Below, one piece after another: positions 1-64,000 of a stretch of 64,000 nt of DNA. Where the stretch lies: assembly GCA_017467805.1 (NCBI GenBank), contig JAFUKJ010000051.1, positions 1 through 64,000 of the forward strand. Reading direction: 5' to 3'. A program made the translations under genes and the position numbers. The notes beneath the pieces were generated by a model. The model saw nothing but the letters and a program-made list of their open reading frames with translations, ran no database searches and had not been told where the DNA came from. How positions within the stretch are numbered: the stretch's first letter is position 1; each line of letters opens with the position of its first letter. Origin of the DNA: Lachnospiraceae bacterium (lineage in GTDB: Bacteria; Bacillota; Clostridia; Lachnospirales; Lachnospiraceae).

Positions 1-87
1 AAATATCAAAGATAATCTCGTATTGTCACATGTTTTTAATCTATAACTGACGGATAACTAAAAATTATCCTATATCCTATTATACTC

Positions 88-855
88 TCAAACTTTTCTA
101 CGTACAAACACAATCGTATGCACCCCATCCTTACCTAGCTCAAATTTTACATCAAACTTATCCTTATTGCCTTGGATCAGTTGCGTCATATTCTTATATC
201 CATAATTTCTTGCATCAAAACCTGATATCCTCTTTTTTAAGTAGATTCCAACACTGGCAAGATTTTCCCAATCTTCCTCCAGCATATTTAAGATACAATT
301 GATGATTTCCTCTTCCTGAGGAACACTAATTGTTTCTTCATCATCTGCATCCACAATTACATCCTGTTGCTCTTCCGCATCATCTTCTTCATTCATCTCT
401 GGTACTACAGTTCCTTCTTCAATCTGGTAAATCAGATCAAGCACCTTGAATTCATCACACGCTTGCGCAAGTGACTCATTTGCTTTCTTTTCCCCCATGC
501 CTATCAAAACCTTACCAGATTCTTTTATACGGTAAGCAAGCTTCGTAAAATCACTATCACTTGTCACAAGACAAATAATATCAATCTCTCCACCATATAA
601 AATATCCATTGCATCTATCGTTAATGCCTGATCTGCAATACTTTTGCCATGCGCATAGCTTATCTGTAACATAGGGGTAATTCCATGTTTCGGCATAATC
701 TTGTACCATATTCTAACATTTGGTGAAGCAATCGAACCGTACAAACGGAACACTTTAATTCTTCCCAACCTAGCAGCTTCCTGCTTGATGTACTCTGCAT
801 ATCTTGGTGATATGTTATCACCATCAATTAATATAGCCACCTGCTTCTCTTGCAT
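88..855 (-). CDS. NYN-domain (LabA/DUF88-like) protein with C-terminal OST-HTH-like domain
   Basis: This 255-residue soluble protein has the acidic residues of the NYN (PIN-like) ribonuclease fold: DGDN at residues 11-14, Asp75, Asp81/Asp84 in the ADQALTIDAMD stretch, and SDSDF at 99-103. NYN proteins of this family are thought to be metal-dependent RNases. A very acidic linker (about 150-175) leads to a C-terminal segment of about 75 residues with a pattern like an OST-HTH/LOTUS RNA-binding domain. The start follows an AGGGGG site at 7 nt. It stands alone, ending near the window's left edge. RNA processing is inferred from the family; no target is suggested by the context. Confidence 0.85.
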   Translation of the reverse strand: MQEKQVAILIDGDNISPRYAEYIKQEAARLGRIKVFRLYGSIASPNVRIWYKIMPKHGITPMLQISYAHGKSIADQALTIDAMDILYGGEIDIICLVTSDSDFTKLAYRIKESGKVLIGMGEKKANESLAQACDEFKVLDLIYQIEEGTVVPEMNEEDDAEEQQDVIVDADDEETISVPQEEEIINCILNMLEEDWENLASVGIYLKKRISGFDARNYGYKNMTQLIQGNKDKFDVKFELGKDGVHTIVFVRRKV

Positions 856-1473
856 ATGAAATTCCCCCTTTTGAAAATATGATTAATACCTACACCTCTA
901 TCACCTTACACCAATTGTTCTCATATTGTAGTCCCCCCAAAAACTTTCAAATACATCCTAATAATTACATTATATCAAAGTAATATCTCAAAGCCCATTC
1001 CTCACATGTTCATCTTCAAATTACCTTTCGTTCATATCTGTTTATTCCTGCTCTTCAATCTTAGCATCAACTAACAATTCTTCCAGTTGCTCTCTTTAAT
1101 TATTTTTTCTTTCTGATATACCTTATTTCCTCAAAAGTCATTTATCCTTTGAGAACCATTATTATCTATCAAAGAACTAGAAATAAACATGTGAAATGCT
1201 CCATTTTTCATAATAACTAGTTTAATTACTATTTTATCAAAATTTATGTGCTTTTTCATATTATGCAACTATATCATTCTTAAAATATTGTGAATTCCAA
1301 CAATACTGCAAAGCCAATCCACATTATATGCTTTGTAATATGCACAGTCCCCAAATAATCAATAAAAAAACTCTTCATTTTTCGTTTATTAATCCACTTG
1401 ATTTTACTCACAATTTGCGATTATATTATATCAACTAAAAAATGATTTAAGTCAACACTATAAGAGGGAGGTA
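856..1473. other. AT-rich intergenic region, no intact gene
   Basis: About 620 bp lie between the divergent NYN and CHAP genes. No RNA gene or open frame with a ribosome binding site was seen. On the minus strand near 1060-1135 a short coding-like run (EQLEELLVDAKIEEQE then stop) follows an in-frame stop, so it may be the tail of a lost gene. The right end holds the CHAP-gene promoter. Confidence 0.4.
1398..1426 (+). promoter_or_regulatory. Likely sigma-A promoter of the CHAP gene
   Basis: TTGATT at 1398-1403 and TTATAT at 1421-1426 are separated by exactly 17 bp. They sit about 55 bp upstream of the CHAP start codon. The match was made by eye. Confidence 0.5.
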
Positions 1474-1479
1474 ATGGAT

Positions 1480-2661
1480 ATGAAAAAGAGATTATTGAAC
1501 ATTGTAATTTACTTGTTTATTGTATTAGTTTCTAGCAACACAGAAGCAATTGCTGCCGACAATGATATAACCTTATACATTGTCCAAGATGAAAATACTG
1601 CTGTTCGCCCAGAACCAGAAAAATCATCAGGTACTATTAAATATTTATCCAAAGGAACTGTTATTGCTTGTACAAGCACAGTTACTAACTCCTACGGTAA
1701 TTTATGGATGCAAACACTAGAAGGGTATTATGTATATTCCGAACGCTTATCGCAATGTAATTTAACACACAACGCAACTTATTTAATCAAAAACATAGAT
1801 ACTGGTTTATATTTAAACCAATATGTAGATTCTCCCTTTTCCATAACGAATAATTCTCGTGTAACCACGTTTAAACTAATGGAATCGGAAATCAATACCC
1901 AATTATTTAGACTTGAGTTTGTTACAGATACCAATATAATAATTAATGCTCCTGCTTACAAAAGCAACTATGCAATAAATGTAGCCTATAATGATATTGC
2001 TGGTGCAAGAGCTACAATTTATGACAAAAATTTGAATACGGAAACATGGACCATCTCTTCTCCAAGCGAGGATGTCTATACATTTAATTTAGTGTCAAAT
2101 CCAAATATGATTTTAACGGCACAAGATGGTTCCCAAAATGTAGTTATTGATTTTGCTAACAATCATAAACAGACTTGGACTCTAGAAGAACGGGAGTGTT
2201 CACTAAACAGCACTGAATACTTCATTAGAGATACCGCCCCTTCTCGGAATTTATTCTACTATTCTTCAGAACAAAATAAATTCCCATATTCAAACGGGAA
2301 CTGTACGTGGTATGTATGGGGTAGAGCCTATGAAATTCTTGGTGATAAACCAATATTCAATGGTAATGCATGCTCTTTTTGGAATTATCGCACAAACTAC
2401 TACGGATATGATACTGATATTCCACGTGCTGGTTCCGTCGCCGTCTGGGGCGGAAACTACGGCCATGTTGCTATTGTAGAAGAAGTATATGAAGATGGAA
2501 GTATCCTAGTATCTGAAAGTTCTTATGGTGGTTTTGCCGATGGTACAAATTTCCGCTTAAAACATTATGGTTCTATCGATGAAATGAGAAACATTGCTGC
2601 CAATCCAAACTTTGAACCTACTGGTACAATTCCTCTCCTTGGTTTCATCTATCTGAAGTAA
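1480..2661 (+). CDS. Secreted CHAP-domain protein (putative peptidoglycan amidase/endopeptidase)
   Basis: The ATG at 1480 is preferred because GGGAGG lies 8 nt upstream; the in-frame ATG at 1474 is too close. A signal peptide covers about residues 1-25 (cleavage after AIAA). It is followed by an SH3-like segment (about 30-90), a region of about 140 residues with repeated W/F-x-L patterns suggestive of a ricin-type beta-trefoil (about 95-240), and a C-terminal CHAP domain. The CHAP catalytic Cys is in NCTWYVWGRA (about Cys275) and the His in NYGHVAIVEE (about His329). CHAP enzymes cut peptidoglycan stem or cross-bridge peptides; action on the cell wall outside the cell is inferred. The IS element downstream has replaced its terminator. 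Confidence 0.85.
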   Translation: MKKRLLNIVIYLFIVLVSSNTEAIAADNDITLYIVQDENTAVRPEPEKSSGTIKYLSKGTVIACTSTVTNSYGNLWMQTLEGYYVYSERLSQCNLTHNATYLIKNIDTGLYLNQYVDSPFSITNNSRVTTFKLMESEINTQLFRLEFVTDTNIIINAPAYKSNYAINVAYNDIAGARATIYDKNLNTETWTISSPSEDVYTFNLVSNPNMILTAQDGSQNVVIDFANNHKQTWTLEERECSLNSTEYFIRDTAPSRNLFYYSSEQNKFPYSNGNCTWYVWGRAYEILGDKPIFNGNACSFWNYRTNYYGYDTDIPRAGSVAVWGGNYGHVAIVEEVYEDGSILVSESSYGGFADGTNFRLKHYGSIDEMRNIAANPNFEPTGTIPLLGFIYLK

Positions 2662-2730
2662 TGTTGTTTAAAATAAACAGTTGGTATATTAGCTAAACCT
2701 TTATACCAAACATCATAAATTGTACATAAT

Positions 2731-2753
2731 AAAAACATCCCTCCTATCACAAG
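2731..2753. repeat. Left half of an interrupted terminator plus left 11-bp target duplication
   Basis: AAAAACATCCCTC (2731-2743) is the exact reverse complement of GAGGGATGTTTTT (4433-4445). The two arms once formed one terminator hairpin between the CHAP gene and the leftward ABC transporter genes. The 11-bp target duplication CCTATCACAAG occupies 2743-2753 and recurs at 4420-4430. Confidence 0.9.
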
Positions 2754-2779
2754 CAATGGCATTAAGTTAAGAAATCTCT

Positions 2780-2813
2780 CCCTACATTGAGATATATGTA
2801 GGGGGATTTTTTT
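2780..2813 (+). terminator. Terminator just inside the IS left end
   Basis: CCCTACAT (2780-2787) pairs with ATGTAGGG (2796-2803), followed by a seven-T run at 2807-2813. It would stop read-through from the CHAP gene before it reaches the transposase. Confidence 0.75.
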
Positions 2814-2844
2814 GTAAACAGCTTGACATTTGTTTGAAATTGTG

Positions 2845-2880
2845 CGGGCACCTTACTGATTTTTAATCAGCAAGGTGCCC
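2845..2880 (+). promoter_or_regulatory. Long hairpin upstream of the transposase start
   Basis: GGGCACCTT and its complement AAGGTGCCC flank a further CTGATT/AATCAG pairing, giving a 16-bp stem with one mismatch around a tiny loop. It ends 30 nt before the transposase ribosome binding site. Impinging-transcription control hairpins are known in IS4-family elements; that role here is inference. Confidence 0.55.
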
Positions 2881-2922
2881 CTTGTAATTAGTAAATATCA
2901 TTTGATTACAGGAGGAGCACAA

Positions 2923-4261
2923 TTGAAAGCAAGCATTATCCAAGATTTATTAGACAAATCTCAAAAAAAATTAAACGAATCTATGAGCCAATATATCTCT
3001 AATCCCAAACGTGATTTTATAAGAAATAGAAAGCTTCCATTTGAAAAAGTTATTTCCTCAGTTTTAGGTATGGAAGGTAAGAGTTTAAATAATGAACTTC
3101 TTTACCAGTCTGGGTGCGCACTGGAAACGCCAACTTCCTCGGCTTTTATCCAGCAACGAAGTAAAATTAATTACAAAGCATTCGAATCTTTGTTTCGTGA
3201 TTTTACCATGATGGCGATGAAAGATAATATCCAACTCTTCAAAGGTTATCGTTTACTTGCAGTCGATGGTTCTGACATACAAATACCATCAAACCCCACT
3301 GACTATGAATCTTTTGTTCAAGGTAAAGAGGGAAACAAACCTTATAATCTACTCCATTTAGATGCAATGTATGATTTGCTGTCAAATACATATGTAGATG
3401 CTCTTGTTTGTAAATTCAGAAATATGAACGAACAAGGCGCACTTGTGGATATGGTTGATAGTGCTGATGATACTAATCCGGCTATTATCATAGCAGACCG
3501 CGGTTACGAATCTTACAATGTCCTTGCACACATTCAAGAAAAAAAATGGAAATTTCTCATACGCGTAAAAGACTTTGGTAATCATAGTACGGGAATTATT
3601 CATGGATTGGACTTACCTAACGAGGATGAATTTGATGTTGCTATAGATTTGAATCTAACATACAAACAGACTAATGAGGCAAAAGAATTACTTAAAGATA
3701 GAAATCACTACAAACTTTTAAAGAGCAACCGAAGATTTGACTATCTACCAAGTAAAAATAAGAAACACGAACCTCTTAGAATGTATAATCTAAAGTTTCG
3801 CGTTGTCAGATTTAAAATATCTGAAGATTCTTATGAAGTGATTTTGACCAATCTTGATAAGGAGACATTTCCACCTGTCATCATCAAAGAATTATATGGT
3901 AAACGATGGGGAATAGAAACATCCTTCCGAAACCTAAAATATACAGTTGGATTATTGCATTTTCACTCAAAAAAAGCGGACTTCATCTTTCAGGAAATAT
4001 ATGCCCGACTTATAATGTACAATTATTTTGAACTTATAATCTCAAAAAACCATAATTCAAAAGAAACAAAGAAAGCATACATACATGATTAATTTCTCTG
4101 TTGCTGCACATATATGTCGAGAATTCTTCCTCAAGAGAATTCCGCCCAAGGATATAGAAGCTTTAATATCAAGGTATTTGACCCCAGTCCGCCCAGACAG
4201 GTCAAGACCAAGAAAAATGTCAACAAAGACACCTGTAAGCTTCTTATATAGAGTAGCATAA
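2923..4261 (+). pseudogene. IS4-family DDE transposase, frameshifted
   Basis: Translation most likely starts at TTG 2923, 7 nt after AGGAGG; an in-frame GTG at 2875 lies inside the upstream hairpin. The catalytic triad is visible: Asp in LLAVDGSDIQ, Asp in IIIADRGYES, and Glu in the Y-(2)-R-(3)-E-(6)-K signature YGKRWGIETSFRNLK. The first frame stops at 4092 after KKAYIHD. The family's C-terminus (INFSVAAHICREFF through SFLYRVA) continues in the next frame to a stop at 4259-4261. The break coincides with a tandem 4-bp duplication (TACATACATG near 4078-4086); removing one copy restores KAYMINFS. Intact length would be about 444 residues. Confidence 0.9.
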
Positions 4262-4326
4262 ATTTTCAAAATAGAATAGTAAAAATAGGCGGAATTAAAA
4301 CCGTCTTATTTGTGTGCAATAAAATA

Positions 4327-4375
4327 GCAACGATACAACATCCGTGTTTTCTAATGTGTATCGTTGCATATTTTT
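4327..4375. terminator. Terminator inside the IS right end
   Basis: GCAACGATACA (4327-4337) pairs with TGTATCGTTGC (4357-4367), followed by ATATTTTTG. AT-rich tracts on both sides let it work in both directions, so it can end the transposase transcript and also the leftward ABC transporter transcript. Confidence 0.75.
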
Positions 4376-4419
4376 GTGTCCCCCCCTAAATGGCATAAGT
4401 TCTTAACTTAATGCCATTG

Positions 4420-4445
4420 CCTATCACAAGTTGAGGGATGTTTTT
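4420..4445. repeat. Right target duplication and right half of the interrupted terminator
   Basis: CCTATCACAAG (4420-4430) duplicates 2743-2753. GAGGGATGTTTTT (4433-4445) is the partner arm of 2731-2743. The IS therefore sits in the loop of the ancestral hairpin. Confidence 0.9.
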
Positions 4446-4468
4446 GTTATATGCATTTTTATGAATAT

Positions 4469-6307
4469 TCAGTTCAATCTTTTCAATAGCATTCTGTAAA
4501 ACATAAATGTAATCAGTATAATAATTAGCATAACCGAAATAATCACTCCTACTCCACACAAAATTCCAATCATACCATATCCGTAAGTAAAATTTGTGCC
4601 ATAACTAAACAATAATATTAGAATAGCAGCAATAAAAAATGGAATTCCCCAAATACTATATACTTTTCCCCTGATGATTCTTTTTATACACCTTTCATCA
4701 CTACCTAAACTTCTTAATAAATTAATCTTATGTTTTTCATTTTCAAATTCGATTTCAAACTTGAAGCGAATAATAATGTAAATGCTAAACATAATAAGCA
4801 AACTATCATATATAAGTAATAATAACAAAAACTCTGAACTCTGCTTTGCATTTTCACACGATAATTCCTTGCAAATTATATCTAGATACTCTCCTTCCTT
4901 CCACTGATTCTTTTCTGGCAATTCTGATTTCAATTGCTGATATATGTATTTTGTTTTTGTGTAGTCATTAAAATTGTAGGCATATAAAGTTCGAACAGCC
5001 CTTTCTTTTGCCAACTCCAAAAACAATGTATGATTAACCAAAATTACATCGTCAGTTGTTCCACAGCCTTTTCCGAATAAAACATCGCATTCCGCTCGGC
5101 TCACATTCACCGATATCCCATTTAGTTTCAACTTGCTTGGATAACTATTTGTATCATGAACATATCCATCATTTTCTACAACACAATATATGTATATTGC
5201 TTCATTATCATCACAATTGTAGTCCCGTTCACACATACCATTCACTTCATCGATATCAAATATAGAATAACCTCCCACATTGATATATTGCAGGCTAACA
5301 CCGTCTGTTACTTCAATCTGTTGTTGCTTCGCCAAATTAGCAATATAATCTTCATCAGGTATCCAATCTGAATTGTCGTACACTGTGTACGCAATATCAT
5401 ATGGATGGTATAAAATCGCATTATTTGCAAAATTCGGAAATGTTACAATAGCCATCATCAATAAATACATCATAGAAAAGAACAAAATATTTACAGCAAA
5501 TACAATTCTTATATTTCTCTTATAATAATAATTCCAATCACTAGACCAAAAGACGTGCTTTTTTCTCATTTTATCTATAAGGACTCTACAATTATCCAAA
5601 ATCAAATATAACCCTATCAACATCATCAATAAACTTAAAAAAGCAATATTGCTGTTCTCCTTATAAAAAACAAGTAATATGATGATTGCAACTACAGAAA
5701 ATAATATTCCTATAATCCTAAAAATAAACCTATCATTTTTTTCCTCGGAAACTCTCGTACTTATTAGCTGTTCGCATATATTTTTTCTTTTAACTCGAAA
5801 TAATCCAATAGTAATAGAAAATAGAAATAATAAAAAGGCATATACACAAATGAACTGGACAACTTCCATATGAAACTGAAATTCCAAATCTAAGCCTACC
5901 AAAAGATTAATAATCTCTATAAGAATAATTTCTAAACATTCTCCAAATACAATTCCTATTACAATTGAAAAGAAAGCCAACAAACCATGCTCTATTATTA
6001 TACATTTATTCATCTCTGAATTTTTCATACCTATCGACAACAAAATTGCATAGTCTTTCTGCATTTTGGTTTGGAATAGTTGGTGTGTATATGGAATAAA
6101 AAAGCAAAGAAAAAGCCCCATTAAATACATTGGTGCATAAACATTACTTGAAATGATCGAATCCATTTGATTTAATGAGGTATTATGACTCAAGGATAAG
6201 ATACTCATAAACATTGCAATCGCACAGACATTACAGAATAAAAAAAGAATATATTTTTTCATATTTCCCTTGATAATTCGTAGTACAAGTTCTGTCAAAT
6301 TGTTCAT
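4469..6307 (-). CDS. FtsX-like ABC transporter permease (BceB type)
   Basis: This 612-residue membrane protein has the BceB/FtsX layout. There is one N-terminal helix (about 17-37), a group of three helices by residue 160, a pair near 195-235 and another near 270-290. A large extracellular domain follows (about 300-480), then three C-terminal helices. Permeases of this architecture work with a MacB/BceA-type ATPase in resistance to, or sensing of, peptide antibiotics. Its ATG overlaps the stop of the upstream ATPase gene by 4 bp (ATGA), so the two are translationally coupled. No BceRS-type two-component system is next to it. The substrate is unknown. Confidence 0.85.
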   Translation of the reverse strand: MNNLTELVLRIIKGNMKKYILFLFCNVCAIAMFMSILSLSHNTSLNQMDSIISSNVYAPMYLMGLFLCFFIPYTHQLFQTKMQKDYAILLSIGMKNSEMNKCIIIEHGLLAFFSIVIGIVFGECLEIILIEIINLLVGLDLEFQFHMEVVQFICVYAFLLFLFSITIGLFRVKRKNICEQLISTRVSEEKNDRFIFRIIGILFSVVAIIILLVFYKENSNIAFLSLLMMLIGLYLILDNCRVLIDKMRKKHVFWSSDWNYYYKRNIRIVFAVNILFFSMMYLLMMAIVTFPNFANNAILYHPYDIAYTVYDNSDWIPDEDYIANLAKQQQIEVTDGVSLQYINVGGYSIFDIDEVNGMCERDYNCDDNEAIYIYCVVENDGYVHDTNSYPSKLKLNGISVNVSRAECDVLFGKGCGTTDDVILVNHTLFLELAKERAVRTLYAYNFNDYTKTKYIYQQLKSELPEKNQWKEGEYLDIICKELSCENAKQSSEFLLLLLIYDSLLIMFSIYIIIRFKFEIEFENEKHKINLLRSLGSDERCIKRIIRGKVYSIWGIPFFIAAILILLFSYGTNFTYGYGMIGILCGVGVIISVMLIIILITFMFYRMLLKRLN

Positions 6308-7065
6308 TGTAATATTCCCCTTTGTGCCTCAATTATTTTCTCATACATATTTTCACCTTTCTCTTTTACAATTTCATTTTCAATTTTTCCATCTTGAATA
6401 AACAAAACCCGATTACAATAACTTGCTATTACCGGATCATGAGTAACCAACAATATACTTGTCCCCATTTCTTTACATACCATCTGAAAATATTCCATCA
6501 CTTTTTTAGATGATTTTGAATCTAAGTTTCCTGTTGGTTCATCCGCAAAAATAACTTTTGCATTGTTAATTATTGCTCTACAAATTCCAACCCGCTGCTG
6601 TTGTCCGCCTGATATTTCATATGGATATTTATCCAGTTGTTGTTCCATCCCCATAAATGCTGCTACTTTTCGGACTTTATCTTCTTTATCACCATCATAA
6701 TAATCTAATATTAATGGCACTTCTATATTTTCTCTTACCGTCAAACTATCCAATAAATTGTAATTCTGAAAAACGATACCTATATGTTTTCTACGCAACA
6801 ATGCAAGCCTATCTTTTGGCATCGTAAGTAAATCTTCATCACCAATTATAATTTCACCATCATCCGGCTCTAATAATCCAGTTAAGATATTCATAAGTGT
6901 AGTTTTGTCACTGCCAGAACTCCCCATTATTGCAACCATTTCTTTATCTTCTATAGCAAAAGATACCCCCTTCAACGCCTCAGTTGTAATCTTACGTTTT
7001 GAATAATATGTCTTTCTGATATTGTTGATTCTCAGTACTTGCATACTAACCTCCATATATTTCAT
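6304..7065 (-). CDS. ABC transporter ATPase (BceA/MacB type) with altered Walker A
   Basis: This 253-residue ATPase partners the FtsX-like permease. The signature ISGGQQQRVG, Walker B VIFADEPTGNLDS and H-loop LLVTHD are intact. The Walker A reads GSSGSDKTT: the Gly normally preceding the catalytic Lys is Asp53, encoded by GAC at 6907-6909 where GGC is expected. That glycine is nearly invariant in P-loops because a side chain there clashes with phosphate, so the enzyme may be inactive. Initiation could also be at Met8 (MQVLRINN). The start region overlaps a small upstream frame by 20 bp. Confidence 0.88.
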   Translation of the reverse strand: MKYMEVSMQVLRINNIRKTYYSKRKITTEALKGVSFAIEDKEMVAIMGSSGSDKTTLMNILTGLLEPDDGEIIIGDEDLLTMPKDRLALLRRKHIGIVFQNYNLLDSLTVRENIEVPLILDYYDGDKEDKVRKVAAFMGMEQQLDKYPYEISGGQQQRVGICRAIINNAKVIFADEPTGNLDSKSSKKVMEYFQMVCKEMGTSILLVTHDPVIASYCNRVLFIQDGKIENEIVKEKGENMYEKIIEAQRGILQ

Positions 7066-7255
7066 TTAACAATACTTCTGCTATCTGGCTTTCACTTATT
7101 ATTGCTACTTCTATCCAAAACCATAAGACCTTCTTTTTTACTATAACAGAACTATTACTATACATAATAACATAATCTGCATATTTTGCATCTTCTTTTA
7201 ACTTGTAAGCAAAAATGTCACATTCCATAAGATGCGATATTTTTCTCAATTCCCT
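7046..7255 (-). CDS. Small hypothetical protein upstream of the ABC transporter
   Basis: No family is recognised. The frame extends up to 7285 but would then overlap the subtilase 3' end. The TTG at 7255 (AGGGG about 9 nt upstream) or the ATG at 7228 are better starts, giving 60-69 residues. The sequence is soluble, with a hydrophobic core around YVIMYSNSSVIVKKKVLWFWIEVAII. Its stop overlaps the ATPase start by about 20 bp, so it may be part of that operon or a remnant. Reality of the gene is uncertain. Confidence 0.4.
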   Translation of the reverse strand, partial: RELRKISHLMECDIFAYKLKEDAKYADYVIMYSNSSVIVKKKVLWFWIEVAIISESQIAEVLLNEIYGG

Positions 7256-7257
7256 CT

Positions 7258-8835
7258 TTACCCCTTTAAACTCCCCTCCACACACAACGCTCCCCAGCCC
7301 GTCATCCCATTCGGCGTAACCTCATACCCTGGCAGCTGCACAGCCCCCTTTATCAGGTACGCCTTCAATCTCTGCCCGTACATATACGGGTCATTCCCTC
7401 TTACAATCCCCCACTCCATCAGGAGTGCTGCGCTTCCTGTTACAAGCGGCGTTGCAAAAGAGGTTCCCGATACATTTTCATAGCCGCCTTGCGGCACAGG
7501 CACACGAATGCCAACGCCTGGTGCTACTAAATCAGGCTTACTAAATGCCACGCCATAGGGTACTCCTTCCCTTGTAACTCTTCCCTCCTCATAACGATAT
7601 ACATAGCCTCTTCCCGAGAAATCGGCATAGCTTCTGCGCTGCCCATCATAAGCACCAACCGTAATTGCGCGAAGCGCAGTTGACGGAATCGTCAGTGTAA
7701 CCTCAGGTGTAGGCAGGAGAAATCCCGTTCCTGCGTTTCTTGCTACATAGCTTGGCAGAAAGAAACGATACTCGCCTGTCACTACCTGCACAGGAATCAG
7801 CTCCAGCCTCCACACTCCCGAATTGATATATCGGTCACTTGGAATGAAATCAATGTAGATTTCCTGATTTACCGAATAGGGCTGTGGTTCCCCAATAAAG
7901 CACAAAAGCTCTGTCTGCTCCAAAGTAGCTCTTATCGTTTCCATCCGCGAAGAATCCAACAGCACCTCTTCCCCTCCTGGTGATACAATTCTCAACTTGA
8001 ATACATCTTGAAAATGCTTCCAGTACTGGATACTCAAGCCCGTCTCATAGGCTCCTACTGTCAGTTCAATCACTCTGTTTTCCTCGGTTCTTCCCGCACA
8101 GTGTCCATTAGATGCTCCTTCATTTCCACTTCCTATCACAATCACATTTTTTCCAATCTCCGATGCATTGTCAATAAATCTCTCCAGCAAAGACTCTCCC
8201 CTGTGGTCTCCGTAGGTATTGCCAAAGCTGACATTGATTGCAACAGGTCTGTTTCTGCGAAGTCCCTCCTTTACTGCAAAGTCAATTCCCCGCATCAGTT
8301 GAGTTGTCCTTGGAAAATTATTTTCGAGAGGCACACCAAGCTTCACTACCAAAATATCCGCCTGCTTTGCCACTCCGCTAAGACTTCCTGCTGCAATCCC
8401 TGCCACTGCGGTTCCATGTCCTGAGGTATCACGGCTTGGCACTATTTCCTCTCCACGTTCACGTCCTGCTGCCAGTGCCGTATTAATCTGCTCTCTGCTA
8501 AAGTACACGCCTGTCGCATACCCCTCTGGCGGCTGAAAGCCTTTTTCCTCATCCGCATTTACAGTCTGGTCCCATAGCCCGATAATTCTTGTCTGCCCGT
8601 CCACAGTCTGAAACTCAGGCGAATAAATATCTATTCCGCTATCAATACAGGCAACAATGACATTTCTTCCATTCAGATTCGGCTCTCTCACCGTCACTTG
8701 CGGAATACAGGAAATCTCCTGACTATAATCATACTCTGCCTGACTTGCTCTTAACTTTGCCATTTTTTTCACATCCGCACTTTTTATCCTATCATATGAA
8801 AAGAGCATGGTATTTGTACCACGCTCTACATTCAC
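7258..8835 (-). CDS. S8-family subtilisin-like serine protease (Csp-like)
   Basis: The complete catalytic triad is present: Asp65 in VACIDSGID, His140 in DTSGHGTAVAG, Ser459 in VSGTSFATPL. The oxyanion Asn lies in IGSGNEGASN. An insertion of about 150 residues between His and Ser is typical of clostridial Csp-type subtilases. There is no signal peptide. The N-terminus is only about 50 residues before the catalytic domain and lacks the prodomain of about 75 residues usual in these proteases. The start is GTG at 8835 after AGGATAAGA, only 2 bp after the kinase stop codon, so the two are coupled. Csp proteases process cortex-lytic enzymes in some clostridia; the role here is unknown. Confidence 0.88.
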   Translation of the reverse strand: MNVERGTNTMLFSYDRIKSADVKKMAKLRASQAEYDYSQEISCIPQVTVREPNLNGRNVIVACIDSGIDIYSPEFQTVDGQTRIIGLWDQTVNADEEKGFQPPEGYATGVYFSREQINTALAAGRERGEEIVPSRDTSGHGTAVAGIAAGSLSGVAKQADILVVKLGVPLENNFPRTTQLMRGIDFAVKEGLRRNRPVAINVSFGNTYGDHRGESLLERFIDNASEIGKNVIVIGSGNEGASNGHCAGRTEENRVIELTVGAYETGLSIQYWKHFQDVFKLRIVSPGGEEVLLDSSRMETIRATLEQTELLCFIGEPQPYSVNQEIYIDFIPSDRYINSGVWRLELIPVQVVTGEYRFFLPSYVARNAGTGFLLPTPEVTLTIPSTALRAITVGAYDGQRRSYADFSGRGYVYRYEEGRVTREGVPYGVAFSKPDLVAPGVGIRVPVPQGGYENVSGTSFATPLVTGSAALLMEWGIVRGNDPYMYGQRLKAYLIKGAVQLPGYEVTPNGMTGWGALCVEGSLKG

Positions 8836-8837
8836 TC

Positions 8838-11261
8838 TTATCCTAAAAACTTTTTCAGCACTCTTTGCAGCTGCTCAATATCAATTGGCTTTGTCAGATA
8901 ATCCTGGAAGCCCCGCTTCATGTACTCCTCAGCAACACCTGATACTGCATTTGCTGTCAATACAACCATAGGCGTTGTGGTATTTGGCAAGTCATGATTG
9001 CCCTTTACCATGCCCAGCAACTCTGTTCCAGTCATTCCAGGCATCATATCATCTGTAATCACAATATCATAATGTTCCTTACCTAAGATTTCCAAGGCCT
9101 CCGCACCATTTGTTGCACGATTTACCTCTATTTCCATCATCTCCAAAATAGACGCAATTACCTCAAGGTTCATTTCGTTATCATCAACTACCAGCGCTTT
9201 TTTTCCACCAAAGCTGATGTTATCCTGCTTGATATCCCCAGACTGGTTCTCTATCTGTCTGATTCTTAGACTATAATCCCCTATCGGTGCATCATTGATT
9301 ATTCTCTGTGGCAACACAACTTGGAAAACGGAACCTTTACCATACTCGCTCTCCACACTAATCTGTCCACTCATCATCTTAACCAGACTCGAAGTAATAT
9401 TTAATCCAAGCCCTGTACCTTCGATACTTCTATTCTTAAGCTGATCCAAACGTTCAAAATCAAGAAACAGTCTCGGCAGTTCCTCCTCCTTAATACCAAT
9501 TCCAGAGTCTGCTATCTCAAAGATAAGCCTGATTTGCCCTTCTCCTGCCTCTTCATGCCACATCCGAATTGCTACCCAGCCCTTCTCCGTATACTTCACT
9601 GCATTCGTCAAGAGATTTATCATAATCTGCTTTACTCTGATGTCATCTCCCATCAGCTTATCAGGAATACTGCTATTAATATCCAAACGAAGCTCCAATC
9701 CCTTTTTCTTTAGTCTTTCCTGAACCATAAAAACTACATCATTAACCATACTTAAAAGAGAATACTCGGTTTCCACAATCTCCATTTTTCCAGTATCAAT
9801 CTTCGTGAAATCAAGTACATCATTAATCAATCCCAACAGAGTCTTTCCTGCGTTCTTTATATTATTAGCATATTTTCTTACATTTTCTTCATCTGTTTCC
9901 CGTAAAATAAGTTCATTCATACCTAACACTGCATTCAGCGGTGTTCTGATTTCATGAGACATATGTGATAAGAATCTGGTCTTTTGCTCATTTGCCAGCT
10001 CTGCTGCCTCCTTGTCTTTGGCAAGAATCTGCATCATCCGTGCTTCCTTTTCTTTGCGCACTTTTGTTCTTGATGTTACCGTAAATACCAGCATACACAG
10101 GCTATAGATAAACAATGAGACGCCAAACAAATGCATTACTGAGCTCAAATCTCCGCGTAAATAAGCAATCAGACAAATCAATACCGAGCCTCCGATTACC
10201 ACAGAACCAACCAGTACTTCTTTATCAGGCATCCGCTTCTCGAAAACAAATCCAAATAATGCCATCAAAACAGCCAACAGCAAAATCGTAAACACAGCCA
10301 TAAACGCATTCATTAAATCAAATGCATGAATTACATACTCCAATATGCATCCAATAATCAATATCTGATTCAAAACTACAAGTATGTCAAATCTGAGGGC
10401 GCGGGGATAAAAGGTTCTCTTAATGTACATAATGAGTGGAATCGGCATCAACAACAGTGCAACTGCTTTCATCCAATATACAAGAACCGTTTTTCGTATC
10501 CACAGTTCCATATATCCACAGTCCATTAGAAGATAAATCAACCCCAGTAACAGAAAGCTTATCAGCCACCACAAAGACTTATATCCTTCTACATTACTAA
10601 ACAATACTGCCGAATAATATACCAACAACGTAAGCAATACCAGTAACACAGAAAAAACACATATTACAATGGTTAAAGTACACTTTGACAGTACATATGC
10701 CTCTATACTATATCTGTTTCCCAAAGAAAAATACTCAATAACAAAATTACCTGTTTCAGAACTGTAAAATTCTATTACTATCTTATCTCCCGCCCGCAAA
10801 TTCCTTGTAGAAACTTGATAAAACATATTTACATTCGATGCATACGGCTCTGTCTTCTTAGAGAATTGCTTCCATTCCCAAAGCCTTCCATTTACAAATA
10901 TCTTGACTTCCTTTGCTTTTACGCGAAAGCAAAGGTATTTGTCCTGAAGTACCTCTTCATTTAATATTTTGGAAATCGCTATCTTCTCATGATTCTTCTG
11001 TAACTTCAGATAATGCTCGTTTACACTGACAGGTTCTCCATAAATAGCTCTGTCCTGCCCATTCTCATAGCTCCAGCCGTCCCCATACCATATGGATTCC
11101 TTCTCCTGATTGTCAAAATAAGCATTTTTAGGAGCATCTATCCATATCCAAACGGTCAGAAACACCACCAACGCAAGCATAATCATTTGAATGGCATGAA
11201 GAACTGACTCCATATATTTTATATGAAATTGTTTTATTCTCATAATTATCCTTTTGTACAT
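8838..11261 (-). CDS. Hybrid sensor histidine kinase/response regulator, multi-pass membrane
   Basis: The 807-residue protein has one N-terminal helix (about 25-41) and an extracellular domain of about 150 residues with a jelly-roll-like beta pattern. A bundle of about seven helices follows (about 190-395), resembling 7TMR-DISM receptors. The cytoplasmic HisKA (His436 in HMSHEIRTPL), HATPase_c and receiver domain (ALVVDDNEMN, DIVITDDMMPG) come last. It would sense an external ligand and pass phosphate to its own receiver; no DNA-binding output is fused. A second start at Met7 (11243) also has a good AAGGAT site. It is cotranscribed with the downstream subtilase. Confidence 0.88.
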   Translation of the reverse strand: MYKRIIMRIKQFHIKYMESVLHAIQMIMLALVVFLTVWIWIDAPKNAYFDNQEKESIWYGDGWSYENGQDRAIYGEPVSVNEHYLKLQKNHEKIAISKILNEEVLQDKYLCFRVKAKEVKIFVNGRLWEWKQFSKKTEPYASNVNMFYQVSTRNLRAGDKIVIEFYSSETGNFVIEYFSLGNRYSIEAYVLSKCTLTIVICVFSVLLVLLTLLVYYSAVLFSNVEGYKSLWWLISFLLLGLIYLLMDCGYMELWIRKTVLVYWMKAVALLLMPIPLIMYIKRTFYPRALRFDILVVLNQILIIGCILEYVIHAFDLMNAFMAVFTILLLAVLMALFGFVFEKRMPDKEVLVGSVVIGGSVLICLIAYLRGDLSSVMHLFGVSLFIYSLCMLVFTVTSRTKVRKEKEARMMQILAKDKEAAELANEQKTRFLSHMSHEIRTPLNAVLGMNELILRETDEENVRKYANNIKNAGKTLLGLINDVLDFTKIDTGKMEIVETEYSLLSMVNDVVFMVQERLKKKGLELRLDINSSIPDKLMGDDIRVKQIMINLLTNAVKYTEKGWVAIRMWHEEAGEGQIRLIFEIADSGIGIKEEELPRLFLDFERLDQLKNRSIEGTGLGLNITSSLVKMMSGQISVESEYGKGSVFQVVLPQRIINDAPIGDYSLRIRQIENQSGDIKQDNISFGGKKALVVDDNEMNLEVIASILEMMEIEVNRATNGAEALEILGKEHYDIVITDDMMPGMTGTELLGMVKGNHDLPNTTTPMVVLTANAVSGVAEEYMKRGFQDYLTKPIDIEQLQRVLKKFLG

Positions 11262-11335
11262 ATCCTTGCCTCTTTTATTGTCAAAAAATATGGTTATACA
11301 CTTTAAATTTTCTCACTTTTTCTTTTGTATTGCAA

Positions 11336-11366
11336 GCAAAAAGTGACTGTCATATGACAGCCACTA
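11336..11366 (-). terminator. Terminator of the threonine aldolase gene
   Basis: On the minus strand AGTGGCTGTCAT pairs with ATGACAGTCACT and runs directly into five T residues. It lies 15 bp after the aldolase stop. Confidence 0.8.
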
Positions 11367-11379
11367 AATTTAATCCACC

Positions 11380-12432
11380 TTATGCTTTTATTGCAGCTCG
11401 AATATCCTCAATCAGAGAATCAACATTCTCCTCTTTCGTCGCCCAGCTTGTACAAAAACGAACCACACTTCTCTTTTCATCATATCTTCCCATATAAGAA
11501 TAGGAATATTTCTCCTTTAACTGCTCCAACACCCTGTCCTCCAGAATTGGGAACTGCTGATTTGTAGGAGAAGCAATCGAAAACTCTACTCCTAACTCCA
11601 ATAAGGCAGTCTTCAGCTTTTCGGCAAGTCTTGCTGCATGAGCAGATATTTCAAAGTATCTGTCATCCTCAAATAAGGTCATAAACTGTATACCCAGTAA
11701 TCTTCCCTTCGCAAGCATTCCTCCACGCTGCTTAATATTATATCTGAAGTCCTTTTTCAGTTCTTCATTTGTAATTACAACAGCCTCTCCAAACAAAGCA
11801 CCAACCTTTGTTCCGCCTATATAGAATACATCTGTATACTGCGCAATCTCCTCCAAGGTCAAGTCATTCTCAGAACACATCAATCCATAGCCCAAACGCG
11901 CTCCATCCATGAATAAATATAAGCCACGCTCCTGACATGCCTTATAAATCTCCATAAGCTCTGCCTTCTTATATATGGTACCAACCTCTGTAGGATTAGA
12001 AATATACACCATCTTTGGCTGTACCATATGCTCAAAGCTTTCGTCAGCAAAATGCTCATCCGTATACTTGGCAATCTGTTCTGCAGTAAGCTTTCCATCA
12101 GGACTGTCAATCACCAGACACTTATGTCCGCACGCCTCTAATGCGCCTGTCTCGTGTACATTAATATGACCTGACTGCGCTGTAATCACCCCCTGATAAT
12201 GCTTCAACGCTGCTGAAATCACTGTTACATTGGTCTGCGTACCTCCCACAAGAAAGTGTACGTCTGCCTCAGGTGCCTTGCAGGCTTCACGGATTCTTCC
12301 TGCCGCCTCCTTACAGTATTCGTCCTCACCATAGCCTGGAGTCTGTACCATATTCGTTTCGGCAAGCCTTTCCAATATAGCAGGATGACAGCCTTCTGTA
12401 TAATCACTGTTAAATCTAACGATATTACTCAT
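11380..12432 (-). CDS. Low-specificity threonine aldolase-type PLP enzyme
   Basis: This is a fold-type I PLP enzyme of the threonine aldolase/beta-eliminating lyase family, about 350 residues from Met at 12432 (MSNIVRFNSDYTEG). It would split L-threonine or allo-threonine into glycine and acetaldehyde. The PLP-lysine motif is YIGGTKVGALFGEA, and the Asp binding the pyridine nitrogen is in YLFMDGARLGYGL. The open frame extends upstream to 12474 with extra in-frame ATGs; family N-termini favour 12432, although the Shine-Dalgarno evidence is weak for all of them. The gene is monocistronic with its own terminator. Confidence 0.85.
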   Translation of the reverse strand: MSNIVRFNSDYTEGCHPAILERLAETNMVQTPGYGEDEYCKEAAGRIREACKAPEADVHFLVGGTQTNVTVISAALKHYQGVITAQSGHINVHETGALEACGHKCLVIDSPDGKLTAEQIAKYTDEHFADESFEHMVQPKMVYISNPTEVGTIYKKAELMEIYKACQERGLYLFMDGARLGYGLMCSENDLTLEEIAQYTDVFYIGGTKVGALFGEAVVITNEELKKDFRYNIKQRGGMLAKGRLLGIQFMTLFEDDRYFEISAHAARLAEKLKTALLELGVEFSIASPTNQQFPILEDRVLEQLKEKYSYSYMGRYDEKRSVVRFCTSWATKEENVDSLIEDIRAAIKA

Positions 12433-12649
12433 TTTATCTACCATGCCTTTCTCTTTTTCATCATCTTCTATCATAAGGCAGACTCTTTTCTTTTTCTACC
12501 CTGTAAATTGCAAAATTTCTAATTTTCCATGTATTTCTCATAGAATTATTCCACTCGTTTTTTTTAGGAATTCCATTATAATTTGTTTTGTACTAGGAAA
12601 TTTGTACTTAGTTTTAAGGAAATATTGGTATAAGGAGTGTACTCGTTTT

Positions 12650-14545
12650 ATGAAAAAGAAATTTGCGTTGGGTCTGGCTACCATGATGGCAATGTCAACT
12701 GTTATGACAGGCTGTGGCAGCACAGACACACAGACAACACAGGAATCTCAACCTGTGAATGCAGAGGTAACACAGACAACGGAAGCCTCTACTACAGAAG
12801 CTTCTACAACAGAAGCCGCAAGTGAAGCTGCTACAGAAACAGTCCAGACAGAAGCTACTACTGAAGATACCTCATCTTCCGAGTTAACAGCTATAGAACT
12901 GACAAAGCTTATGGGTAACGGTATCAATCTTGGTAATACTATGGAAGCATACGGACACACATCCATTGGTGTAAAGTCTGACCCAACTGTATATGAGCAG
13001 CTTTGGGGACAGCCTGTGACAACACAGGAGATGATTCAGGGTATGAAGGATGCAGGCTTTGATTCTCTTCGTATTCCTGTAGCATGGACAAATATGATGG
13101 ATTTTGAGAATGGTAACTACACCATCGACGAAGCATATCTTGCTCGTGTAGGTGAGATTATCGACTATGCTCACAATGCTGATATGTATGTTGTAGTGAA
13201 TGACCACTGGGATGGCGGCTGGTGGGGAATGTTTGGTTCCGCTTCACAGGAGACTCGCGATAATGCAATGGAAATGTATAAGTCCATGTGGACACAAATT
13301 GCTACATACTATGCAGACCACGGCGACTATCTTATTTTCGAGTCCGCTAACGAAGAGCTTGGTAACCGCTTAAATGACCATGATGCGGCATACAATGCTG
13401 ATTCAGGTAACCTTACCCTTGATGAATGTTATTCCATCACCAATCAGATTAACCAGACCTTTGTTGATGTGGTACGTTCCTGCGGTGGTAACAATGATGA
13501 CCGATTCTTATTAATTGCAGGCTTTGACACTAACATAACAAATACCTGCGATGACAGATATCAGATGCCAACAGATACAGTGCCTAACAAGCTGATTCTT
13601 TCCGTTCATTTCTATGACCCAAGCGGATATTGTATAGGCGAAGCTGTTCCTGACTGGGGAACCAAGGTTCAGTACGAAGAGATGAACGCTTCACTTGCTA
13701 AGCTTACCAAGTTCACAGATGCAGGCTATGGTGTTATCATCGGTGAATATGGTGTACTTCTTGAAAGTGGCACTATGAAGGAAAATACATATGATTACTA
13801 TGTAAACTTCTTAAATAACTGTGATTACTATGGCTACTGCCCTATGTTATGGGATTGCAACAACTTATATAACCGTAATACCTGCAAGATTATTGATGAC
13901 CAGATTGCTCAGCTTTATCTTGACCACAGATATTCAGCACAGAAAGACATTGCAGACGCAGATTTACAGGCTAATGCAAAAGCGGCTATGGATGAAGGCC
14001 TTGCTAATGCGTCAGAGGGAACTGTTATTGCCGAAGATACTGCATATGCATGGCTTATGTACACAAGCTCAGACTGGGCTGTTCAGTATCGTGTAGGTGA
14101 TGATTATCCTGACGGTGCTACTGCTGGTCTTGGTATTACAGAAGCAGAGATTACAGGCGAAGGTACTTACACTGTAGGTCTTGATTTCACAGGCACTCCT
14201 GGCGGTTATGCAAGCGGCGTTACCTTTGCAGCCATCGGTATCCTTCATGGTGAGGATTTATTCCCTGGCTATGTGATTGATATCAAAGAGGTTTTAATTA
14301 ACGGTGAGCCTTATACCTTAACAGGCAACTACTATACAACCTCTGATGATGCAAGCTGTACTCGTGTAAACCTCTACAATGCATGGGTTCCATATGATGA
14401 GACTACTGGCTTCTTAAAGACAGTTCCTGAAGGCTCTCGTACTACAAAAGCTCCTGCACAATACTGCTCACCTGTTGTATTAGATGCAGCTACACTTGGT
14501 AACCTTGAGTCTATCCTGGTAACCTTTGAATACAAAGCAAAGTAA
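12650..14545 (+). CDS. Lipoprotein GH5 endoglucanase (cellulase) with C-terminal accessory domain
   Basis: The start is ATG 12650 (AAGGAG 12 nt upstream), although the frame is open far upstream. Residues 1-21 form a lipoprotein signal with lipobox VMTGC, Cys22 being lipidated. A Thr/Ser/Glu-rich linker (about 25-80) tethers a GH5 catalytic domain: [29 protein letters not shown], acid/base Glu235 in SANEELGN, nucleophile Glu366 in IIGEYGVL. The last 160 residues form a beta-rich module, probably carbohydrate binding. It is predicted to be anchored on the outer face and to cut beta-1,4-glucans. A terminator follows. Confidence 0.9.
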
Positions 14546-14574
14546 ATTTCCTTCGCGAAGTAAATTTGTTTTTA

Positions 14575-14613
14575 ACAGCGACCACACTTTCCTCCGTGGC
14601 CGCTGTTTTTTTG
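14575..14613 (+). terminator. Terminator of the cellulase gene
   Basis: ACAGCG-A-CCAC pairs with GTGG-C-CGCTGT, followed by seven T residues. It lies 29 bp after the cellulase stop. Confidence 0.85.
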
Positions 14614-14781
14614 AACATTTTTTCGGTGCGTACTTATCTTGAACACACATTTGTATCTCACTTATCTGTGTTTACGTGTTTAATAAATAGTTTTATCCAA
14701 ATATGTTTGCTTAATTTTCAGAAATTTTATATAATATATGTAATTATACTTATATTTGTTTTTGTGGAACGGAGGAATATT

Positions 14782-16521
14782 ATGCGCGTATTCAAAAACC
14801 TAATGGTACCAGTAAAGATTCTTGGACCTGTAGCCGCATTATTGGTACTGATTTTGATACTCACACTCACAAATAACAGCGGTATGAACAATATGTTAAA
14901 TACCAGTAAGGAGGTATCCGAAAATTATGTTCAAAGCGTTATGATGCTTGGCGAAATTGCAAAGGATATCGAAGCAATTCAGATTATTGCTTATAGAGAC
15001 TGTATCGTAAATACAGATGATGTCGACCCCGAAGCCGTTGAAGCCGAAATGGAAGCCTTAAAGGCTGAAATCGAAGCGGAGATTCTTGAATATGAGGCTA
15101 CCGTAGATGAGGGAGAAGAGGCTGAAGCCTATGCACTTTTTCAAGAAAAATACCAGCGTTTCTTATCCAGCTTAAATAATGTCATCCGATTAAACAATAG
15201 CTCCGCCAATGTAGATGCTATTAAGGTATGTAACACCAAGCTGATTACCTTCAGTGATGAATTGACAGTCGTTGTAAACCAGCTTATGGATATTAACACT
15301 ACAGGGATGGACAACGCGATTGCCCAGAATAATAACGCCTATACCTCTGCAAAGGTTACTTCAGGTATAATTTCTGTTATTGCTTTAATCGTTACGGGTC
15401 TTGTTATTTTTATATGTCTTATGGAGGTCGTTATCCCGATTGGACAAATTAATAAGACCATCACCTCCGTAGTAGATAAAATCAAAGACAATCAAGGTGA
15501 CCTTACCATACGTCTTGATATACCAGGTAGGGATGAAATCGGTAAGATGAGTTCCGCAATCAACGAATTTATCACTACCCTGCAGCTCATAATGACACAG
15601 ATTACTGAAAACTCTACAACGCTTGAAAGCATCGTATCCGAGGTTTATAACAGTGTCTCTCAGGCAAATGACAGCTCCTGCGATATTTCAGGTGTTATGG
15701 AAGAATTATCCGCTTCTATGGAAATGGTTTCTTCTACCGCAGAGGCAGTAAATGCCAATGCCCAGACTGTTGGTTCACATGTAACAGAGCTTGCTACTGC
15801 ATCTAATGAACTGTTACAATATGCAGATGAAATGGAACGTCGTGCAAGCGGTCTTGAGACTACGGCTGTGGAAAATAAGAATCAGACAAGTGAAGTTATC
15901 GAAGGTATTCTTACTTCTCTTCAAAAGGCAATGGAAGACTCCAAGAGTGTTAATCAGGTAAATGAGCTGACTAATGAAATTCTTAGCATTTCCTCTCAGA
16001 CAAACCTGTTAGCATTAAATGCCTCTATCGAAGCTGCCAGAGCTGGTGAAGCAGGAAAAGGCTTTGCCGTTGTTGCTGATGAGATTAGAAAGCTTGCAGA
16101 TTCCAGCCGTGAAACAGCGGGCAATATCCAGAATATCAACAACATGGTAATTGCAGCCGTAAAGGAATTGGTTCAGTGTTCAGATGACATCGTAAAATAT
16201 ATTAATGAGACCGTTCTTCCTGATTATGACGGTTTCGTAGAAAGCGGTAAGCAGTATCGTGACGATGCTTCCCATGTTAACGAGGTCGTTGCTTCCTTCC
16301 ATGAAATGTCTGCAAATATTCAAAACCTTACAGAGAATATTACTGAGGCCATCGGCAGTGTACATATTTCGGTTGAAGAAAGCTCAAATGCAGTTTCATC
16401 TGCTGCTAACAACACAAATGAGCTTGTAAAGGAAATCGAGCAGATTACTTCCGAAATGAACAATACAAAGGACATTGCTGACCAGCTTAAATCTGAAGCT
16501 GAACGCTTTGAAGTTTTATAG
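14782..16521 (+). CDS. Methyl-accepting chemotaxis protein
   Basis: The start is ATG 14782 with GGAGG 7 nt upstream; 579 residues. The first transmembrane helix spans about 12-30. A helical periplasmic-type sensor domain of about 165 residues contains a Glu/Ala-rich segment ([17 protein letters not shown]). The second helix is near 195-220, followed by a HAMP domain and a long signalling coiled coil. The conserved hairpin tip is present ([32 protein letters not shown]). It would transmit ligand binding to CheA/CheW. The ligand is unknown; its position behind a cellulase gene hints at plant-polysaccharide breakdown products, which is inference. A terminator follows. Confidence 0.93.
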
Positions 16522-16534
16522 TTTATAACGTTTT

Positions 16535-16570
16535 AACAGCCCTCACCTTGGAGTGGGGGCTGTTGTTTTA
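16535..16570 (+). terminator. Terminator of the chemoreceptor gene
   Basis: ACAGCCCTCAC pairs with GAGTGGGGGCTGT across a short CTTG loop, followed by TGTTTTATT. It lies between convergent genes. Confidence 0.8.
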
Positions 16571-16587
16571 TTACGTATCAAACAAGT

Positions 16588-17976
16588 CTATAACAGGATT
16601 TCTTCCAATCTTCTTAATGCATACTGAAAATCTTCTTCTGTAAGATTCGAATAGTTCACAATCAGTGTATGTGAATGCTCTTCTTTATTCTGCATACAAA
16701 ATTCCGATAGGAAATCAACCTTCACACCTGCCTCTCTCATTGCCCCTTTTATCTGCATATCACTTAATGGTGTATGCAGCTTTAACAGAAAATGATTCCC
16801 TGCGTCCTTCTCTTCTATTGTAAGAAGCTCCATAAGCCGTGATTCCTGCAACAGCTTCACAATAGAATCCCTTTTGCTTTTATAATAATTTTTCATACGC
16901 TGTATATGTCTTTCAAAATACCCCTTCTGCATGAACTCAACCATGGCATACTGCTCAAAGGCAGACACTGTGCAGGAATAAAAGTTCATCGTGTTGATAT
17001 ACCTGTCCATCAGTTTTTGCGGCAGTACCATGTAGCTGATACGAATAGAAGGTGCTAGTGTCTTTGAAAAATTATTCATGTAGATTACTCTATGATTCAC
17101 ATCCATACTCTGCATTGCAGGCACAGGGCGCTTTACAAATCGGAACTCACTATCATAATCATCTTCAATAATATATCTGTCTCTTTCCTCGGCAGCCCAT
17201 TCTAATAGCTTTTGACGTCTTCCTACGGGCATAATCGTTCCTGTCGGAAAATGATGTCCAGGTGAAACATGCACTACATTTGCTCCACTCTCGGCAAGCT
17301 CATCCACCTTAATACCATTTTCATCTATTCCAATATATTTCCATGACACATCGTTTGCCGCATAGAGCTTTGTAATCTTCTGATATCCTGGGTCCTCAAC
17401 TGCATATAACCTTTCTCTCCCCAGCAAATGAATCAGTCTGCCATACAAATACTCTGTTCCTGCACCAATGATAATTCTGTCTGGTGATACCTGCATGCCT
17501 CGAAAATCATATAAATAATTTGCAATTTCCTTTCTAAGCTCATAAGCCCCCTGAAACGGTACAGTATTCAAAAGCTCCCTCTCCCTAACCGTAAGAACCT
17601 CTCGCATTACCTTTACCCACTGGGAATAAGGAAACTTATCCAGTGCAGCCTGGTTATTGGCAAGATTTATTCGATACTCCTCTTGCGGTATCGGTTCATA
17701 TATCGCCCCGCTCTCCTTAATCTCATAACCTGCTTCCACTGCTCCCGCATAATATCCGCTTCTTTCCCTGGTATAAAGATACCCTTCCAGCAAAAGCTGC
17801 TCATAAGCATTCTCCACTGTTTTCAAGCTGATACTATGCTGCTTTGCAAGCATTCGTTTAGACGGCAGCTTCTCATTCTCTTTGATTCGTCCCTGCATGA
17901 TATCATCTCTAATACATTCATAAAGATACTCATACATTGTCTTTCCATCTCTATTTGAAAGGTCATAGGTTAGCAT
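16588..17976 (-). CDS. MocR/PdxR-type GntR-aminotransferase fusion regulator
   Basis: The start is chosen at ATG 17976 because AGGAG lies 9 nt upstream; the upstream in-frame ATG at 18003 has no site. A GntR winged helix (about residues 1-70, LPSKRMLAKQHSISLKTVENAYEQLL) is fused to a class I aminotransferase fold. The PLP lysine is in NNFSKTLAPSIRISY and the Asp/Tyr pair in YIIEDDYDSEFRF. MocR proteins use PLP or amino compounds as effectors and often control a divergent neighbour. Here the neighbour is the SDR/SnoaL pair, with 106 bp between start codons. Confidence 0.9.
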   Translation of the reverse strand: MLTYDLSNRDGKTMYEYLYECIRDDIMQGRIKENEKLPSKRMLAKQHSISLKTVENAYEQLLLEGYLYTRERSGYYAGAVEAGYEIKESGAIYEPIPQEEYRINLANNQAALDKFPYSQWVKVMREVLTVRERELLNTVPFQGAYELRKEIANYLYDFRGMQVSPDRIIIGAGTEYLYGRLIHLLGRERLYAVEDPGYQKITKLYAANDVSWKYIGIDENGIKVDELAESGANVVHVSPGHHFPTGTIMPVGRRQKLLEWAAEERDRYIIEDDYDSEFRFVKRPVPAMQSMDVNHRVIYMNNFSKTLAPSIRISYMVLPQKLMDRYINTMNFYSCTVSAFEQYAMVEFMQKGYFERHIQRMKNYYKSKRDSIVKLLQESRLMELLTIEEKDAGNHFLLKLHTPLSDMQIKGAMREAGVKVDFLSEFCMQNKEEHSHTLIVNYSNLTEEDFQYALRRLEEILL

Positions 17977-18082
17977 CCATCTGGTCTCCTCATATTTTAT
18001 CATTCTGGCTATTTAAAAGATACCAATTATCATTATAATGAAGTTCATAAGATAAATCAACCGAAACGGAAGGAGTACAAAC

Positions 18083-18871
18083 ATGAGAGTTTATGCAATT
18101 ACAGGCGCTTCCAGCGGAATCGGCGCCAAGACAAAGGAATTACTTGAAAGAGAAGGACATAAGGTTATTAATATCGACCTCAAGGGCGGCGATATTTGCG
18201 CTAATCTTGCTACAAAGGAAGGCAGACAGCTGACAATTGATAAGCTCCATGAATTATGTCCAGATGGACTTGACGGCATGATTTGCAATGCCGGAGTATC
18301 AGGTGCCTGCGGAAATCTTTCTTTAATCGTTTCCCTGAACTATTTTGGAACAGTCGAGGTTGCCAAAGGCGTATATGATTTATTAGAGAAGAAACACGGA
18401 AGCTGCGTCGTAACAGTATCTAACACGATTTCACAGGGCGCAGGCAGAATGGATATCGTAGATTTATTAAATAATATCGGAGATGAGAAGAGAGTCCTTG
18501 AGCTTGTAAGTATGCTGGATTCCTCTAGTCTTAGTGTGGGCAACAGCCTTTATGTGTCAACCAAGTATGCTCTTGCAAGATGGGTAAGACGTATCTCTTC
18601 CTCATGGGCAGCAAACGGCGTCAGAATCAATGCCATCGCACCTGGTAATGTCAACACAACCATGACAGCTACCATGAGTACTTCAGCAAAGATGGCATTA
18701 AACGCCCTTCCAATTCCTACCAAATATGGTCTTGAATCACTGATGGACCCAGAGGAAATCGCCGAAGTTATGGTATTCCTTGTATCACCAAAGTCACGCG
18801 GTGTAAATGGAAATATCATGTTCGTAGACGGCGGTACAGACGCACTGCTCAATTCAGAAAAGGTATATTAA
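18083..18871 (+). CDS. SDR oxidoreductase resembling 3-alpha-hydroxysteroid dehydrogenases
   Basis: This 262-residue classical SDR has the NAD(P) site TGASSGIG (8-15), CNAG, and the YxxxK catalytic pair in [11 protein letters not shown]. Its short dinucleotide domain ([20 protein letters not shown]), NYFGTVE and [14 protein letters not shown] resemble the 3-alpha-HSD/carbonyl reductase (HsdA) branch more than FabG. It starts after GGAAGGAG. A SnoaL-like gene follows 13 bp downstream, and the pair is divergent from a MocR regulator. Oxidation or reduction of a hydroxysteroid or another cyclic alcohol is plausible; the substrate is not shown by sequence. Confidence 0.8.
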
Positions 18872-18884
18872 GGAGGACATTACT

Positions 18885-19217
18885 ATGAAACCAATCGAAA
18901 AATATATAGATGCAATGGAAAACAAGGACTTCGCAGGCTTAGCAGATTTGTTTACAAAGGATGGTATTCTTTGTGACTACTGCTCCAACTCTTCCAGCCA
19001 GAGAGAATATCATATCTACGGCAGAGAAGCTATTAATATGTTCTTCCGTAACAAGTTCGGCTTCCGCCAGTACTCTATCCTTGGCGCAGAGGTTGTAAAC
19101 GATACACAGGCTGAGTTCATCGCAAACTTCGGCGGATACAATATCATGGCTATCGCCACTGTCCGCGAGGTAAATGAAGACGGATTGATTCAGAGATTGA
19201 CTGTAAGACCGAAGTAA
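18885..19217 (+). CDS. SnoaL/NTF2-like fold small protein
   Basis: This 110-residue protein has the helical start (KYIDAMENKDFAGLADLFTKDGIL) and alternating beta pattern of the NTF2/SnoaL fold. That fold is shared by ketosteroid isomerases, the bile-acid dehydratase BaiE and polyketide cyclases. It is shorter than BaiE. Acidic and aromatic residues (Asp16, Asp23, Asp32, Tyr33) could line a cavity. AGGAGG precedes the ATG and the gene is clearly in one operon with the SDR. An isomerase, dehydratase or cyclase partner role is inference. Confidence 0.75.
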   Translation: MKPIEKYIDAMENKDFAGLADLFTKDGILCDYCSNSSSQREYHIYGREAINMFFRNKFGFRQYSILGAEVVNDTQAEFIANFGGYNIMAIATVREVNEDGLIQRLTVRPK

Positions 19218-19221
19218 AAAT

Positions 19222-19257
19222 GGATGGTGCTTTTCCTGGCACCGTCCTTATTTTTTT
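19222..19257 (+). terminator. Terminator of the SDR-SnoaL operon
   Basis: GGATGGTGC pairs with GCACCGTCC (one G-T), followed by TTATTTTTTT. It lies directly after the SnoaL-like gene. Confidence 0.85.
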
Positions 19258-19290
19258 GCATACATTATAGTAAAAACTCAGGTGTTTCCT

Positions 19291-19581
19291 ATGCCTAGTC
19301 AGAAGCTTGAAAACCTACTACAGCTTGCCTTACAGGCAACAGAGACAGAACGAAAAAAATCCCAGGAATTAGAAGTTGGTTTCAATCCAACCACTAATAC
19401 CTGGGAATTCATTGTGAAATATCATGGTCCCCTAGAAAGACTCGAATCCGATGTCATCCACGTCGAACCGCTTATCAACAGCTACGCTATTGTGACGATT
19501 CGAGAGGACTTCATAGATGCCTTTACTGCTCTTGATGAAGTAGAATTCATCGAAAAACCTAAGAGACTTTACTTTCAGTAA
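19291..19581 (+). CDS. Free-standing N-terminal prodomain of an S8 (Csp-like) subtilase
   Basis: These 96 residues match the N-terminal prodomain that precedes the catalytic domain in clostridial S8 peptidases: LENLLQLALQATETERKKS, WEFIVKYHGPLERL, INSYAIVTI, and the terminal VEFIEKPKRLYF seen just before mature protease sequence. The frame then stops and no catalytic domain follows; the convergent araA gene begins 58 bp later. ATG 19291 has AGGTG 7 nt upstream; an in-frame GTG lies at 19282. It is either a remnant or a trans-acting chaperone/inhibitor, since the subtilase at 7258-8835 lacks such a domain. Confidence 0.75.
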   Translation: MPSQKLENLLQLALQATETERKKSQELEVGFNPTTNTWEFIVKYHGPLERLESDVIHVEPLINSYAIVTIREDFIDAFTALDEVEFIEKPKRLYFQ

Positions 19582-19639
19582 TCAGTATATCTACACATAC
19601 TGCTATTTAACCAATAATCAGTTCATCTGAGTATTGTTG

Positions 19640-21136
19640 TTATCTGTATACTACAGAGTTCCATCTTAACTCGTTCTTAAGAGTTCTGATATCTGTGTTC
19701 TTATCGATAACAACTGCCTCGATACCCATAGCATCTGCCCAATCAACCATCTGCTCAACAGTTAAGTCGTAAGAGAATGCTGTATGGTGAGCACCACCTG
19801 CAAGAATCCATGCTTCTGCACCAACTGTAAGGTCTGGCTGTGGTGTCCAGAATGCTGTAGCTACAGGAAGCTTAGGCATTGGCTTCTCACACTTCTTACA
19901 ATCAACAGCGTTGATGATAAGACGGAATCTGTTACCAAGGTCAATAAGAGATGTTGCAATAGCAGGACCTGTCTTAGATGTAAATACAAGTCTTGCAGGA
20001 TCTTCTCTGTTACCCATGCTAAGTGGGTTAACCTTAATACCGATAGGACCCTCAGCAACTGTAGGACATACCTCTAACATATGAGCCTGAAGGATACCTT
20101 CCTTACCAGGGACAAAGTTGTATGTGTAGTCTTCCATGAAAGATGTACCCTTTGCATCCTTAACATTAGAAGCCATAATCTTCATAAGACGAACCATAGC
20201 AGCTGTCTTCCAGTCACCTTCTCCACCGAAGCCGTAACCCTTCTCCATAAGTCTCTGAATAGCAAGACCTGGAAGCTGCTTTAATCCACCAAGCATACCG
20301 AAGTGTGTAACGATAGCGTGGTAATCTCTCTCCTCTAAGAACTTCTCCATACCGATTTCGATAGCTGCCTGAACCTCAACATGCTTTCTAAACTCAGCTG
20401 CATCACGTCCCTCTAAGAGAATATCGTACTTGCTGTAATACTCATCAGTTAATGCGCTTACATCACCTGTAGGTACTGCATTAACATAGTCTACTAAATC
20501 ATTTACATTGTAATGATCAATTTCCCAACCAAACTTAATCTGAGCCTCTACCTTATCACCCTCAGTAACCGCTACGTTGTTCATGTTATCACCGAAACGG
20601 CAAACTCTGATGTGAGAAGACTCCATTAAACCAACTGCTGTAGCCATCCACTGAGCAATCTTCTTGATTACTTCCGTGTTCTGCCAATGACCAACAACAA
20701 TCTTTCTCTCAATACCCATTCTGCTTACGATGTGACCGTACTCTCTATCACCATGTGCAGACTGATTCTCGTTCATGAAATCCATATCAATTGTATCGTA
20801 TGGAATCTCTTCATTGAACTGTGTATGGAAATGAATTAATGTCTTTCTGTACTCCTGTAAACCAAGAATCCAAGACTTAGCTGGAGAGAATGTATGCATC
20901 CATGTGATAACACCTGCACACTCCTCATCTGCATTTGCTTCGTTAAATGTCTTTCTAATAACTTCATTTGTAATTAATGTTGGCTTCCAAACTACTTCAT
21001 ATGGTAAAAGACCAGACTTATTCAAGCCCTCTACAATCTTCTGAGAATGCTCAGCTACGTTTCTAAGACACTCATCACCGTATAAATCCTGTGAACCTGT
21101 TGCAAACCAAAACTTGTAATTTTTTCCTGTTTTCAT
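19640..21136 (-). CDS. araA: L-arabinose isomerase
   Basis: The 498-residue protein matches bacterial AraA over its whole length. It converts L-arabinose to L-ribulose with Mn2+. Metal and active-site motifs include GGEGDWKTAA, the His of LQAHMLEVCPTV, and the double His of LAGGAHHTAFSYD. An AGGGT site precedes the start. There is no araB, araD or transporter nearby, so the pathway is dispersed. Codon use resembles a highly expressed gene. Confidence 0.97.
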   Translation of the reverse strand: MKTGKNYKFWFATGSQDLYGDECLRNVAEHSQKIVEGLNKSGLLPYEVVWKPTLITNEVIRKTFNEANADEECAGVITWMHTFSPAKSWILGLQEYRKTLIHFHTQFNEEIPYDTIDMDFMNENQSAHGDREYGHIVSRMGIERKIVVGHWQNTEVIKKIAQWMATAVGLMESSHIRVCRFGDNMNNVAVTEGDKVEAQIKFGWEIDHYNVNDLVDYVNAVPTGDVSALTDEYYSKYDILLEGRDAAEFRKHVEVQAAIEIGMEKFLEERDYHAIVTHFGMLGGLKQLPGLAIQRLMEKGYGFGGEGDWKTAAMVRLMKIMASNVKDAKGTSFMEDYTYNFVPGKEGILQAHMLEVCPTVAEGPIGIKVNPLSMGNREDPARLVFTSKTGPAIATSLIDLGNRFRLIINAVDCKKCEKPMPKLPVATAFWTPQPDLTVGAEAWILAGGAHHTAFSYDLTVEQMVDWADAMGIEAVVIDKNTDIRTLKNELRWNSVVYR

Positions 21137-21250
21137 ATGTAACCCTCCATGTAAGATAAGTTTATATTAATATATTTATCACAAATACTCTAGGATTACA
21201 ACTTTTATTTTAATGAAATGTGAAATATTTTAGTCTGCTATGAGTCATGC

Positions 21251-21314
21251 ACAAAAAACAAGAAATTGACTGTCGGAAGCTTGCTTACGAACAGGCATAT
21301 TTCTTGTTTTTTGT
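21251..21314. repeat. Perfect 16-bp inverted repeat upstream of araA
   Basis: ACAAAAAACAAGAAAT (21251-21266) and ATTTCTTGTTTTTTGT (21299-21314) are exact complements around a 32-nt loop. With A/T runs inside the stem it could act as a bidirectional terminator that isolates araA from transcription through the repeat array. A second, imperfect hairpin (CTAGCGAGCGAC-TTCT-GTCGCGAGCTAG) follows near 21331-21358. Confidence 0.6.
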
Positions 21315-21460
21315 ATATGGCGACAGCCATCTAGCGAGCGACTTCTGTCGCGAGCTAGGCACATGACGGACTACATCATTCCAATCACTCTCTGGAAGCT
21401 TGCTTACAGGCCGAATATATCACTCACTCTTAACCTCTTCATTTCTCCACACTTGTCTAG

Positions 21461-21624
21461 TACGGATATTTTCGATCATCACCTTCATTTCCTCCGTATT
21501 TTCTCTTCTCCCCAGCTACTCAGTACGGATATTTTCGACCATTACCTTCATTTCCTCCGTATTTTCTCTTCTCCTCAACTGCTCAGTACGGATATTTTCG
21601 ACCATTACCCTCATTTCCTCCGTA
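21461..21624. repeat. Tandem array, three 63-bp units with a 38-bp core
   Basis: Cores lie at 21461-21498, 21524-21561 and 21587-21624, a strict 63-bp period with near-identical 25-bp spacers. Each core begins TACGGATATTTTCGA and ends TCATTTCCTCCGTA, so TACGGA/TCCGTA form inverted ends. Because the spacers are also repeated and the period is constant, this is a tandem repeat and not a CRISPR array. It sits just beyond the leuS terminator. The same core recurs at 51757-51920. Confidence 0.9.
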
Positions 21625-21691
21625 TTCGCCACAATCAGAAGTTCATACAATCAAGAAACAGGCAAAAAGTTCCACAAAATCTAGTCGCACA

Positions 21692-21726
21692 CAAAAACTC
21701 CCACAAGCGTCTAAACTCGTGGGAGT
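21692..21726 (-). terminator. Terminator of leuS
   Basis: On the minus strand ACTCCCAC pairs with GTGGGAGT and is followed by TTTTTGTG. It lies 24 bp after the leuS stop. Confidence 0.85.
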
Positions 21727-21749
21727 CTCCAAAACTCAATTCTTTTCAA

Positions 21750-24173
21750 TTATTTCACTACAATATTGACAATCTTGCCCTTAACGTAGATTTCCTTCAC
21801 GATATTCTTACCTTCAATGGCAACCTGTACAGATGGAACAGCCTTTGCCTTAGCAATTGCTGAGTCATTCTCCTCATCAACCGAAACCTCAACAGTTCCC
21901 TTAACCTTACCATTTACCTGAATACCGATTGTAACTGTATCCTCTACTAATGCAGCCTCGTCGTATGTTGGCCATGCTTCGAAAGCAATAGTATCCTGAT
22001 GTCCAAGACACTGCCATAACTCTTCTCCAACATGAGGACAGATACATGAGAACATCTTTACAAAGCCCTCTGCATATTCAAGAGGACACTTACCAGCCTT
22101 GTAAGCTGCGTTCATGAAAATCATCATCTGGCTAATCGCTGTATTAAAGCCTAACTGCTCAAAGTCAGAGGTAACCTTCTTAACAGTCTGATGATATACC
22201 TTTGTTAATGTATCATCATTCTCAGTTGTGATATTCTCCTCGTTTGTAAAGAATGCCCATACACGGTTGATAAATCTTCTGGCACCATCTACACCACTTG
22301 CATTCCATGGCTTAGAAACCTCTAATGGTCCCATGAACATCTCATATAATCTTAAAGTATCTGCACCGTAATCACGTACAACATCACTTGGATTTACAAC
22401 AAACTCAGGGAATCTCTTACCCATCTTAATACCGTTAGAGCCAAGAATCATACCCTGATGAACAAGCTTCTGGAATGGCTCCTTAACAGGTGAAAGGCCC
22501 TTATCATATAAATAACGGTTCCAAATTCTTGAGTACATCAAGTGTCCTACTGCATGCTCTGGTCCTCCGATATAAAGGTCAACAGGTAACCAGTGCTTTA
22601 ACAACTCCTGATTAGCAAACTCTTCCTGATTATCAGGGTCAATATATCTCATATAGTACCAGCTTGAACCTGCACTACCTGGCATAGTTGATGTCTCACG
22701 AACACCCTTTATACCATTGTTATCATACTGCTTCCACTCCTCTGCATTTTCAAGTGGAGCCTTACCGTTCTTACCCTTATAGTCATCCAACTCAGGAAGA
22801 ATCAATGGTAACTCTTCATCGCTAAGTACATGAATATTACCATCCTCGCCATGAACAACAGGAACAGGCTCACCCCAGTAACGCTGTCTAGCAAAAATCC
22901 ACTCACGGAAATGATAGTTAACTGTCTTGCGAGCAACACCCTGCTTTACAAGCTTATCTGTAATAGCTTCCTTCGCTTCCTCTACAACAAGTCCTGTGAA
23001 CTCCTCAGAATTCATAAGCTTGCAGCCCTTGCCAAGGTACTCCTTCTTCTCAAATGCCTTCTCGCTAACATCTGCACCATCAATTACCTGAATCATAGGA
23101 CTGTTGTGTGCAATTGCATACTCAAAGTCTCTCTGGTCATGAGAAGGAACAGCCATAACCGCACCTGTACCATAGCTTGCAAGAACGAAATCTCCGATGA
23201 AAAGAGGAACTTCCTTGCCATTTACAGGGTTGATTGCATAGATACCCTTTAAGATGCAGCCTGTCTTTGTCTTATTTAATTCTGTACGGTCCATATCATT
23301 CTTCTTCAATGTCTCATTGATATATGCCTGTACTTCGTCCTGATTCTCAATTCTTGGCATTAAATCCTTCACAATCTGTCCATCTGGAGCTAATACCATA
23401 AATGTAATACCGTAAATTGTCTCGATACATGTTGTATAGATAGAGAAGCTTCCTCCACCAACAATCTGGAAGTCAACCTCTACACCTTCAGACTTACCAA
23501 TCCAGTTTCTCTGAATATCCTTAGTAGACTCAGGCCAGTCAATCTCCTCTAAGCCCTCTAAGAGCTTCTCAGCAAAAGCAGGCTGATTGATAACCCACTG
23601 CTTCATGTTCTTACGAATAACAGGGTAACCGCCTCTCTCTGACTTACCGTCGATAACCTCATCGTTAGATAATACTGTACCTAACTCTTCACACCAGTTA
23701 ACAGGCATATCTACATACTTTGCATAGCCATCTAAATAAAGCTGCTTGAAAATCCACTGTGTCCACTTATAAAAGCTTGGGTCACTTGTTGCAAGCATCT
23801 TAGACCAGTCATAGTCAAAGCCTAATTCCTTCAACTGCTGAGAGAAGGTCTCAATATTCTTCTGTGTGAATCCGTTTGGATGGTTACCAGTACTTACTGC
23901 ATACTGCTCTGCTGGAAGACCAAATGAATCATATCCCATTGGATGCAATACGTTGTAACCCTGCATACGCTTCATTCTGGACATAATATCTGTTGCTGTG
24001 TATCCTTCTGGATGTCCTGCATGAAGACCTACTCCTGAAGGATATGGGAACATATCTAATGCATAATACTTTGGCTTGCTAAAATCCCATACATCTGTTT
24101 TAAATGTTTCGTGCTCAGCCCAATAAGCCTGCCACTTTTTCTCAATCTCACTCGGATTGTAAATCTTTTCCAT
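21750..24173 (-). CDS. leuS: Leucyl-tRNA synthetase
   Basis: This class Ia synthetase charges tRNA-Leu. The start is ATG 24173 with AAGGA 8 nt upstream; the frame extends to 24218 only through the leader. The length of 807 residues is normal. Motifs: HIGH equivalent in PYPSGVGLHAGHPEG, the editing (CP1) domain with TGAVMAVPSHDQRD, WCEELGTVLSNDEV, and the KMSKS loop in the form KMGKRFPEFVVNP, common in clostridial LeuRS. A T-box leader precedes it and a terminator follows. Confidence 0.97.
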   Translation of the reverse strand: MEKIYNPSEIEKKWQAYWAEHETFKTDVWDFSKPKYYALDMFPYPSGVGLHAGHPEGYTATDIMSRMKRMQGYNVLHPMGYDSFGLPAEQYAVSTGNHPNGFTQKNIETFSQQLKELGFDYDWSKMLATSDPSFYKWTQWIFKQLYLDGYAKYVDMPVNWCEELGTVLSNDEVIDGKSERGGYPVIRKNMKQWVINQPAFAEKLLEGLEEIDWPESTKDIQRNWIGKSEGVEVDFQIVGGGSFSIYTTCIETIYGITFMVLAPDGQIVKDLMPRIENQDEVQAYINETLKKNDMDRTELNKTKTGCILKGIYAINPVNGKEVPLFIGDFVLASYGTGAVMAVPSHDQRDFEYAIAHNSPMIQVIDGADVSEKAFEKKEYLGKGCKLMNSEEFTGLVVEEAKEAITDKLVKQGVARKTVNYHFREWIFARQRYWGEPVPVVHGEDGNIHVLSDEELPLILPELDDYKGKNGKAPLENAEEWKQYDNNGIKGVRETSTMPGSAGSSWYYMRYIDPDNQEEFANQELLKHWLPVDLYIGGPEHAVGHLMYSRIWNRYLYDKGLSPVKEPFQKLVHQGMILGSNGIKMGKRFPEFVVNPSDVVRDYGADTLRLYEMFMGPLEVSKPWNASGVDGARRFINRVWAFFTNEENITTENDDTLTKVYHQTVKKVTSDFEQLGFNTAISQMMIFMNAAYKAGKCPLEYAEGFVKMFSCICPHVGEELWQCLGHQDTIAFEAWPTYDEAALVEDTVTIGIQVNGKVKGTVEVSVDEENDSAIAKAKAVPSVQVAIEGKNIVKEIYVKGKIVNIVVK

Positions 24174-24186
24174 TGTCTTCGTCCTT

Positions 24187-24440
24187 TCTGCATAAAAAAA
24201 TCCCTTCATCTCATTCATATAAGAGACGAAAGGATAAACCTACCGCGGTACCACTCTAATTCAGGAATACTCCTGCACTTAACATCCTATAACGGGAACT
24301 CCCGCCAAGACCTACTACATCTTCTATACGTTCAGTCTCAGAGCTCATGGACGAGTTCAAAGTCTCTTAGGTTATCTCACACCAACCGATAACTCTCTGT
24401 TGCTTAAAAGTCACTTCTACTACTTCCATTCATCGCCTTT
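24187..24440 (-). promoter_or_regulatory. T-box riboswitch leader of leuS
   Basis: The T-box sequence AGAGTGGTACCGCGGT (minus strand, 24242-24257) is followed by a terminator (ATCCTTTCGTCTC paired with GAGATGAAGGGAT plus seven T, 24194-24235). Upstream lies a Stem I region starting near AAAGGCGATGAATGG (about 24440), with the AGTAG element. A CTC triplet in GAACTCGTCC (24353-24355) is a plausible Leu specifier. Uncharged tRNA-Leu would stabilise the antiterminator and raise leuS expression. Confidence 0.93.
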
Positions 24441-24493
24441 ACATATACGTTTATTATGTTACTAGTTTCCATTCAAAAAGTCAAATCCTTTGT

Positions 24494-24523
24494 TAAAAAA
24501 AAGAACCATCTTTCGATAGTTCT
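24494..24523 (-). terminator. Terminator of the REC-HPt/GGDEF/LytTR operon
   Basis: On the minus strand AGAACTATC pairs with GATGGTTCT through a GAAA tetraloop, followed by eight or more T residues. It lies 160 bp after the last stop codon of the operon. Confidence 0.85.
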
Positions 24524-24646
24524 ATTACATATTCTTAGTCCCTTTACACATTCCGTCCGTTTCGCAGCGGACATGCTCGCAATTCGCTCTCTCTCTTTCG
24601 CTCGCTCACGAATTCAAGTATAGCGAATATTTATGCATTTTCAACC

Positions 24647-24683
24647 TTTCTGTGACGAATGGTGCATTTCTGTGACGAATGGT
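24647..24683 (-). repeat. Direct repeat overlapping the LytTR regulator stop codon
   Basis: Two exact copies of a 17-bp sequence (minus strand ACCATTCGTCACAGAAA) lie at a 20-bp period, at 24647-24663 and 24667-24683. Paired direct repeats at about two helical turns are the usual form of LytTR-type binding sites, and CCATTCGTC resembles the AlgR box. Regulation is inference. Confidence 0.6.
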
Positions 24684-25429
24684 CAACTGCGTAAGTTCAT
24701 AATCTGTTGAATAATCTCTTTCTTATTACGGCGTGGAAGCTTTACCTTCTTCCCGCTCTGCATCGTTACAATATCATCTACAATCTCCGACACATACTTG
24801 GCCTGTAATAAAAAGCTGCGTCCTGCCCGAACAAACCCCTCTCCAAGCTTATCCTGCATATGTTCTAAGGTCTCTCTAACAGAATATTCCTTCTTAGAAG
24901 TTCTTACAATACTGGTATTACCAAAAACCTCCACATAATAAATATCATTCATGGGAATATCAATGGAAATACCATCGACCTGTAAAGTAATCATATCAAC
25001 TGCCTGTATGGATGTATGCTCCTGCTCCAGCTTTGTCACATTATGAGAATACTCTGCTGCACGTCCCGTCAACTCCAAAGTACGCTTAATACGTCTAAGC
25101 ATAATCTTTGGCTCAAAAGGCTTACTGATAAAATCCACTGCTCCCATTTCAAAGCAGCTATCCTCTGTATCCACATCATTCGCCGAGGTCAGGAAAATAA
25201 CTGGTATCTTAGCCAGTCTCTCATCCTGCTTCATCCTCTGATATGCCTCAAAGCCATCTATCTCAGGCATACGGATATCCATCAAAATTAAATCGGGTGT
25301 ATTACGCTCCAAATAGCGAAATGCCATCGGAACACTTTTAACCGCAATTACCTCAAATTCATCCTGCAAGGTATACTCTACCATTGCCAAATTCTCAACT
25401 TCGTCATCGACAGCTAATATCTTTTGCAC
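24683..25429 (-). CDS. LytTR-family response regulator
   Basis: The protein has 248 residues. A receiver domain (DD at 7-8, phosphoacceptor Asp in LILMDIRMPEIDG, Thr in VIFLTSAND, Lys in FISKPFEP) is followed by a LytTR DNA-binding domain (about 145-245, IYYVEVFGNTSIVRT, GFVRAGRSFLLQAKYV). The start is GTG 25429 with AAAGGCG upstream. It is last of three genes in a signalling operon with a diguanylate cyclase and a REC-HPt protein; no histidine kinase is adjacent. Confidence 0.9.
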   Translation of the reverse strand: MQKILAVDDEVENLAMVEYTLQDEFEVIAVKSVPMAFRYLERNTPDLILMDIRMPEIDGFEAYQRMKQDERLAKIPVIFLTSANDVDTEDSCFEMGAVDFISKPFEPKIMLRRIKRTLELTGRAAEYSHNVTKLEQEHTSIQAVDMITLQVDGISIDIPMNDIYYVEVFGNTSIVRTSKKEYSVRETLEHMQDKLGEGFVRAGRSFLLQAKYVSEIVDDIVTMQSGKKVKLPRRNKKEIIQQIMNLRS

Positions 25430-25464
25430 GATTCTTAACGCCTTTCTTTTATGTTGAATAATAT

Positions 25465-26535
25465 TTATCCGACATTCTGTTCTGGTGTAAGCTGTTCAAA
25501 ATCATATTGAACCTCTAAAGCGCCTTCGCCAGACTCCTCCTGATATCTTGCGATAATTCTGTCAATTACTGTCTTAGCATCCTGTCTGCTTACATCCATT
25601 AACAGTGTCAACATCTGACACGAACTATAATTCGTGGTCACATCTCCCTTTCGCAATGAAGATGTCACCGCATGCTCCAAGTGTTCCATCTGTCTTTGTA
25701 GCTCATATGATTCCAAATTCACATCCAAAGACTCATTTATTGTAAATAGTACACACTGTACCTGTCTGTTTTCTCTTCCTATATTGCGTTCCATAAAACG
25801 GTAAATCTTCTCAAAGCTACCATATTCAACGACAAATGATCCTTCCATCTTCTTCTCCCTTAATTGTAATGTAATCTCTCCCAACGATGCCTTGCGACTA
25901 TTCTTTATCTTCTGCTGTCTCTCGATTTCATTATAGAAACAGAAGGCATTCTTTCCACCGTTTTTAACAAAATATAACGCCTTATCGGCATTGGAATACA
26001 ATCCCTCGAAGGTTACTCCGTCCTCTGGTGCCTGCGCAATACCCATGGAAATCGTTACTCTCACCAATCTTCCTGGTGAAATCAAATCTCTTTCCACTCT
26101 GCGTACAATCTGCGCTGCCTTCTCTCGCAAAGCACTCTTAGATATATCTCCCTGCGTAAAAATGATAAACTCATCACCACCAAGACGTGCCACCATATCT
26201 CCAGGTGCAATTGCCCGTCTTAAAGCTTCGGCAAAACGAATCAATACCTTGTCTCCCTCTAAATGACCATAAGTATCATTCACGCTCTTAAAATTATCCA
26301 TATCCATGATAAAGAAGGCTCCCTTATTTTCCTTCTTTAATACATGATTAATCTGCTCTGCAATTCCAGCTCTATTTCGTAATCCCGTAAGAGGATCTCT
26401 CTTTGCCATTGCAATTTGCTCTTCCTGTAGCTCCACCTTCTTCGTCATCTCTCGAAGCTGAGCCTCCAGGCTTTTCTTCATTTTCTCTAGTTCGATGACT
26501 CTTCGCTGTTCATCCTGTGTTACAATTGTCTGCAT
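25465..26535 (-). CDS. GGDEF-domain diguanylate cyclase
   Basis: The 356-residue soluble protein has an N-terminal coiled coil (about 8-45), a GGDEF domain with DPLTGLRNR, FFIMDMDNFKSVND and active-site ARLGGDEF (about 125-135), and a C-terminal region of about 150 residues of unknown fold. No RxxD inhibitory site precedes GGDEF, so product inhibition may be absent. It would make c-di-GMP from two GTP. Start: ATG with GGAAGG 8 nt upstream. Confidence 0.9.
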   Translation of the reverse strand: MQTIVTQDEQRRVIELEKMKKSLEAQLREMTKKVELQEEQIAMAKRDPLTGLRNRAGIAEQINHVLKKENKGAFFIMDMDNFKSVNDTYGHLEGDKVLIRFAEALRRAIAPGDMVARLGGDEFIIFTQGDISKSALREKAAQIVRRVERDLISPGRLVRVTISMGIAQAPEDGVTFEGLYSNADKALYFVKNGGKNAFCFYNEIERQQKIKNSRKASLGEITLQLREKKMEGSFVVEYGSFEKIYRFMERNIGRENRQVQCVLFTINESLDVNLESYELQRQMEHLEHAVTSSLRKGDVTTNYSSCQMLTLLMDVSRQDAKTVIDRIIARYQEESGEGALEVQYDFEQLTPEQNVG

Positions 26536-26554
26536 TTAAATTCCTTCCCTTATA

Positions 26555-27592
26555 CTACAACTCTCCTGCAAGAATCTGCATGACTCCATCATAATCGTAG
26601 CGTTCCAATGCTATTATTGCCTGCTCAATCATCTCAAGTCTTTTCTTATCAGTCTTATAAGCTGACAATTGTCTTAATAGCATAAGTGCTTCCTTTTTTT
26701 GAAATGTATCCAGATATTTCTTAACCTGCTCCACCTTATCGCGGAAAACATCCTCTGAAAGTACACCTGCTATCTGTACTTCCCCTTTACCGTATTCCAC
26801 AATGCAATGCTCCAAATAGTCCTTCACGCACGCTATCGTCTCCTTCCACTTCGCTCGCAACATCTGATATGTCTCTTCTATCGCTTCATACTGAGCGGCT
26901 AACGCCTGCTCCTCATGCTCATAAGCCATATCTGCCAGCTCTGTGGCGCCAATCAAACGCGCACTATTCTTCAATGCATGCACATACGTCACATAATTTC
27001 CCCAATCTTTGTTCGCATACGCTTCCTTAAGAAGCTGCCTCCGTTCTTCATCATCTGTAAAACGTTTCAGTAAATGTATATACTGCTCAAAATCATCCGC
27101 GACGTACTTCATGGCACCGCTCACATCAAAGCCTCTCGGCACAAGATACAACTCTGCAACCTCACTTGGCTTCCTTGGCACAATACGGTTCACTAATGCC
27201 TCACAAAAGTATCTCTGCAATACATCCAGCAAACGCTTAGATGTAATCGGATATAAAAAATACTCCTGCTCACTCTCCTGCACTACCGCTTTATCATACT
27301 GAAATCTGTCTGACAAAACTATCACAGGTACGCATCGTTCAAACTGCTCCCTTACCAGCTCTGCTCCTTCAGCCAGATACATCTCATCAATGAAAATCAT
27401 ATCGTATCCACCTGACCGAGCATACCGTATTCCACTCTCCAGCTCTGTGGTAACCTCACAGAAAGCTTTCAATGTCTGAAGCAGTTCTACAAGAACCGTC
27501 TGATTCCTAGTACCACTTCCTATGATAAGAAAGCTGACATCCCTATGAAAAAATGACTCTTCGTATTGTAATAAGCTTTTCCAATCTGTCAT
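26555..27592 (-). CDS. Degenerate receiver plus HPt phosphotransfer protein
   Basis: About 345 residues. An N-terminal receiver-like domain (about 20-130) lacks the acidic pair (FLIIGSGTR) but keeps Asp in DMIFIDEMYL; the expected Lys-Pro is YP. A histidine phosphotransfer domain follows with YVHALKNSARLIGA, His being the phosphorelay residue. The C-terminal part of about 100 residues is helical. It heads the operon and may collect phosphate from an unlinked hybrid kinase; the LytTR regulator two genes downstream is a natural acceptor. ATG 27592 is preferred over TTG 27601, though both sites are weak. Confidence 0.8.
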   Translation of the reverse strand: MTDWKSLLQYEESFFHRDVSFLIIGSGTRNQTVLVELLQTLKAFCEVTTELESGIRYARSGGYDMIFIDEMYLAEGAELVREQFERCVPVIVLSDRFQYDKAVVQESEQEYFLYPITSKRLLDVLQRYFCEALVNRIVPRKPSEVAELYLVPRGFDVSGAMKYVADDFEQYIHLLKRFTDDEERRQLLKEAYANKDWGNYVTYVHALKNSARLIGATELADMAYEHEEQALAAQYEAIEETYQMLRAKWKETIACVKDYLEHCIVEYGKGEVQIAGVLSEDVFRDKVEQVKKYLDTFQKKEALMLLRQLSAYKTDKKRLEMIEQAIIALERYDYDGVMQILAGEL

Positions 27593-27778
27593 ATTCGTCA
27601 ACCTATCATTTGTGCATAGCTATACATTTACATAAGTATATCACCATCTTATATTTTTTTCTACTTTTATCTTTGTTTTTTTGTAACTTTGTTATACAAT
27701 ATTTTGTATCAGTTCAATCAACCTACACTTGAAGCACGAACTGATTCACCGCAATTCAACATGCCAAGGAGGATTCTA

Positions 27779-28690
27779 ATGGAAAAGCTGCATCAGGTTA
27801 CAGACCCTGATTATTATACACGTCGTTCCAAACAGATTTCAGAGGGTGACTATAATGTAATGATTCTAAGTATGGATTATCAGTACAACTCACCTCACAG
27901 TATCCGTTGGCACTGGCATGACGAAATTGAACTATATTATCAGGTATCAGGAGATGCATATCTAACCTGCGAGGATCAGAGTTTCCTTGTGTCTGAGGGC
28001 GAGATTGTTTTTATCAACCAACATACCAAGCACTTCATAACCCCATCCGACCCTGACCAGTGTATTTTTCATAGCATACTTGTTCATCCGCATTTTATTT
28101 TCGGATTTGGTCAGTTGGATATGGAGAAAAAGTATATACAGCCAGTACTATTATGCAATGCATTAAAATTTCTTCATATTACAAAGGAACATCCTTTATA
28201 TGAGCTTTTTTTCCAGCATTGCACGGAAATTCTTTTTCTTAATGAAAATGCAGAGCCTGGATATGAATTATTGACAAAGTCTTCCCTGCTCATTCTATGG
28301 AAAGCACTGTTTGACACTGTCACTACTTTGGAGCCGAATAATCTTAGAAAAACCAGCAATCAGGATGAACAGCGCGTAAAGGATGCTATCCTCTATATTC
28401 AGGAGCATTTTACGGAACAAATCTCACTGGATGATATTGCAAACTCCATCATGGTCAGCAAAAGTGAATGTTGCCGCTGTTTCAAGAGAACACTGGATGT
28501 AACACCATTTGAATATCTGATGAAATACCGCATCATGGAGTCTACTAGGCAGATGAATCGCAAGCGTAGCGAATCCATATCTGAGATTGCAGGAAATGTC
28601 GGTTTCAACAATACCAGCTATTTCAATAAAATTTTCAAAAAATACATGAATTGTACCCCTACTGAATATCGTAAGAATCAGAAAAAGTGA
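27779..28690 (+). CDS. AraC-family transcriptional regulator
   Basis: The protein has 303 residues from ATG 27779, which follows AAGGAGG by 6 nt. An N-terminal cupin sensor domain (HSIRWHWHDEIELYY, GEIVFINQHTKHF) is followed by two helix-turn-helix motifs (ISLDDIANSIMVSKSECCRCFKR and ISEIAGNVGFNNTSYFNKIFKK). Such proteins usually activate sugar-utilisation genes, but no sugar operon is adjacent. It is divergent from the signalling operon. Confidence 0.9.
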   Translation: MEKLHQVTDPDYYTRRSKQISEGDYNVMILSMDYQYNSPHSIRWHWHDEIELYYQVSGDAYLTCEDQSFLVSEGEIVFINQHTKHFITPSDPDQCIFHSILVHPHFIFGFGQLDMEKKYIQPVLLCNALKFLHITKEHPLYELFFQHCTEILFLNENAEPGYELLTKSSLLILWKALFDTVTTLEPNNLRKTSNQDEQRVKDAILYIQEHFTEQISLDDIANSIMVSKSECCRCFKRTLDVTPFEYLMKYRIMESTRQMNRKRSESISEIAGNVGFNNTSYFNKIFKKYMNCTPTEYRKNQKK

Positions 28691-28724
28691 TTGCGTTTAC
28701 ATTATATAAAACGCAATCACTTTT
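28687..28724. terminator. Bidirectional terminator between the AraC and Tim44-like genes
   Basis: GTGATTGCGTTT (28687-28698) pairs with AAACGCAATCAC (28709-28720), followed by TTTTATTA. The stem overlaps the stop codon of the AraC-family gene. Confidence 0.8.
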
Positions 28725-28738
28725 ATTACATTTCATTA

Positions 28739-29788
28739 TTACTTATCTATATCTACAGGCACTTGAATACCCTCGTCCTTAGTATCCTCTCGCATCGCAG
28801 CAAAGTCAGTTAATACCCATCCATACTTACCGCTTGAAACCGTCGAACCGCAATACTGGCACTGACCAAATGCAGTTCCTTCTACAGGCGCTCCGCAGCT
28901 TGGACATCTCATCACATCATTATTCTCTTCTGCTGCCGCATCAGGAGTTTCCATTCCTGCTGCTCTAACAAAAATCATCTTATACTGCATATCCCATCTG
29001 GTAGTCTTATCGCCATACAGAATCTGCCCTGTCTCCTCATGTACCTGATAATCTATCATCTGAGATGTCAGATATACCGTCAGATACTCATAATCATCAT
29101 CTCTTCTAAAGCCTGACAAATATGCTGTATTAACAGTAATTCTCTCAAGATAATTAATAATCTTGGCATCTATCTTCTTCTGAATCTGCTTCTGTGTCTG
29201 CTCATAAAGATTAGGATGTAATACTGCTCTTACAGACTCTAAATCACGCTTACACCACGCATCCTGAATATCAATATATACCTTCTTAGCATATGTAATA
29301 AAATCATTTGCCGAGAAATTAACATCTGTCTTCTTCAATACAACTGTAATCTCGTCAGTTCTATCCTTAAGCGGTGTAATCTGCTTACGAGCCTGTCTTG
29401 TCCCCTGACCTGACTGTACAGATGGACGCGGTCTGCTTTGTGAATTGCTTCTACCCGTATGCTTGCTCTTATATACAGAAATAATAATAATCGCAAAGAT
29501 TACAAATGCCACTGCGCCAAAATCTACGCCTCCACTAAGATTACCATAATAATATCCTCCGCCAGAGCTATAGCTTCCACTACTACTCCAGTCAGAATCC
29601 CAGTCGCTATCCCAGCTACTGTCATAACCCCAATCAGAATCCCAGTCACTGTCCCAACCCGAATCATAATCGTAATCGTTATAGTCACCAAAACCTGCTC
29701 TTGCAGTTATGCCTACATTCCACATCATAACCGCCGCACAAAGAAATGCTAACATCAGTCTCATTACTACACCATTCTTTTGTCCCAT
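28739..29788 (-). CDS. Tim44-like domain membrane protein with zinc ribbon
   Basis: A signal peptide or anchor (about 10-30) leads to a low-complexity extracellular stretch of repeated WDSD/DSDW units (about 37-70), then one transmembrane helix (about 90-108). A basic segment follows, then a Tim44-like domain of about 150 residues (NDFITYAKKVYIDIQDAWCKRDLESVR) and a C-terminal zinc ribbon (CPSCGAP...CQYCGST). Tim44-like bacterial proteins are mostly uncharacterised. GAGGGAG precedes the ATG. Confidence 0.75.
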   Translation of the reverse strand: MGQKNGVVMRLMLAFLCAAVMMWNVGITARAGFGDYNDYDYDSGWDSDWDSDWGYDSSWDSDWDSDWSSSGSYSSGGGYYYGNLSGGVDFGAVAFVIFAIIIISVYKSKHTGRSNSQSRPRPSVQSGQGTRQARKQITPLKDRTDEITVVLKKTDVNFSANDFITYAKKVYIDIQDAWCKRDLESVRAVLHPNLYEQTQKQIQKKIDAKIINYLERITVNTAYLSGFRRDDDYEYLTVYLTSQMIDYQVHEETGQILYGDKTTRWDMQYKMIFVRAAGMETPDAAAEENNDVMRCPSCGAPVEGTAFGQCQYCGSTVSSGKYGWVLTDFAAMREDTKDEGIQVPVDIDK

Positions 29789-29854
29789 AGATCTCCCTCA
29801 ATATCATAATGTTATAGTCTATGCTCATCCGCCACACCCTATGCCGAATGATAG

Positions 29855-29885
29855 AATGCCATGGTCATCAACTAACCATGGCATT
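29855..29885. repeat. Perfect 11-bp inverted repeat between SDR and Tim44-like genes
   Basis: AATGCCATGGT (29855-29865) pairs with ACCATGGCATT (29875-29885). It lies 35 bp beyond the SDR stop, upstream of the Tim44-like gene. No strong T run follows on the minus strand, so it may be a weak terminator or an operator. Confidence 0.5.
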
Positions 29886-29920
29886 ATTATCATATCATAA
29901 TTTTGTATTTATGTAAATCT

Positions 29921-30688
29921 TTAAGGTCGAAGCCCGCTACCGCCCTGCATTGTGATTGTCTCTCCTGAAATATACGAAGCCGCATCACTTGCAAGGAATA
30001 CGCAGGTTCTTCCGATATCCTTCTCTGCATCTCCAAAGCGTCCTGCTGGAATGCCCTTAATCGTCTGCTCGTACACTGCTGGATACTCTTCCTTCCACTT
30101 TGCTAACTGTGCAGTCATAACCAATGGACAAATCATATTCACATTAATTCCATCAGGTCCCCACTCTGTTGCGGCAACTCGTGACAAACCACGGATTCCT
30201 TCCTTAGCAGCCGCATAAGAAGCCTGACCAGGCTTACCAAACAAACCTGCTCCTGAAGCAAAGTTAATAACTGAACCCTGTGTCTCCTTCAAATATGGAT
30301 ATGCATGCTTCATATAGAAGAATACCGCATATAAGCCAGAATAAATGGCTCTGTCAAAATCCTCCTTCGTATGCTCTGCAAGCGGAACACCTGATGCTGA
30401 ATTCTGCGCATTATTTACCAATACATGAATCTTGCCAAACTCAGCTACTGCCTTATCAATTACACTCTTAACCTGCTCTTCATCACCACCATCAGCCTGC
30501 ATCGTCAATACCTTAATACCATACTGGCTCTCAAGCTCCTGCTTAGCATCTGCAAGCTTCTGCTCATTACGTCCTGTAATTACAAGATTTGCTCCCTCTT
30601 TTGCAAAGGCTGTAGAAATACCATAACCGATTCCACCGCCCTTGCCACCACCTGTAATGATGACTGTCTTACCTGTAAATTCACTCAT
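29921..30688 (-). CDS. Short-chain dehydrogenase/reductase
   Basis: The protein has 255 residues from ATG 30688 (AGGAGG 6-7 nt upstream). NAD(P) motif TGGGKGGGIGYG and catalytic YAAAK are present. The usual NNAG reads NNAQN, an uncommon substitution, and the catalytic Ser lies in NFASGAG. The C-terminal GGSGLRP is as in FabG-like SDRs. The substrate is not identifiable. It is monocistronic. Confidence 0.85.
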   Translation of the reverse strand: MSEFTGKTVIITGGGKGGGIGYGISTAFAKEGANLVITGRNEQKLADAKQELESQYGIKVLTMQADGGDEEQVKSVIDKAVAEFGKIHVLVNNAQNSASGVPLAEHTKEDFDRAIYSGLYAVFFYMKHAYPYLKETQGSVINFASGAGLFGKPGQASYAAAKEGIRGLSRVAATEWGPDGINVNMICPLVMTAQLAKWKEEYPAVYEQTIKGIPAGRFGDAEKDIGRTCVFLASDAASYISGETITMQGGSGLRP

Positions 30689-30844
30689 ACAACTCCTCCT
30701 AACATTTGTGTTATTAGTGTTTCCTTTTCGAAACACTCAACTTCATACCACGTATATATTAACACAAATTATGTCAACCGTACAGTCCTATAAATGATAA
30801 ATTATTCTCGAAATAAAGGGGCATTATCGTGATTTCCGCTAAAT

Positions 30845-31741
30845 CTATCCAGCTATATCCGCACTTTCCATCTCTCCATCTGGTCCTACCAATACTTCGA
30901 TGACATGTACCCAGAACATGTCATTATCATGGTAATACAATGTGAAAGCCCCATCAGAACTTATCGAAACTTCACTAATTTCCATTCTTTGTACAAAACT
31001 CTCTTCCGTTATTTCTTCCTGTTCTTCCTCATCACTTTCCTGTAGCCAATCATTTGCAAGGGAAGTTAATTCTTTCGCTGCAAATTGACGATATCTCATA
31101 TCATTCACCGATAAATCTTTTACTAATTGCTGTAATGTCTCCATAGCTTTTACTACACTATCACCATTCTTCTCATCAGTCTCCAAATAGACCTTTGCCT
31201 CTTCTCCATTCCAATCTACACTGCCCTCAAACCACGAAAACTCCCTATCAAGAACAAACTCCCCCAATTCATTTTGTATAGTTACAGGCTTCATATAATA
31301 ATCCCTTAATGCTTCCAGTTTCTCATTTGAAGCATTCTCCTGCAACACCTTCACCAACATGTATCGGTTATTCACAATCTGTAACTGAAATGGCTCTAAT
31401 TGTTTTGGTATGCATTTTCGGATTACAACACGATAGATTCCATACTTTTTGAAATCATATCCCCAACCTTTACGGTTTTCATCATCCTTAATCAACCATT
31501 CCATGCGCCCCATTTCCTGACTCAATTCATTAGTACGCAAATCTACAGATGCCACAAAATCAACTGTTGGTTTCAGCATATCATCAATTTTGGCAGCTCC
31601 AATACCGCCTGACTTCATTAACACCAGCATCTCATATTCTTCTGCCTCAAACTCTTTTTCAAAATTACTTCGTACTGACGTGGTTGAATCTTTTTTCTTA
31701 ATAATTTTTTTAGTATACCTATCATTTCTCTGCCCCTCCAT
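30845..31741 (-). CDS. DUF2262-domain protein
   Basis: This soluble protein of 298 residues has a C-terminal half carrying the DUF2262 pattern: LGEFVLDREFSWFEGSVDWNG, then an acidic helical segment and a final strand pair. The N-terminal half (about 45-135) has no recognised family. It starts with a basic cluster (KKIIKKK). Function unknown. It stands alone, 80 bp from the thioesterase operon terminator. Confidence 0.65.
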   Translation of the reverse strand: MEGQRNDRYTKKIIKKKDSTTSVRSNFEKEFEAEEYEMLVLMKSGGIGAAKIDDMLKPTVDFVASVDLRTNELSQEMGRMEWLIKDDENRKGWGYDFKKYGIYRVVIRKCIPKQLEPFQLQIVNNRYMLVKVLQENASNEKLEALRDYYMKPVTIQNELGEFVLDREFSWFEGSVDWNGEEAKVYLETDEKNGDSVVKAMETLQQLVKDLSVNDMRYRQFAAKELTSLANDWLQESDEEEQEEITEESFVQRMEISEVSISSDGAFTLYYHDNDMFWVHVIEVLVGPDGEMESADIAG

Positions 31742-31780
31742 TAAAGTTCTCTATCCGAAACTATAATTTATGTTATATCA

Positions 31781-31807
31781 AAAAAACCGATATCACATAT
31801 CGGTTTT
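31781..31807 (-). terminator. Terminator of the thioesterase operon
   Basis: On the minus strand AAAACCGATA pairs with TATCGGTTTT and is followed by a T run. It lies 14 bp after the thioesterase stop. Confidence 0.85.
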
Positions 31808-31820
31808 CATTATCTCTCTT

Positions 31821-32234
31821 CTACTGTGCAGCTGCCAAGCTTGCAAACACCTCATACAGTTCAGGATATGTTCTTTTCAGGCTGACAATATTGCCCTTCT
31901 CATCCAAAAAGCAATGCTCTGAACGACCTTCAAACACTACAACATCGTCTGCATTCAGCATCTCATAACGCAGCTTAAGCTTAACACCCTTAAACTCCTC
32001 AACCGTTACCGCAATGCGAATCACCTCAGGGAATCTGGTGCTTACCTTATACTTACACTCAACTGCTGTTACAGGAGACACTACGCCATCCTTTTCCAGT
32101 CTGTCATAGCCCCAGCCAATGCTCTCAAGAAACGCAACACGCGCCTCCTCCATCCATCTGATATAGTTCGAATGATGTACAATCTTCATCGTATCTGTTT
32201 CATAATATTGCACCTTGTGCTGATAATACTCCAT
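31821..32234 (-). CDS. 4HBT-family acyl-CoA thioesterase (YbgC-like)
   Basis: The 137-residue hot-dog-fold protein has the catalytic region YYETDTMKIVHHSNYIRWMEEAR, where Asp14 is the usual catalytic residue, and CKYKVSTRFPEVIRIAV. It hydrolyses an acyl-CoA thioester; the acyl group is unknown. AAGGAG precedes the ATG. It follows a 163-residue hypothetical gene by 18 bp in one operon. Confidence 0.85.
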   Translation of the reverse strand: MEYYQHKVQYYETDTMKIVHHSNYIRWMEEARVAFLESIGWGYDRLEKDGVVSPVTAVECKYKVSTRFPEVIRIAVTVEEFKGVKLKLRYEMLNADDVVVFEGRSEHCFLDEKGNIVSLKRTYPELYEVFASLAAAQ

Positions 32235-32252
32235 CTCGCTCTCCTTAGTGAC

Positions 32253-32744
32253 TTAACCTATACTGCTTATATATCTTCTGTATGCTTTCTGAATGTAAGC
32301 ATATGCCTCGTCCACAGTCTGGTTCGTCCCAACCACAAGTCTGCCATCCTCTGTATATAACTCCTCTGCCCCGTTGGAAATGGAATTACACAGGTATACA
32401 TTAAAATATGTCTTCGACTGTACTCCTGCCTTGGCATCCTCTTCTTCTGTGAAGCCAGACTCATTAAATCTCTTCTGCAAGCTCTCTGCATACTCCATCA
32501 TCTCGCTTCTTATCTCGTACCATACATTATAAATGTAGATATCAAAATTGCCCTTTAATACCTCTGATACCTCTGGCGTATAGCCCTGCTTTCCCGCATT
32601 CTGCTTAAGGACTTCTAAATCCTCTACCTTATGCAGACGCACATATTTCCCCGCATATCCATCGTCAGCACTGCACTTTGCAACTGCATTCATATGATAT
32701 ATGTAATTGATATTTCTATCCACGTTAATTCTGATTTTATTCAT
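32253..32744 (-). CDS. Hypothetical 163-residue protein
   Basis: No family is recognised. The protein is soluble with mixed alpha/beta character (INVDRNINYIYHMNAVAKC, FDIYIYNVWYEIRSEMMEYAESL, KTYFNVYLCNSISNGAEEL). It sits 18 bp upstream of a thioesterase gene and is probably cotranscribed with it. Confidence 0.6.
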   Translation of the reverse strand: MNKIRINVDRNINYIYHMNAVAKCSADDGYAGKYVRLHKVEDLEVLKQNAGKQGYTPEVSEVLKGNFDIYIYNVWYEIRSEMMEYAESLQKRFNESGFTEEEDAKAGVQSKTYFNVYLCNSISNGAEELYTEDGRLVVGTNQTVDEAYAYIQKAYRRYISSIG

Positions 32745-32834
32745 TTATTTTCCCCTAAATTATCCCACTTTACTGTTAACATAAATATATTCTATCAATA
32801 ATTGACATATTTTTCAATTTATTCTTGTCAAAAC

Positions 32835-33650
32835 CTATACCATCTTCTCTACAGCCTTTACCCACGCATGCTTAGGGTCATCGCAAGGAGTAAGCTTTCT
32901 GCCGCTATTTCCAGCCATCACCCATAAATAATATACACTATAGCCAGGTGCTGCTGCCACAGGATGATAGCCCTCCTTAATCGCAACACTATCTCCATCT
33001 CTGACAATATAGCTTTCCTTCAGGCTCATGTCATCATTGTACATAACCTGAATGCCAAAACCCTGTCCAGGATTTACCTTGAAATGATAAATCTCTTCCA
33101 TATTAACCTCATACGGCATATTATCCGTATCATGCTTGTGAGAAGGATAGCTTGACCACTGTCCTGCACAGCCATAGGTTTCACCAAGTACAATCTTATC
33201 CACCTTACCCTCATACTTAGAGGTAATGATGTCATTGACATCTCTCTGCCAGTTCAGCTTTCCTCTATGCTCTGTTACAATATCCGAAGGCTCCACCACA
33301 AACGGCTCGTACTTCTTATCTGCCTTTACCTTACAGACACCAATCTCCAGCATACCGTAACCGTTCGCAGTTACCGTATACTTCGTATCTCTTGGCACGT
33401 ACACAGTCGTTGGCTTTCCATCAAATACATTTCTTCTGTTACCAAGATTTGCAGCCGAAAACTCTCCTGCGCTCACATCACAGTTACCTGATAAAATAAC
33501 AAGACCAAGCTCGTACTCTCCTGAGTTCTGCTCTACACTCTCACCATGATTCAATCGTATCAAATCAAAGCCGATTACCTCAAGTCCAGCCTCCTTCGTA
33601 ACTACCTCCTGGTAGCCAATTCCTTCCTGCTTCTCATAAAAACGTTTCAT
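32835..33650 (-). CDS. iolB: 5-deoxy-glucuronate isomerase
   Basis: The 271-residue bicupin matches IolB, which isomerises 5-deoxy-D-glucuronate in myo-inositol degradation. Metal-binding motif: PSHKHDTDNMPYEVNMEEIYHF (His, His, Glu), followed by VAIKEGYHPVAAAPGY. No other iol gene is present in the window. It follows a GNAT gene by 19 bp. The family is sound; the pathway role is uncertain because the gene stands alone. Confidence 0.88.
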   Translation of the reverse strand: MKRFYEKQEGIGYQEVVTKEAGLEVIGFDLIRLNHGESVEQNSGEYELGLVILSGNCDVSAGEFSAANLGNRRNVFDGKPTTVYVPRDTKYTVTANGYGMLEIGVCKVKADKKYEPFVVEPSDIVTEHRGKLNWQRDVNDIITSKYEGKVDKIVLGETYGCAGQWSSYPSHKHDTDNMPYEVNMEEIYHFKVNPGQGFGIQVMYNDDMSLKESYIVRDGDSVAIKEGYHPVAAAPGYSVYYLWVMAGNSGRKLTPCDDPKHAWVKAVEKMV

Positions 33651-33669
33651 ATATTTCCTCCATATATCC

Positions 33670-34146
33670 TTATAAAATATGTTCCATACCTATCTTCTGC
33701 GGCACCAGTCCGCACGCCTCGTAGAACTTCATCGCACTTTCATTCAAACTCCATACATTCAAGGTCACATTATAACAACCCTGCTCTTTGGCAAATCCAA
33801 GCACATATTCATAGAGACGCTTACCAATACGCTGCCCTCTAATCTGCTCGTCCACACACAAATCATCTATGTAGAGAGTCTTAATGTCTGTCAAAATATT
33901 ATTATCTATATGCTGCTGGAATACGCAGAATGCATACCCTGCTACCTTCCCCTGCTCATCTACCGCAACAAAAATCGGCTTCGTATCATCCTGTATCAAA
34001 TCTCTCAACTCATCGTCCGTATATTTCTTGCAGCCTGCCTTAAATAAATCAGGTCTGCCGTTATGATGCACCATCAGCACCTGACAAAGCAGGTCATTAA
34101 TGCCATCCATATCCTGCTCTTTTGCTCTTCTGATTACGATATCCAT
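33670..34146 (-). CDS. GNAT-family N-acetyltransferase
   Basis: The 158-residue protein has the acetyl-CoA signature VDEQIRGQRIGKRLYEYVLG (about 92-110) and a C-terminal YEACGLVPQKIGME typical of small-molecule or protein acetyltransferases. AAAGGAC precedes the ATG. It is the first gene of a two-gene unit with iolB. Substrate unknown. Confidence 0.85.
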   Translation of the reverse strand: MDIVIRRAKEQDMDGINDLLCQVLMVHHNGRPDLFKAGCKKYTDDELRDLIQDDTKPIFVAVDEQGKVAGYAFCVFQQHIDNNILTDIKTLYIDDLCVDEQIRGQRIGKRLYEYVLGFAKEQGCYNVTLNVWSLNESAMKFYEACGLVPQKIGMEHIL

Positions 34147-34234
34147 ACCCTCTTAGTCCTTTCGTAGGTTACTAACTAAAAGTATACACTCTTATTCATA
34201 TTATGTAAATCAGGCATATGAATAAAGAATATTC

Positions 34235-34271
34235 AAAAAAAAGGATTGTACCCATACCGTACAATCCTTTG
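34235..34271 (-). terminator. Terminator of pyrF
   Basis: On the minus strand AAGGATTGTAC pairs with GTACAATCCTT and is followed by eight T residues, 10 bp beyond the pyrF stop. Confidence 0.88.
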
Positions 34272-34278
34272 CATACTA

Positions 34279-34977
34279 TTAACCTACAAATTCACTTACA
34301 CATCTCTTATAAGCTGCTACAGGATCTGGTGCCTGTGTAATTGGTCTTCCTACTACGATATAGTCAGAACCAATCTCCTTAGCCTGTGCAGGAGTCATAA
34401 CACGAACCTGGTCACCAACCTCACCATCTGCAAATCTTACACCAGGAGTAATAGTGAGGAACTCACTTCCACACTCTGCATGAACCTTACCTGCCTCTAA
34501 TGGCGAACATACAACTCCGTCAAGCCCTGCCTTCTTGGCATTCATTGCATAGTGAGACACTACCTCATCAATCTTTCTGTCGATTAAGAGGTCTTCTGTC
34601 ATTCTCTCCTGACTTGTTGATGTAAGCTGTGTAACTGCGATTAACAGTGGTCTTGTTCCATCTGCCTTTGTTAAGCCCTTAATAGCAGCCTCCATCATAG
34701 CGATAGTTCCTGCTGCGTGGACATTACACATATCAACATCCAACTCAGACAATACCTTCATCGCCTTCATAACTGTAGTTGGGATATCATGAAGCTTCAA
34801 ATCAAGGAAAATCTTGTGTCCTCTGCTCTTAATCTCCTTAACGATTGCAGGACCTTCTGCATAGAACAGCTCCATTCCTACCTTCAAATATAAACTCTCA
34901 TTCTCAAACTTATCAAGAAACTTGATTAACTCTGCCTTACTGTCAAAGTCACATGCAATAATTACATCCTTACCCAT
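34279..34977 (-). CDS. pyrF: Orotidine-5'-phosphate decarboxylase
   Basis: The protein has 232 residues from ATG 34977 (GGAGG 8 nt upstream; the frame opens at 35007). It removes CO2 from OMP to give UMP. The catalytic motif is DLKLHDIPTTV, with the phosphate site at TPGVRFADG and IVVGRPITQAPDP. It is separate from other pyr genes. Confidence 0.95.
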   Translation of the reverse strand: MGKDVIIACDFDSKAELIKFLDKFENESLYLKVGMELFYAEGPAIVKEIKSRGHKIFLDLKLHDIPTTVMKAMKVLSELDVDMCNVHAAGTIAMMEAAIKGLTKADGTRPLLIAVTQLTSTSQERMTEDLLIDRKIDEVVSHYAMNAKKAGLDGVVCSPLEAGKVHAECGSEFLTITPGVRFADGEVGDQVRVMTPAQAKEIGSDYIVVGRPITQAPDPVAAYKRCVSEFVG

Positions 34978-35206
34978 GATAAATCCTCCGTATATTTTTA
35001 TGCACATTTTGTTATTGCATATAGTATAGCACGAGTACTCTTATTTGCCAAACAATTATGAGTTGATTTTTTTTCTACAATTGCTACAGTATCATGCTGT
35101 TGTAATCGAACACACCTAAAGGGATTGATTTTATTATGCAGTTCTTTTTATAATGAAATCACAAAATAGGATTATTATAGATTAAAGTAGAAAGAGGTGT
35201 AGTCCC

Positions 35207-35959
35207 ATGAGCATTTCAAATATCAAAAATATAACAGGCTATGGTCAGATGGCAAGCGGCAAGAGAATTAACAGTGCTGCCGACGATGCAGCGGGGCTTG
35301 CAATTGCCAATAAATTAAAGGTGACCGCCCGTGGCACCGATGTTGCTACACGCAACACAAGAGAGGGAATTAACGTTTCTAATATTGCCGACGGTGGTTA
35401 CAATAGTATTATGGACAGACTCCAGAGAGTCAGAGAGCTTTCTGTGAGAGCAATGAATGGCTTATATAGTGATTCAGACCGCCAGATTATTCAGGATGAA
35501 ATTAACCAGCAGCTTCAAGGAATTAACGAAGCTTCCAGAAATACCGTATATAATGAGCAAAAGCTTCTTGACGGCAGTAAGACTACAATAGAGCTTGCTA
35601 CCAATCCTGAGGGTAAGAGAAGTCCTATGCAGTTATATAGTGCAACTCTTGAAAATCTTGGTTTAGAAGGCTACAGTGTTACAAATGGTGAGATTAACCT
35701 GGATGTCATTGATGCCGCAATCGAACAGGTCAGCCGTGACCGTAGTAAGCTCGGTGCTTCAGCCAATGCACTTGCAGCCAGAGAACGTGTCAACCAGGTT
35801 GCCTATGAGAATCTCGTTGCATCCCAAAGCCGAATCGAGGATTTGGAGATGAGCGAAGGCATTGTTAAGCTCAAGACAGAGGAAACTCTACAGTCTGTGC
35901 AGATTGCAATGCAGAACAAGAAAAAGGAACAGGATCAAATGATTCTTGGAATATTCTAA
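35207..35959 (+). CDS. Short flagellin-like protein
   Basis: At 250 residues this is a compact flagellin made almost only of the conserved D0/D1 ends: SGKRINSAADDAAGLAIANKLK at the N-side, LQRVRELSVRAMNG, and ASQSRIEDLEMSEGIVKLKTEE at the C-side. Compared with usual flagellins it lacks about 20 N-terminal residues (the INTN/LSS region), and the C-terminus ends MILGIF and not in the LLQ/LLR form. GAGGTG precedes the ATG. No other flagellar gene is nearby. It is probably a minor or divergent filament protein. Confidence 0.8.
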   Translation: MSISNIKNITGYGQMASGKRINSAADDAAGLAIANKLKVTARGTDVATRNTREGINVSNIADGGYNSIMDRLQRVRELSVRAMNGLYSDSDRQIIQDEINQQLQGINEASRNTVYNEQKLLDGSKTTIELATNPEGKRSPMQLYSATLENLGLEGYSVTNGEINLDVIDAAIEQVSRDRSKLGASANALAARERVNQVAYENLVASQSRIEDLEMSEGIVKLKTEETLQSVQIAMQNKKKEQDQMILGIF

Positions 35960-35973
35960 ATCTTCTATAGTGA

Positions 35974-36022
35974 AACGCCCGCCAGCAAATGAACTTCACA
36001 TTTGCGGCGGCGTTTTGCTTTT
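35974..36022 (+). terminator. Terminator of the flagellin gene
   Basis: AACGCCCGCC-A-GCAAATG pairs with CATTTGC-GGCGGCGTT, followed by TTGCTTTT. It is a long GC-rich stem directly after the gene. Confidence 0.85.
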
Positions 36023-36093
36023 ACATTCACATATTTTCTATAAAAATGGACATCCTAAAGCTAATAAAAGCAAATAAAAGAGGATGTGCATCA

Positions 36094-37005
36094 ATGATTG
36101 ATTTTAAACCTGTAACACCTGAGGACATATCTATATATAAACCATATCTGATGGATGGAAATGAACGTGGCTGTGAATATTCCTTTGCCAATTTATATCT
36201 GTGGGGCAGACAAAGGGCTGCCATCCTTCATGAGCATTTGGTTTTATTCTCACAGTTTAACCGCCGAAGCGTCTATCCCTATCCCGCTGGAAAAGGCGAT
36301 AAAAAGATAGTTTTAGATGCAATTATAGCTGATGCAAAGGCTCGCGGAATTCCTTGTCGAATCACAGGTCTTGATGCACACGCTATTGAAACACTCCAGA
36401 CCATCTATCCTGCCAGCTTTCGTTTTCACTGCGACGAGGATGCATTTGACTATGTATACGCGATTGATGATTTAGCTGATTTGAAAGGACGCAAATATCA
36501 AGCCAAGCGTAATCATCTGAATCGCTTTCGTGACGCCTATCCCGATTATACTGTTGAGCCACTAGCTACTACCAACCTTTCTAAAGCCTTGGAAATGGTG
36601 GAGAAATGGTACGAAAGCAAAGCATTAGAAAATCCCAATAGCGATTTCCATATGGAGAAGATTGCACTTGCAAAGGCATTTTACCATTATAAGGAGTTGG
36701 ATATGGAAGGACTTATATTACTTGGAAACGACAATGTACTGGCTATTACCTTTGGCAGTCCGCTCTCTCCTGACACCTTTGATATCCATTTTGAAAAGGC
36801 ACTCTCAGATGTGCAAGGTGCCTACACTGCAATCAACTACGAATTTGCCCGCTATATTAGAGAGAAACATCCAAATGTACACTTTCTAAATCGCGAAGAG
36901 GATATGGGGATAGAAGGACTTCGTCAAGCCAAAAGACGCTACCATCCACATCACATGGTAGAGAAACACTGGGCCTGCCTATTGGAGGATGACTATGAAT
37001 ATTAA
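36094..37005 (+). CDS. DUF2156 (phosphatidylglycerol lysyltransferase C-terminal-like) protein
   Basis: The protein has 303 residues from ATG 36094 (AGAGGA about 10 nt upstream). It has the double GNAT-like fold of DUF2156: CEYSFANLYLWG, KGRKYQAKRNHLNRF, and VHFLNREEDMGIEGLRQAKRRYHP. Related domains transfer aminoacyl groups from tRNA, but this soluble form has no assigned substrate. Its end overlaps the next GNAT gene by 11 bp. Confidence 0.85.
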   Translation: MIDFKPVTPEDISIYKPYLMDGNERGCEYSFANLYLWGRQRAAILHEHLVLFSQFNRRSVYPYPAGKGDKKIVLDAIIADAKARGIPCRITGLDAHAIETLQTIYPASFRFHCDEDAFDYVYAIDDLADLKGRKYQAKRNHLNRFRDAYPDYTVEPLATTNLSKALEMVEKWYESKALENPNSDFHMEKIALAKAFYHYKELDMEGLILLGNDNVLAITFGSPLSPDTFDIHFEKALSDVQGAYTAINYEFARYIREKHPNVHFLNREEDMGIEGLRQAKRRYHPHHMVEKHWACLLEDDYEY

Positions 37006-37756
37006 AACACCTGATTCTGCAGATATTCCTGCACTTCGTTCTCTATGGAGAGAATCATTTGACGATAGTAAGGAATTTCTCGATTGTTTCTTTTCTACCG
37101 CATTTTCCACGAATCGCTGTCGATGCATCCTCTCAAATGATGCACTTGTTGCTGCACTGCACTGGTTTGACTGTATGTATATGGACAAACCTGTCGCTTA
37201 TCTTTATGCTATAGCAACCGCCAAAGCGTATCAGGGTCAAGGACTGTGTCATGCACTCATGCAGGACACTCATTTACACCTGTCTAAACTTGGTTACAAA
37301 GGTGCTATTCTAGTTCCTGAAAATGCAAAGCTCTTTGAACTGTATCAGGGAATAGGGTATCAGACTTGTTGTCAGCATTCCGAATTTGCATGTAGTGCAT
37401 CTGGTGAAAAAATCGTGCTTCGCCATATTGATATTGACGAATATGCCTGCCTCCGCCGTAAGCTGCTTCCAGCTAATAGCGTGATTCAGGAGCATGAAAA
37501 TCTGTACTTTTTAGCAAACCAAGCCTCCCTCTATGCTGGAGAGACTTTTCTTCTTGCTGCCAACATAGAGAATCAGCAGCTCTTTGGTATTGAACTACTC
37601 GGCGATTCCACTGCAGCTCCCCATATCCTGCATACCCTTAATTGCTCATATGGTACCTTCCGCACTCCAGGCGGCGGTATTCCATTTGCTATGTACCATG
37701 ATTTATCTGAAGGTTCTCTTCCATTACCTTCTTACTTTGGGCTGGGCTTTGACTAA
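36995..37756 (+). CDS. GNAT-family N-acetyltransferase (Eis-like size)
   Basis: About 253 residues. ATG 36995 is chosen because GGAGG lies 6 nt upstream; the in-frame ATG at 36989 overlaps that site. The acetyl-CoA loop is AYQGQGLCHALMQ. A C-terminal half of about 110 residues with a strand pattern follows. It overlaps the DUF2156 gene, so the two are coupled. Substrate unknown. Confidence 0.8.
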   Translation: MNIKTPDSADIPALRSLWRESFDDSKEFLDCFFSTAFSTNRCRCILSNDALVAALHWFDCMYMDKPVAYLYAIATAKAYQGQGLCHALMQDTHLHLSKLGYKGAILVPENAKLFELYQGIGYQTCCQHSEFACSASGEKIVLRHIDIDEYACLRRKLLPANSVIQEHENLYFLANQASLYAGETFLLAANIENQQLFGIELLGDSTAAPHILHTLNCSYGTFRTPGGGIPFAMYHDLSEGSLPLPSYFGLGFD

Positions 37757-37908
37757 ACTCAACGCTCCGTTTAGTTTCCATAGAAAATGCGTTAATTGAC
37801 CATACAGTTGATTGGATTTATAGTTGAATTACGGTACCGAACCTTATGCTTCGACGGAAGCATTTACTTACTTGAAGAGATTAATATTAGAAAGGTATGG
37901 TAATTCAT

Positions 37909-39024
37909 ATGAAAACAATTGGAGAAAACATCAAAATTATGAGACGCAAATGTGGCTTTACGCAGGAAGAGCTTGCCTCAAGACTTGCCGTAACACCACA
38001 GGCAATTTCCAAATGGGAGAACGGAAACGGCACACCTGATATATCTCAACTTGTGCCATTAGCACAAATCTTCGGTATCACAACAGACTCACTCCTTGGG
38101 GTAGTATCTGCCACCTATGGTACTGCACATACAGAAGCTGCCCTTGGGCATGAAAAGCTTCTGATGTCTACCGCTCAGTCAGATGCCGAAAAGCACCTTG
38201 CTGCTTACACCTACTTCCGCGCAGAATCAGAAAAGGAGCCAACTAACTACACGATTATGCGCAAATGTATCAATCATGCGGCGGAAATTAGCAGACATGC
38301 TGATTTTAGTGGTTTCCTATCAGATAAGCCTGAAATGCTACAGGAAATTTTTGCTGACTGCGAACGCAAGAATCTTTGTATCTCCCGCTATTGCGAAGAC
38401 AAGTCAGAGATTGAAAAATCCGACTATGCAATGATTTGGATTTATATTCATATTAAGGAATTTGATAAGGCAAAGGTATTGATTGACCGATTGCCAAGCT
38501 TGGAAAGTAATAATCTGAAGGAGCATATTATGACACAGTTCATCCATTTCCAGTATGGCTTTGAACGTGAAAAAGAATGTATCGCTGACAATATGCATAA
38601 GCTTCTTTGCGCATCGGGCAAAGAATTTTTCTTCAGCTTTGAAGACTATGCCTATTTTGCAGATAGCAAGGAAGCAGTTACCTACTGTAGTAAGCTTCTT
38701 GGTATTTTGAATGCTTACAAAGCATTTGACTCGCTTCTTGCTACCGCTCTTACATACGAGAATATGCTTCGTGGCTACTTACCAAAGTGCTATGCAAAGC
38801 ATGATGAGTTGGACAGTGCTGCTGCCGAGCTTGTAACGATTGCCGAAAATTACGCCACTCTTGCTACTATCAATGAGAAATATCAAGATGTTGAAGACGC
38901 CAAGGCGGATGCCCGCAAGGCAATTGAGAAAGCAATTGATAGAATTGATAAAAAGAATCGTGAGAAGGTTATCGCTAATGCCAATTATAAGAAAGCAATG
39001 GAGATTATCGAAAAGATAAGATAA
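37909..39024 (+). CDS. XRE-family HTH regulator with long helical C-terminal domain
   Basis: About 371 residues. The N-terminal Cro/C1 HTH (about 5-60) includes GFTQEELASRLAVTPQAISKWENG. The remainder is helical and TPR-like (residues 85-330), ending in a basic, charged segment. Both the ATG at 37897 and that at 37909 are possible; the latter begins MKTIGENIKIMRRK as in homologous regulators. Such proteins often sense a peptide or stress signal; no target is evident. Confidence 0.8.
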   Translation: MKTIGENIKIMRRKCGFTQEELASRLAVTPQAISKWENGNGTPDISQLVPLAQIFGITTDSLLGVVSATYGTAHTEAALGHEKLLMSTAQSDAEKHLAAYTYFRAESEKEPTNYTIMRKCINHAAEISRHADFSGFLSDKPEMLQEIFADCERKNLCISRYCEDKSEIEKSDYAMIWIYIHIKEFDKAKVLIDRLPSLESNNLKEHIMTQFIHFQYGFEREKECIADNMHKLLCASGKEFFFSFEDYAYFADSKEAVTYCSKLLGILNAYKAFDSLLATALTYENMLRGYLPKCYAKHDELDSAAAELVTIAENYATLATINEKYQDVEDAKADARKAIEKAIDRIDKKNREKVIANANYKKAMEIIEKIR

Positions 39025-39395
39025 AAAATGTATACGGCGACGCCGTTCGATGAGCAATCGCCGTAGGCGCTGTGAATCGGCATGCGAATGCAACCTCTAG
39101 CTAACGGACGGCACTCAACTAAATTTTAATTCGGTTGAAGAAGCGAATTACTTTTTGTTGTGGCAAAGAGCAATTTCTTTGTTCCTATTGCCACAGTTTG
39201 TATCATTGCTTTGGCAAAGAACATTCTCTTAATTACTATTGCCCATTTTGTAGATTGAACTTGGTATAGGACGCTTTTTATGTTCTTCTATATACTTACG
39301 CCAGCAAAGTTCGGGGTACAGAAGCAGTCAAGAAGAGCGATTTTGTACCCCGTTTAAGCAACCTCAAGGGTACAGGGTGATAATGAAGAATGAAT
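39025..39395. other. Structured intergenic region with four hairpins
   Basis: Between the convergent XRE and DUF3021 genes lie two pairs of related hairpins. The first pair is TGTGGCAA...TTGCCACA (39159-39195) and TTGGCAAAGA...TTGCCC (39211-39246). The second pair is CGGGGTACA...TGTACCCCG (39312-39352) and GGGTACAGGG...TATACCCC (39368-39404), the last crossing the DUF3021 stop codon. Within each pair the sequences resemble each other, as after tandem duplication. None has a clear T run. Confidence 0.6.
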
Positions 39396-39875
39396 TTATA
39401 CCCCGCCATCCTCTAAACGCCTTTCCTGAAAAGCCCTCAAATCTGCATTTAATAACTTCTCATCCACACTGCGCTTTATTTTATAAATAAGAAATGCACA
39501 AAAATAAGCAAATATCATGTACAGTTCAAATACGACACTCACCATAATATCGCCTTCAAACCACCTTCCCCAGTAGGAAACAAGCGCATAAATACTTGCA
39601 CACAGAAGAAGATAACAGATTTCTTTTCCTCTTAACTGCTCTCCCTCATCAAAGTTATCAAACAGATACAATTGCACATAGCCCATAACATAAGTCATAC
39701 ATACCATTTCCACCATATGCAGAATGCTTGCTTCCAAGCTACCACACAATAATCTATAAATTGCATAAAAAGCTAAAACACATAAAAAATAGATACTTGC
39801 CTTAAACTCAACGCCTATCTCCTGTGCCAGTAGACGCATCCATACACTGATTCCCTGATTCTTCTTATTCATCAC
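39396..39875 (-). CDS. DUF3021 membrane protein
   Basis: This 159-residue protein has four predicted transmembrane helices (about 25-43, 50-68, 84-100, 107-128) and charged ends, as in DUF3021. Genes of this family commonly sit directly after a LytTR regulator gene and are thought to counteract it; that arrangement is seen here, with an 11-bp overlap. Function is inferred from this genomic pairing. Confidence 0.8.
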   Translation of the reverse strand: MMNKKNQGISVWMRLLAQEIGVEFKASIYFLCVLAFYAIYRLLCGSLEASILHMVEMVCMTYVMGYVQLYLFDNFDEGEQLRGKEICYLLLCASIYALVSYWGRWFEGDIMVSVVFELYMIFAYFCAFLIYKIKRSVDEKLLNADLRAFQERRLEDGGV

Positions 39876-40314
39876 GCGTACCTCCCTTTAATCTCCTTCT
39901 AAAATCCGATGCATAAGTCCTCGAAATCATAATATGTTCTCCATTGCACATCGTGGCATCGATACGATTAGAAGGTAGACTCCTTAAATGCTTAACCTTA
40001 TCTATATTAATAATCATAGACTTACTACAACGGAAGAAATTAATGTCACTTAGAAGCTTCTCTAACTGACTTAATCCATAATCCAGCTTCAGTACATCTT
40101 CCTTGGTATATGCAAAGGTTTTTCCATCTACGCTCTCTATGTATAAAATACTCTGATATTCCAATACAGTTAATGTTTTATCCTTCCAGCCTGTAAGCTT
40201 TCCTTGTTCTCCATTGATAAATCGTATGACACGTTCTACCTCGGGCGTCATACTCTCATACTGTAGGATGACTTCATTTTCACCTGTATTGATTTTCTTT
40301 ATTGTAAATTTCAC
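39865..40314 (-). CDS. LytTR-domain transcriptional regulator without receiver
   Basis: The start is GTG 40314 with AGGAGG 8 nt upstream; the frame opens at 40353 without a site. The protein has 149 residues: a short N-terminal segment and a LytTR DNA-binding domain (ILYIESVDGKTFAYTKED, FFRCSKSMIINIDKVKHL, SRTYASDFRRRL). It has no receiver, so control probably comes from the overlapping DUF3021 membrane protein. Confidence 0.85.
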   Translation of the reverse strand: MKFTIKKINTGENEVILQYESMTPEVERVIRFINGEQGKLTGWKDKTLTVLEYQSILYIESVDGKTFAYTKEDVLKLDYGLSQLEKLLSDINFFRCSKSMIINIDKVKHLRSLPSNRIDATMCNGEHIMISRTYASDFRRRLKGGTRDE

Positions 40315-40373
40315 CCTTATTCCTCCTATCCTAATTGCATGTTCATATATCAACTAGCCGAGTATAGGACTTT

Positions 40374-41162
40374 TTATACACCTCTGTACTCATACAACCT
40401 GTACATCTTCTTAGCAATTTTTCCACCAAACAGCTTCTTAAAAATCACTTTCTCCACACCTTGAAGCTGATTTATCATGGGTAACGGCGTCATTTCATGC
40501 TCCTGCACAAAGACAAGCCCTGTTCCTGCCACCAAATCTTTCGGCTCATCCACTCCATAAACAAGCGTTACGCCTACATCATTAATCGGATTCTTATACT
40601 TAGATGCCTTCGCCGCAAAGCTGGTGTAGCAGTCCATCAGAAGATTGAACTTCTCATATTTTCCGCTAATATCCTGCAATATCTGCTTTAATTCCTCTGG
40701 TGCAAAATACATACTTACGCCTTCCATTACAACAATCGCATCAGATGCCTGTGGAAGCTTATCAATCCATGTTCTATCTCGTACATCAGCCTCCACCATA
40801 TGATACTGCTCATTTTCCTGATAGAAGCGCTTTCTCTCAGCAATTACCTCTGGGAAATCCAAATCATACCACTGATATCCGCCAGTTCCTACACGTTCTA
40901 CTCTGCTATCCATTCCACATCCGATATGAATAATTATCGCATCTGTATTCTGTTCCATCTGCTGTCTCAGCCACTGGTCAAATACTGCTGAGCGCATTCC
41001 CATATAATAAGCAAGCCACTTAGACTTGGACTTTCCCTTTAACTCAAAGCCCTCTGCTTCCCAGATTTCTTCTGCTTTCTTATCCTGTAAAATAATGCCC
41101 TTTCTACTGACATATGCCTTTCCATAAAGCGGAATATATAAGGTCTTGTTTACGTTATTCAT
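40374..41162 (-). CDS. SAM-dependent O-methyltransferase of the LCM/TcmP-like family
   Basis: The protein has 262 residues from ATG 41162 (GAGGA 7-8 nt upstream). The SAM motif IIIHIGCGMDSRVERVG, WYDLDFPEVIAERKRF and VVMEGVSMYFAPEEL are characteristic of the leucine carboxyl methyltransferase superfamily. The substrate is not known. It is monocistronic, upstream of the LytTR/DUF3021 pair. Confidence 0.85.
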   Translation of the reverse strand: MNNVNKTLYIPLYGKAYVSRKGIILQDKKAEEIWEAEGFELKGKSKSKWLAYYMGMRSAVFDQWLRQQMEQNTDAIIIHIGCGMDSRVERVGTGGYQWYDLDFPEVIAERKRFYQENEQYHMVEADVRDRTWIDKLPQASDAIVVMEGVSMYFAPEELKQILQDISGKYEKFNLLMDCYTSFAAKASKYKNPINDVGVTLVYGVDEPKDLVAGTGLVFVQEHEMTPLPMINQLQGVEKVIFKKLFGGKIAKKMYRLYEYRGV

Positions 41163-41358
41163 GTGGTTATCCTCTTCGCCATATTTGAAATTTCCATAAC
41201 TTTTCATTCATAGTTTAATAATATCTTAATTCACCAAAAGTGCAATCTGTCTGAAAGTAAGTTGCACTTTTTATGATATAAGTGACATGTGTGGTCGAGT
41301 TTTATGAAAGTGAAGAAAAAGGAATACCCTTCTCAAGATATTCCTTACTAAATTTCAC

Positions 41359-42084
41359 TTACTTAAAATCCTTCAAATACTCTCCAACCGACCTTGTCAT
41401 TTCCTGCGAGAAATCTGAGTTATACTTACGCTCACAAAATGCCTTCATATAGTCCTCATATGCCCTGACTCCAGCCTTTGGCGCAAACATTTCCCGAAGC
41501 TCTGCCTTATCCATCACACGATAGCCATTCTCATGGACGATATGCTTAAGTGGCACTCGCTCAGGCTTCACACGTTCTATCTGTTGCTTGGTTGGATATC
41601 CAAATACTAGCATCGTCGCTGGAAATACATACTCTGGAAGCTTTAACAGCCTTCTCTGCTCTTCGCAGTTCTCCATAACATCGCCAATATAGCATGAACC
41701 AATACCAAGACTCTGTGCAGCTGTTACCGCATTCTGTGCCGCAATATTCGTATCACTGACAGCAAGTAGCAAATCTCCTACGCTTGGCTTTCTCGGCTCA
41801 CAGCCTGCTGCCTTGAAGCCCTCATACCATTTCCTGCAATCTGCGCAGAATATAAGCACCAGCTTTGCATCTGCGATAAACGGCTGATTATCACAGGTCG
41901 CAACAAGCTTCTCTTTCAACTTCTGGTCTGTGATATCAAGTATTGTATACAACTGCTGATTGCCAGCTGTTGGCGCCATAGTCGCCGCCTCTAAAATTAA
42001 GCGCTTATCCTCTTCTGAAATTTCTCTATCTTCAAATACACGCACTGATTTACGTTCATATAGTTGTCTTATTGTCTCATTCAT
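41359..42084 (-). CDS. NfsA/Frp-like nitroreductase family flavoprotein
   Basis: The 241-residue FMN enzyme begins with RKSVRVFEDREIS and MAPTAGNQQLY (FMN phosphate site), and has SLGIGSCYIGDVMENCEEQRRLL and VFGYPTKQQ. It would reduce nitro compounds, quinones or flavins with NAD(P)H. GAGGGTGTTAGG precedes the ATG. It is divergent from the multicopper oxidase gene, 131 bp apart. Confidence 0.88.
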   Translation of the reverse strand: MNETIRQLYERKSVRVFEDREISEEDKRLILEAATMAPTAGNQQLYTILDITDQKLKEKLVATCDNQPFIADAKLVLIFCADCRKWYEGFKAAGCEPRKPSVGDLLLAVSDTNIAAQNAVTAAQSLGIGSCYIGDVMENCEEQRRLLKLPEYVFPATMLVFGYPTKQQIERVKPERVPLKHIVHENGYRVMDKAELREMFAPKAGVRAYEDYMKAFCERKYNSDFSQEMTRSVGEYLKDFK

Positions 42085-42215
42085 TTTCCTAACACCCTCT
42101 CACTTTCTATCCTATCTTTATAAATATAACATACATTTCGTACTTTTTTGACACAATATTCTCATTTTCTACATATCATATAGCAAGAGTAAATGCAAAA
42201 GAAAGGTGAACTACA

Positions 42216-43412
42216 ATGGAACTATGCAACTATCCCTGTCCCAACCAAACCCGTCACTATGAAATCGAAGCAATTCAAATCCCCATCGTTTACAATAGAT
42301 TTGGAGATTATGACCCTGACGGACTGCTCTATGTTTTAAAAAAGGATGCAACGCGCATCCGCAATGGCGCACTACAAAACTTTCATCAGGACATCCCGCA
42401 GCCCTACGAAGAAGTTATGCCATTGGTGATTCGAGCAAATGTCGGCGAAAAAATAATCGTTACGTTTTCTCATTCTTTAAACCGTCCACTCTCCATTCAT
42501 GTCCAAGGACTTGATTACGACGTCCAAACATCTGATGGTGCAAGCGTCGGCTTTAACAAAGATTCCACTACCCTGCATCAGATTACCTACACATGGTATG
42601 CCGCCAAAGAAGGTGTATTCATTTTTCATGATATGGGCGATTCCACAGGCAATGAGGATGGCACAAATATTCACGGATTATTTGGTGCTATCATTGTGGA
42701 AGCCACAGGTTCCAAATGGTTAAATCCACAGAATGGAGACGAATTAGAAAGTGGTCTTTTTGCGGATATTTACCATCCGTCCAAGCCTGCTTTTCGCGAG
42801 TATGCCGTATTTTTCCACGATGAACTGGAAATCAAAAATAAAGACGGTGAACAGCCAACAGACCCACACACTGGCCTGCCCTCTTCCACAACTGCCATCA
42901 GCTATCGTTCCGAACCAATGCGTAATCGTCCTCCTCTTACTCACGACCACGCAGATACAGGCGAAGATATTTCTATGAGTTCGTGGGTATATCAGGACCC
43001 TGCACCGCCCATTCCTCGCGCCTATGTTGGTGACCCATCCAAAATCCGTCTCATTCATGGCGGTGTGAAGGAAACCCATGTATTTCATCTGCATAACCAC
43101 CAGTGGCGTTTGGAAGGCGATAATCCTAATTCAACCATCATCGACTCTATCTCCATAAGTCCGCAGGAATGCTATACCTTGGATATTCTGCATGGTGCAG
43201 GCAGTTTAAATGGAACCTTTGGAGATGTTATTTTTCACTGCCATCTCTATCCACATTTCCATGAAGGTATGTGGACTCTTTGGAGAATCCATGACCGCTT
43301 AGAAGATGGAACAGGAGCACTTCCTGATGGCACGGCCCTCAAGGCAGATTCTTCGTCCTTAAGTCAGAACTTGAGCGTCACGGTGGTCTCGATGCCTATA
43401 TCAGAAAAGTAG
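42216..43412 (+). CDS. Multicopper oxidase, N-terminal fragment (module A) of a frameshifted gene
   Basis: This 398-residue frame starts after AAAGGTG and has no signal peptide. It holds module A of a three-module cupredoxin protein: PLVIRANVGEKIIV, NIHGLFGAIIVE, AISYRSEPMRNR. Then come two canonical copper motifs: HVFHLH (HxxHxH) and HCHLYPHFHEGM (HCHxxxHxxxxM, type 1 plus type 3 ligands). The true frame is lost between about 43330 and 43358, and the last 25 residues are out-of-frame sequence. The continuation, in frame from about 43340 (GRFFVLKSELERHGGLDAY), leads into the next entry. Reconstructed length is about 1114 residues. A laccase-like oxidase in an anaerobe is unusual. Confidence 0.85.
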   Translation: MELCNYPCPNQTRHYEIEAIQIPIVYNRFGDYDPDGLLYVLKKDATRIRNGALQNFHQDIPQPYEEVMPLVIRANVGEKIIVTFSHSLNRPLSIHVQGLDYDVQTSDGASVGFNKDSTTLHQITYTWYAAKEGVFIFHDMGDSTGNEDGTNIHGLFGAIIVEATGSKWLNPQNGDELESGLFADIYHPSKPAFREYAVFFHDELEIKNKDGEQPTDPHTGLPSSTTAISYRSEPMRNRPPLTHDHADTGEDISMSSWVYQDPAPPIPRAYVGDPSKIRLIHGGVKETHVFHLHNHQWRLEGDNPNSTIIDSISISPQECYTLDILHGAGSLNGTFGDVIFHCHLYPHFHEGMWTLWRIHDRLEDGTGALPDGTALKADSSSLSQNLSVTVVSMPISEK

Positions 43413-45559
43413 AATGTCAGAAAATCCGTGTAGAACCGCTTGTTATCCGTGCAAATGCTGGTGACTGCATTGAAATCCACCTTACCAACCTTCTCCCTGA
43501 AATGCTGGAGGGAAGTCCATTTCAAATGGAAACAATAACGGATATCGCTGGCTATCACATTCATTTGGTTAAGTTCGACACAATTGTTTCCGACGGTGCC
43601 GCAAATGGTTGGAATAATATTGCTGGTGCCAGAAAATATGAAACTCTTATTGAACGCTTTTTTGCAAATACCGAACTGCATACTGTATTCTTCCATGACC
43701 ATCTTTATGCAAATTCTCATCAGCAGCATGGCGTATTTGGTGCATTGATTGTCGAAGAAGCAGGCGCTACCTTCCATGATGTACGAACAGGCAAGGAGCT
43801 TCCCTTTGGCACAAAAGCAGTTATCAAAAGGAAGGACGGAACAGCCTTCCGCGAATTCGCATTATTTGTTCATGACTTTGCGCTGCTATTTGACAAAGAC
43901 GGAAATGCTTTAAATCCACCTGAGGTGCCAGGCTCCCATGATGACCCTGGTGTGATGGGCATTAATTACCGTTGCGAGCCAATGCGGGAACGTTTAAAAT
44001 GTAACGAAGACCCTGCCTATATCTTCAGCTCCTTAGTTCACGGCGACCCTGCGACTCCTGTCTTGGAAACCTATCCTGGAGATGAAATGATAATTCGTTT
44101 ACTGGATGGCGCTCATGAGGAACAGCATTCCTTTAATCTGACTGGTTTATCATGGAAGAAAGAGGTTACTGACAGCTTTTCTCCTACTGTTGCCTCGCAG
44201 ACACTTGGTATTTCGGAAGCATTTAATATACAAATCAAAAAGGACTACCGCCCTGGTGATTACTTATATTATTTCGGTGGCATAGATGATGCATGGCTTG
44301 GATTGTGGGGAATCATTCGCGCCCACCGCCATATAAACAAACGTCTTAAGCCTATCTGCAGACCTCGGGACAGCATTCTCCCTCTGCCACCATGTCCTTC
44401 CAAGGATGCCGTCATTCGTCACTATGAAATCGCTGCTATACAGAAGGATATTCCATACAATCGTCATGGCGACCATGACCCTGACGGTCTCCTCTTTGTA
44501 CCATTAGAGGAAGTCGAAGCTGCAAAAGAGCAAAATTACCAGCCCAAGCCGCTTATTTTACGAGCGAATGCAGGCGATTGGATTGAGGTTACCCTGCACA
44601 ACCTCTTTGATGCGCCAATTCCTTATTTTGATTACCCGAGGGTTCCTCTTGATATGAAGCATAAGCCCTCTATGCGCGTTTCCATCAATCCGCAGTTTCT
44701 TAACTATGACCCGGTTTGTCATTCTGGCATCAATGTTGGCTACAATAATGAGGAGCAGACCGTGGGTGTCGGAGAAAGTAAAAAGTATCTGTGGCACGCC
44801 GACAAAGAATACGGCTCCTGTCTGATACAGTCCTTTGGTGATATGCGAAATCACAGATATCATGGGCTGTTTGGTGCTATTATCATTGAGCCTGTAAATG
44901 CAAAATGGTATAAAAATTTCTCGCTCTCAAAAGCCATTTATGATGAAGAGGCTGCAATCATTGCCCCTGGCATAGAGCGCTTCCGCGAATGCGTTGTTTT
45001 TGCCCAAAATGGAATTCGTATGCTGGATAAAAATAACATGCTAGTCAAGACCGCCGTAGGCGAAGATGGTGAAGATGCCGATGCGGAGGATACTGGCGAG
45101 AAAGGTTACAATTATCGTTCGGAACGCTTTGCAAACAGATTAAAGAAAAATTCTTTGATTTCCAAAGTATTCAGCAGCCGCGTTCACGGAGACCCTGCAA
45201 CTCCCATTTTCAAGGCTTATGCAGGTGAGCGTGTCATATTCCGCACACTCATGCCTGCCGACAAACCGAGAAATATAAGCTTTTGTATTCACGGTCACAC
45301 TTGGAAACAGCAGCCTGCAGATGCACTTTCACGCGTCATCCCTCTTCAGGGCGCAGTCAGTGTTGGAAACACCTTCGACATAGAATTAGAAAATGGTGCC
45401 TCTGCACCAGGCGATTATCTTTATCGCTCAGGCAGTTTCAAGTGGGATGTCGAATCAGGTCTGTGGGGAATTTTCAGAGTTCTGAAGCATGGTATTCGCT
45501 GCAAATGTAAGAACCTTTGCAGAAAAGCATTTGAATGTATCTGTAAAACAGGTTCTTGA
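43358..45559 (+). CDS. Multicopper oxidase, C-terminal part (modules B and C) of a frameshifted gene
   Basis: This frame has no start of its own; the first ATG (43502) cuts into a domain and has no ribosome binding site. Module B opens with KIRVEPLVIRANAGDCIEI and carries the other two copper motifs: YHIHLV (HxH) and FFHDHLYANSHQQHG (HxH). Module C begins near 44417 with YNRHGDHDPDGLL, repeating module A's YNRFGDYDPDGLL. It keeps RYHGLFGAIIIE and YNYRSERF but has lost most copper ligands. Each module has two cupredoxin domains, six in total as in ceruloplasmin. A bidirectional terminator follows. Confidence 0.85.
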   Translation, partial: LKSELERHGGLDAYIRKVECQKIRVEPLVIRANAGDCIEIHLTNLLPEMLEGSPFQMETITDIAGYHIHLVKFDTIVSDGAANGWNNIAGARKYETLIERFFANTELHTVFFHDHLYANSHQQHGVFGALIVEEAGATFHDVRTGKELPFGTKAVIKRKDGTAFREFALFVHDFALLFDKDGNALNPPEVPGSHDDPGVMGINYRCEPMRERLKCNEDPAYIFSSLVHGDPATPVLETYPGDEMIIRLLDGAHEEQHSFNLTGLSWKKEVTDSFSPTVASQTLGISEAFNIQIKKDYRPGDYLYYFGGIDDAWLGLWGIIRAHRHINKRLKPICRPRDSILPLPPCPSKDAVIRHYEIAAIQKDIPYNRHGDHDPDGLLFVPLEEVEAAKEQNYQPKPLILRANAGDWIEVTLHNLFDAPIPYFDYPRVPLDMKHKPSMRVSINPQFLNYDPVCHSGINVGYNNEEQTVGVGESKKYLWHADKEYGSCLIQSFGDMRNHRYHGLFGAIIIEPVNAKWYKNFSLSKAIYDEEAAIIAPGIERFRECVVFAQNGIRMLDKNNMLVKTAVGEDGEDADAEDTGEKGYNYRSERFANRLKKNSLISKVFSSRVHGDPATPIFKAYAGERVIFRTLMPADKPRNISFCIHGHTWKQQPADALSRVIPLQGAVSVGNTFDIELENGASAPGDYLYRSGSFKWDVESGLWGIFRVLKHGIRCKCKNLCRKAFECICKTGS

Positions 45560-45566
45560 TAGCTAC

Positions 45567-45603
45567 AAAACGGCTGGCGTATTTATATACGCATAGCCGT
45601 TTT
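45567..45603. terminator. Bidirectional terminator between the oxidase and DUF402 genes
   Basis: AAAACGGCT and AGCCGTTTT form the base, with CGTAT/ATACG extending the stem. A and T runs flank both sides. Confidence 0.85.
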
Positions 45604-45642
45604 GTTTATTATCTTTCGTCTTTAGAACAGATGAAGAATTGA

Positions 45643-46173
45643 TTATCGTAGTAAGCGAACACACTTCTTCGTATACTCTATAAAAGAATCGATATTACTC
45701 AACAACCCTTCCTGCAATCTCTTACTTGTCTCAAGGGCAAGTTCAAATTGCTCCTGAGTAATATCCTTCTTGGCAAGTGCATCCTCCAGCTCGTCCATAT
45801 CATCTACTATGACACTTCCATCTGGATAAACTACTAAATCCAAATACAAATCATCAAAATAAGGTACACCGTCTGAATCAATTCCCTGTGATGCAATCAT
45901 ATCTATATACCACAAAAGAATCTCTTCCTGTTCGTTCATCATCGCCGTAATGCAATAATAATCATTCGCTGGTAAAATGGATAACCATTTTACACCATTA
46001 TCACACACTACAATATCTTCACCATTAAACTTCCAAATCTGTGGTACACTAACCTCATGAACCTCTATTAATCCGACATATCCTGTCAACAATTCTGATT
46101 CTACTCTTTTTCCATGCAAGTCCTTTGATAATATGCACTTCCATTCGTCATATGATAATCTGCTTCGTTTCAT
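45643..46173 (-). CDS. DUF402-domain protein
   Basis: The 176-residue protein has the DUF402 pattern: WLSILPANDYYCITAMMNE, then WYIDMIASQG, PYFDDLYLDLVVYPDGSVIVDDMDELEDAL. Some relatives are nucleoside di/triphosphate phosphatases or RNA-linked hydrolases using a conserved Asp/Glu set. GAGGAG precedes the ATG. It lies 18 bp downstream of the HTH-methyltransferase gene, so they form an operon. A decayed copy of its 3' end lies at 47346-47415. Confidence 0.85.
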   Translation of the reverse strand: MKRSRLSYDEWKCILSKDLHGKRVESELLTGYVGLIEVHEVSVPQIWKFNGEDIVVCDNGVKWLSILPANDYYCITAMMNEQEEILLWYIDMIASQGIDSDGVPYFDDLYLDLVVYPDGSVIVDDMDELEDALAKKDITQEQFELALETSKRLQEGLLSNIDSFIEYTKKCVRLLR

Positions 46174-46191
46174 AGCCCATCTCCTCCTCTT

Positions 46192-47301
46192 CTACTTCCA
46201 TCCATAAGAAATCATGATACCACCGCATTTAATTAAAGAAACCTCACCTTTATTTTTCTTCAAATATTTGATAATACCATTCTGTTGCCTACAATAATCC
46301 TCTGCTTCTTTTCGGTTCATACCATGATTCATGAAATAAGCAATGTTTTCTTCTATTTCCTTATCTGTTTTTTCATCATCCCAGTGGTCAGCTTTTATAC
46401 AGCTTTCCAACAGTTCTTTATAATCTATTTGCTCTGGCTCCAGATACGTTACCCTATCATTCATTCGGCAGGATACATTTTTCAAACCTGCCTTTTTCAT
46501 ATAATACGGAATTTTCATTGCAATTGAATAATCGCGGTTTTGCATTTCTAATTCTGTCTGCCACAGCTTCTTCAATCCATCATGCTGGCATAACTTTAGA
46601 TAATCCATACCTTGCACATATAGACCATCCGCCTCAAATTCTCGATTACACTCCATGCTGACAAGGATTCCGCCCTCTTTTACATGGCTTGCCATCTTAC
46701 GCAGAAATCCCTCTCCATTATCTACATGCCTTAGAACTGCCTGACTGATTACCATGTCATACTTAGTAGTTACCTGATATTCCATAATATCTGACAAAAC
46801 AAACTTGGCATTTATATTAGAATGAGAAAAAATATCCTTCGCTGCATCTAGCATTGTCTTTGAAAAATCAATTCCTGTGTAGGTACTTCCCTCTGGTAGT
46901 AATGGCATCATCATCAATCCCATAGCTCCAAATCCACATCCACAATCCAGTATAGATATCGGCTTATCTATTTTCCACACATCACGAATCAAAAAACGTA
47001 TGTAATCTTCATTCCACATTGTCTTTCTTGTTCTCTGTAAATATTCGAGTCTCTCTTCCCAATATTCTACAGTACCTGAATTAGACGGACAATACTCTTG
47101 CTCTAAAGGAACTAATCCTAATAAAGCATCAACAGATACTCCAAAATAATTACTAATCTGAGGTAGAACGGAAATATCAGGATATACCACTCCATTCTCC
47201 CACTTGCTGATAGTTTGATAAGAAACGCAAAGAATGTCGCCAAGCTCCTGCTGAGTCAGATTATTCTTCTTTCTCAGCTCAGCCAACTTAAAATTAATCA
47301 T
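46192..47301 (-). CDS. XRE HTH-SAM methyltransferase fusion
   Basis: About 369 residues from ATG 47301 (AGGGG 9 nt upstream). An N-terminal Cro/C1 HTH (LTQQELGDILCVSYQTISKWENG, about 5-60) is fused to a class I methyltransferase: ILDCGCGFGAMGLMM, YTGIDFSKTMLDAAKD, FVLSDIMEY, MVISQAVLRHVDNGEGFLRK. The C-terminus of about 80 residues is helical. The fusion suggests a regulator whose methylation activity or SAM binding is tied to DNA binding, or a self-regulated small-molecule methyltransferase. Substrate unknown. Confidence 0.85.
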   Translation of the reverse strand: MINFKLAELRKKNNLTQQELGDILCVSYQTISKWENGVVYPDISVLPQISNYFGVSVDALLGLVPLEQEYCPSNSGTVEYWEERLEYLQRTRKTMWNEDYIRFLIRDVWKIDKPISILDCGCGFGAMGLMMMPLLPEGSTYTGIDFSKTMLDAAKDIFSHSNINAKFVLSDIMEYQVTTKYDMVISQAVLRHVDNGEGFLRKMASHVKEGGILVSMECNREFEADGLYVQGMDYLKLCQHDGLKKLWQTELEMQNRDYSIAMKIPYYMKKAGLKNVSCRMNDRVTYLEPEQIDYKELLESCIKADHWDDEKTDKEIEENIAYFMNHGMNRKEAEDYCRQQNGIIKYLKKNKGEVSLIKCGGIMISYGWK

Positions 47302-47345
47302 ATGCATAATCCCCTTTCTTTTTTCTTAATCATATCAGTATCGGT

Positions 47346-47415
47346 CATCTTTTGTCTTTAGAACGAATAGGGAATTAATTATCGTAATAAGCGAATGCAG
47401 ACAGCCTTTTATACT
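47346..47415 (-). pseudogene. Remnant of a DUF402 gene 3' end
   Basis: The minus strand here reads ATTCGCTTATTACGATAATTAATTC and then GTTCTAAAGACAAAAGAT. This closely matches the last codons (VRLLR, stop) and the downstream flank of the DUF402 gene at about 45611-45675. Upstream codons give KAVCIRLLR before the stop, against KKCVRLLR in the intact gene. It looks like the leftover of a tandem duplication. Confidence 0.6.
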
Positions 47416-47433
47416 ACCTGCTACATACCATAT

Positions 47434-48039
47434 CTACTTCGTTAACACACGCTTACAATACTTTGTTGCCCCGCACTTTGGGCATTTTAATCTTCGTCTC
47501 GTAATTGTATGTGCTGCCATAACATATTCCTTCATCGTCGGAAGAAAGCGTTCCTCACACTCAGGACATTCAAAAGCTCCTGCTTCTCTGTCGAGAATAC
47601 ATGCAATGATAATTCCAAGTACAATTACCAAGATGCCAGTAGCAATCAATGCAACTCTTGCCCATGTTTCCATTTCAAATACACCTGCTGCCAGAAACAA
47701 AGGTGTTCCTGCGATAATAACCAATACTGCTACCAATGCTGACAATATAATTTTCTTTCTGCTTTCCTGTGCTTCTTTTACTAAATTCACCATATTTTCC
47801 TCCGCTTTCTTTTTATAATCTACCTCCTGTAGTCTTTCACCGAATAATAACTCATTTACCGTTATCCCCAGTTCGTTACAAAGTGGCAGTAACAATGAAA
47901 CCTCTGGGAAGCCATTTCCACGTTCCCATTTTGAAATTGTCTTATCACTAATTCCAAGAATCTCTGCTAATTCCTTTTGTGTATAGCTCTTTCTTTTTCT
48001 CTCTTCAGCAATAAATTTTCCTATCTTAATCTGGTCCAT
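47434..48039 (-). CDS. XRE HTH membrane protein with zinc ribbon
   Basis: The protein has 201 residues from ATG 48039 (AAAGGAGG upstream). An N-terminal HTH (YTQKELAEILGISDKTISKWERG) is followed by a charged linker, two transmembrane helices (about 98-118 and 126-146) and a C-terminal zinc ribbon (ECPECEERF, CPKCGATKYCKRV). Membrane-anchored XRE regulators of this form occur in Lachnospiraceae; the signal is unknown. Confidence 0.85.
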   Translation of the reverse strand: MDQIKIGKFIAEERKRKSYTQKELAEILGISDKTISKWERGNGFPEVSLLLPLCNELGITVNELLFGERLQEVDYKKKAEENMVNLVKEAQESRKKIILSALVAVLVIIAGTPLFLAAGVFEMETWARVALIATGILVIVLGIIIACILDREAGAFECPECEERFLPTMKEYVMAAHTITRRRLKCPKCGATKYCKRVLTK

Positions 48040-48091
48040 TTGCTTCCTCCTTTCTGATTTCATTTTAGAAAATCATGCGTTAATTTCACAC

Positions 48092-48140
48092 CCACGTAGC
48101 GTAGAATATGGTGAATTTATGCGGATTCTACGTTCCGTGG
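48092..48140. repeat. Long interrupted inverted repeat upstream of the membrane XRE gene
   Basis: CCACG-TAG-CGTAGAAT (48092-48107) pairs with ATTCTACG-TTC-CGTGG (48125-48140), 13 paired bases per side. It lies about 50 bp upstream of the start at 48039, where an operator or a 5' leader hairpin would be expected. Confidence 0.55.
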
Positions 48141-48206
48141 AGTTATGAAAAGTCGGGCTTTGTAAAATCGTTACCTCTCTCTATGGTGGAACGAAAACCT
48201 CTCCTG

Positions 48207-48605
48207 TTACTCCTCATCACTAACTAAATTACTATAGTATTTTGTTTTTCCAGACAAAACATCATTATAAAAGCTCTGTTTCCAATCAATGTAATCTACG
48301 CTTTCTTGAAGTGTTTTTATTTGTTTCAGCAGACTATTCCTTTTGGCATCCAAAATTACCTTTCTTTCAGGAATGGAGCTTTCGCCAAGCAAACATAAAT
48401 TAACGTATTCCTGCATTTCGGAAATGCTCATCCCGCAATTTTTCAAACAATGTAAGCTATTAATCCATGCAATATCTTTATCATTAAATATCCGATGGTT
48501 ATTTTTATCACGTTTTACATTCGGAACAAGTCCTTGATTACAATAAAATTTTAGTGTTTCATAAGCTAATCCTGTTTTTTCACAGGCCTGTTTCATCGTA
48601 TACAT
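48207..48605 (-). CDS. MerR-family transcriptional regulator
   Basis: The 132-residue protein has the MerR winged HTH (YTMKQACEKTGLAYETLKFYCNQGLVP, then DIAWINSLHCLKNCGMSISEMQEYV) and a C-terminal dimerisation coiled coil. It has no conserved metal-binding cysteines, fitting an organic or redox effector. GGAGA precedes the ATG. It is divergent from the aldo/keto reductase gene it probably controls. Confidence 0.9.
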   Translation of the reverse strand: MYTMKQACEKTGLAYETLKFYCNQGLVPNVKRDKNNHRIFNDKDIAWINSLHCLKNCGMSISEMQEYVNLCLLGESSIPERKVILDAKRNSLLKQIKTLQESVDYIDWKQSFYNDVLSGKTKYYSNLVSDEE

Positions 48606-48636
48606 AAACTTCTCCTAAATAATAAAAAGTACTTGT

Positions 48637-48668
48637 TCGGTAGTTACTACCGAGTGCTACACTATAAA
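48637..48668 (+). promoter_or_regulatory. MerR-type operator/promoter of the aldo/keto reductase gene
   Basis: The perfect palindrome TCGGTAG-TTA-CTACCGA (48637-48653) lies between the divergent genes. A TATAAA -10 element is at 48663-48668. This matches MerR regulation, in which the dimer sits in a long promoter spacer and remodels it. Confidence 0.65.
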
Positions 48669-48775
48669 AGTAGCATGAACATAACATTATTTCAATAATG
48701 AGCAGGAATTTTTTATACAGGCTATTAATAAGAAATATGTTTGTATCAAATCAATATTAAGACGGAGGATTTATG

Positions 48776-49663
48776 ATGGACTATAAATTATTAAGTAATG
48801 GTGTGAGAATGCCGCAGTTAGGCTATGGCGTTTATCAGGTAACAAAGGATGAATGTGAAAGATGTGTACTGGATGCATTGAAAGCAGGGTATCGTTTGAT
48901 TGATACTGCACAGTCTTATTTTAATGAGAAAGAAGTGGGAAATGCAATTAAGAAAAGCGGTATTCCAAGAGAAGAAATTTTCCTGACTACCAAGGTATGG
49001 ATTGAACATTACGGATATGAAGCATGTAAAGCATCTATTGATGAGTCACTGCGAAAATTGCAGACGGATTATTTGGACCTCTGCCTTCTTCACCAGCCAT
49101 TTGCTGATTATTATGGTGCCTGGAGAGCTTTGGAAGAATATTATGAAGCAGGAAAGATAAAGGCTATAGGTATTTCAAATTTTTATCCAGACAGAATGAT
49201 AGACATTGCAACATTTGCACGCATTAAACCAATGGTAAATCAAGTTGAAATTCATCCTCATCACCAGCAGGAGGAATCAAAGCAGTGGCATGATAAATAT
49301 GGAATACAATTAGAAGCATGGGCGCCATTTGGTGAAGGTCGAGGCGATATGTTTGCAGAGCCGATATTAAATGAAATTGGTTCAAAATATGGAAAAACCG
49401 CAGCTCAGATAATTTTAAGATGGCATTTACAGAGGGGAATTATCGTTATTCCAAAGTCGACACATTATGAGAGAATGGTAGAAAATTTCGATGTGTTCGA
49501 TTTTACATTATCTGCTGATGATATGGAACAGATTGCTGCTTTAGATAAAAAACAAAGTTCCTTCTTTTCTCACTATGACCCAAATATGGTCGAGTGGTTT
49601 GGGAAGATGGTTGAGGAAAGAAAGAAACAGCATGATTGCACAAAGGAAAAGAAAAGCTGGTAA
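48776..49663 (+). CDS. Aldo/keto reductase
   Basis: The protein has 295 residues from ATG 48776 (GGAGG 7 nt upstream; ATG 48773 is too close). The TIM-barrel AKR tetrad is visible: Asp in RLIDTAQSY, Tyr in QSYFNEKEVG, Lys in LTTKVWIEHY and His in LCLLHQPFADYYG. NADPH-binding IPKSTHYERMVEN is present. It would reduce aldehydes or ketones, and probably responds to a toxic carbonyl through the divergent MerR protein. Confidence 0.92.
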   Translation: MDYKLLSNGVRMPQLGYGVYQVTKDECERCVLDALKAGYRLIDTAQSYFNEKEVGNAIKKSGIPREEIFLTTKVWIEHYGYEACKASIDESLRKLQTDYLDLCLLHQPFADYYGAWRALEEYYEAGKIKAIGISNFYPDRMIDIATFARIKPMVNQVEIHPHHQQEESKQWHDKYGIQLEAWAPFGEGRGDMFAEPILNEIGSKYGKTAAQIILRWHLQRGIIVIPKSTHYERMVENFDVFDFTLSADDMEQIAALDKKQSSFFSHYDPNMVEWFGKMVEERKKQHDCTKEKKSW

Positions 49664-49683
49664 ATCCAATTGCCACAAGGCAG

Positions 49684-49728
49684 TAAGAAACCTTCCCTAT
49701 ACCTTGAAGAGATAGGGAAGGTTTCTTA
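49684..49728. terminator. Perfect 17-bp inverted repeat after the aldo/keto reductase gene
   Basis: TAAGAAACCTTCCCTAT (49684-49700) pairs exactly with 49712-49728. It lies between convergent genes and is a likely bidirectional transcription stop, although T runs are weak on both sides. Confidence 0.6.
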
Positions 49729-49752
49729 TCCTCAAAATTATAGTTTGTAAAT

Positions 49753-49962
49753 CTATTGTGATTGAGCACTCTTATTGTTTTTACCAGAGAAGTAAAGTGA
49801 AATATTACATAACAGTAAAACAATCCACGTTGTTATATTATCACCAGTAGTTGTTAGCTCTAATGCTAAAAAAATAATGCTACAGATAATTCCAATCAAA
49901 GAGCATGCATTACCTATCATTGTACCAGTTATAATTATTTCTTTGTCTTTTACTTTTTTCAT
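49753..49962 (-). CDS. Small two-helix membrane protein
   Basis: The 69-residue protein has two hydrophobic helices (about 9-33 and 44-60) with a short loop (TTTGDN) and a basic start (MKKVKDKE). GGAGG lies 10 nt upstream of the ATG, supporting translation. No family is recognised. Confidence 0.65.
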   Translation of the reverse strand: MKKVKDKEIIITGTMIGNACSLIGIICSIIFLALELTTTGDNITTWIVLLLCNISLYFSGKNNKSAQSQ

Positions 49963-50103
49963 AGTAACAAGTCCTCCATAAATTCAAGTTTACATAACTC
50001 ATTATAAGGTCCCCTGCAATTTCACACAACACATTTCTTTGACATACAATCTGTCTCATTACCATAATTAACAATATCCTTAAGATAACGATATCACTAC
50101 TTT

Positions 50104-50748
50104 TCATACAAACCCAAAGTGTCGCTCTACTTTTCCTACAGTTTCATCAACTGTACTTATTGGAGTTCTTTCAACCCAGTAATAGCCACTATCCTTAATA
50201 GCATGGTAGTGATTCTCGTTGAGACTTTTCAAGGTTGCATTACATGTCATCTTTGCTTTCTCAGGATTAGATGCACTATTGATAAACTCATTAAATCCCT
50301 GATGGTCAGGGCGATTACAGTAATCATCAATTATGTTCGAAGGTTCTTTTATTAAAAAAACTATTCTGCATGGGTCTGTAAATTTTTCAGCTTCTTCCAT
50401 AGTCAAATGACAATCACATAATACAATTTGTTTTTGCGAAAGACGTATCAAATCCAATAATACAAAGTCTAATTGTTCTCTTGTGTTATCAATCAGCCAT
50501 TTTCTGTATTCCTCTACAGTACGTCCAAAAAACTCATCCGCATCTCTAAAGACTTTATTCATTGCTGGTTGATAAGCAGCGTTTGAAATTTTTTGATGAT
50601 TTGCAAACTGCTCATTAATATCATAAACCAATAAATTGTATCGCTTAGCCAACTCTCGTGAAATCGTTGTCTTCCCTCCACAAGGTGTTCCAGTTATAAA
50701 ATATACATTTTTTAAATATTCTTTGATTACATTATCTTGAAATATCAT
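50104..50748 (-). CDS. P-loop kinase-like ATP-binding protein
   Basis: The 214-residue protein has Walker A FITGTPCGGKTTISRELAKRY (about 18-38) and Walker B-like QIVLCDCHLT. The overall layout is like small-molecule kinases or chloramphenicol phosphotransferase-like AAA_18 proteins. AAGGAG precedes the ATG. The substrate is unknown. It sits among decaying genes but is itself intact. Confidence 0.75.
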   Translation of the reverse strand: MIFQDNVIKEYLKNVYFITGTPCGGKTTISRELAKRYNLLVYDINEQFANHQKISNAAYQPAMNKVFRDADEFFGRTVEEYRKWLIDNTREQLDFVLLDLIRLSQKQIVLCDCHLTMEEAEKFTDPCRIVFLIKEPSNIIDDYCNRPDHQGFNEFINSASNPEKAKMTCNATLKSLNENHYHAIKDSGYYWVERTPISTVDETVGKVERHFGFV

Positions 50749-50874
50749 TACAAAATCTCCTTTATTAAATAGTTTTTAGTGTTCTGCCTGTACATAAAAC
50801 TATTTAACATAGTTCCATGTACTTAGATATTTCTCAATCTTAAAAACATCACCATATTCTTTACCTCCATTACA

Positions 50875-51298
50875 TTATAATTCTATTCCTTTATCTTGAA
50901 GCGTATGGTATGTCAGCAGTACCAAGAGGAACATTCATTTAATGTATAGTCTATTACTGCCTAGGCGGCTTCTACCGCATATCCTTGCTTCCAAAACTTT
51001 GGGCGCAAATGGAAACCAATTTCATATTTTTCTTCATTATATGTTCTTAATCCACAACATCCAATAAGCTCATCTGAAGTCAATTCAAAGATGGGCCAGT
51101 ATTGAACATGATACTCTATATTATTATCTATTTCTTTATTTAATCGACCTACTATGTCCTCTGCATCAAATCGACCGCTGGCACAAATAAATTTTGTCAC
51201 ATCGGGATTCCCCAGAGTATCTTTGCCAATTCAATATCATCTTTTTTCCATTCAGAAAAACCGATTCTACTTGTTTTTAAGAAGAACTCTCTTTCCAT
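50875..51298 (-). pseudogene. GNAT acetyltransferase pseudogene
   Basis: The original start is ATG 51298 (GAGG upstream; MEREFFLKTSRIGFSEW). Three lesions are visible. A 1-nt loss near 51210 turns LWGNPDVTKF into LWGIPM-stop. A TAG falls after KQGYAVEAA (near 50960), with the family's AVIDYTLNE continuing beyond it. About 45 codons are missing before a plausible C-terminus (LLTYHTLQDKGIEL, stop at 50875-50877). The open 79-residue middle piece (50961-51200) is only part of the gene. Confidence 0.8.
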
Positions 51299-51340
51299 AT
51301 TCTACCTCATAAATTGGGATTTGTCGCTGTTGCAATATAA

Positions 51341-51643
51341 TCATACTGTACTTTTAGAAAATTTTATAAATTCATATGGCAATCCTATATCTTCCGAATA
51401 TTTACAGATTTCTATCTTTTCGTTATCGCTCATTTCGTCATAGAAAGGGCGATCCGATACTTTCCAGTATGTTTTAACTTCGTCTATTTTCAATACATCA
51501 CCCCATGGGGCAGTATATAATTCCCCAACTTTATATTTCCCGATTTCTTTATATACTCTCGTGGTATAACAATACCCCAGTTTATTTAAATAATTTTGAA
51601 TTGATTCATATTCATGTTCAGGGAATGATATTTTTTCAAACAT
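51341..51643 (-). CDS. Small conserved hypothetical protein (ASCH/PUA-like)
   Basis: The 100-residue protein contains CYTTRVYKEIGKYKVGELYTAPWGDVLKIDEVKTY, a pattern seen in small clostridial proteins with an ASCH/PUA-like beta barrel that may bind RNA or nucleotides. GGAGG lies upstream of the ATG. The family call is from memory of similar sequences; function unknown. Confidence 0.6.
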   Translation of the reverse strand: MFEKISFPEHEYESIQNYLNKLGYCYTTRVYKEIGKYKVGELYTAPWGDVLKIDEVKTYWKVSDRPFYDEMSDNEKIEICKYSEDIGLPYEFIKFSKSTV

Positions 51644-51756
51644 ACAATAAGCCTCCTAACAATGTAAAGCTCAAGTTTGTTAATCTCTCTTGCCTATACA
51701 ATTAAACTACGTTCAATTGCCATCCCTCGCCCTAAAGAGCTCGGTCAATTCTAAAA

Positions 51757-51920
51757 TACGGATATTTTCGAGCTTATGCCTCATTTCCTCCGTATTTCAT
51801 TCCGTCCCGCATTACAAAATACGGATATTTTCGAGTTTATGCCTCATTTCCTCCGTATTTCATTCTGCCCCACATTGCAAAATACGGATATTTTCGAGTT
51901 TATGCCTCATTTCCTCCGTA
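51757..51920. repeat. Second tandem array, three 63-bp units with the shared 38-bp core
   Basis: Cores lie at 51757-51794, 51820-51857 and 51883-51920, exactly 63 bp apart, with two near-identical 25-bp spacers unlike those of the first array. Core ends match the array at 21461-21624 (TACGGATATTTTCGA and TCATTTCCTCCGTA); the middle differs. In this array the inverted ends extend to about 9-10 bp (AAAATACGGA/TCCGTATTT). Confidence 0.9.
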
Positions 51921-51950
51921 TTTTACCCTTTTCTCCTCGAATAGCACGAA

Positions 51951-51989
51951 CGCCCCACTCAAAAGTGTTTCACACTTACTCGTGGGGCG
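51951..51989 (-). terminator. 3' hairpin of prfA
   Basis: CGCCCCAC pairs with GTGGGGCG around a nested AAGTGT/ACACTT hairpin, 12 bp after the prfA stop. There is no strong T run. Confidence 0.7.
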
Positions 51990-52000
51990 GTTACGCTATT

Positions 52001-53080
52001 CTAATTATTATCATTCATCTTTGCCAGCTTCGCTGCCTGGTCGGCTGCGATACAAGCATCAAGAATCTCCTGAATATCTCCATTCATAACCTTATCTAAC
52101 TTATAGATAGTAAGGTTGATACGATGGTCTGTTACACGTCCCTGTGGGAAGTTGTAGGTTCTAATCTTCTCTGAACGGTCACCTGTACCAATCTGGCTAC
52201 GACGAAGCTCTGCCTCAGCGTCATGTCTCTGCTGCTGCTCGATGTCATAGAGCTTAGCCTTCAATAATGCGAAAGCCTTTGCCTTGTTCTGTAACTGTGA
52301 CTTCTCTGTCTGGCTGTATACTACAATACCTGTTGGGTAGTGAGTAAGACGAACCGCAGAGTCTGTTGTATTGACACACTGTCCACCGTTACCTGACGCA
52401 CGCATTACGTCGATACGGATATCCTTCTCCTCGATTACGATGTCGATATCCTCGTCAACCTCAGGCATAACAGCCACACTGATAGTAGATGTGTGAATAC
52501 GTCCACCTGACTCAGTCTCAGGTACACGCTGTACACGGTGTACACCTGACTCATACTTCATAACAGAGTATGCGCCCTGACCTGAAATCATAAAGGTTAC
52601 ACTCTTCATACCGCCGATACCGATTTCTTCGCACTCCATAGTCTCTACCTTCCAGCGTCTGCCTTCTGCGTAGTGTACATACATACGATAAACCTCAGCC
52701 GCAAAAAGTGCTGCCTCATCTCCACCTGCACCTGCACGAATCTCAACGATAACGTTCTTATCATCGTTAGGGTCCTTAGGTAAAAGAAGAATCTTAAGCT
52801 CCTGCTCAAGCTCCTCGATACGCTTCTTCGCATCATTCAACTCTTCCTTGAGCATCTCTCTCATATCCTCATCACTCTCTGACTCCAATAAAGAAAGCGA
52901 ATCCTCTACTGTTTCCTTGCACTTCTTATACTCTTTATAAGCATCTACCAACGGAGTAAGATTGCTCTGCTCCTTCATCAATGCTCTAAATCTTGTCTGA
53001 TTTTCTGTTACATTCGGTTCATTTAATTCACCCATGATTTCTTCATAACGAATCAATAAATCTTCTAACTTATCAAACAT
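52001..53080 (-). CDS. prfA: Peptide chain release factor 1
   Basis: The protein has 359 residues, normal length. It recognises UAA/UAG and releases the peptide through the GGQ motif ([17 protein letters not shown]). The domain 1 coiled coil, [14 protein letters not shown] and [13 protein letters not shown] are typical. AAGGTAAGG precedes the ATG. It ends the rho-rpmE-DUF1385-prmC-prfA cluster, next to the gene for the enzyme that methylates its GGQ glutamine. Confidence 0.97.
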
Positions 53081-53137
53081 CTTATTCCTTACCTTTCCAT
53101 GAAACTTGTTCTATCTTAATAAAACTCTATCAACAAC

Positions 53138-53974
53138 CTACGGCAATAGCCACTTTCCAACCACTACACGGTCAAGTCCTGCATAATCTTTTATGACCTT
53201 CACATCCTGAAAACCCTTGTCTCTCATTAGTCCGCTTACGGCTTCGCCCTGGTCATAGCCGATTTCAAAATACAACCTTGCACCATTATACAGATAATCG
53301 GTAGATTTTTCCACTATCTTTCGATAAAAATATAATCCATCCTCCATGCCGTCTAACGCCTGTATCGGCTCATGCTCACGCACCTCTGGCATCAGGGTCT
53401 CGATTTCCTTCGTCGCAATGTATGGCGGATTCGATACCAGCATATCAAATCTTCCCTGCACCTGCTCAAACAAATCACTCTGTATAAAATCTGCCTTGAG
53501 ACCAAGTCTCGTGGCATTCTCGCCTGCGACCTCCAGTGCCTGCGCTGAAATATCCACTCCGACACCTTCACACTCATTACTATACTTCAACAAGCTAAGC
53601 AATATGCATCCTGAACCAGTACACATATCCAGAATACACATACCATCGTGCAGATGGCGCATCGCCTCTTCTACAAGAATCTCAGTATCCTGCCTTGGTA
53701 TCAAAGTATGCTCATTTACACGAAATGAAAGTCCCATGAACTCCTGCTCACCAGTAATATGCTGTAACGGAATCCTCTCGGCACGCTTAGCGATAACAGC
53801 CTTATAGAACTCTTCCTCCATGGCATTACGCTGGCTGTCACCATGTACCAAAAGCGTATTCCTGTCCGTATGGCAAATATACTCTAATAATAATCTGGCG
53901 TCCAGTGCAGCCTCTTCGATTCCAACCGCAGTTAGCTGCTCCACACCGTAATTATATAACTCTCTATACGTCAT
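53138..53974 (-). CDS. prmC: Release factor glutamine methyltransferase
   Basis: The 278-residue SAM methyltransferase has ILDMCTGSGCILLSLL and the NPPY active site (VSNPPYIATKEIE) that binds the GGQ glutamine of release factors. The N-terminal helical domain carries ALDARLLLEYI. It lies between DUF1385 (9-bp gap) and prfA, the usual order. Confidence 0.95.
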   Translation of the reverse strand: MTYRELYNYGVEQLTAVGIEEAALDARLLLEYICHTDRNTLLVHGDSQRNAMEEEFYKAVIAKRAERIPLQHITGEQEFMGLSFRVNEHTLIPRQDTEILVEEAMRHLHDGMCILDMCTGSGCILLSLLKYSNECEGVGVDISAQALEVAGENATRLGLKADFIQSDLFEQVQGRFDMLVSNPPYIATKEIETLMPEVREHEPIQALDGMEDGLYFYRKIVEKSTDYLYNGARLYFEIGYDQGEAVSGLMRDKGFQDVKVIKDYAGLDRVVVGKWLLP

Positions 53975-53983
53975 ACCGCACCT

Positions 53984-54973
53984 TTATTCCTGAGTCTTAC
54001 TCTGCATCCAGCTCTCGTCTACCTCATAGCCAAACTCTTCCTTCAGATATGCCTTCCAGTCAAAGATTGCCTCAACAGCAGCAATCGCAACCTCTATCAT
54101 ATCATCATCTGGCTCCTTGGTAGTGAGTCTCTGCATCCACATACCAGGCGCAGAAATAATTCTAACAAAAATATTATCACTTCTGCCTGCAAGTCTGATA
54201 ATCTCATATGAAATACCTGCAATAACAGGAATCAATGCAAGTCGGATAACCAGCTTCAAAAGCATATTATCAACTCTGATAAAGAAGAAACAGATAACAC
54301 TAATCATAACTACCAATAACATGAAACTGGTACCGCAACGCTTATGCTGTCTTGAGCTTCTTCTCACATCATCAACAGTAAGAGGTCTTCCCTTCTCAAT
54401 ACAGTTAATACACTTATGCTCTGCCCCATGATACATGTACAAACGTCTAATATCCTTCATCAGGGTAATCGCTACCATATAGATTAAGAAAATGGCAATT
54501 CTGATAACGCCCTCTAAAATAGCAATCACGCTTGCATTATGGATATATTTGCCAACAAAATCTGAAACAAAAAATGGCAATAACATAAACAATGCCACTG
54601 CAAGTATCACTGACATGGCAACCGTTACGCCCATAACAAAATCATCTGCCTTGTCGCCAAGAAGCTTAGTCAGCTTCTGTTCAGTCTTACTTGGTGCCTC
54701 TTCTTCCTCTTCAAAAAAAGATGCAGAATACATCGTAATCTTCATACCAAGTACCAAAGAATCTACGAAATTAAACACACCTCTGATAAACGGAATCTTG
54801 GTGAGCTTATTCCCGCCGCAAACTCCCTTGTACTCTTCAACATCAACATCTATCTCGCCATTCGGCTTTCTAATCGCTACTGCGTATTTGTCCTTATTCT
54901 TCATCATAACGCCTTCCAGTACAGCCTGTCCGCCAATACCAGAATAACGGTTCTTCTTGTCTCTCTTTGCCAT
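53984..54973 (-). CDS. DUF1385 membrane protein
   Basis: The 329-residue protein has GGQAVLEGVMMK near the N-terminus, the typical DUF1385 opening. Four to five helices lie in the middle (about 105-170 and 205-245), with the conserved YHGAEHKCINCIEKG between them. Function is unknown although the gene is widely conserved in this operon. GGGAGG precedes the ATG. Confidence 0.92.
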   Translation of the reverse strand: MAKRDKKNRYSGIGGQAVLEGVMMKNKDKYAVAIRKPNGEIDVDVEEYKGVCGGNKLTKIPFIRGVFNFVDSLVLGMKITMYSASFFEEEEEAPSKTEQKLTKLLGDKADDFVMGVTVAMSVILAVALFMLLPFFVSDFVGKYIHNASVIAILEGVIRIAIFLIYMVAITLMKDIRRLYMYHGAEHKCINCIEKGRPLTVDDVRRSSRQHKRCGTSFMLLVVMISVICFFFIRVDNMLLKLVIRLALIPVIAGISYEIIRLAGRSDNIFVRIISAPGMWMQRLTTKEPDDDMIEVAIAAVEAIFDWKAYLKEEFGYEVDESWMQSKTQE

Positions 54974-54997
54974 ATAATATAGCCCTCCCGCTTTAAC

Positions 54998-55036
54998 GAA
55001 AAATAAGGTTGAGATAAAACCCTTTACCTCAACCTT
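54998..55036 (-). terminator. Terminator after rpmE
   Basis: On the minus strand AAGGTTGAG pairs with CTCAACCTT and is followed by ATTTTTCG. It separates rpmE from DUF1385. Confidence 0.8.
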
Positions 55037-55045
55037 TTACGTTTC

Positions 55046-55252
55046 TTATTTGCTTTCTACGCCGTACTTCTTATTGAACTTATCAATACGTCCACGAGCT
55101 GCTGCAGCCTTCTGCTGACCTGTGTAGAATGGATGGCACTTTGAACAAATTTCAACGTGGATACTATCCTTTGTAGAACCAGTTGTAAATGTGTTACCAC
55201 AGTTACATGTTACAGTTACCTGATTGTAATTTGGATGGATTCCTTCTCTCAT
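55046..55252 (-). CDS. rpmE: 50S ribosomal protein L31
   Basis: The protein has 68 residues from ATG 55252 (GAGAGGTG upstream; the in-frame ATG at 55261 is less likely). It is the zinc-binding form with CNCG and CSKC pairs ([26 protein letters not shown]). It has its own promoter at 55312-55340 and terminator. Confidence 0.97.
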
Positions 55253-55311
55253 GATTTTCACCTCTCTATATAAATCACATATTTTTTACTTTAATCATAA
55301 ACAGCTTATTC

Positions 55312-55340
55312 AGTATAACATAGCACTTTATGTTATGCAA
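55312..55340 (-). promoter_or_regulatory. Sigma-A promoter of rpmE
   Basis: On the minus strand TTGCAT (55340-55335) and TATACT (55317-55312) are separated by exactly 17 bp, about 60 bp upstream of the rpmE start. Confidence 0.7.
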
Positions 55341-55368
55341 GTACTTTTTTCGACTTAATTTATATTAT

Positions 55369-56724
55369 TTAAATAAGCTTGGTCTTCTTCACAGTGTTCA
55401 CAAATTCAACATTGTTGCCTGTTTTTGCGAAAATATCAAGGACACGGTCTACTGCCTCCTCAGACTTCAAACCATTTAATGCTCTTCTAATCTGGTTAAT
55501 TGCCTCAAGCTCATCTGCATTTAACAGTAAGTCCTCTCTTCTAGTACCTGACTTTGGAATATCAATGGCAGGGAAAACTCTTCTCTCAGAAAGCTTTCTA
55601 TCAAGCACCATTTCCATGTTACCTGTTCCCTTGAACTCCTCGTATACCACATCATCCATCTTAGAACCTGTATCTACAAGTGCTGTTGCAAGAATCGTAA
55701 GACTTCCGCCCTCACGCATATTTCTTGCTGCACCAAAGAAACGCTTTGGCATATGTAATGCTGCAGGGTCAAGACCACCTGATAAAGTTCTTCCACTTGG
55801 TGGAACTGTAAGGTTATACGCTCTTGTTAATCTTGTGATGCTGTCTAACAGAATACATACATCCTTCTTATGCTCTACCAATCTCTTTGCACGCTCGATA
55901 ACCATCTCGGAAACTCTCTTATGATGCTCTGGAAGCTCGTCAAAGGTAGAGTAAATAACCTCAACATTTGGTCCCTCAATTGCTTCTCTGATATCTGTTA
56001 CTTCCTCTGGACGCTCGTCAATCAAAAGAATAATCAAATGCATATCAGGTGAATTCTTCTTCAACGACTGGGCAACCTCCTTCAAAAGTGTTGTCTTACC
56101 AGCCTTAGGAGGTGATACAATCATACCTCTCTGTCCCTTACCTACAGGACTCATCAAATCCATAATACGCATTGCAACACTGGCACCCTCTGTCTCAAGA
56201 CGAAGTCTCTGATTAGGGAAAATAGGTGTCATATCTTCGAAATTATATCTCTTAGATGCAATCTCTGGTGGCAGTCCGTTAATTCTCTTTACATATAATA
56301 ATGCGCTGAACTTCTCATTCTGTGTCTTAACTCTGGTATTACCCTCAACAATATCACCAGTCTTCATATTGAATCTTCGAATCTGACTTGGTGCTACATA
56401 GACGTCATTCTCTCCTGGAAGAAAATTCTCACAGCGGATAAAACCAAATCCATCAGGCATAACCTCCAAAATACCATTTGCAAGGATACCACTATCAAGC
56501 TCTGCTGGGAATTTGTCCTCAGGTCTTTCTTCCTTCTGCTCACCTGGCGCTCTCATAACAGCTCTTGGTGTTACATCCTTACCCACTGCCTTATCCTTCT
56601 CGTCCTCCTGAAGCATTGCTTCTACAAGCTCTGACTTCTTCATCGTTGATGTACCTTTTAAGCCTCTTGACTTTGCAATTGCACGCAAATCAGCAAGGGG
56701 TAAAGATTCATACTTTTCTCTCAT
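55369..56724 (-). CDS. rho: Transcription termination factor Rho
   Basis: The 451-residue protein has an N-terminal Rho_N/SAP-like domain (LPLADLRAIAKSRGLKGTSTM), a short acidic/basic insert, the cold-shock-like RNA-binding domain (DGFGFIRCENFLPGENDVYV) and the RecA-type motor (Walker A VSPPKAGKTTLLK; IILLIDERPEEVTDI; ARNMREGGSLTILATALVDTG). GGAGG precedes the ATG. Confidence 0.97.
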   Translation of the reverse strand: MREKYESLPLADLRAIAKSRGLKGTSTMKKSELVEAMLQEDEKDKAVGKDVTPRAVMRAPGEQKEERPEDKFPAELDSGILANGILEVMPDGFGFIRCENFLPGENDVYVAPSQIRRFNMKTGDIVEGNTRVKTQNEKFSALLYVKRINGLPPEIASKRYNFEDMTPIFPNQRLRLETEGASVAMRIMDLMSPVGKGQRGMIVSPPKAGKTTLLKEVAQSLKKNSPDMHLIILLIDERPEEVTDIREAIEGPNVEVIYSTFDELPEHHKRVSEMVIERAKRLVEHKKDVCILLDSITRLTRAYNLTVPPSGRTLSGGLDPAALHMPKRFFGAARNMREGGSLTILATALVDTGSKMDDVVYEEFKGTGNMEMVLDRKLSERRVFPAIDIPKSGTRREDLLLNADELEAINQIRRALNGLKSEEAVDRVLDIFAKTGNNVEFVNTVKKTKLI

Positions 56725-56806
56725 AATCTTCCTCCATATATGAAATTATATTAAATAATTCGGGATATCTAAATACGAAATGTATATTCGACTTAACTTG
56801 AATGTA

Positions 56807-56835
56807 TTGAAAATTTCTTTCGCATACAGTATACA
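56807..56835 (+). promoter_or_regulatory. Sigma-A promoter of the malic enzyme gene
   Basis: TTGAAA (56807-56812) and TATACA (56830-56835) are separated by 17 bp, about 100 bp upstream of the malic enzyme start. Confidence 0.65.
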
Positions 56836-56938
56836 CTATTTTTATATAAATAGAAAGAAGAATTTATTGCGAAGTGAAGTAATTTAATATATTATTACTA
56901 TTGGTTATACGTCCAATCAGAAAGGTAGGGTACGAATT

Positions 56939-58093
56939 ATGACAATTCAAGAAAAAGCATTAGAACTTCACGAAACATGGAATGGAAAGCTTGAGACAGT
57001 TTCCAAAACACCTGTGAAATCAAGAGAAGATCTTTCTCTTGCTTATACTCCTGGTGTTGCAGAGCCTTGTAAGGTAATTGCAGAGAATAAGGAAGCTGCT
57101 TATAAATATACAATGAAAGCAAACACTGTTGCAGTTATTTCTGACGGCAGCGCAGTTCTCGGACTTGGAAACATCGGTCCACACGCTGCTATGCCTGTTA
57201 TGGAAGGTAAAGCTGTATTATTTAAGGAATTTGGCGGTGTAAACGCTGTACCGATTTGTCTTGATACACAGGATACCGAAGAGATTATTAAGGCAGTCAC
57301 ATGGCTTGCTCCTGCTTACGGCGGAATTAACTTAGAGGATATCAGCGCACCTCGTTGCTTTGAAATCGAAGAGCGTCTTAAGGCGACATTAGATATCCCT
57401 GTATTCCATGACGACCAGCACGGAACTGCTATCGTAGTTTTAGCAGGTATTATCAATGCTCTTAAGGTAGTTGGCAAGCAGAAGGAGAACTGCAAGGTAG
57501 TAGTAAATGGTGCAGGAAGCGCAGGTGTTGCTATCACAAAGCTTCTTCTTACATATGGTTTCCAGAATATTATTATGTGTGATAAGGTTGGTATCATTTC
57601 CAAGGCAACTGAAGGCTTGAACTGGATGCAGGAGAAGATGGCACAGGTTACCAATCCAAATCAGGAAACAGGCTTACTTGCAGATGCGTTAAAGGGTGCA
57701 GATATCTTTGTTGGTGTTTCTGCTCCAAACATCGTTACCCCTGAGATGGTTGCTTCTATGGCGAAGGATTCTATCCTTTTTGCAATGGCAAACCCTACTC
57801 CTGAGATTATGCCTGATGTGGCAAAGGCTGCTGGTGCAAAGGTTGTTGGTACAGGACGCAGCGACTTCCCTAATCAGGTAAATAACGTAATCGCTTTCCC
57901 TGGTATTTTCAAGGGCGCATTAGAGGGACGTGCTACTCAGATTACAGAGGAAATGAAGCTGGCTGCTGCCAATGCTATCGCAGGCCTTGTTTCTGATGAT
58001 GAATTAAATGAAAACTTTATCCTTCCAGAGGCATTTAATCCAAAGGTTGCAGAGTTAGTTGCCGAAGCTGTTAAATCACACATTGTACGTTAA
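56939..58093 (+). CDS. NAD(P)-dependent malic enzyme
   Basis: The 384-residue short bacterial malic enzyme converts malate to pyruvate and CO2. Motifs: SLAYTPGVAEPC, the Lys in YKYTMKANTVAV, metal/substrate residues in NLEDISAPRCFEIE and PVFHDDQHGTAIV, and NAD site VVNGAGSAGVAITK. It links C4 acids to pyruvate in fermentation. Its start follows AAAGGTAGGG. It is divergent from rho. Confidence 0.95.
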   Translation: MTIQEKALELHETWNGKLETVSKTPVKSREDLSLAYTPGVAEPCKVIAENKEAAYKYTMKANTVAVISDGSAVLGLGNIGPHAAMPVMEGKAVLFKEFGGVNAVPICLDTQDTEEIIKAVTWLAPAYGGINLEDISAPRCFEIEERLKATLDIPVFHDDQHGTAIVVLAGIINALKVVGKQKENCKVVVNGAGSAGVAITKLLLTYGFQNIIMCDKVGIISKATEGLNWMQEKMAQVTNPNQETGLLADALKGADIFVGVSAPNIVTPEMVASMAKDSILFAMANPTPEIMPDVAKAAGAKVVGTGRSDFPNQVNNVIAFPGIFKGALEGRATQITEEMKLAAANAIAGLVSDDELNENFILPEAFNPKVAELVAEAVKSHIVR

Positions 58094-58143
58094 TAAGCTG
58101 TGCAGAGACGCTGGATGCTTCTTGAACAATAGTTAGCAAATTT

Positions 58144-59109
58144 ATGAAGAAAAATTTATGGAATGAAAAGCCATATCACTCCTTAGACTATGAATTAAAA
58201 TCAAGATATGGCGAAAAAATATATAAAATTGCAATTGATGCAGGCATGACCTGCCCCAACAGAGACGGCACCATAGGAAAAGGCGGCTGCATCTTTTGCA
58301 GTGAAGGTGGCAGCGGCGACTTTGCCAGCGATGGCACTACTCTATGTAGCCATCCTACAATTGCTCAGCAACTAGAAGAAGGAAAAACTTATTTTCATGA
58401 TAAGAAGATTGGTTCAAGGTTTATTGCTTATTTTCAGGCATATACCAACACCTATGCTCCTGTTGAACGTTTAAGACAACTATATAAGGAAGCATTAGAT
58501 GAGAAATCTGTAGTTGGTATTTCCATTGCCACCAGACCAGACTGTCTGCCTAACGAAGTAATTGCCTTACTTGAAGAGTTGAAGTACCAGTATCCCCACA
58601 AATTTATCTGGGTAGAACTTGGCTTACAGACGATTCATGAAGAGATTGCTGCTTTTATTCGACGCGGATATCCACTTTCTGTCTTTGAAGATGCATTTTG
58701 CAAACTCAAACAGATAAATATTCCCGTCATTGTGCATATTATTCTCGGGCTTCCTGGCGAAGACAAGCAGATGATGCTGAATACCTGCCAATATCTGAGC
58801 GACTTAGGCATAAACGGTATTAAGTTACAGCTTCTTCATGTTCTGAAAAACACAGACCTTGCTCTCCTCTATGAGAAGAAAGCCTTTGAAATTTTGTCCT
58901 TTGAGGAGTATATTGATATTGTGGTCTCTTGTCTGGAGGTACTATCTCCCGACATCGTAATTCACAGAGTAACAGGTGACGGACCAAAAGATTTACTGAT
59001 TGCTCCTTTATGGAGTCTGAACAAACGTAATGTTCTGAATACACTTCATTCGCAGATGAAGGAACGTAACACATGGCAAGGCAGATTAGAAAGGCGGCTG
59101 AATACATGA
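58144..59109 (+). CDS. TIGR01212-family radical SAM protein (YtqA-like)
   Basis: The 321-residue protein has the cluster cysteines in MTCPNRDGTIGKGGCIFC and GLQTIHEEIAAFIRRGY, HIILGLPGEDKQMM, IKLQLLHVLKNTDL as in this family. The reaction is unknown, but it is a close relative of oxygen-independent coproporphyrinogen-type and Elp3-like radical SAM enzymes. Its stop overlaps the next start (ATGA). Confidence 0.9.
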   Translation: MKKNLWNEKPYHSLDYELKSRYGEKIYKIAIDAGMTCPNRDGTIGKGGCIFCSEGGSGDFASDGTTLCSHPTIAQQLEEGKTYFHDKKIGSRFIAYFQAYTNTYAPVERLRQLYKEALDEKSVVGISIATRPDCLPNEVIALLEELKYQYPHKFIWVELGLQTIHEEIAAFIRRGYPLSVFEDAFCKLKQINIPVIVHIILGLPGEDKQMMLNTCQYLSDLGINGIKLQLLHVLKNTDLALLYEKKAFEILSFEEYIDIVVSCLEVLSPDIVIHRVTGDGPKDLLIAPLWSLNKRNVLNTLHSQMKERNTWQGRLERRLNT

Positions 59110-59621
59110 CACAGGATCCATTAACTTTATATAAATTGATAGTTTTATATATATTGAATAAAGTAAAGTTCAAGATTACCTATTCACAGATTAGTGAATT
59201 TATTTTAGAGAAAGAGTATACGAACTTCATGACTCTTCAGCAGGTAATCTCTGATTTGCAGGATACTGAGTTAATTAAGACTGATACCTTAATGAATCGT
59301 ACCTATTTTTCAATTACAGACGAAGGCAGGAACACTTTATCCTACTTTGGTAATCGAATAGGTGATGCCATTATTCAGGATATAGATGCATTCTTAGATG
59401 AGAAGCATCTAGAGCTTAAGAACGAAGCTTCTATTACCGCTACTTATTATAAGTCTACCTCAGGTGAATACGAGGCTGCTCTTGTAGCCAAGGAGCGTGA
59501 TATCGAACTTGTAAATATTAAGCTTTCTGTACCAACAGAAGAAATGGCAATCTCTATCTGTGACAGTTGGCAGAAGAAGAATCAGGCGATTTATCAATAT
59601 CTAATGAAAGAATTATTCTAA
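59106..59621 (+). CDS. DUF4364 protein
   Basis: The protein has 171 residues from ATG 59106, which overlaps the radical SAM stop by 4 bp. The N-terminal winged-helix-like part (TLYKLIVLYILNKVKFKITYSQISEFI, TYFSITDEGRNTLSYF) is followed by a beta-rich half. Function unknown; a regulator-like fold is suggested. Confidence 0.88.
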   Translation: MTQDPLTLYKLIVLYILNKVKFKITYSQISEFILEKEYTNFMTLQQVISDLQDTELIKTDTLMNRTYFSITDEGRNTLSYFGNRIGDAIIQDIDAFLDEKHLELKNEASITATYYKSTSGEYEAALVAKERDIELVNIKLSVPTEEMAISICDSWQKKNQAIYQYLMKELF

Positions 59622-59707
59622 TCATAATCGAGCAGACCTCGCTCTGCTCGCTGTGCCGAGCGCATGTAGCGAAGCTACTATTTCCGAATGCGCTCGTGTA
59701 CATAAGA

Positions 59708-59735
59708 ACACGCAGCTTATAACTGCGTGTTTTTT
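59708..59735 (+). terminator. Terminator of the radical SAM/DUF4364 operon
   Basis: AACACGCAG pairs with CTGCGTGTT and is followed by six T residues. The stem overlaps the last codons of the convergent rarA gene. Two further nested hairpins lie just upstream (59630-59697). Confidence 0.8.
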
Positions 59736-61054
59736 GCTTCATCCTTTATACGTTTCATATGCTCACGAATCTTTGCTTCATATCCGTTCCATGACGGTTC
59801 ATAGAAGGTCTTACCCTTTAACTCATATGGCAGATACTGCTGCTCTACATAGTGATTCGGATAATCATGGGCATACTTATATCCTGTTCCATGTCCCAAT
59901 TTCGCTGCTCCTTTGTAATGGGCATCCTGCAAATGTGTAGGCACTGGCAAATTGCCCGAATGCTGTACCTCTGCAGTTGCTGAAAATATCGCATTGCATG
60001 CTGCATTACTCTTCGGCGCACAAGCTACGTAGATTGCCGCCTGCGATAATATAATCTGTGCCTCAGGCATACCGACTCTTTCTACTGCCTGAGATGCGCT
60101 TACCGCTACCGTCAATGCCATCGGGTCTGCATTCCCCACATCCTCAGCCGCACAAATCATAATACGTCTTGCAATAAAGGTTACCTGCTCTCCTGCATAC
60201 AGCATCTTTGCAAGATAATATACAGCCGCATCAGGGTCAGAACCTCGCATACTCTTAATAAATGCAGATATCGTATCATAGTGATTGTCACCATTCTTAT
60301 CATAGAGAACTCTTCTCTTCTGAATACACTCCTGGGCAACCTCCATGGTAATATGTATCTTACCATCCTCTGCTCTGTCAGTTGTCATCACTCCAAGCTC
60401 TATCGCATTCAACGCATGTCTGGCATCACCCCCTGACAAGTCTGCAAGGAACTCCAATGCCTCCTCGTCAATATCTGCATCATAGGCACCCATTCCCTTT
60501 TCCTTATCATAAACTGCTCTGTGAAGAAGCTTCTTAATCGCATCCTTATCCAGAGGCTTCAACTCGAAGATAATAGAACGGGAAATTAACGCGCCATTTA
60601 CCTCAAAGTACGGATTCTCCGTAGTAGCACCGATTAAGATAATCGTTCCATCCTCTACAAAAGGAAGCAGATAATCCTGCTGCCCTTTGTTGAATCTGTG
60701 TATCTCATCGATAAAAAGAATCGTTCTCTTACCGTACATTCCCATGGTATCCTTCGCCTTGGAAATGACCTCCTCCATATCCTTCTTACCAGCTACTGTC
60801 GCATTAATCTGTGTAAACTCTGCACTGGTGGTATTCGCAATTACCTTCGCAAGGGTAGTCTTACCAGTTCCAGGCGGTCCATAGAAAATAATAGAGCTAA
60901 TCTTATCCGCCTTAATGGCACGATACAAGAGCTTATCCTTCCCGATAATATGCTCCTGCCCTACTACCTCCTCCAACGTCGTCGGACGAAGTCTTGCCGC
61001 AAGCGGAGACTCCTTCTCTTTATTTGTCTCCTGTATATAATCAAAAAGATTCAT
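59717..61054 (-). CDS. rarA: Replication-associated recombination protein A (MgsA/RarA) AAA+ ATPase
   Basis: The 445-residue protein has Walker A FYGPPGTGKTTLAK, Walker B LFIDEIHRFNKGQQD, sensor 1 IGATTENP, an arginine-finger region, and the C-terminal tetramerisation domain (SDPDAAVYYLAKMLYAGE, NYPNHYVEQQYLP). It acts at stalled replication forks. GGAGAAGGTG precedes the ATG. Confidence 0.95.
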   Translation of the reverse strand: MNLFDYIQETNKEKESPLAARLRPTTLEEVVGQEHIIGKDKLLYRAIKADKISSIIFYGPPGTGKTTLAKVIANTTSAEFTQINATVAGKKDMEEVISKAKDTMGMYGKRTILFIDEIHRFNKGQQDYLLPFVEDGTIILIGATTENPYFEVNGALISRSIIFELKPLDKDAIKKLLHRAVYDKEKGMGAYDADIDEEALEFLADLSGGDARHALNAIELGVMTTDRAEDGKIHITMEVAQECIQKRRVLYDKNGDNHYDTISAFIKSMRGSDPDAAVYYLAKMLYAGEQVTFIARRIMICAAEDVGNADPMALTVAVSASQAVERVGMPEAQIILSQAAIYVACAPKSNAACNAIFSATAEVQHSGNLPVPTHLQDAHYKGAAKLGHGTGYKYAHDYPNHYVEQQYLPYELKGKTFYEPSWNGYEAKIREHMKRIKDEAKNTQL

Positions 61055-61155
61055 TGTGTCACCTTCTCCATGTAATCTGTCCTATGTAAACAATACTTCT
61101 AAAGTATAACACAAAGAATTTTGAAAGTGAACAAAGTGTTGTCTCCTAATAATCC

Positions 61156-61899
61156 TTAGGCAAGCTTTATCTTCAATGCTCCATCGTATATCCTTACAGG
61201 TACTTCATTGTCAAATGTATATATATTCGGCATCAAGCCATCCTCTTCAAAGAAGTAGCAAATCAATCTTTCCTTATCCGTATCCACAATCCAGTACTCT
61301 CTCACACCTGCATTCTTATACTTCAACAGCTTAAGGTCAGTGTCGTTCTTCTTCGTGGAAGGAGACAGTACCTCTGCGATAAAATCAGGTGCACCATATA
61401 CTCTATCCTTATGCACCTTATCCTTATCACAAATAATCATAAGATCAGGCTGTACCATGGTCTTATCATCGCAATCAAGCTGCACATCAAATGGTGCAAT
61501 CATCGGCTGACAATCACCATTATTCTCTTTAATATAAGACATCACAGCATAAAGCATATCTATAAGTGACTTCTGATGATTCGATGTCGGGCTCTGCAAA
61601 TAGAAAAACTTTCCATCTATTAATTCTGCCCGTACATCATCAGGTAACTGATAATAGTCCTCTAGTGTATACTCTCCATCCACTTTGCCCACATGATATG
61701 CCGCTGTCTCCTGCACCATATCTATTCCACTCTCCGCAAATGCCTCGTCCAAAGCTTTCATCGTATCATATCTTGGTGATGCGGTCTCGCCATTCAATAT
61801 CTTATTAATCGTTCCAACAGGTACTCCTGAACGCTTAGAAAGCTCCTCAGTTGTCCAATTCGCCTTATCCTTCTTCTCCCGTAAAATATCGCGATACAT
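61156..61899 (-). CDS. HTH-Uma2 (DUF820) fusion, PD-(D/E)XK nuclease-like
   Basis: The 247-residue protein has an N-terminal XRE HTH (WTTEELSKRSGVPVGTINKILNGE, about 13-50) fused to a Uma2 domain with core MVQPDLMIICD, APDFIAEVLSPSTKKND, and LLKYKNAGVREYWIVD. This is the restriction-endonuclease-like fold with catalytic Asp/Glu/Lys. AGAGGAGG precedes the ATG. A palindromic TAACCG-N4-CGGTTA lies 100 bp upstream, suggesting autoregulation. Substrate unknown. Confidence 0.88.
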   Translation of the reverse strand: MYRDILREKKDKANWTTEELSKRSGVPVGTINKILNGETASPRYDTMKALDEAFAESGIDMVQETAAYHVGKVDGEYTLEDYYQLPDDVRAELIDGKFFYLQSPTSNHQKSLIDMLYAVMSYIKENNGDCQPMIAPFDVQLDCDDKTMVQPDLMIICDKDKVHKDRVYGAPDFIAEVLSPSTKKNDTDLKLLKYKNAGVREYWIVDTDKERLICYFFEEDGLMPNIYTFDNEVPVRIYDGALKIKLA

Positions 61900-61998
61900 C
61901 TAACCGCCTCCTCTTCCCGTTTGTTAACCTTATTGTATATCCTTAAACGGTTGGCGTCAAGTGTATTTTTACCTTTTTCGGTTGCAGCAACGCAATTC

Positions 61999-62014
61999 TA
62001 ACCGCAAACGGTTA
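61999..62014. promoter_or_regulatory. Putative operator upstream of the HTH-Uma2 gene
   Basis: TAACCG-CAAA-CGGTTA is an inverted repeat with 6-bp arms. Related half sites occur at 61943-61952 (TTAAACGGTT) and near 61978 (TCGGTT). The spacing suggests cooperative binding by the HTH protein; this is inference. Confidence 0.45.
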
Positions 62015-62099
62015 AGATTTAAAAATATAAATGCCAGTAATTGATACAAGTTCAATTACTGACATCCAAATCATCCTCTTTATTAACCGATATAACACT

Positions 62100-62273
62100 C
62101 TATACAAACTGGTTTCTCTCACTATCATAACGATAATCTATCGCTGCCAGCTTATCTATAATCTCCTGCTTATCCACGTCCATATCCTCGCAAAATGCAT
62201 CTAGACTCGAATAAAAATCCCTCAATTTCAAATTCATAAAGCTTAACAGCATTACAGGGTCCTTTGGTATCAT
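62100..62273 (-). CDS. DUF4250 small protein
   Basis: The 57-residue protein begins MIPKDPVMLLSFMNLKLRDF and ends DYRYDSERNQFV, matching DUF4250 along its length. AAGGAGG lies 7 nt upstream of the ATG. It follows holA by 12 bp and is probably cotranscribed with it. Function unknown. Confidence 0.9.
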   Translation of the reverse strand: MIPKDPVMLLSFMNLKLRDFYSSLDAFCEDMDVDKQEIIDKLAAIDYRYDSERNQFV

Positions 62274-62285
62274 GACTATTCCTCC

Positions 62286-63275
62286 TTACTTTGTCGGCAT
62301 ACTATATCGAACGATAATAAGCTCCACACTCATCAAATCCGACATCTTACCAGTTTTTACCGCTTCATCTGCCTCTACGCATGCCTGCATTGTTTCTCTT
62401 AGCTGCTCCATCTTAAAGCGCCCTGCCTGAGAAATATACTTATTCACAATAAAGCCTGCGCGTAAGCCCGTCTTCTGTGCAATTGTTGTCGCATCATAGC
62501 CCTTTAGCTTCATCTCCTTTACCTGCAGGAGAAGATTAAACTGTCTTGCAATCAGCGCCAATATCTTCATCGGAGCTTCCTTCAAGGTCAGCAAATCATA
62601 ATATAAATCCAATGCCTGCTTCTGTTTCTTATCCGCTACAGCCTCTACCATATCGAATATCTTATTCTGAATACGGGTTGTACAGATTTCTTCCACATCC
62701 TGAGCCGTGATTCCCTCATCAAAGAACTTATAGCAAATCAGCTTTTCCAGCTCACGCTTGATATTCTCCATATCTGTACCTGTCTTGTCCAAGAGCAGTT
62801 CCAAAGCATCGCGGGTAATTTGTTTATTCTCCTTTTTAAGAAGTCCCATAATCCAACGCTTCAAGGTCTCCTCATCCTGCATATCGCACTGCGCCGCATA
62901 ACCATTTGCGGTTACTGCCTTATACATCTTACTGCGTTTATCCACCTTCTCTTCTACGAAGATGATACAGGTAGTGTCAGGCTGATTCTTTAAAAACTCC
63001 GCCATTCTGTCATTTCCAGAATCCAGCCATCCACTATTTTCAATCAGAATAACTCTTCTTTCAGCAAAGAAAGGCATAGTTCCTGCCAAATCAATGACCT
63101 CATTTACATTAATATCCTTACCCGAAAATACCGTACAGTTCATCGTATCATCTGGCGGCACAAGGGCATTTTTTAAATTATCTCTATACTGCTTTCTTAA
63201 ATACGCTTCCTCACCATACAACAGATACAGCTTAGAAAAACGTCCATCCTTTATATCCTGCGCTATTCTTTTCAT
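62286..63275 (-). CDS. holA: DNA polymerase III subunit delta
   Basis: The protein has 329 residues from ATG 63275 (MKRIAQDIKDGRFSKLYLLYGEEAYLRKQY), which matches family starts and follows AAAGGA; the frame runs upstream to 63437 without support. The degenerate AAA+ clamp-loader subunit opens the beta clamp. LLYGEE at the N-terminus and the C-terminal helical collar (MKILALIARQFNLLLQVKEMK) are typical. Confidence 0.93.
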   Translation of the reverse strand: MKRIAQDIKDGRFSKLYLLYGEEAYLRKQYRDNLKNALVPPDDTMNCTVFSGKDINVNEVIDLAGTMPFFAERRVILIENSGWLDSGNDRMAEFLKNQPDTTCIIFVEEKVDKRSKMYKAVTANGYAAQCDMQDEETLKRWIMGLLKKENKQITRDALELLLDKTGTDMENIKRELEKLICYKFFDEGITAQDVEEICTTRIQNKIFDMVEAVADKKQKQALDLYYDLLTLKEAPMKILALIARQFNLLLQVKEMKLKGYDATTIAQKTGLRAGFIVNKYISQAGRFKMEQLRETMQACVEADEAVKTGKMSDLMSVELIIVRYSMPTK

Positions 63276-63420
63276 GCCTAAATTACGTCCTTTCCCTACT
63301 CGCATTATATATTTAAAACAGTACTCTGCGCAATGCTTAATATATTTGATTTTATCACACCCTGTAGTATTCACAATAAAAATAAGGCAGAAGAATTCCT
63401 TTTCTTCTACCTGATTATCG

Positions 63421-64000
63421 TTACTCATATAGCGCATCCCACAAGGTATCCTCTACCACCCTGCAAGTATCGTCAGCCGCGGCCTTCACATAATCATATG
63501 CAGTATCCATTGCATAGCCTATTTTTGCCGCCTTCAGCATAGTAATATCATTTTCCTGGTCTCCAAATGCGACTGTTTCCTCCAAAGAAAATCCTGCAAT
63601 CTCAGCCAAATATTTTAAGGCCTCACCTTTACCGCTTTCCTTTGGCATAAAATCCAGCCAGCCATTTCCACTGTCCACAACACAAAGCTCTTCGCCATAC
63701 TTTCTTTTATAGCGTTCCTTCGTCTCCTCGGGAATTCCATCTTTATAAATGGCTGTAATCTTCATCATACCTTCTTTCACTTCCTGAAATGAGGATATAA
63801 TCTCGATATCCATTCCCGCACTCTCTAGTGTATCCGTGTATTCCTTATCATTTGAAGTAATATACCCTGTATACACTCCGCTTGCATAGATGTTCGCATC
63901 CTGCTCTTTCTTTAAGTCTTCAATTAACCTCATTGCACATTCTCTTGCTATGGAAATCTGGTGTATAATTTCCCCTTTCCATATAATAAGAGAACCATTT
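63421..64000 (-). CDS. Cof-type HAD-IIB phosphatase, partial (runs off the right edge)
   Basis: The frame remains open through position 64000: residues NGSLIIWKGEIIHQISIARECA precede the first ATG at 63933, as in the cap region of Cof-type HAD phosphatases. So this is the C-terminal part of a longer gene. Visible motifs are the Lys of SGKGEALKYL and motif IV VAFGDQENDITMLKAA. The nucleophile DxDGT lies outside the window. It dephosphorylates sugar phosphates or related metabolites in known relatives. Confidence 0.88.
   Translation of the reverse strand, partial: NGSLIIWKGEIIHQISIARECAMRLIEDLKKEQDANIYASGVYTGYITSNDKEYTDTLESAGMDIEIISSFQEVKEGMMKITAIYKDGIPEETKERYKRKYGEELCVVDSGNGWLDFMPKESGKGEALKYLAEIAGFSLEETVAFGDQENDITMLKAAKIGYAMDTAYDYVKAAADDTCRVVEDTLWDALYE

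Follow-up and report, generated by a model that had tools for sequence, protein, structure and literature searches.

The window, a 64,000-nucleotide stretch of a Lachnospiraceae genome, carries a gene that by homology is a damaged copy of a six-domain multicopper oxidase of the MnxG family. Considering the gene together with its promoter and the neighbourhood of its relatives, we think it likely that this is the broken copy of an oxidase which, in gut Clostridia, acts with DUF2935 as a late mother-cell, sigma-K-dependent metal oxidase of the spore coat. The protein architecture itself is known; the new part is its setting in a sigma-K DUF2935–MnxG operon in gut Clostridia, of which no published account was found among literature listings and abstract openings; what these gave on DUF2935 concerned a fungus.

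The features referred to below, all on the + strand, are as follows (basis in brackets).

42153..42180, +, candidate sigma-K-type promoter AC-N17-CATATCATA, 35 bp before the mnxG-like ATG (exact pattern match)
42216..43412, +, ORF1, 398 aa, N-terminal region of the oxidase (domains 1-2, module A) as far as about residue 375, out of frame beyond it (MnxG match)
43077..43094, +, HVFHLH (HxxHxH), type-1 and trinuclear ligands by homology (ORF1 sequence)
43236..43271, +, HCHLYPHFHEGM, trinuclear His and type-1 Cys/His/Met by homology (ORF1 sequence)
43320..43345, +, junction lacking the A/B linker of relatives, with a change of frame (alignment with relatives)
43502..45559, +, ORF2, 685 aa, remainder of module B plus module C, covering most of domain 3 and domains 4-6 (MnxG match)
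43553..43570, +, YHIHLV, domain 3 HxH (ORF2 sequence)
43694..43732, +, HDHLYANSHQQHG, domain 3 HxH (ORF2 sequence)
45500..45556, +, Cys-rich C-terminal tail, with five Cys among the final 19 residues (ORF2 sequence)

Family membership and copper motifs

A scan of species genomes yielded 449 stretches encoding relatives of the gene, and the best 80 were kept for analysis; these loci are the best matches to one query, mostly metagenome bins, and do not form a random sample. Three of the 80 coincide with contigs already among the other relatives compared. By record title most of the hosts belong to Lachnospiraceae and other Clostridia; many come from the guts of animals, and they include the cultured Velocimicrobium porci, Acetivibrio ethanolgignens, Diplocloster modestus, Faecalicatena contorta, Clostridium neonatale and C. 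methylpentosum.

Sequence searches against solved structures place MnxG (PDB 9bxa_A) first for both ORF1 (E 5.8e-175) and ORF2 (E 5.8e-208). The next matches of ORF1 are two-domain (small) laccases, aligned to the domain 2 copper region at E about 1e-12; such laccases are separate short chains forming trimers, not one six-domain chain. The MnxG of Bacillus sp. PL-12 / SG-1 (9bxa, the Mnx complex) agrees with intact relatives of the window gene in length, in its three modules, in end-to-end alignment and in the order of the four copper motifs. Homology to MnxG runs the whole length both for the two window ORFs and for the intact relative L123, residues 13-1198 of which align with 3-1206 of MnxG. 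The NCBIfam MnxG model NF041487 gives the window ORFs 135.5 and 149.6 bits, far below its cut-off of 3100, and three clostridial homologues likewise fall under that cut-off.

ORF1 matches three further MnxG stretches beyond its own, and ORF2 also matches ORF1 in a search within the genome, as expected of homologous modules. This bears out the six-cupredoxin, ceruloplasmin-like plan of three homologous modules that the first-pass annotation had proposed, together with its description of module C as stripped of most ligands: module C keeps the fold landmarks, has no HCH and a single HxH. The four copper motifs likewise lie in the order which that annotation gave, those of domain 2 (C and D) preceding those of domain 3 (A and B), as in MnxG. 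Among the best 80 of the 449 relatives, HVFHxH is kept in 79, HCHxxxHxxxxM in 80, HxHxVKFD in 79 and FFHDH in 80; all four occur together in 78. By homology to MnxG, the last part of module A and the first part of module B would together supply a single copper site, in agreement with the site across the A/B junction that had been suggested.

What does not survive is the claim that this permuted order is novel. According to PMC3618234, which cites van Waasbergen 1996, the domain 2 ligands of MnxG precede those of domain 3. In PMC3600357, which lists members from C. methylpentosum and C. perfringens, every bacterial six-domain oxidase analysed is assigned a trinuclear site between domains 2 and 3. 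Both the motif order and the domain 2/3 copper cluster are therefore in print for MnxG, and the order itself contributes nothing new.

Ceruloplasmin and hephaestin also have six cupredoxin domains in three pairs; their sequence match is weak, and their fold match comes from a poor model of the relative L123. In ceruloplasmin it is domains 1 and 6 that enclose the trinuclear site, instead of domains 2 and 3 (PMC3600357). No HxH precedes residue 243 of ORF1 and no HCH occurs in ORF2, which argues against a site of the ceruloplasmin type; inspection by eye of intact homologues found no canonical HxH pair in domain 1; the presence of such a pair would have told against the site proposed at first pass.

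Structure prediction adds little. A model of residues 1-1194 of L123 (18 rows) reached pLDDT 56.8 and pTM 0.49, and one of residues 1-631 (43 rows) pLDDT 58.5 and pTM 0.50, both too poor for distances between motifs, with domain 2 among the worst-modelled parts. Foldseek with the low-quality model of residues 1-1194 ranked 9bxa first, which is weak evidence given the quality of the model. An apparent difference from MnxG at the type-1 site was rejected: 9bxa has Ala at the type-1 His (HCHLYPAF), and the title of the entry names the Mnx H340A complex; the MnxG of Priestia megaterium has the His (HCHLYPHF), as do all 80 relatives.

The missing linker and probable decay of the gene

ORF1 is 85% identical over 375 aa to its homologues in L101 and L123, and ORF2, whose frame is open upstream to 43328, is 77-83% identical to its ten best relatives. 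Between them the frame changes, at about 43326-43334. Aligned with intact relatives, homology stops at LPDGTAL in ORF1 and restarts at WHGPQGRFF in ORF2; the A/B linker between LPDG and WHDPQG, 103-132 codons in six relatives, is absent from the window copy. The missing stretch contains no copper motif, and all ligand motifs are retained. A one-base frameshift was rejected, given the loss of the linker and a span 343-403 bp shorter than the genes of six intact relatives. These encode 1228-1248 aa; the reconstructed protein of about 1114 residues in the first-pass annotation is an artefact of the missing stretch. The junction DNA, GATGGCACGGCCCTCAAGG, can be read in two frames, one resembling the left edge and the other the right edge (TGGCACGACCCGCAGGG in L123), a pattern that would suit a deletion between short repeats.

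Relative to five relatives, both ORFs show pN of 0.088-0.142 at pS of 0.73-0.88, and therefore appear to have been under strong constraint until recently. The split copy does not encode a single unbroken chain of about 1217-1230 aa; since linker and frame are lost, the oxidase is probably non-functional and the gene decaying in the source genome. Breakage is not confined to the window. A single ORF is present in 67 of the 80 relatives, some ending at contig ends; in the other 13 the gene lies in more than one ORF (L067, L076, L077, L081, L094, L095, L118, L119, L122, L125, L126, L128 and L133), and in at least three more of the 80 loci it is interrupted by a contig end.

Two other explanations of the break bear on this conclusion. 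The living cell could have an unbroken gene, with the missing stretch a fault of assembly; the source genome is a draft of 121 contigs and both ORFs appear constrained, yet the break is a large missing stretch, no one-base slip, and the gene is in several ORFs in those 13 further loci, though most of these are bins too. We regard an assembly fault as unlikely. Far more improbable is that ORF1 and ORF2 are deliberately separate genes, their two chains assembling across the A/B junction. The break does fall within a variable linker, and L122 is split at the same place (399 aa plus 785 aa); against this, the window copy lacks the beginning of domain 3, ORF2 has no start codon until after that point, and in L101 and L123, its nearest relatives, the oxidase is a single chain.

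The sigma-K-type promoter and the DUF2935 neighbour

The site before the window gene is an exact match to the sigma-K pattern searched, AC-N16/17-CATANNNTA. A single match means little, since the window contains seven against a shuffle mean of 3.0. Among the 76 loci with enough upstream DNA for the test, a site with at most one mismatch stood 20-70 bp before the first gene in 66, compared with 19 of 459 control ORFs (ATG ORFs of at least 200 aa in the same loci, chosen mechanically and some of them spurious); for exact sites the figures are 30 of 76 and 2 of 459. The distance is 31-36 bp for 45 of the 66 sites. Where a full DUF2935 gene stands in front, the site is present in 46 of 49 loci; it is absent from 10 of the 76 even allowing one mismatch. 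Exact matches within 300 bp occur in 31 of 76 loci, against a mean of 1.0 and a highest value of 3 in 30 shuffles, and the reverse-strand control gave 6 of 77.

A sigma-E promoter was considered and rejected. PMC3789822 draws the distinction, for C. difficile, between the AC of sigma-K and the ATA of sigma-E. Of 65 loci that have the CATANNNT -10 element, 37 carry a -35 AC at the spacing of sigma-K and 3 carry ATA at that of sigma-E; the strict exact sigma-E pattern is found in 0 of 77. The source genome encodes SigK by model NF004471 (above cut-off); the SigK equivalog TIGR02846 is below cut-off there and in all 14 control genomes. SpoIVA is also encoded. Spore-former co-occurrence was discarded as support: SpoIVA accompanies MnxG in 9 of 9 genomes and is present in 120 of 145 overall (p 0.17), which is uninformative.

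Directly upstream of the oxidase, on the same strand, 52 of the 80 loci carry a gene for DUF2935 (PF11155; 50 full, 2 truncated), and in 50 of these 52 the gap is -20 to 21 bp. The other 28 comprise six loci that begin near a contig end, two with DUF2935 downstream, three with it on the opposite strand, one with it 1.6 kb upstream, and 16 in whose retrieved flanks it was not found. A third operon gene was sought downstream of the oxidase and rejected, none being conserved (largest cluster 4). An MnxG-type match occurs in 9 of the 145 genomes searched, the source genome included, two of the nine being less than 90% complete; DUF2935 occurs in 27 of the 145, among them all nine (Fisher 7.7e-8, kinship ignored).

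DUF2935 is a protein we take to be ferritin-like. Its best solved relative is PDB 3d19, named 'conserved metalloprotein' (E 1.3e-28), and the Glu/His pairs 21/22, 165/169, 204/205 and 286/290 (numbering of the source-genome protein) are kept in 54 of 54 copies. The source genome has its DUF2935 gene away from the oxidase, on contig C66, with an exact sigma-K-type site 29 bp before the ATG; the eleven copies of relatives that match this protein best share 58-69% identity with it, and the short ORF that follows gave no Pfam match.

The six-domain oxidase of C. methylpentosum, listed at 1231 aa in PMC3600357, is among our loci (L132, 1231 aa): it is 67% identical to the query, has all four motifs and lies 64 bp behind an exact sigma-K-type site. 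It differs in that its DUF2935 is upstream on the opposite strand.

A probable spore-coat role in gut anaerobes

In intact relatives, one blue (type 1) copper would sit in domain 2 and a trinuclear cluster between domains 2 and 3. A metal ion, most likely Mn(II) and possibly Fe(II), would give up electrons at the type-1 copper in one-electron oxidations; these would pass to the trinuclear cluster, where O2 would be reduced to water. The sigma-K-type promoter suggests synthesis late in sporulation, in the mother cell, in gut Clostridia and chiefly Lachnospiraceae, where the oxidase gene would usually follow that of DUF2935, a presumed ferritin-like metal-binding protein, in an operon of two genes; in the source genome DUF2935 would be made from elsewhere, under its own sigma-K-type site. 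The oxidase would be laid on the spore coat or exosporium and could be exposed to oxygen after the spore has left the gut. None of this would call for a signal peptide, because a protein made in the mother cell from a sigma-K-type site would be laid directly on the spore. The first-pass annotation saw no signal peptide, and by eye neither do we; its judgement that this is odd would be wrong for a protein so made and deposited.

MnxG reportedly puts manganese oxide on the spores of some bacilli. According to PMC5622069 bacillar MnxG is spore-borne, and a location in the exosporium appears in a title cited by PMC3618234. A sigma-K-type site also lies upstream of the presumed mnxE of a Priestia plasmid (L134:7296, one of three on the same strand in a 19.6-kb stretch). 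Unlike the bacillar system, the source genome has no MnxE or MnxF matches and has DUF2935 instead, and the window copy is broken. The queries for MnxE and MnxF were the ORFs of 95 and 107 aa before mnxG on the Priestia plasmid, named by position. At E 0.001 neither was found in the source genome, and neither was found in the retrieved flanks of the 80 loci; among the nine MnxG-bearing genomes, eight gave no match and one (G114) had matches adjoining its mnxG. The presence of MnxE/MnxF may mark the complex, not the oxidase family.

In bacilli, Mn oxidation requires MnxE and MnxF (PMC5622069). Because these were not found in eight of the nine genomes, substrate and activity may differ from those of bacillar MnxG. 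The enzyme might instead be a spore-coat ferroxidase, or a scavenger of oxygen or peroxide that shields the spore, and the oxidised metal would then be stored by DUF2935; the kinship of DUF2935 to a 'conserved metalloprotein' and its four invariant Glu/His pairs fit this, as does the presence of catalases, SOD and a peroxiredoxin in C. difficile coats (PMC3789822). In sequence, nevertheless, the oxidase has its closest relative in the Mn oxidase MnxG, and ceruloplasmin matches it far less well. We treat a role other than manganese oxidation as possible, with the balance against it.

Lachnospiraceae are anaerobic, unlike the hosts of bacillar MnxG, and it is a puzzle why many gut anaerobes retain an enzyme that depends on oxygen and copper (449 stretches, of which the best 80 were examined). 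A sigma-K DUF2935–MnxG spore operon would, if true, answer this puzzle. We tentatively propose, at not quite even confidence, a second Mnx spore system in anaerobic gut Clostridia, in which MnxE/MnxF are swapped for DUF2935 under sigma-K control and an O2-using, metal-mineralising coat enzyme is active only outside the anoxic gut. If so, bacterial biomineralisation of Mn (or Fe) would extend to the animal gut, DUF2935 would be placed in a functional context, and the role of MnxE/F could be studied by a natural comparison. The Cys-rich C-terminal tail of ORF2, with similar tails aligned in L031, L032, L033 and L035, would suit cross-linking in the coat.

Differing breaks in the MnxG-like genes of relatives

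Three of the relatives' stretches hold an MnxG-like gene with its own break or internal gap:

L034, 1574-3427
L035, 14589-15041
L038, 8863-11963

These interruptions differ from that of the window copy; it therefore seems likely that the gene has been lost repeatedly, or that a three-module gene has been misassembled repeatedly. An mnxG of clostridial type also occurs in a Methanosarcina assembly, where it sits on a small contig (L133, 3945-7659) and is probably contamination.

Partner genes

MnxE- and MnxF-like stretches precede mnxG in G114, an order-level relative (L037, 8802-13065), and thus one order holds both partner types, MnxE/MnxF and DUF2935. The own-genome DUF2935 gene lies on contig C66:

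L050, 164-1036, minus strand: DUF2935 gene

An exact sigma-K-type site is located 29 bp upstream of this gene. After the gene, at the contig end, an unnamed ORF begins.

Other features of the window

24219-24442, minus strand: T-box leader, preceding an 822-aa ORF (21750-24218)
46192-47307: ORF in which, as read by eye, a helix-turn-helix domain is fused to a methyltransferase-like part
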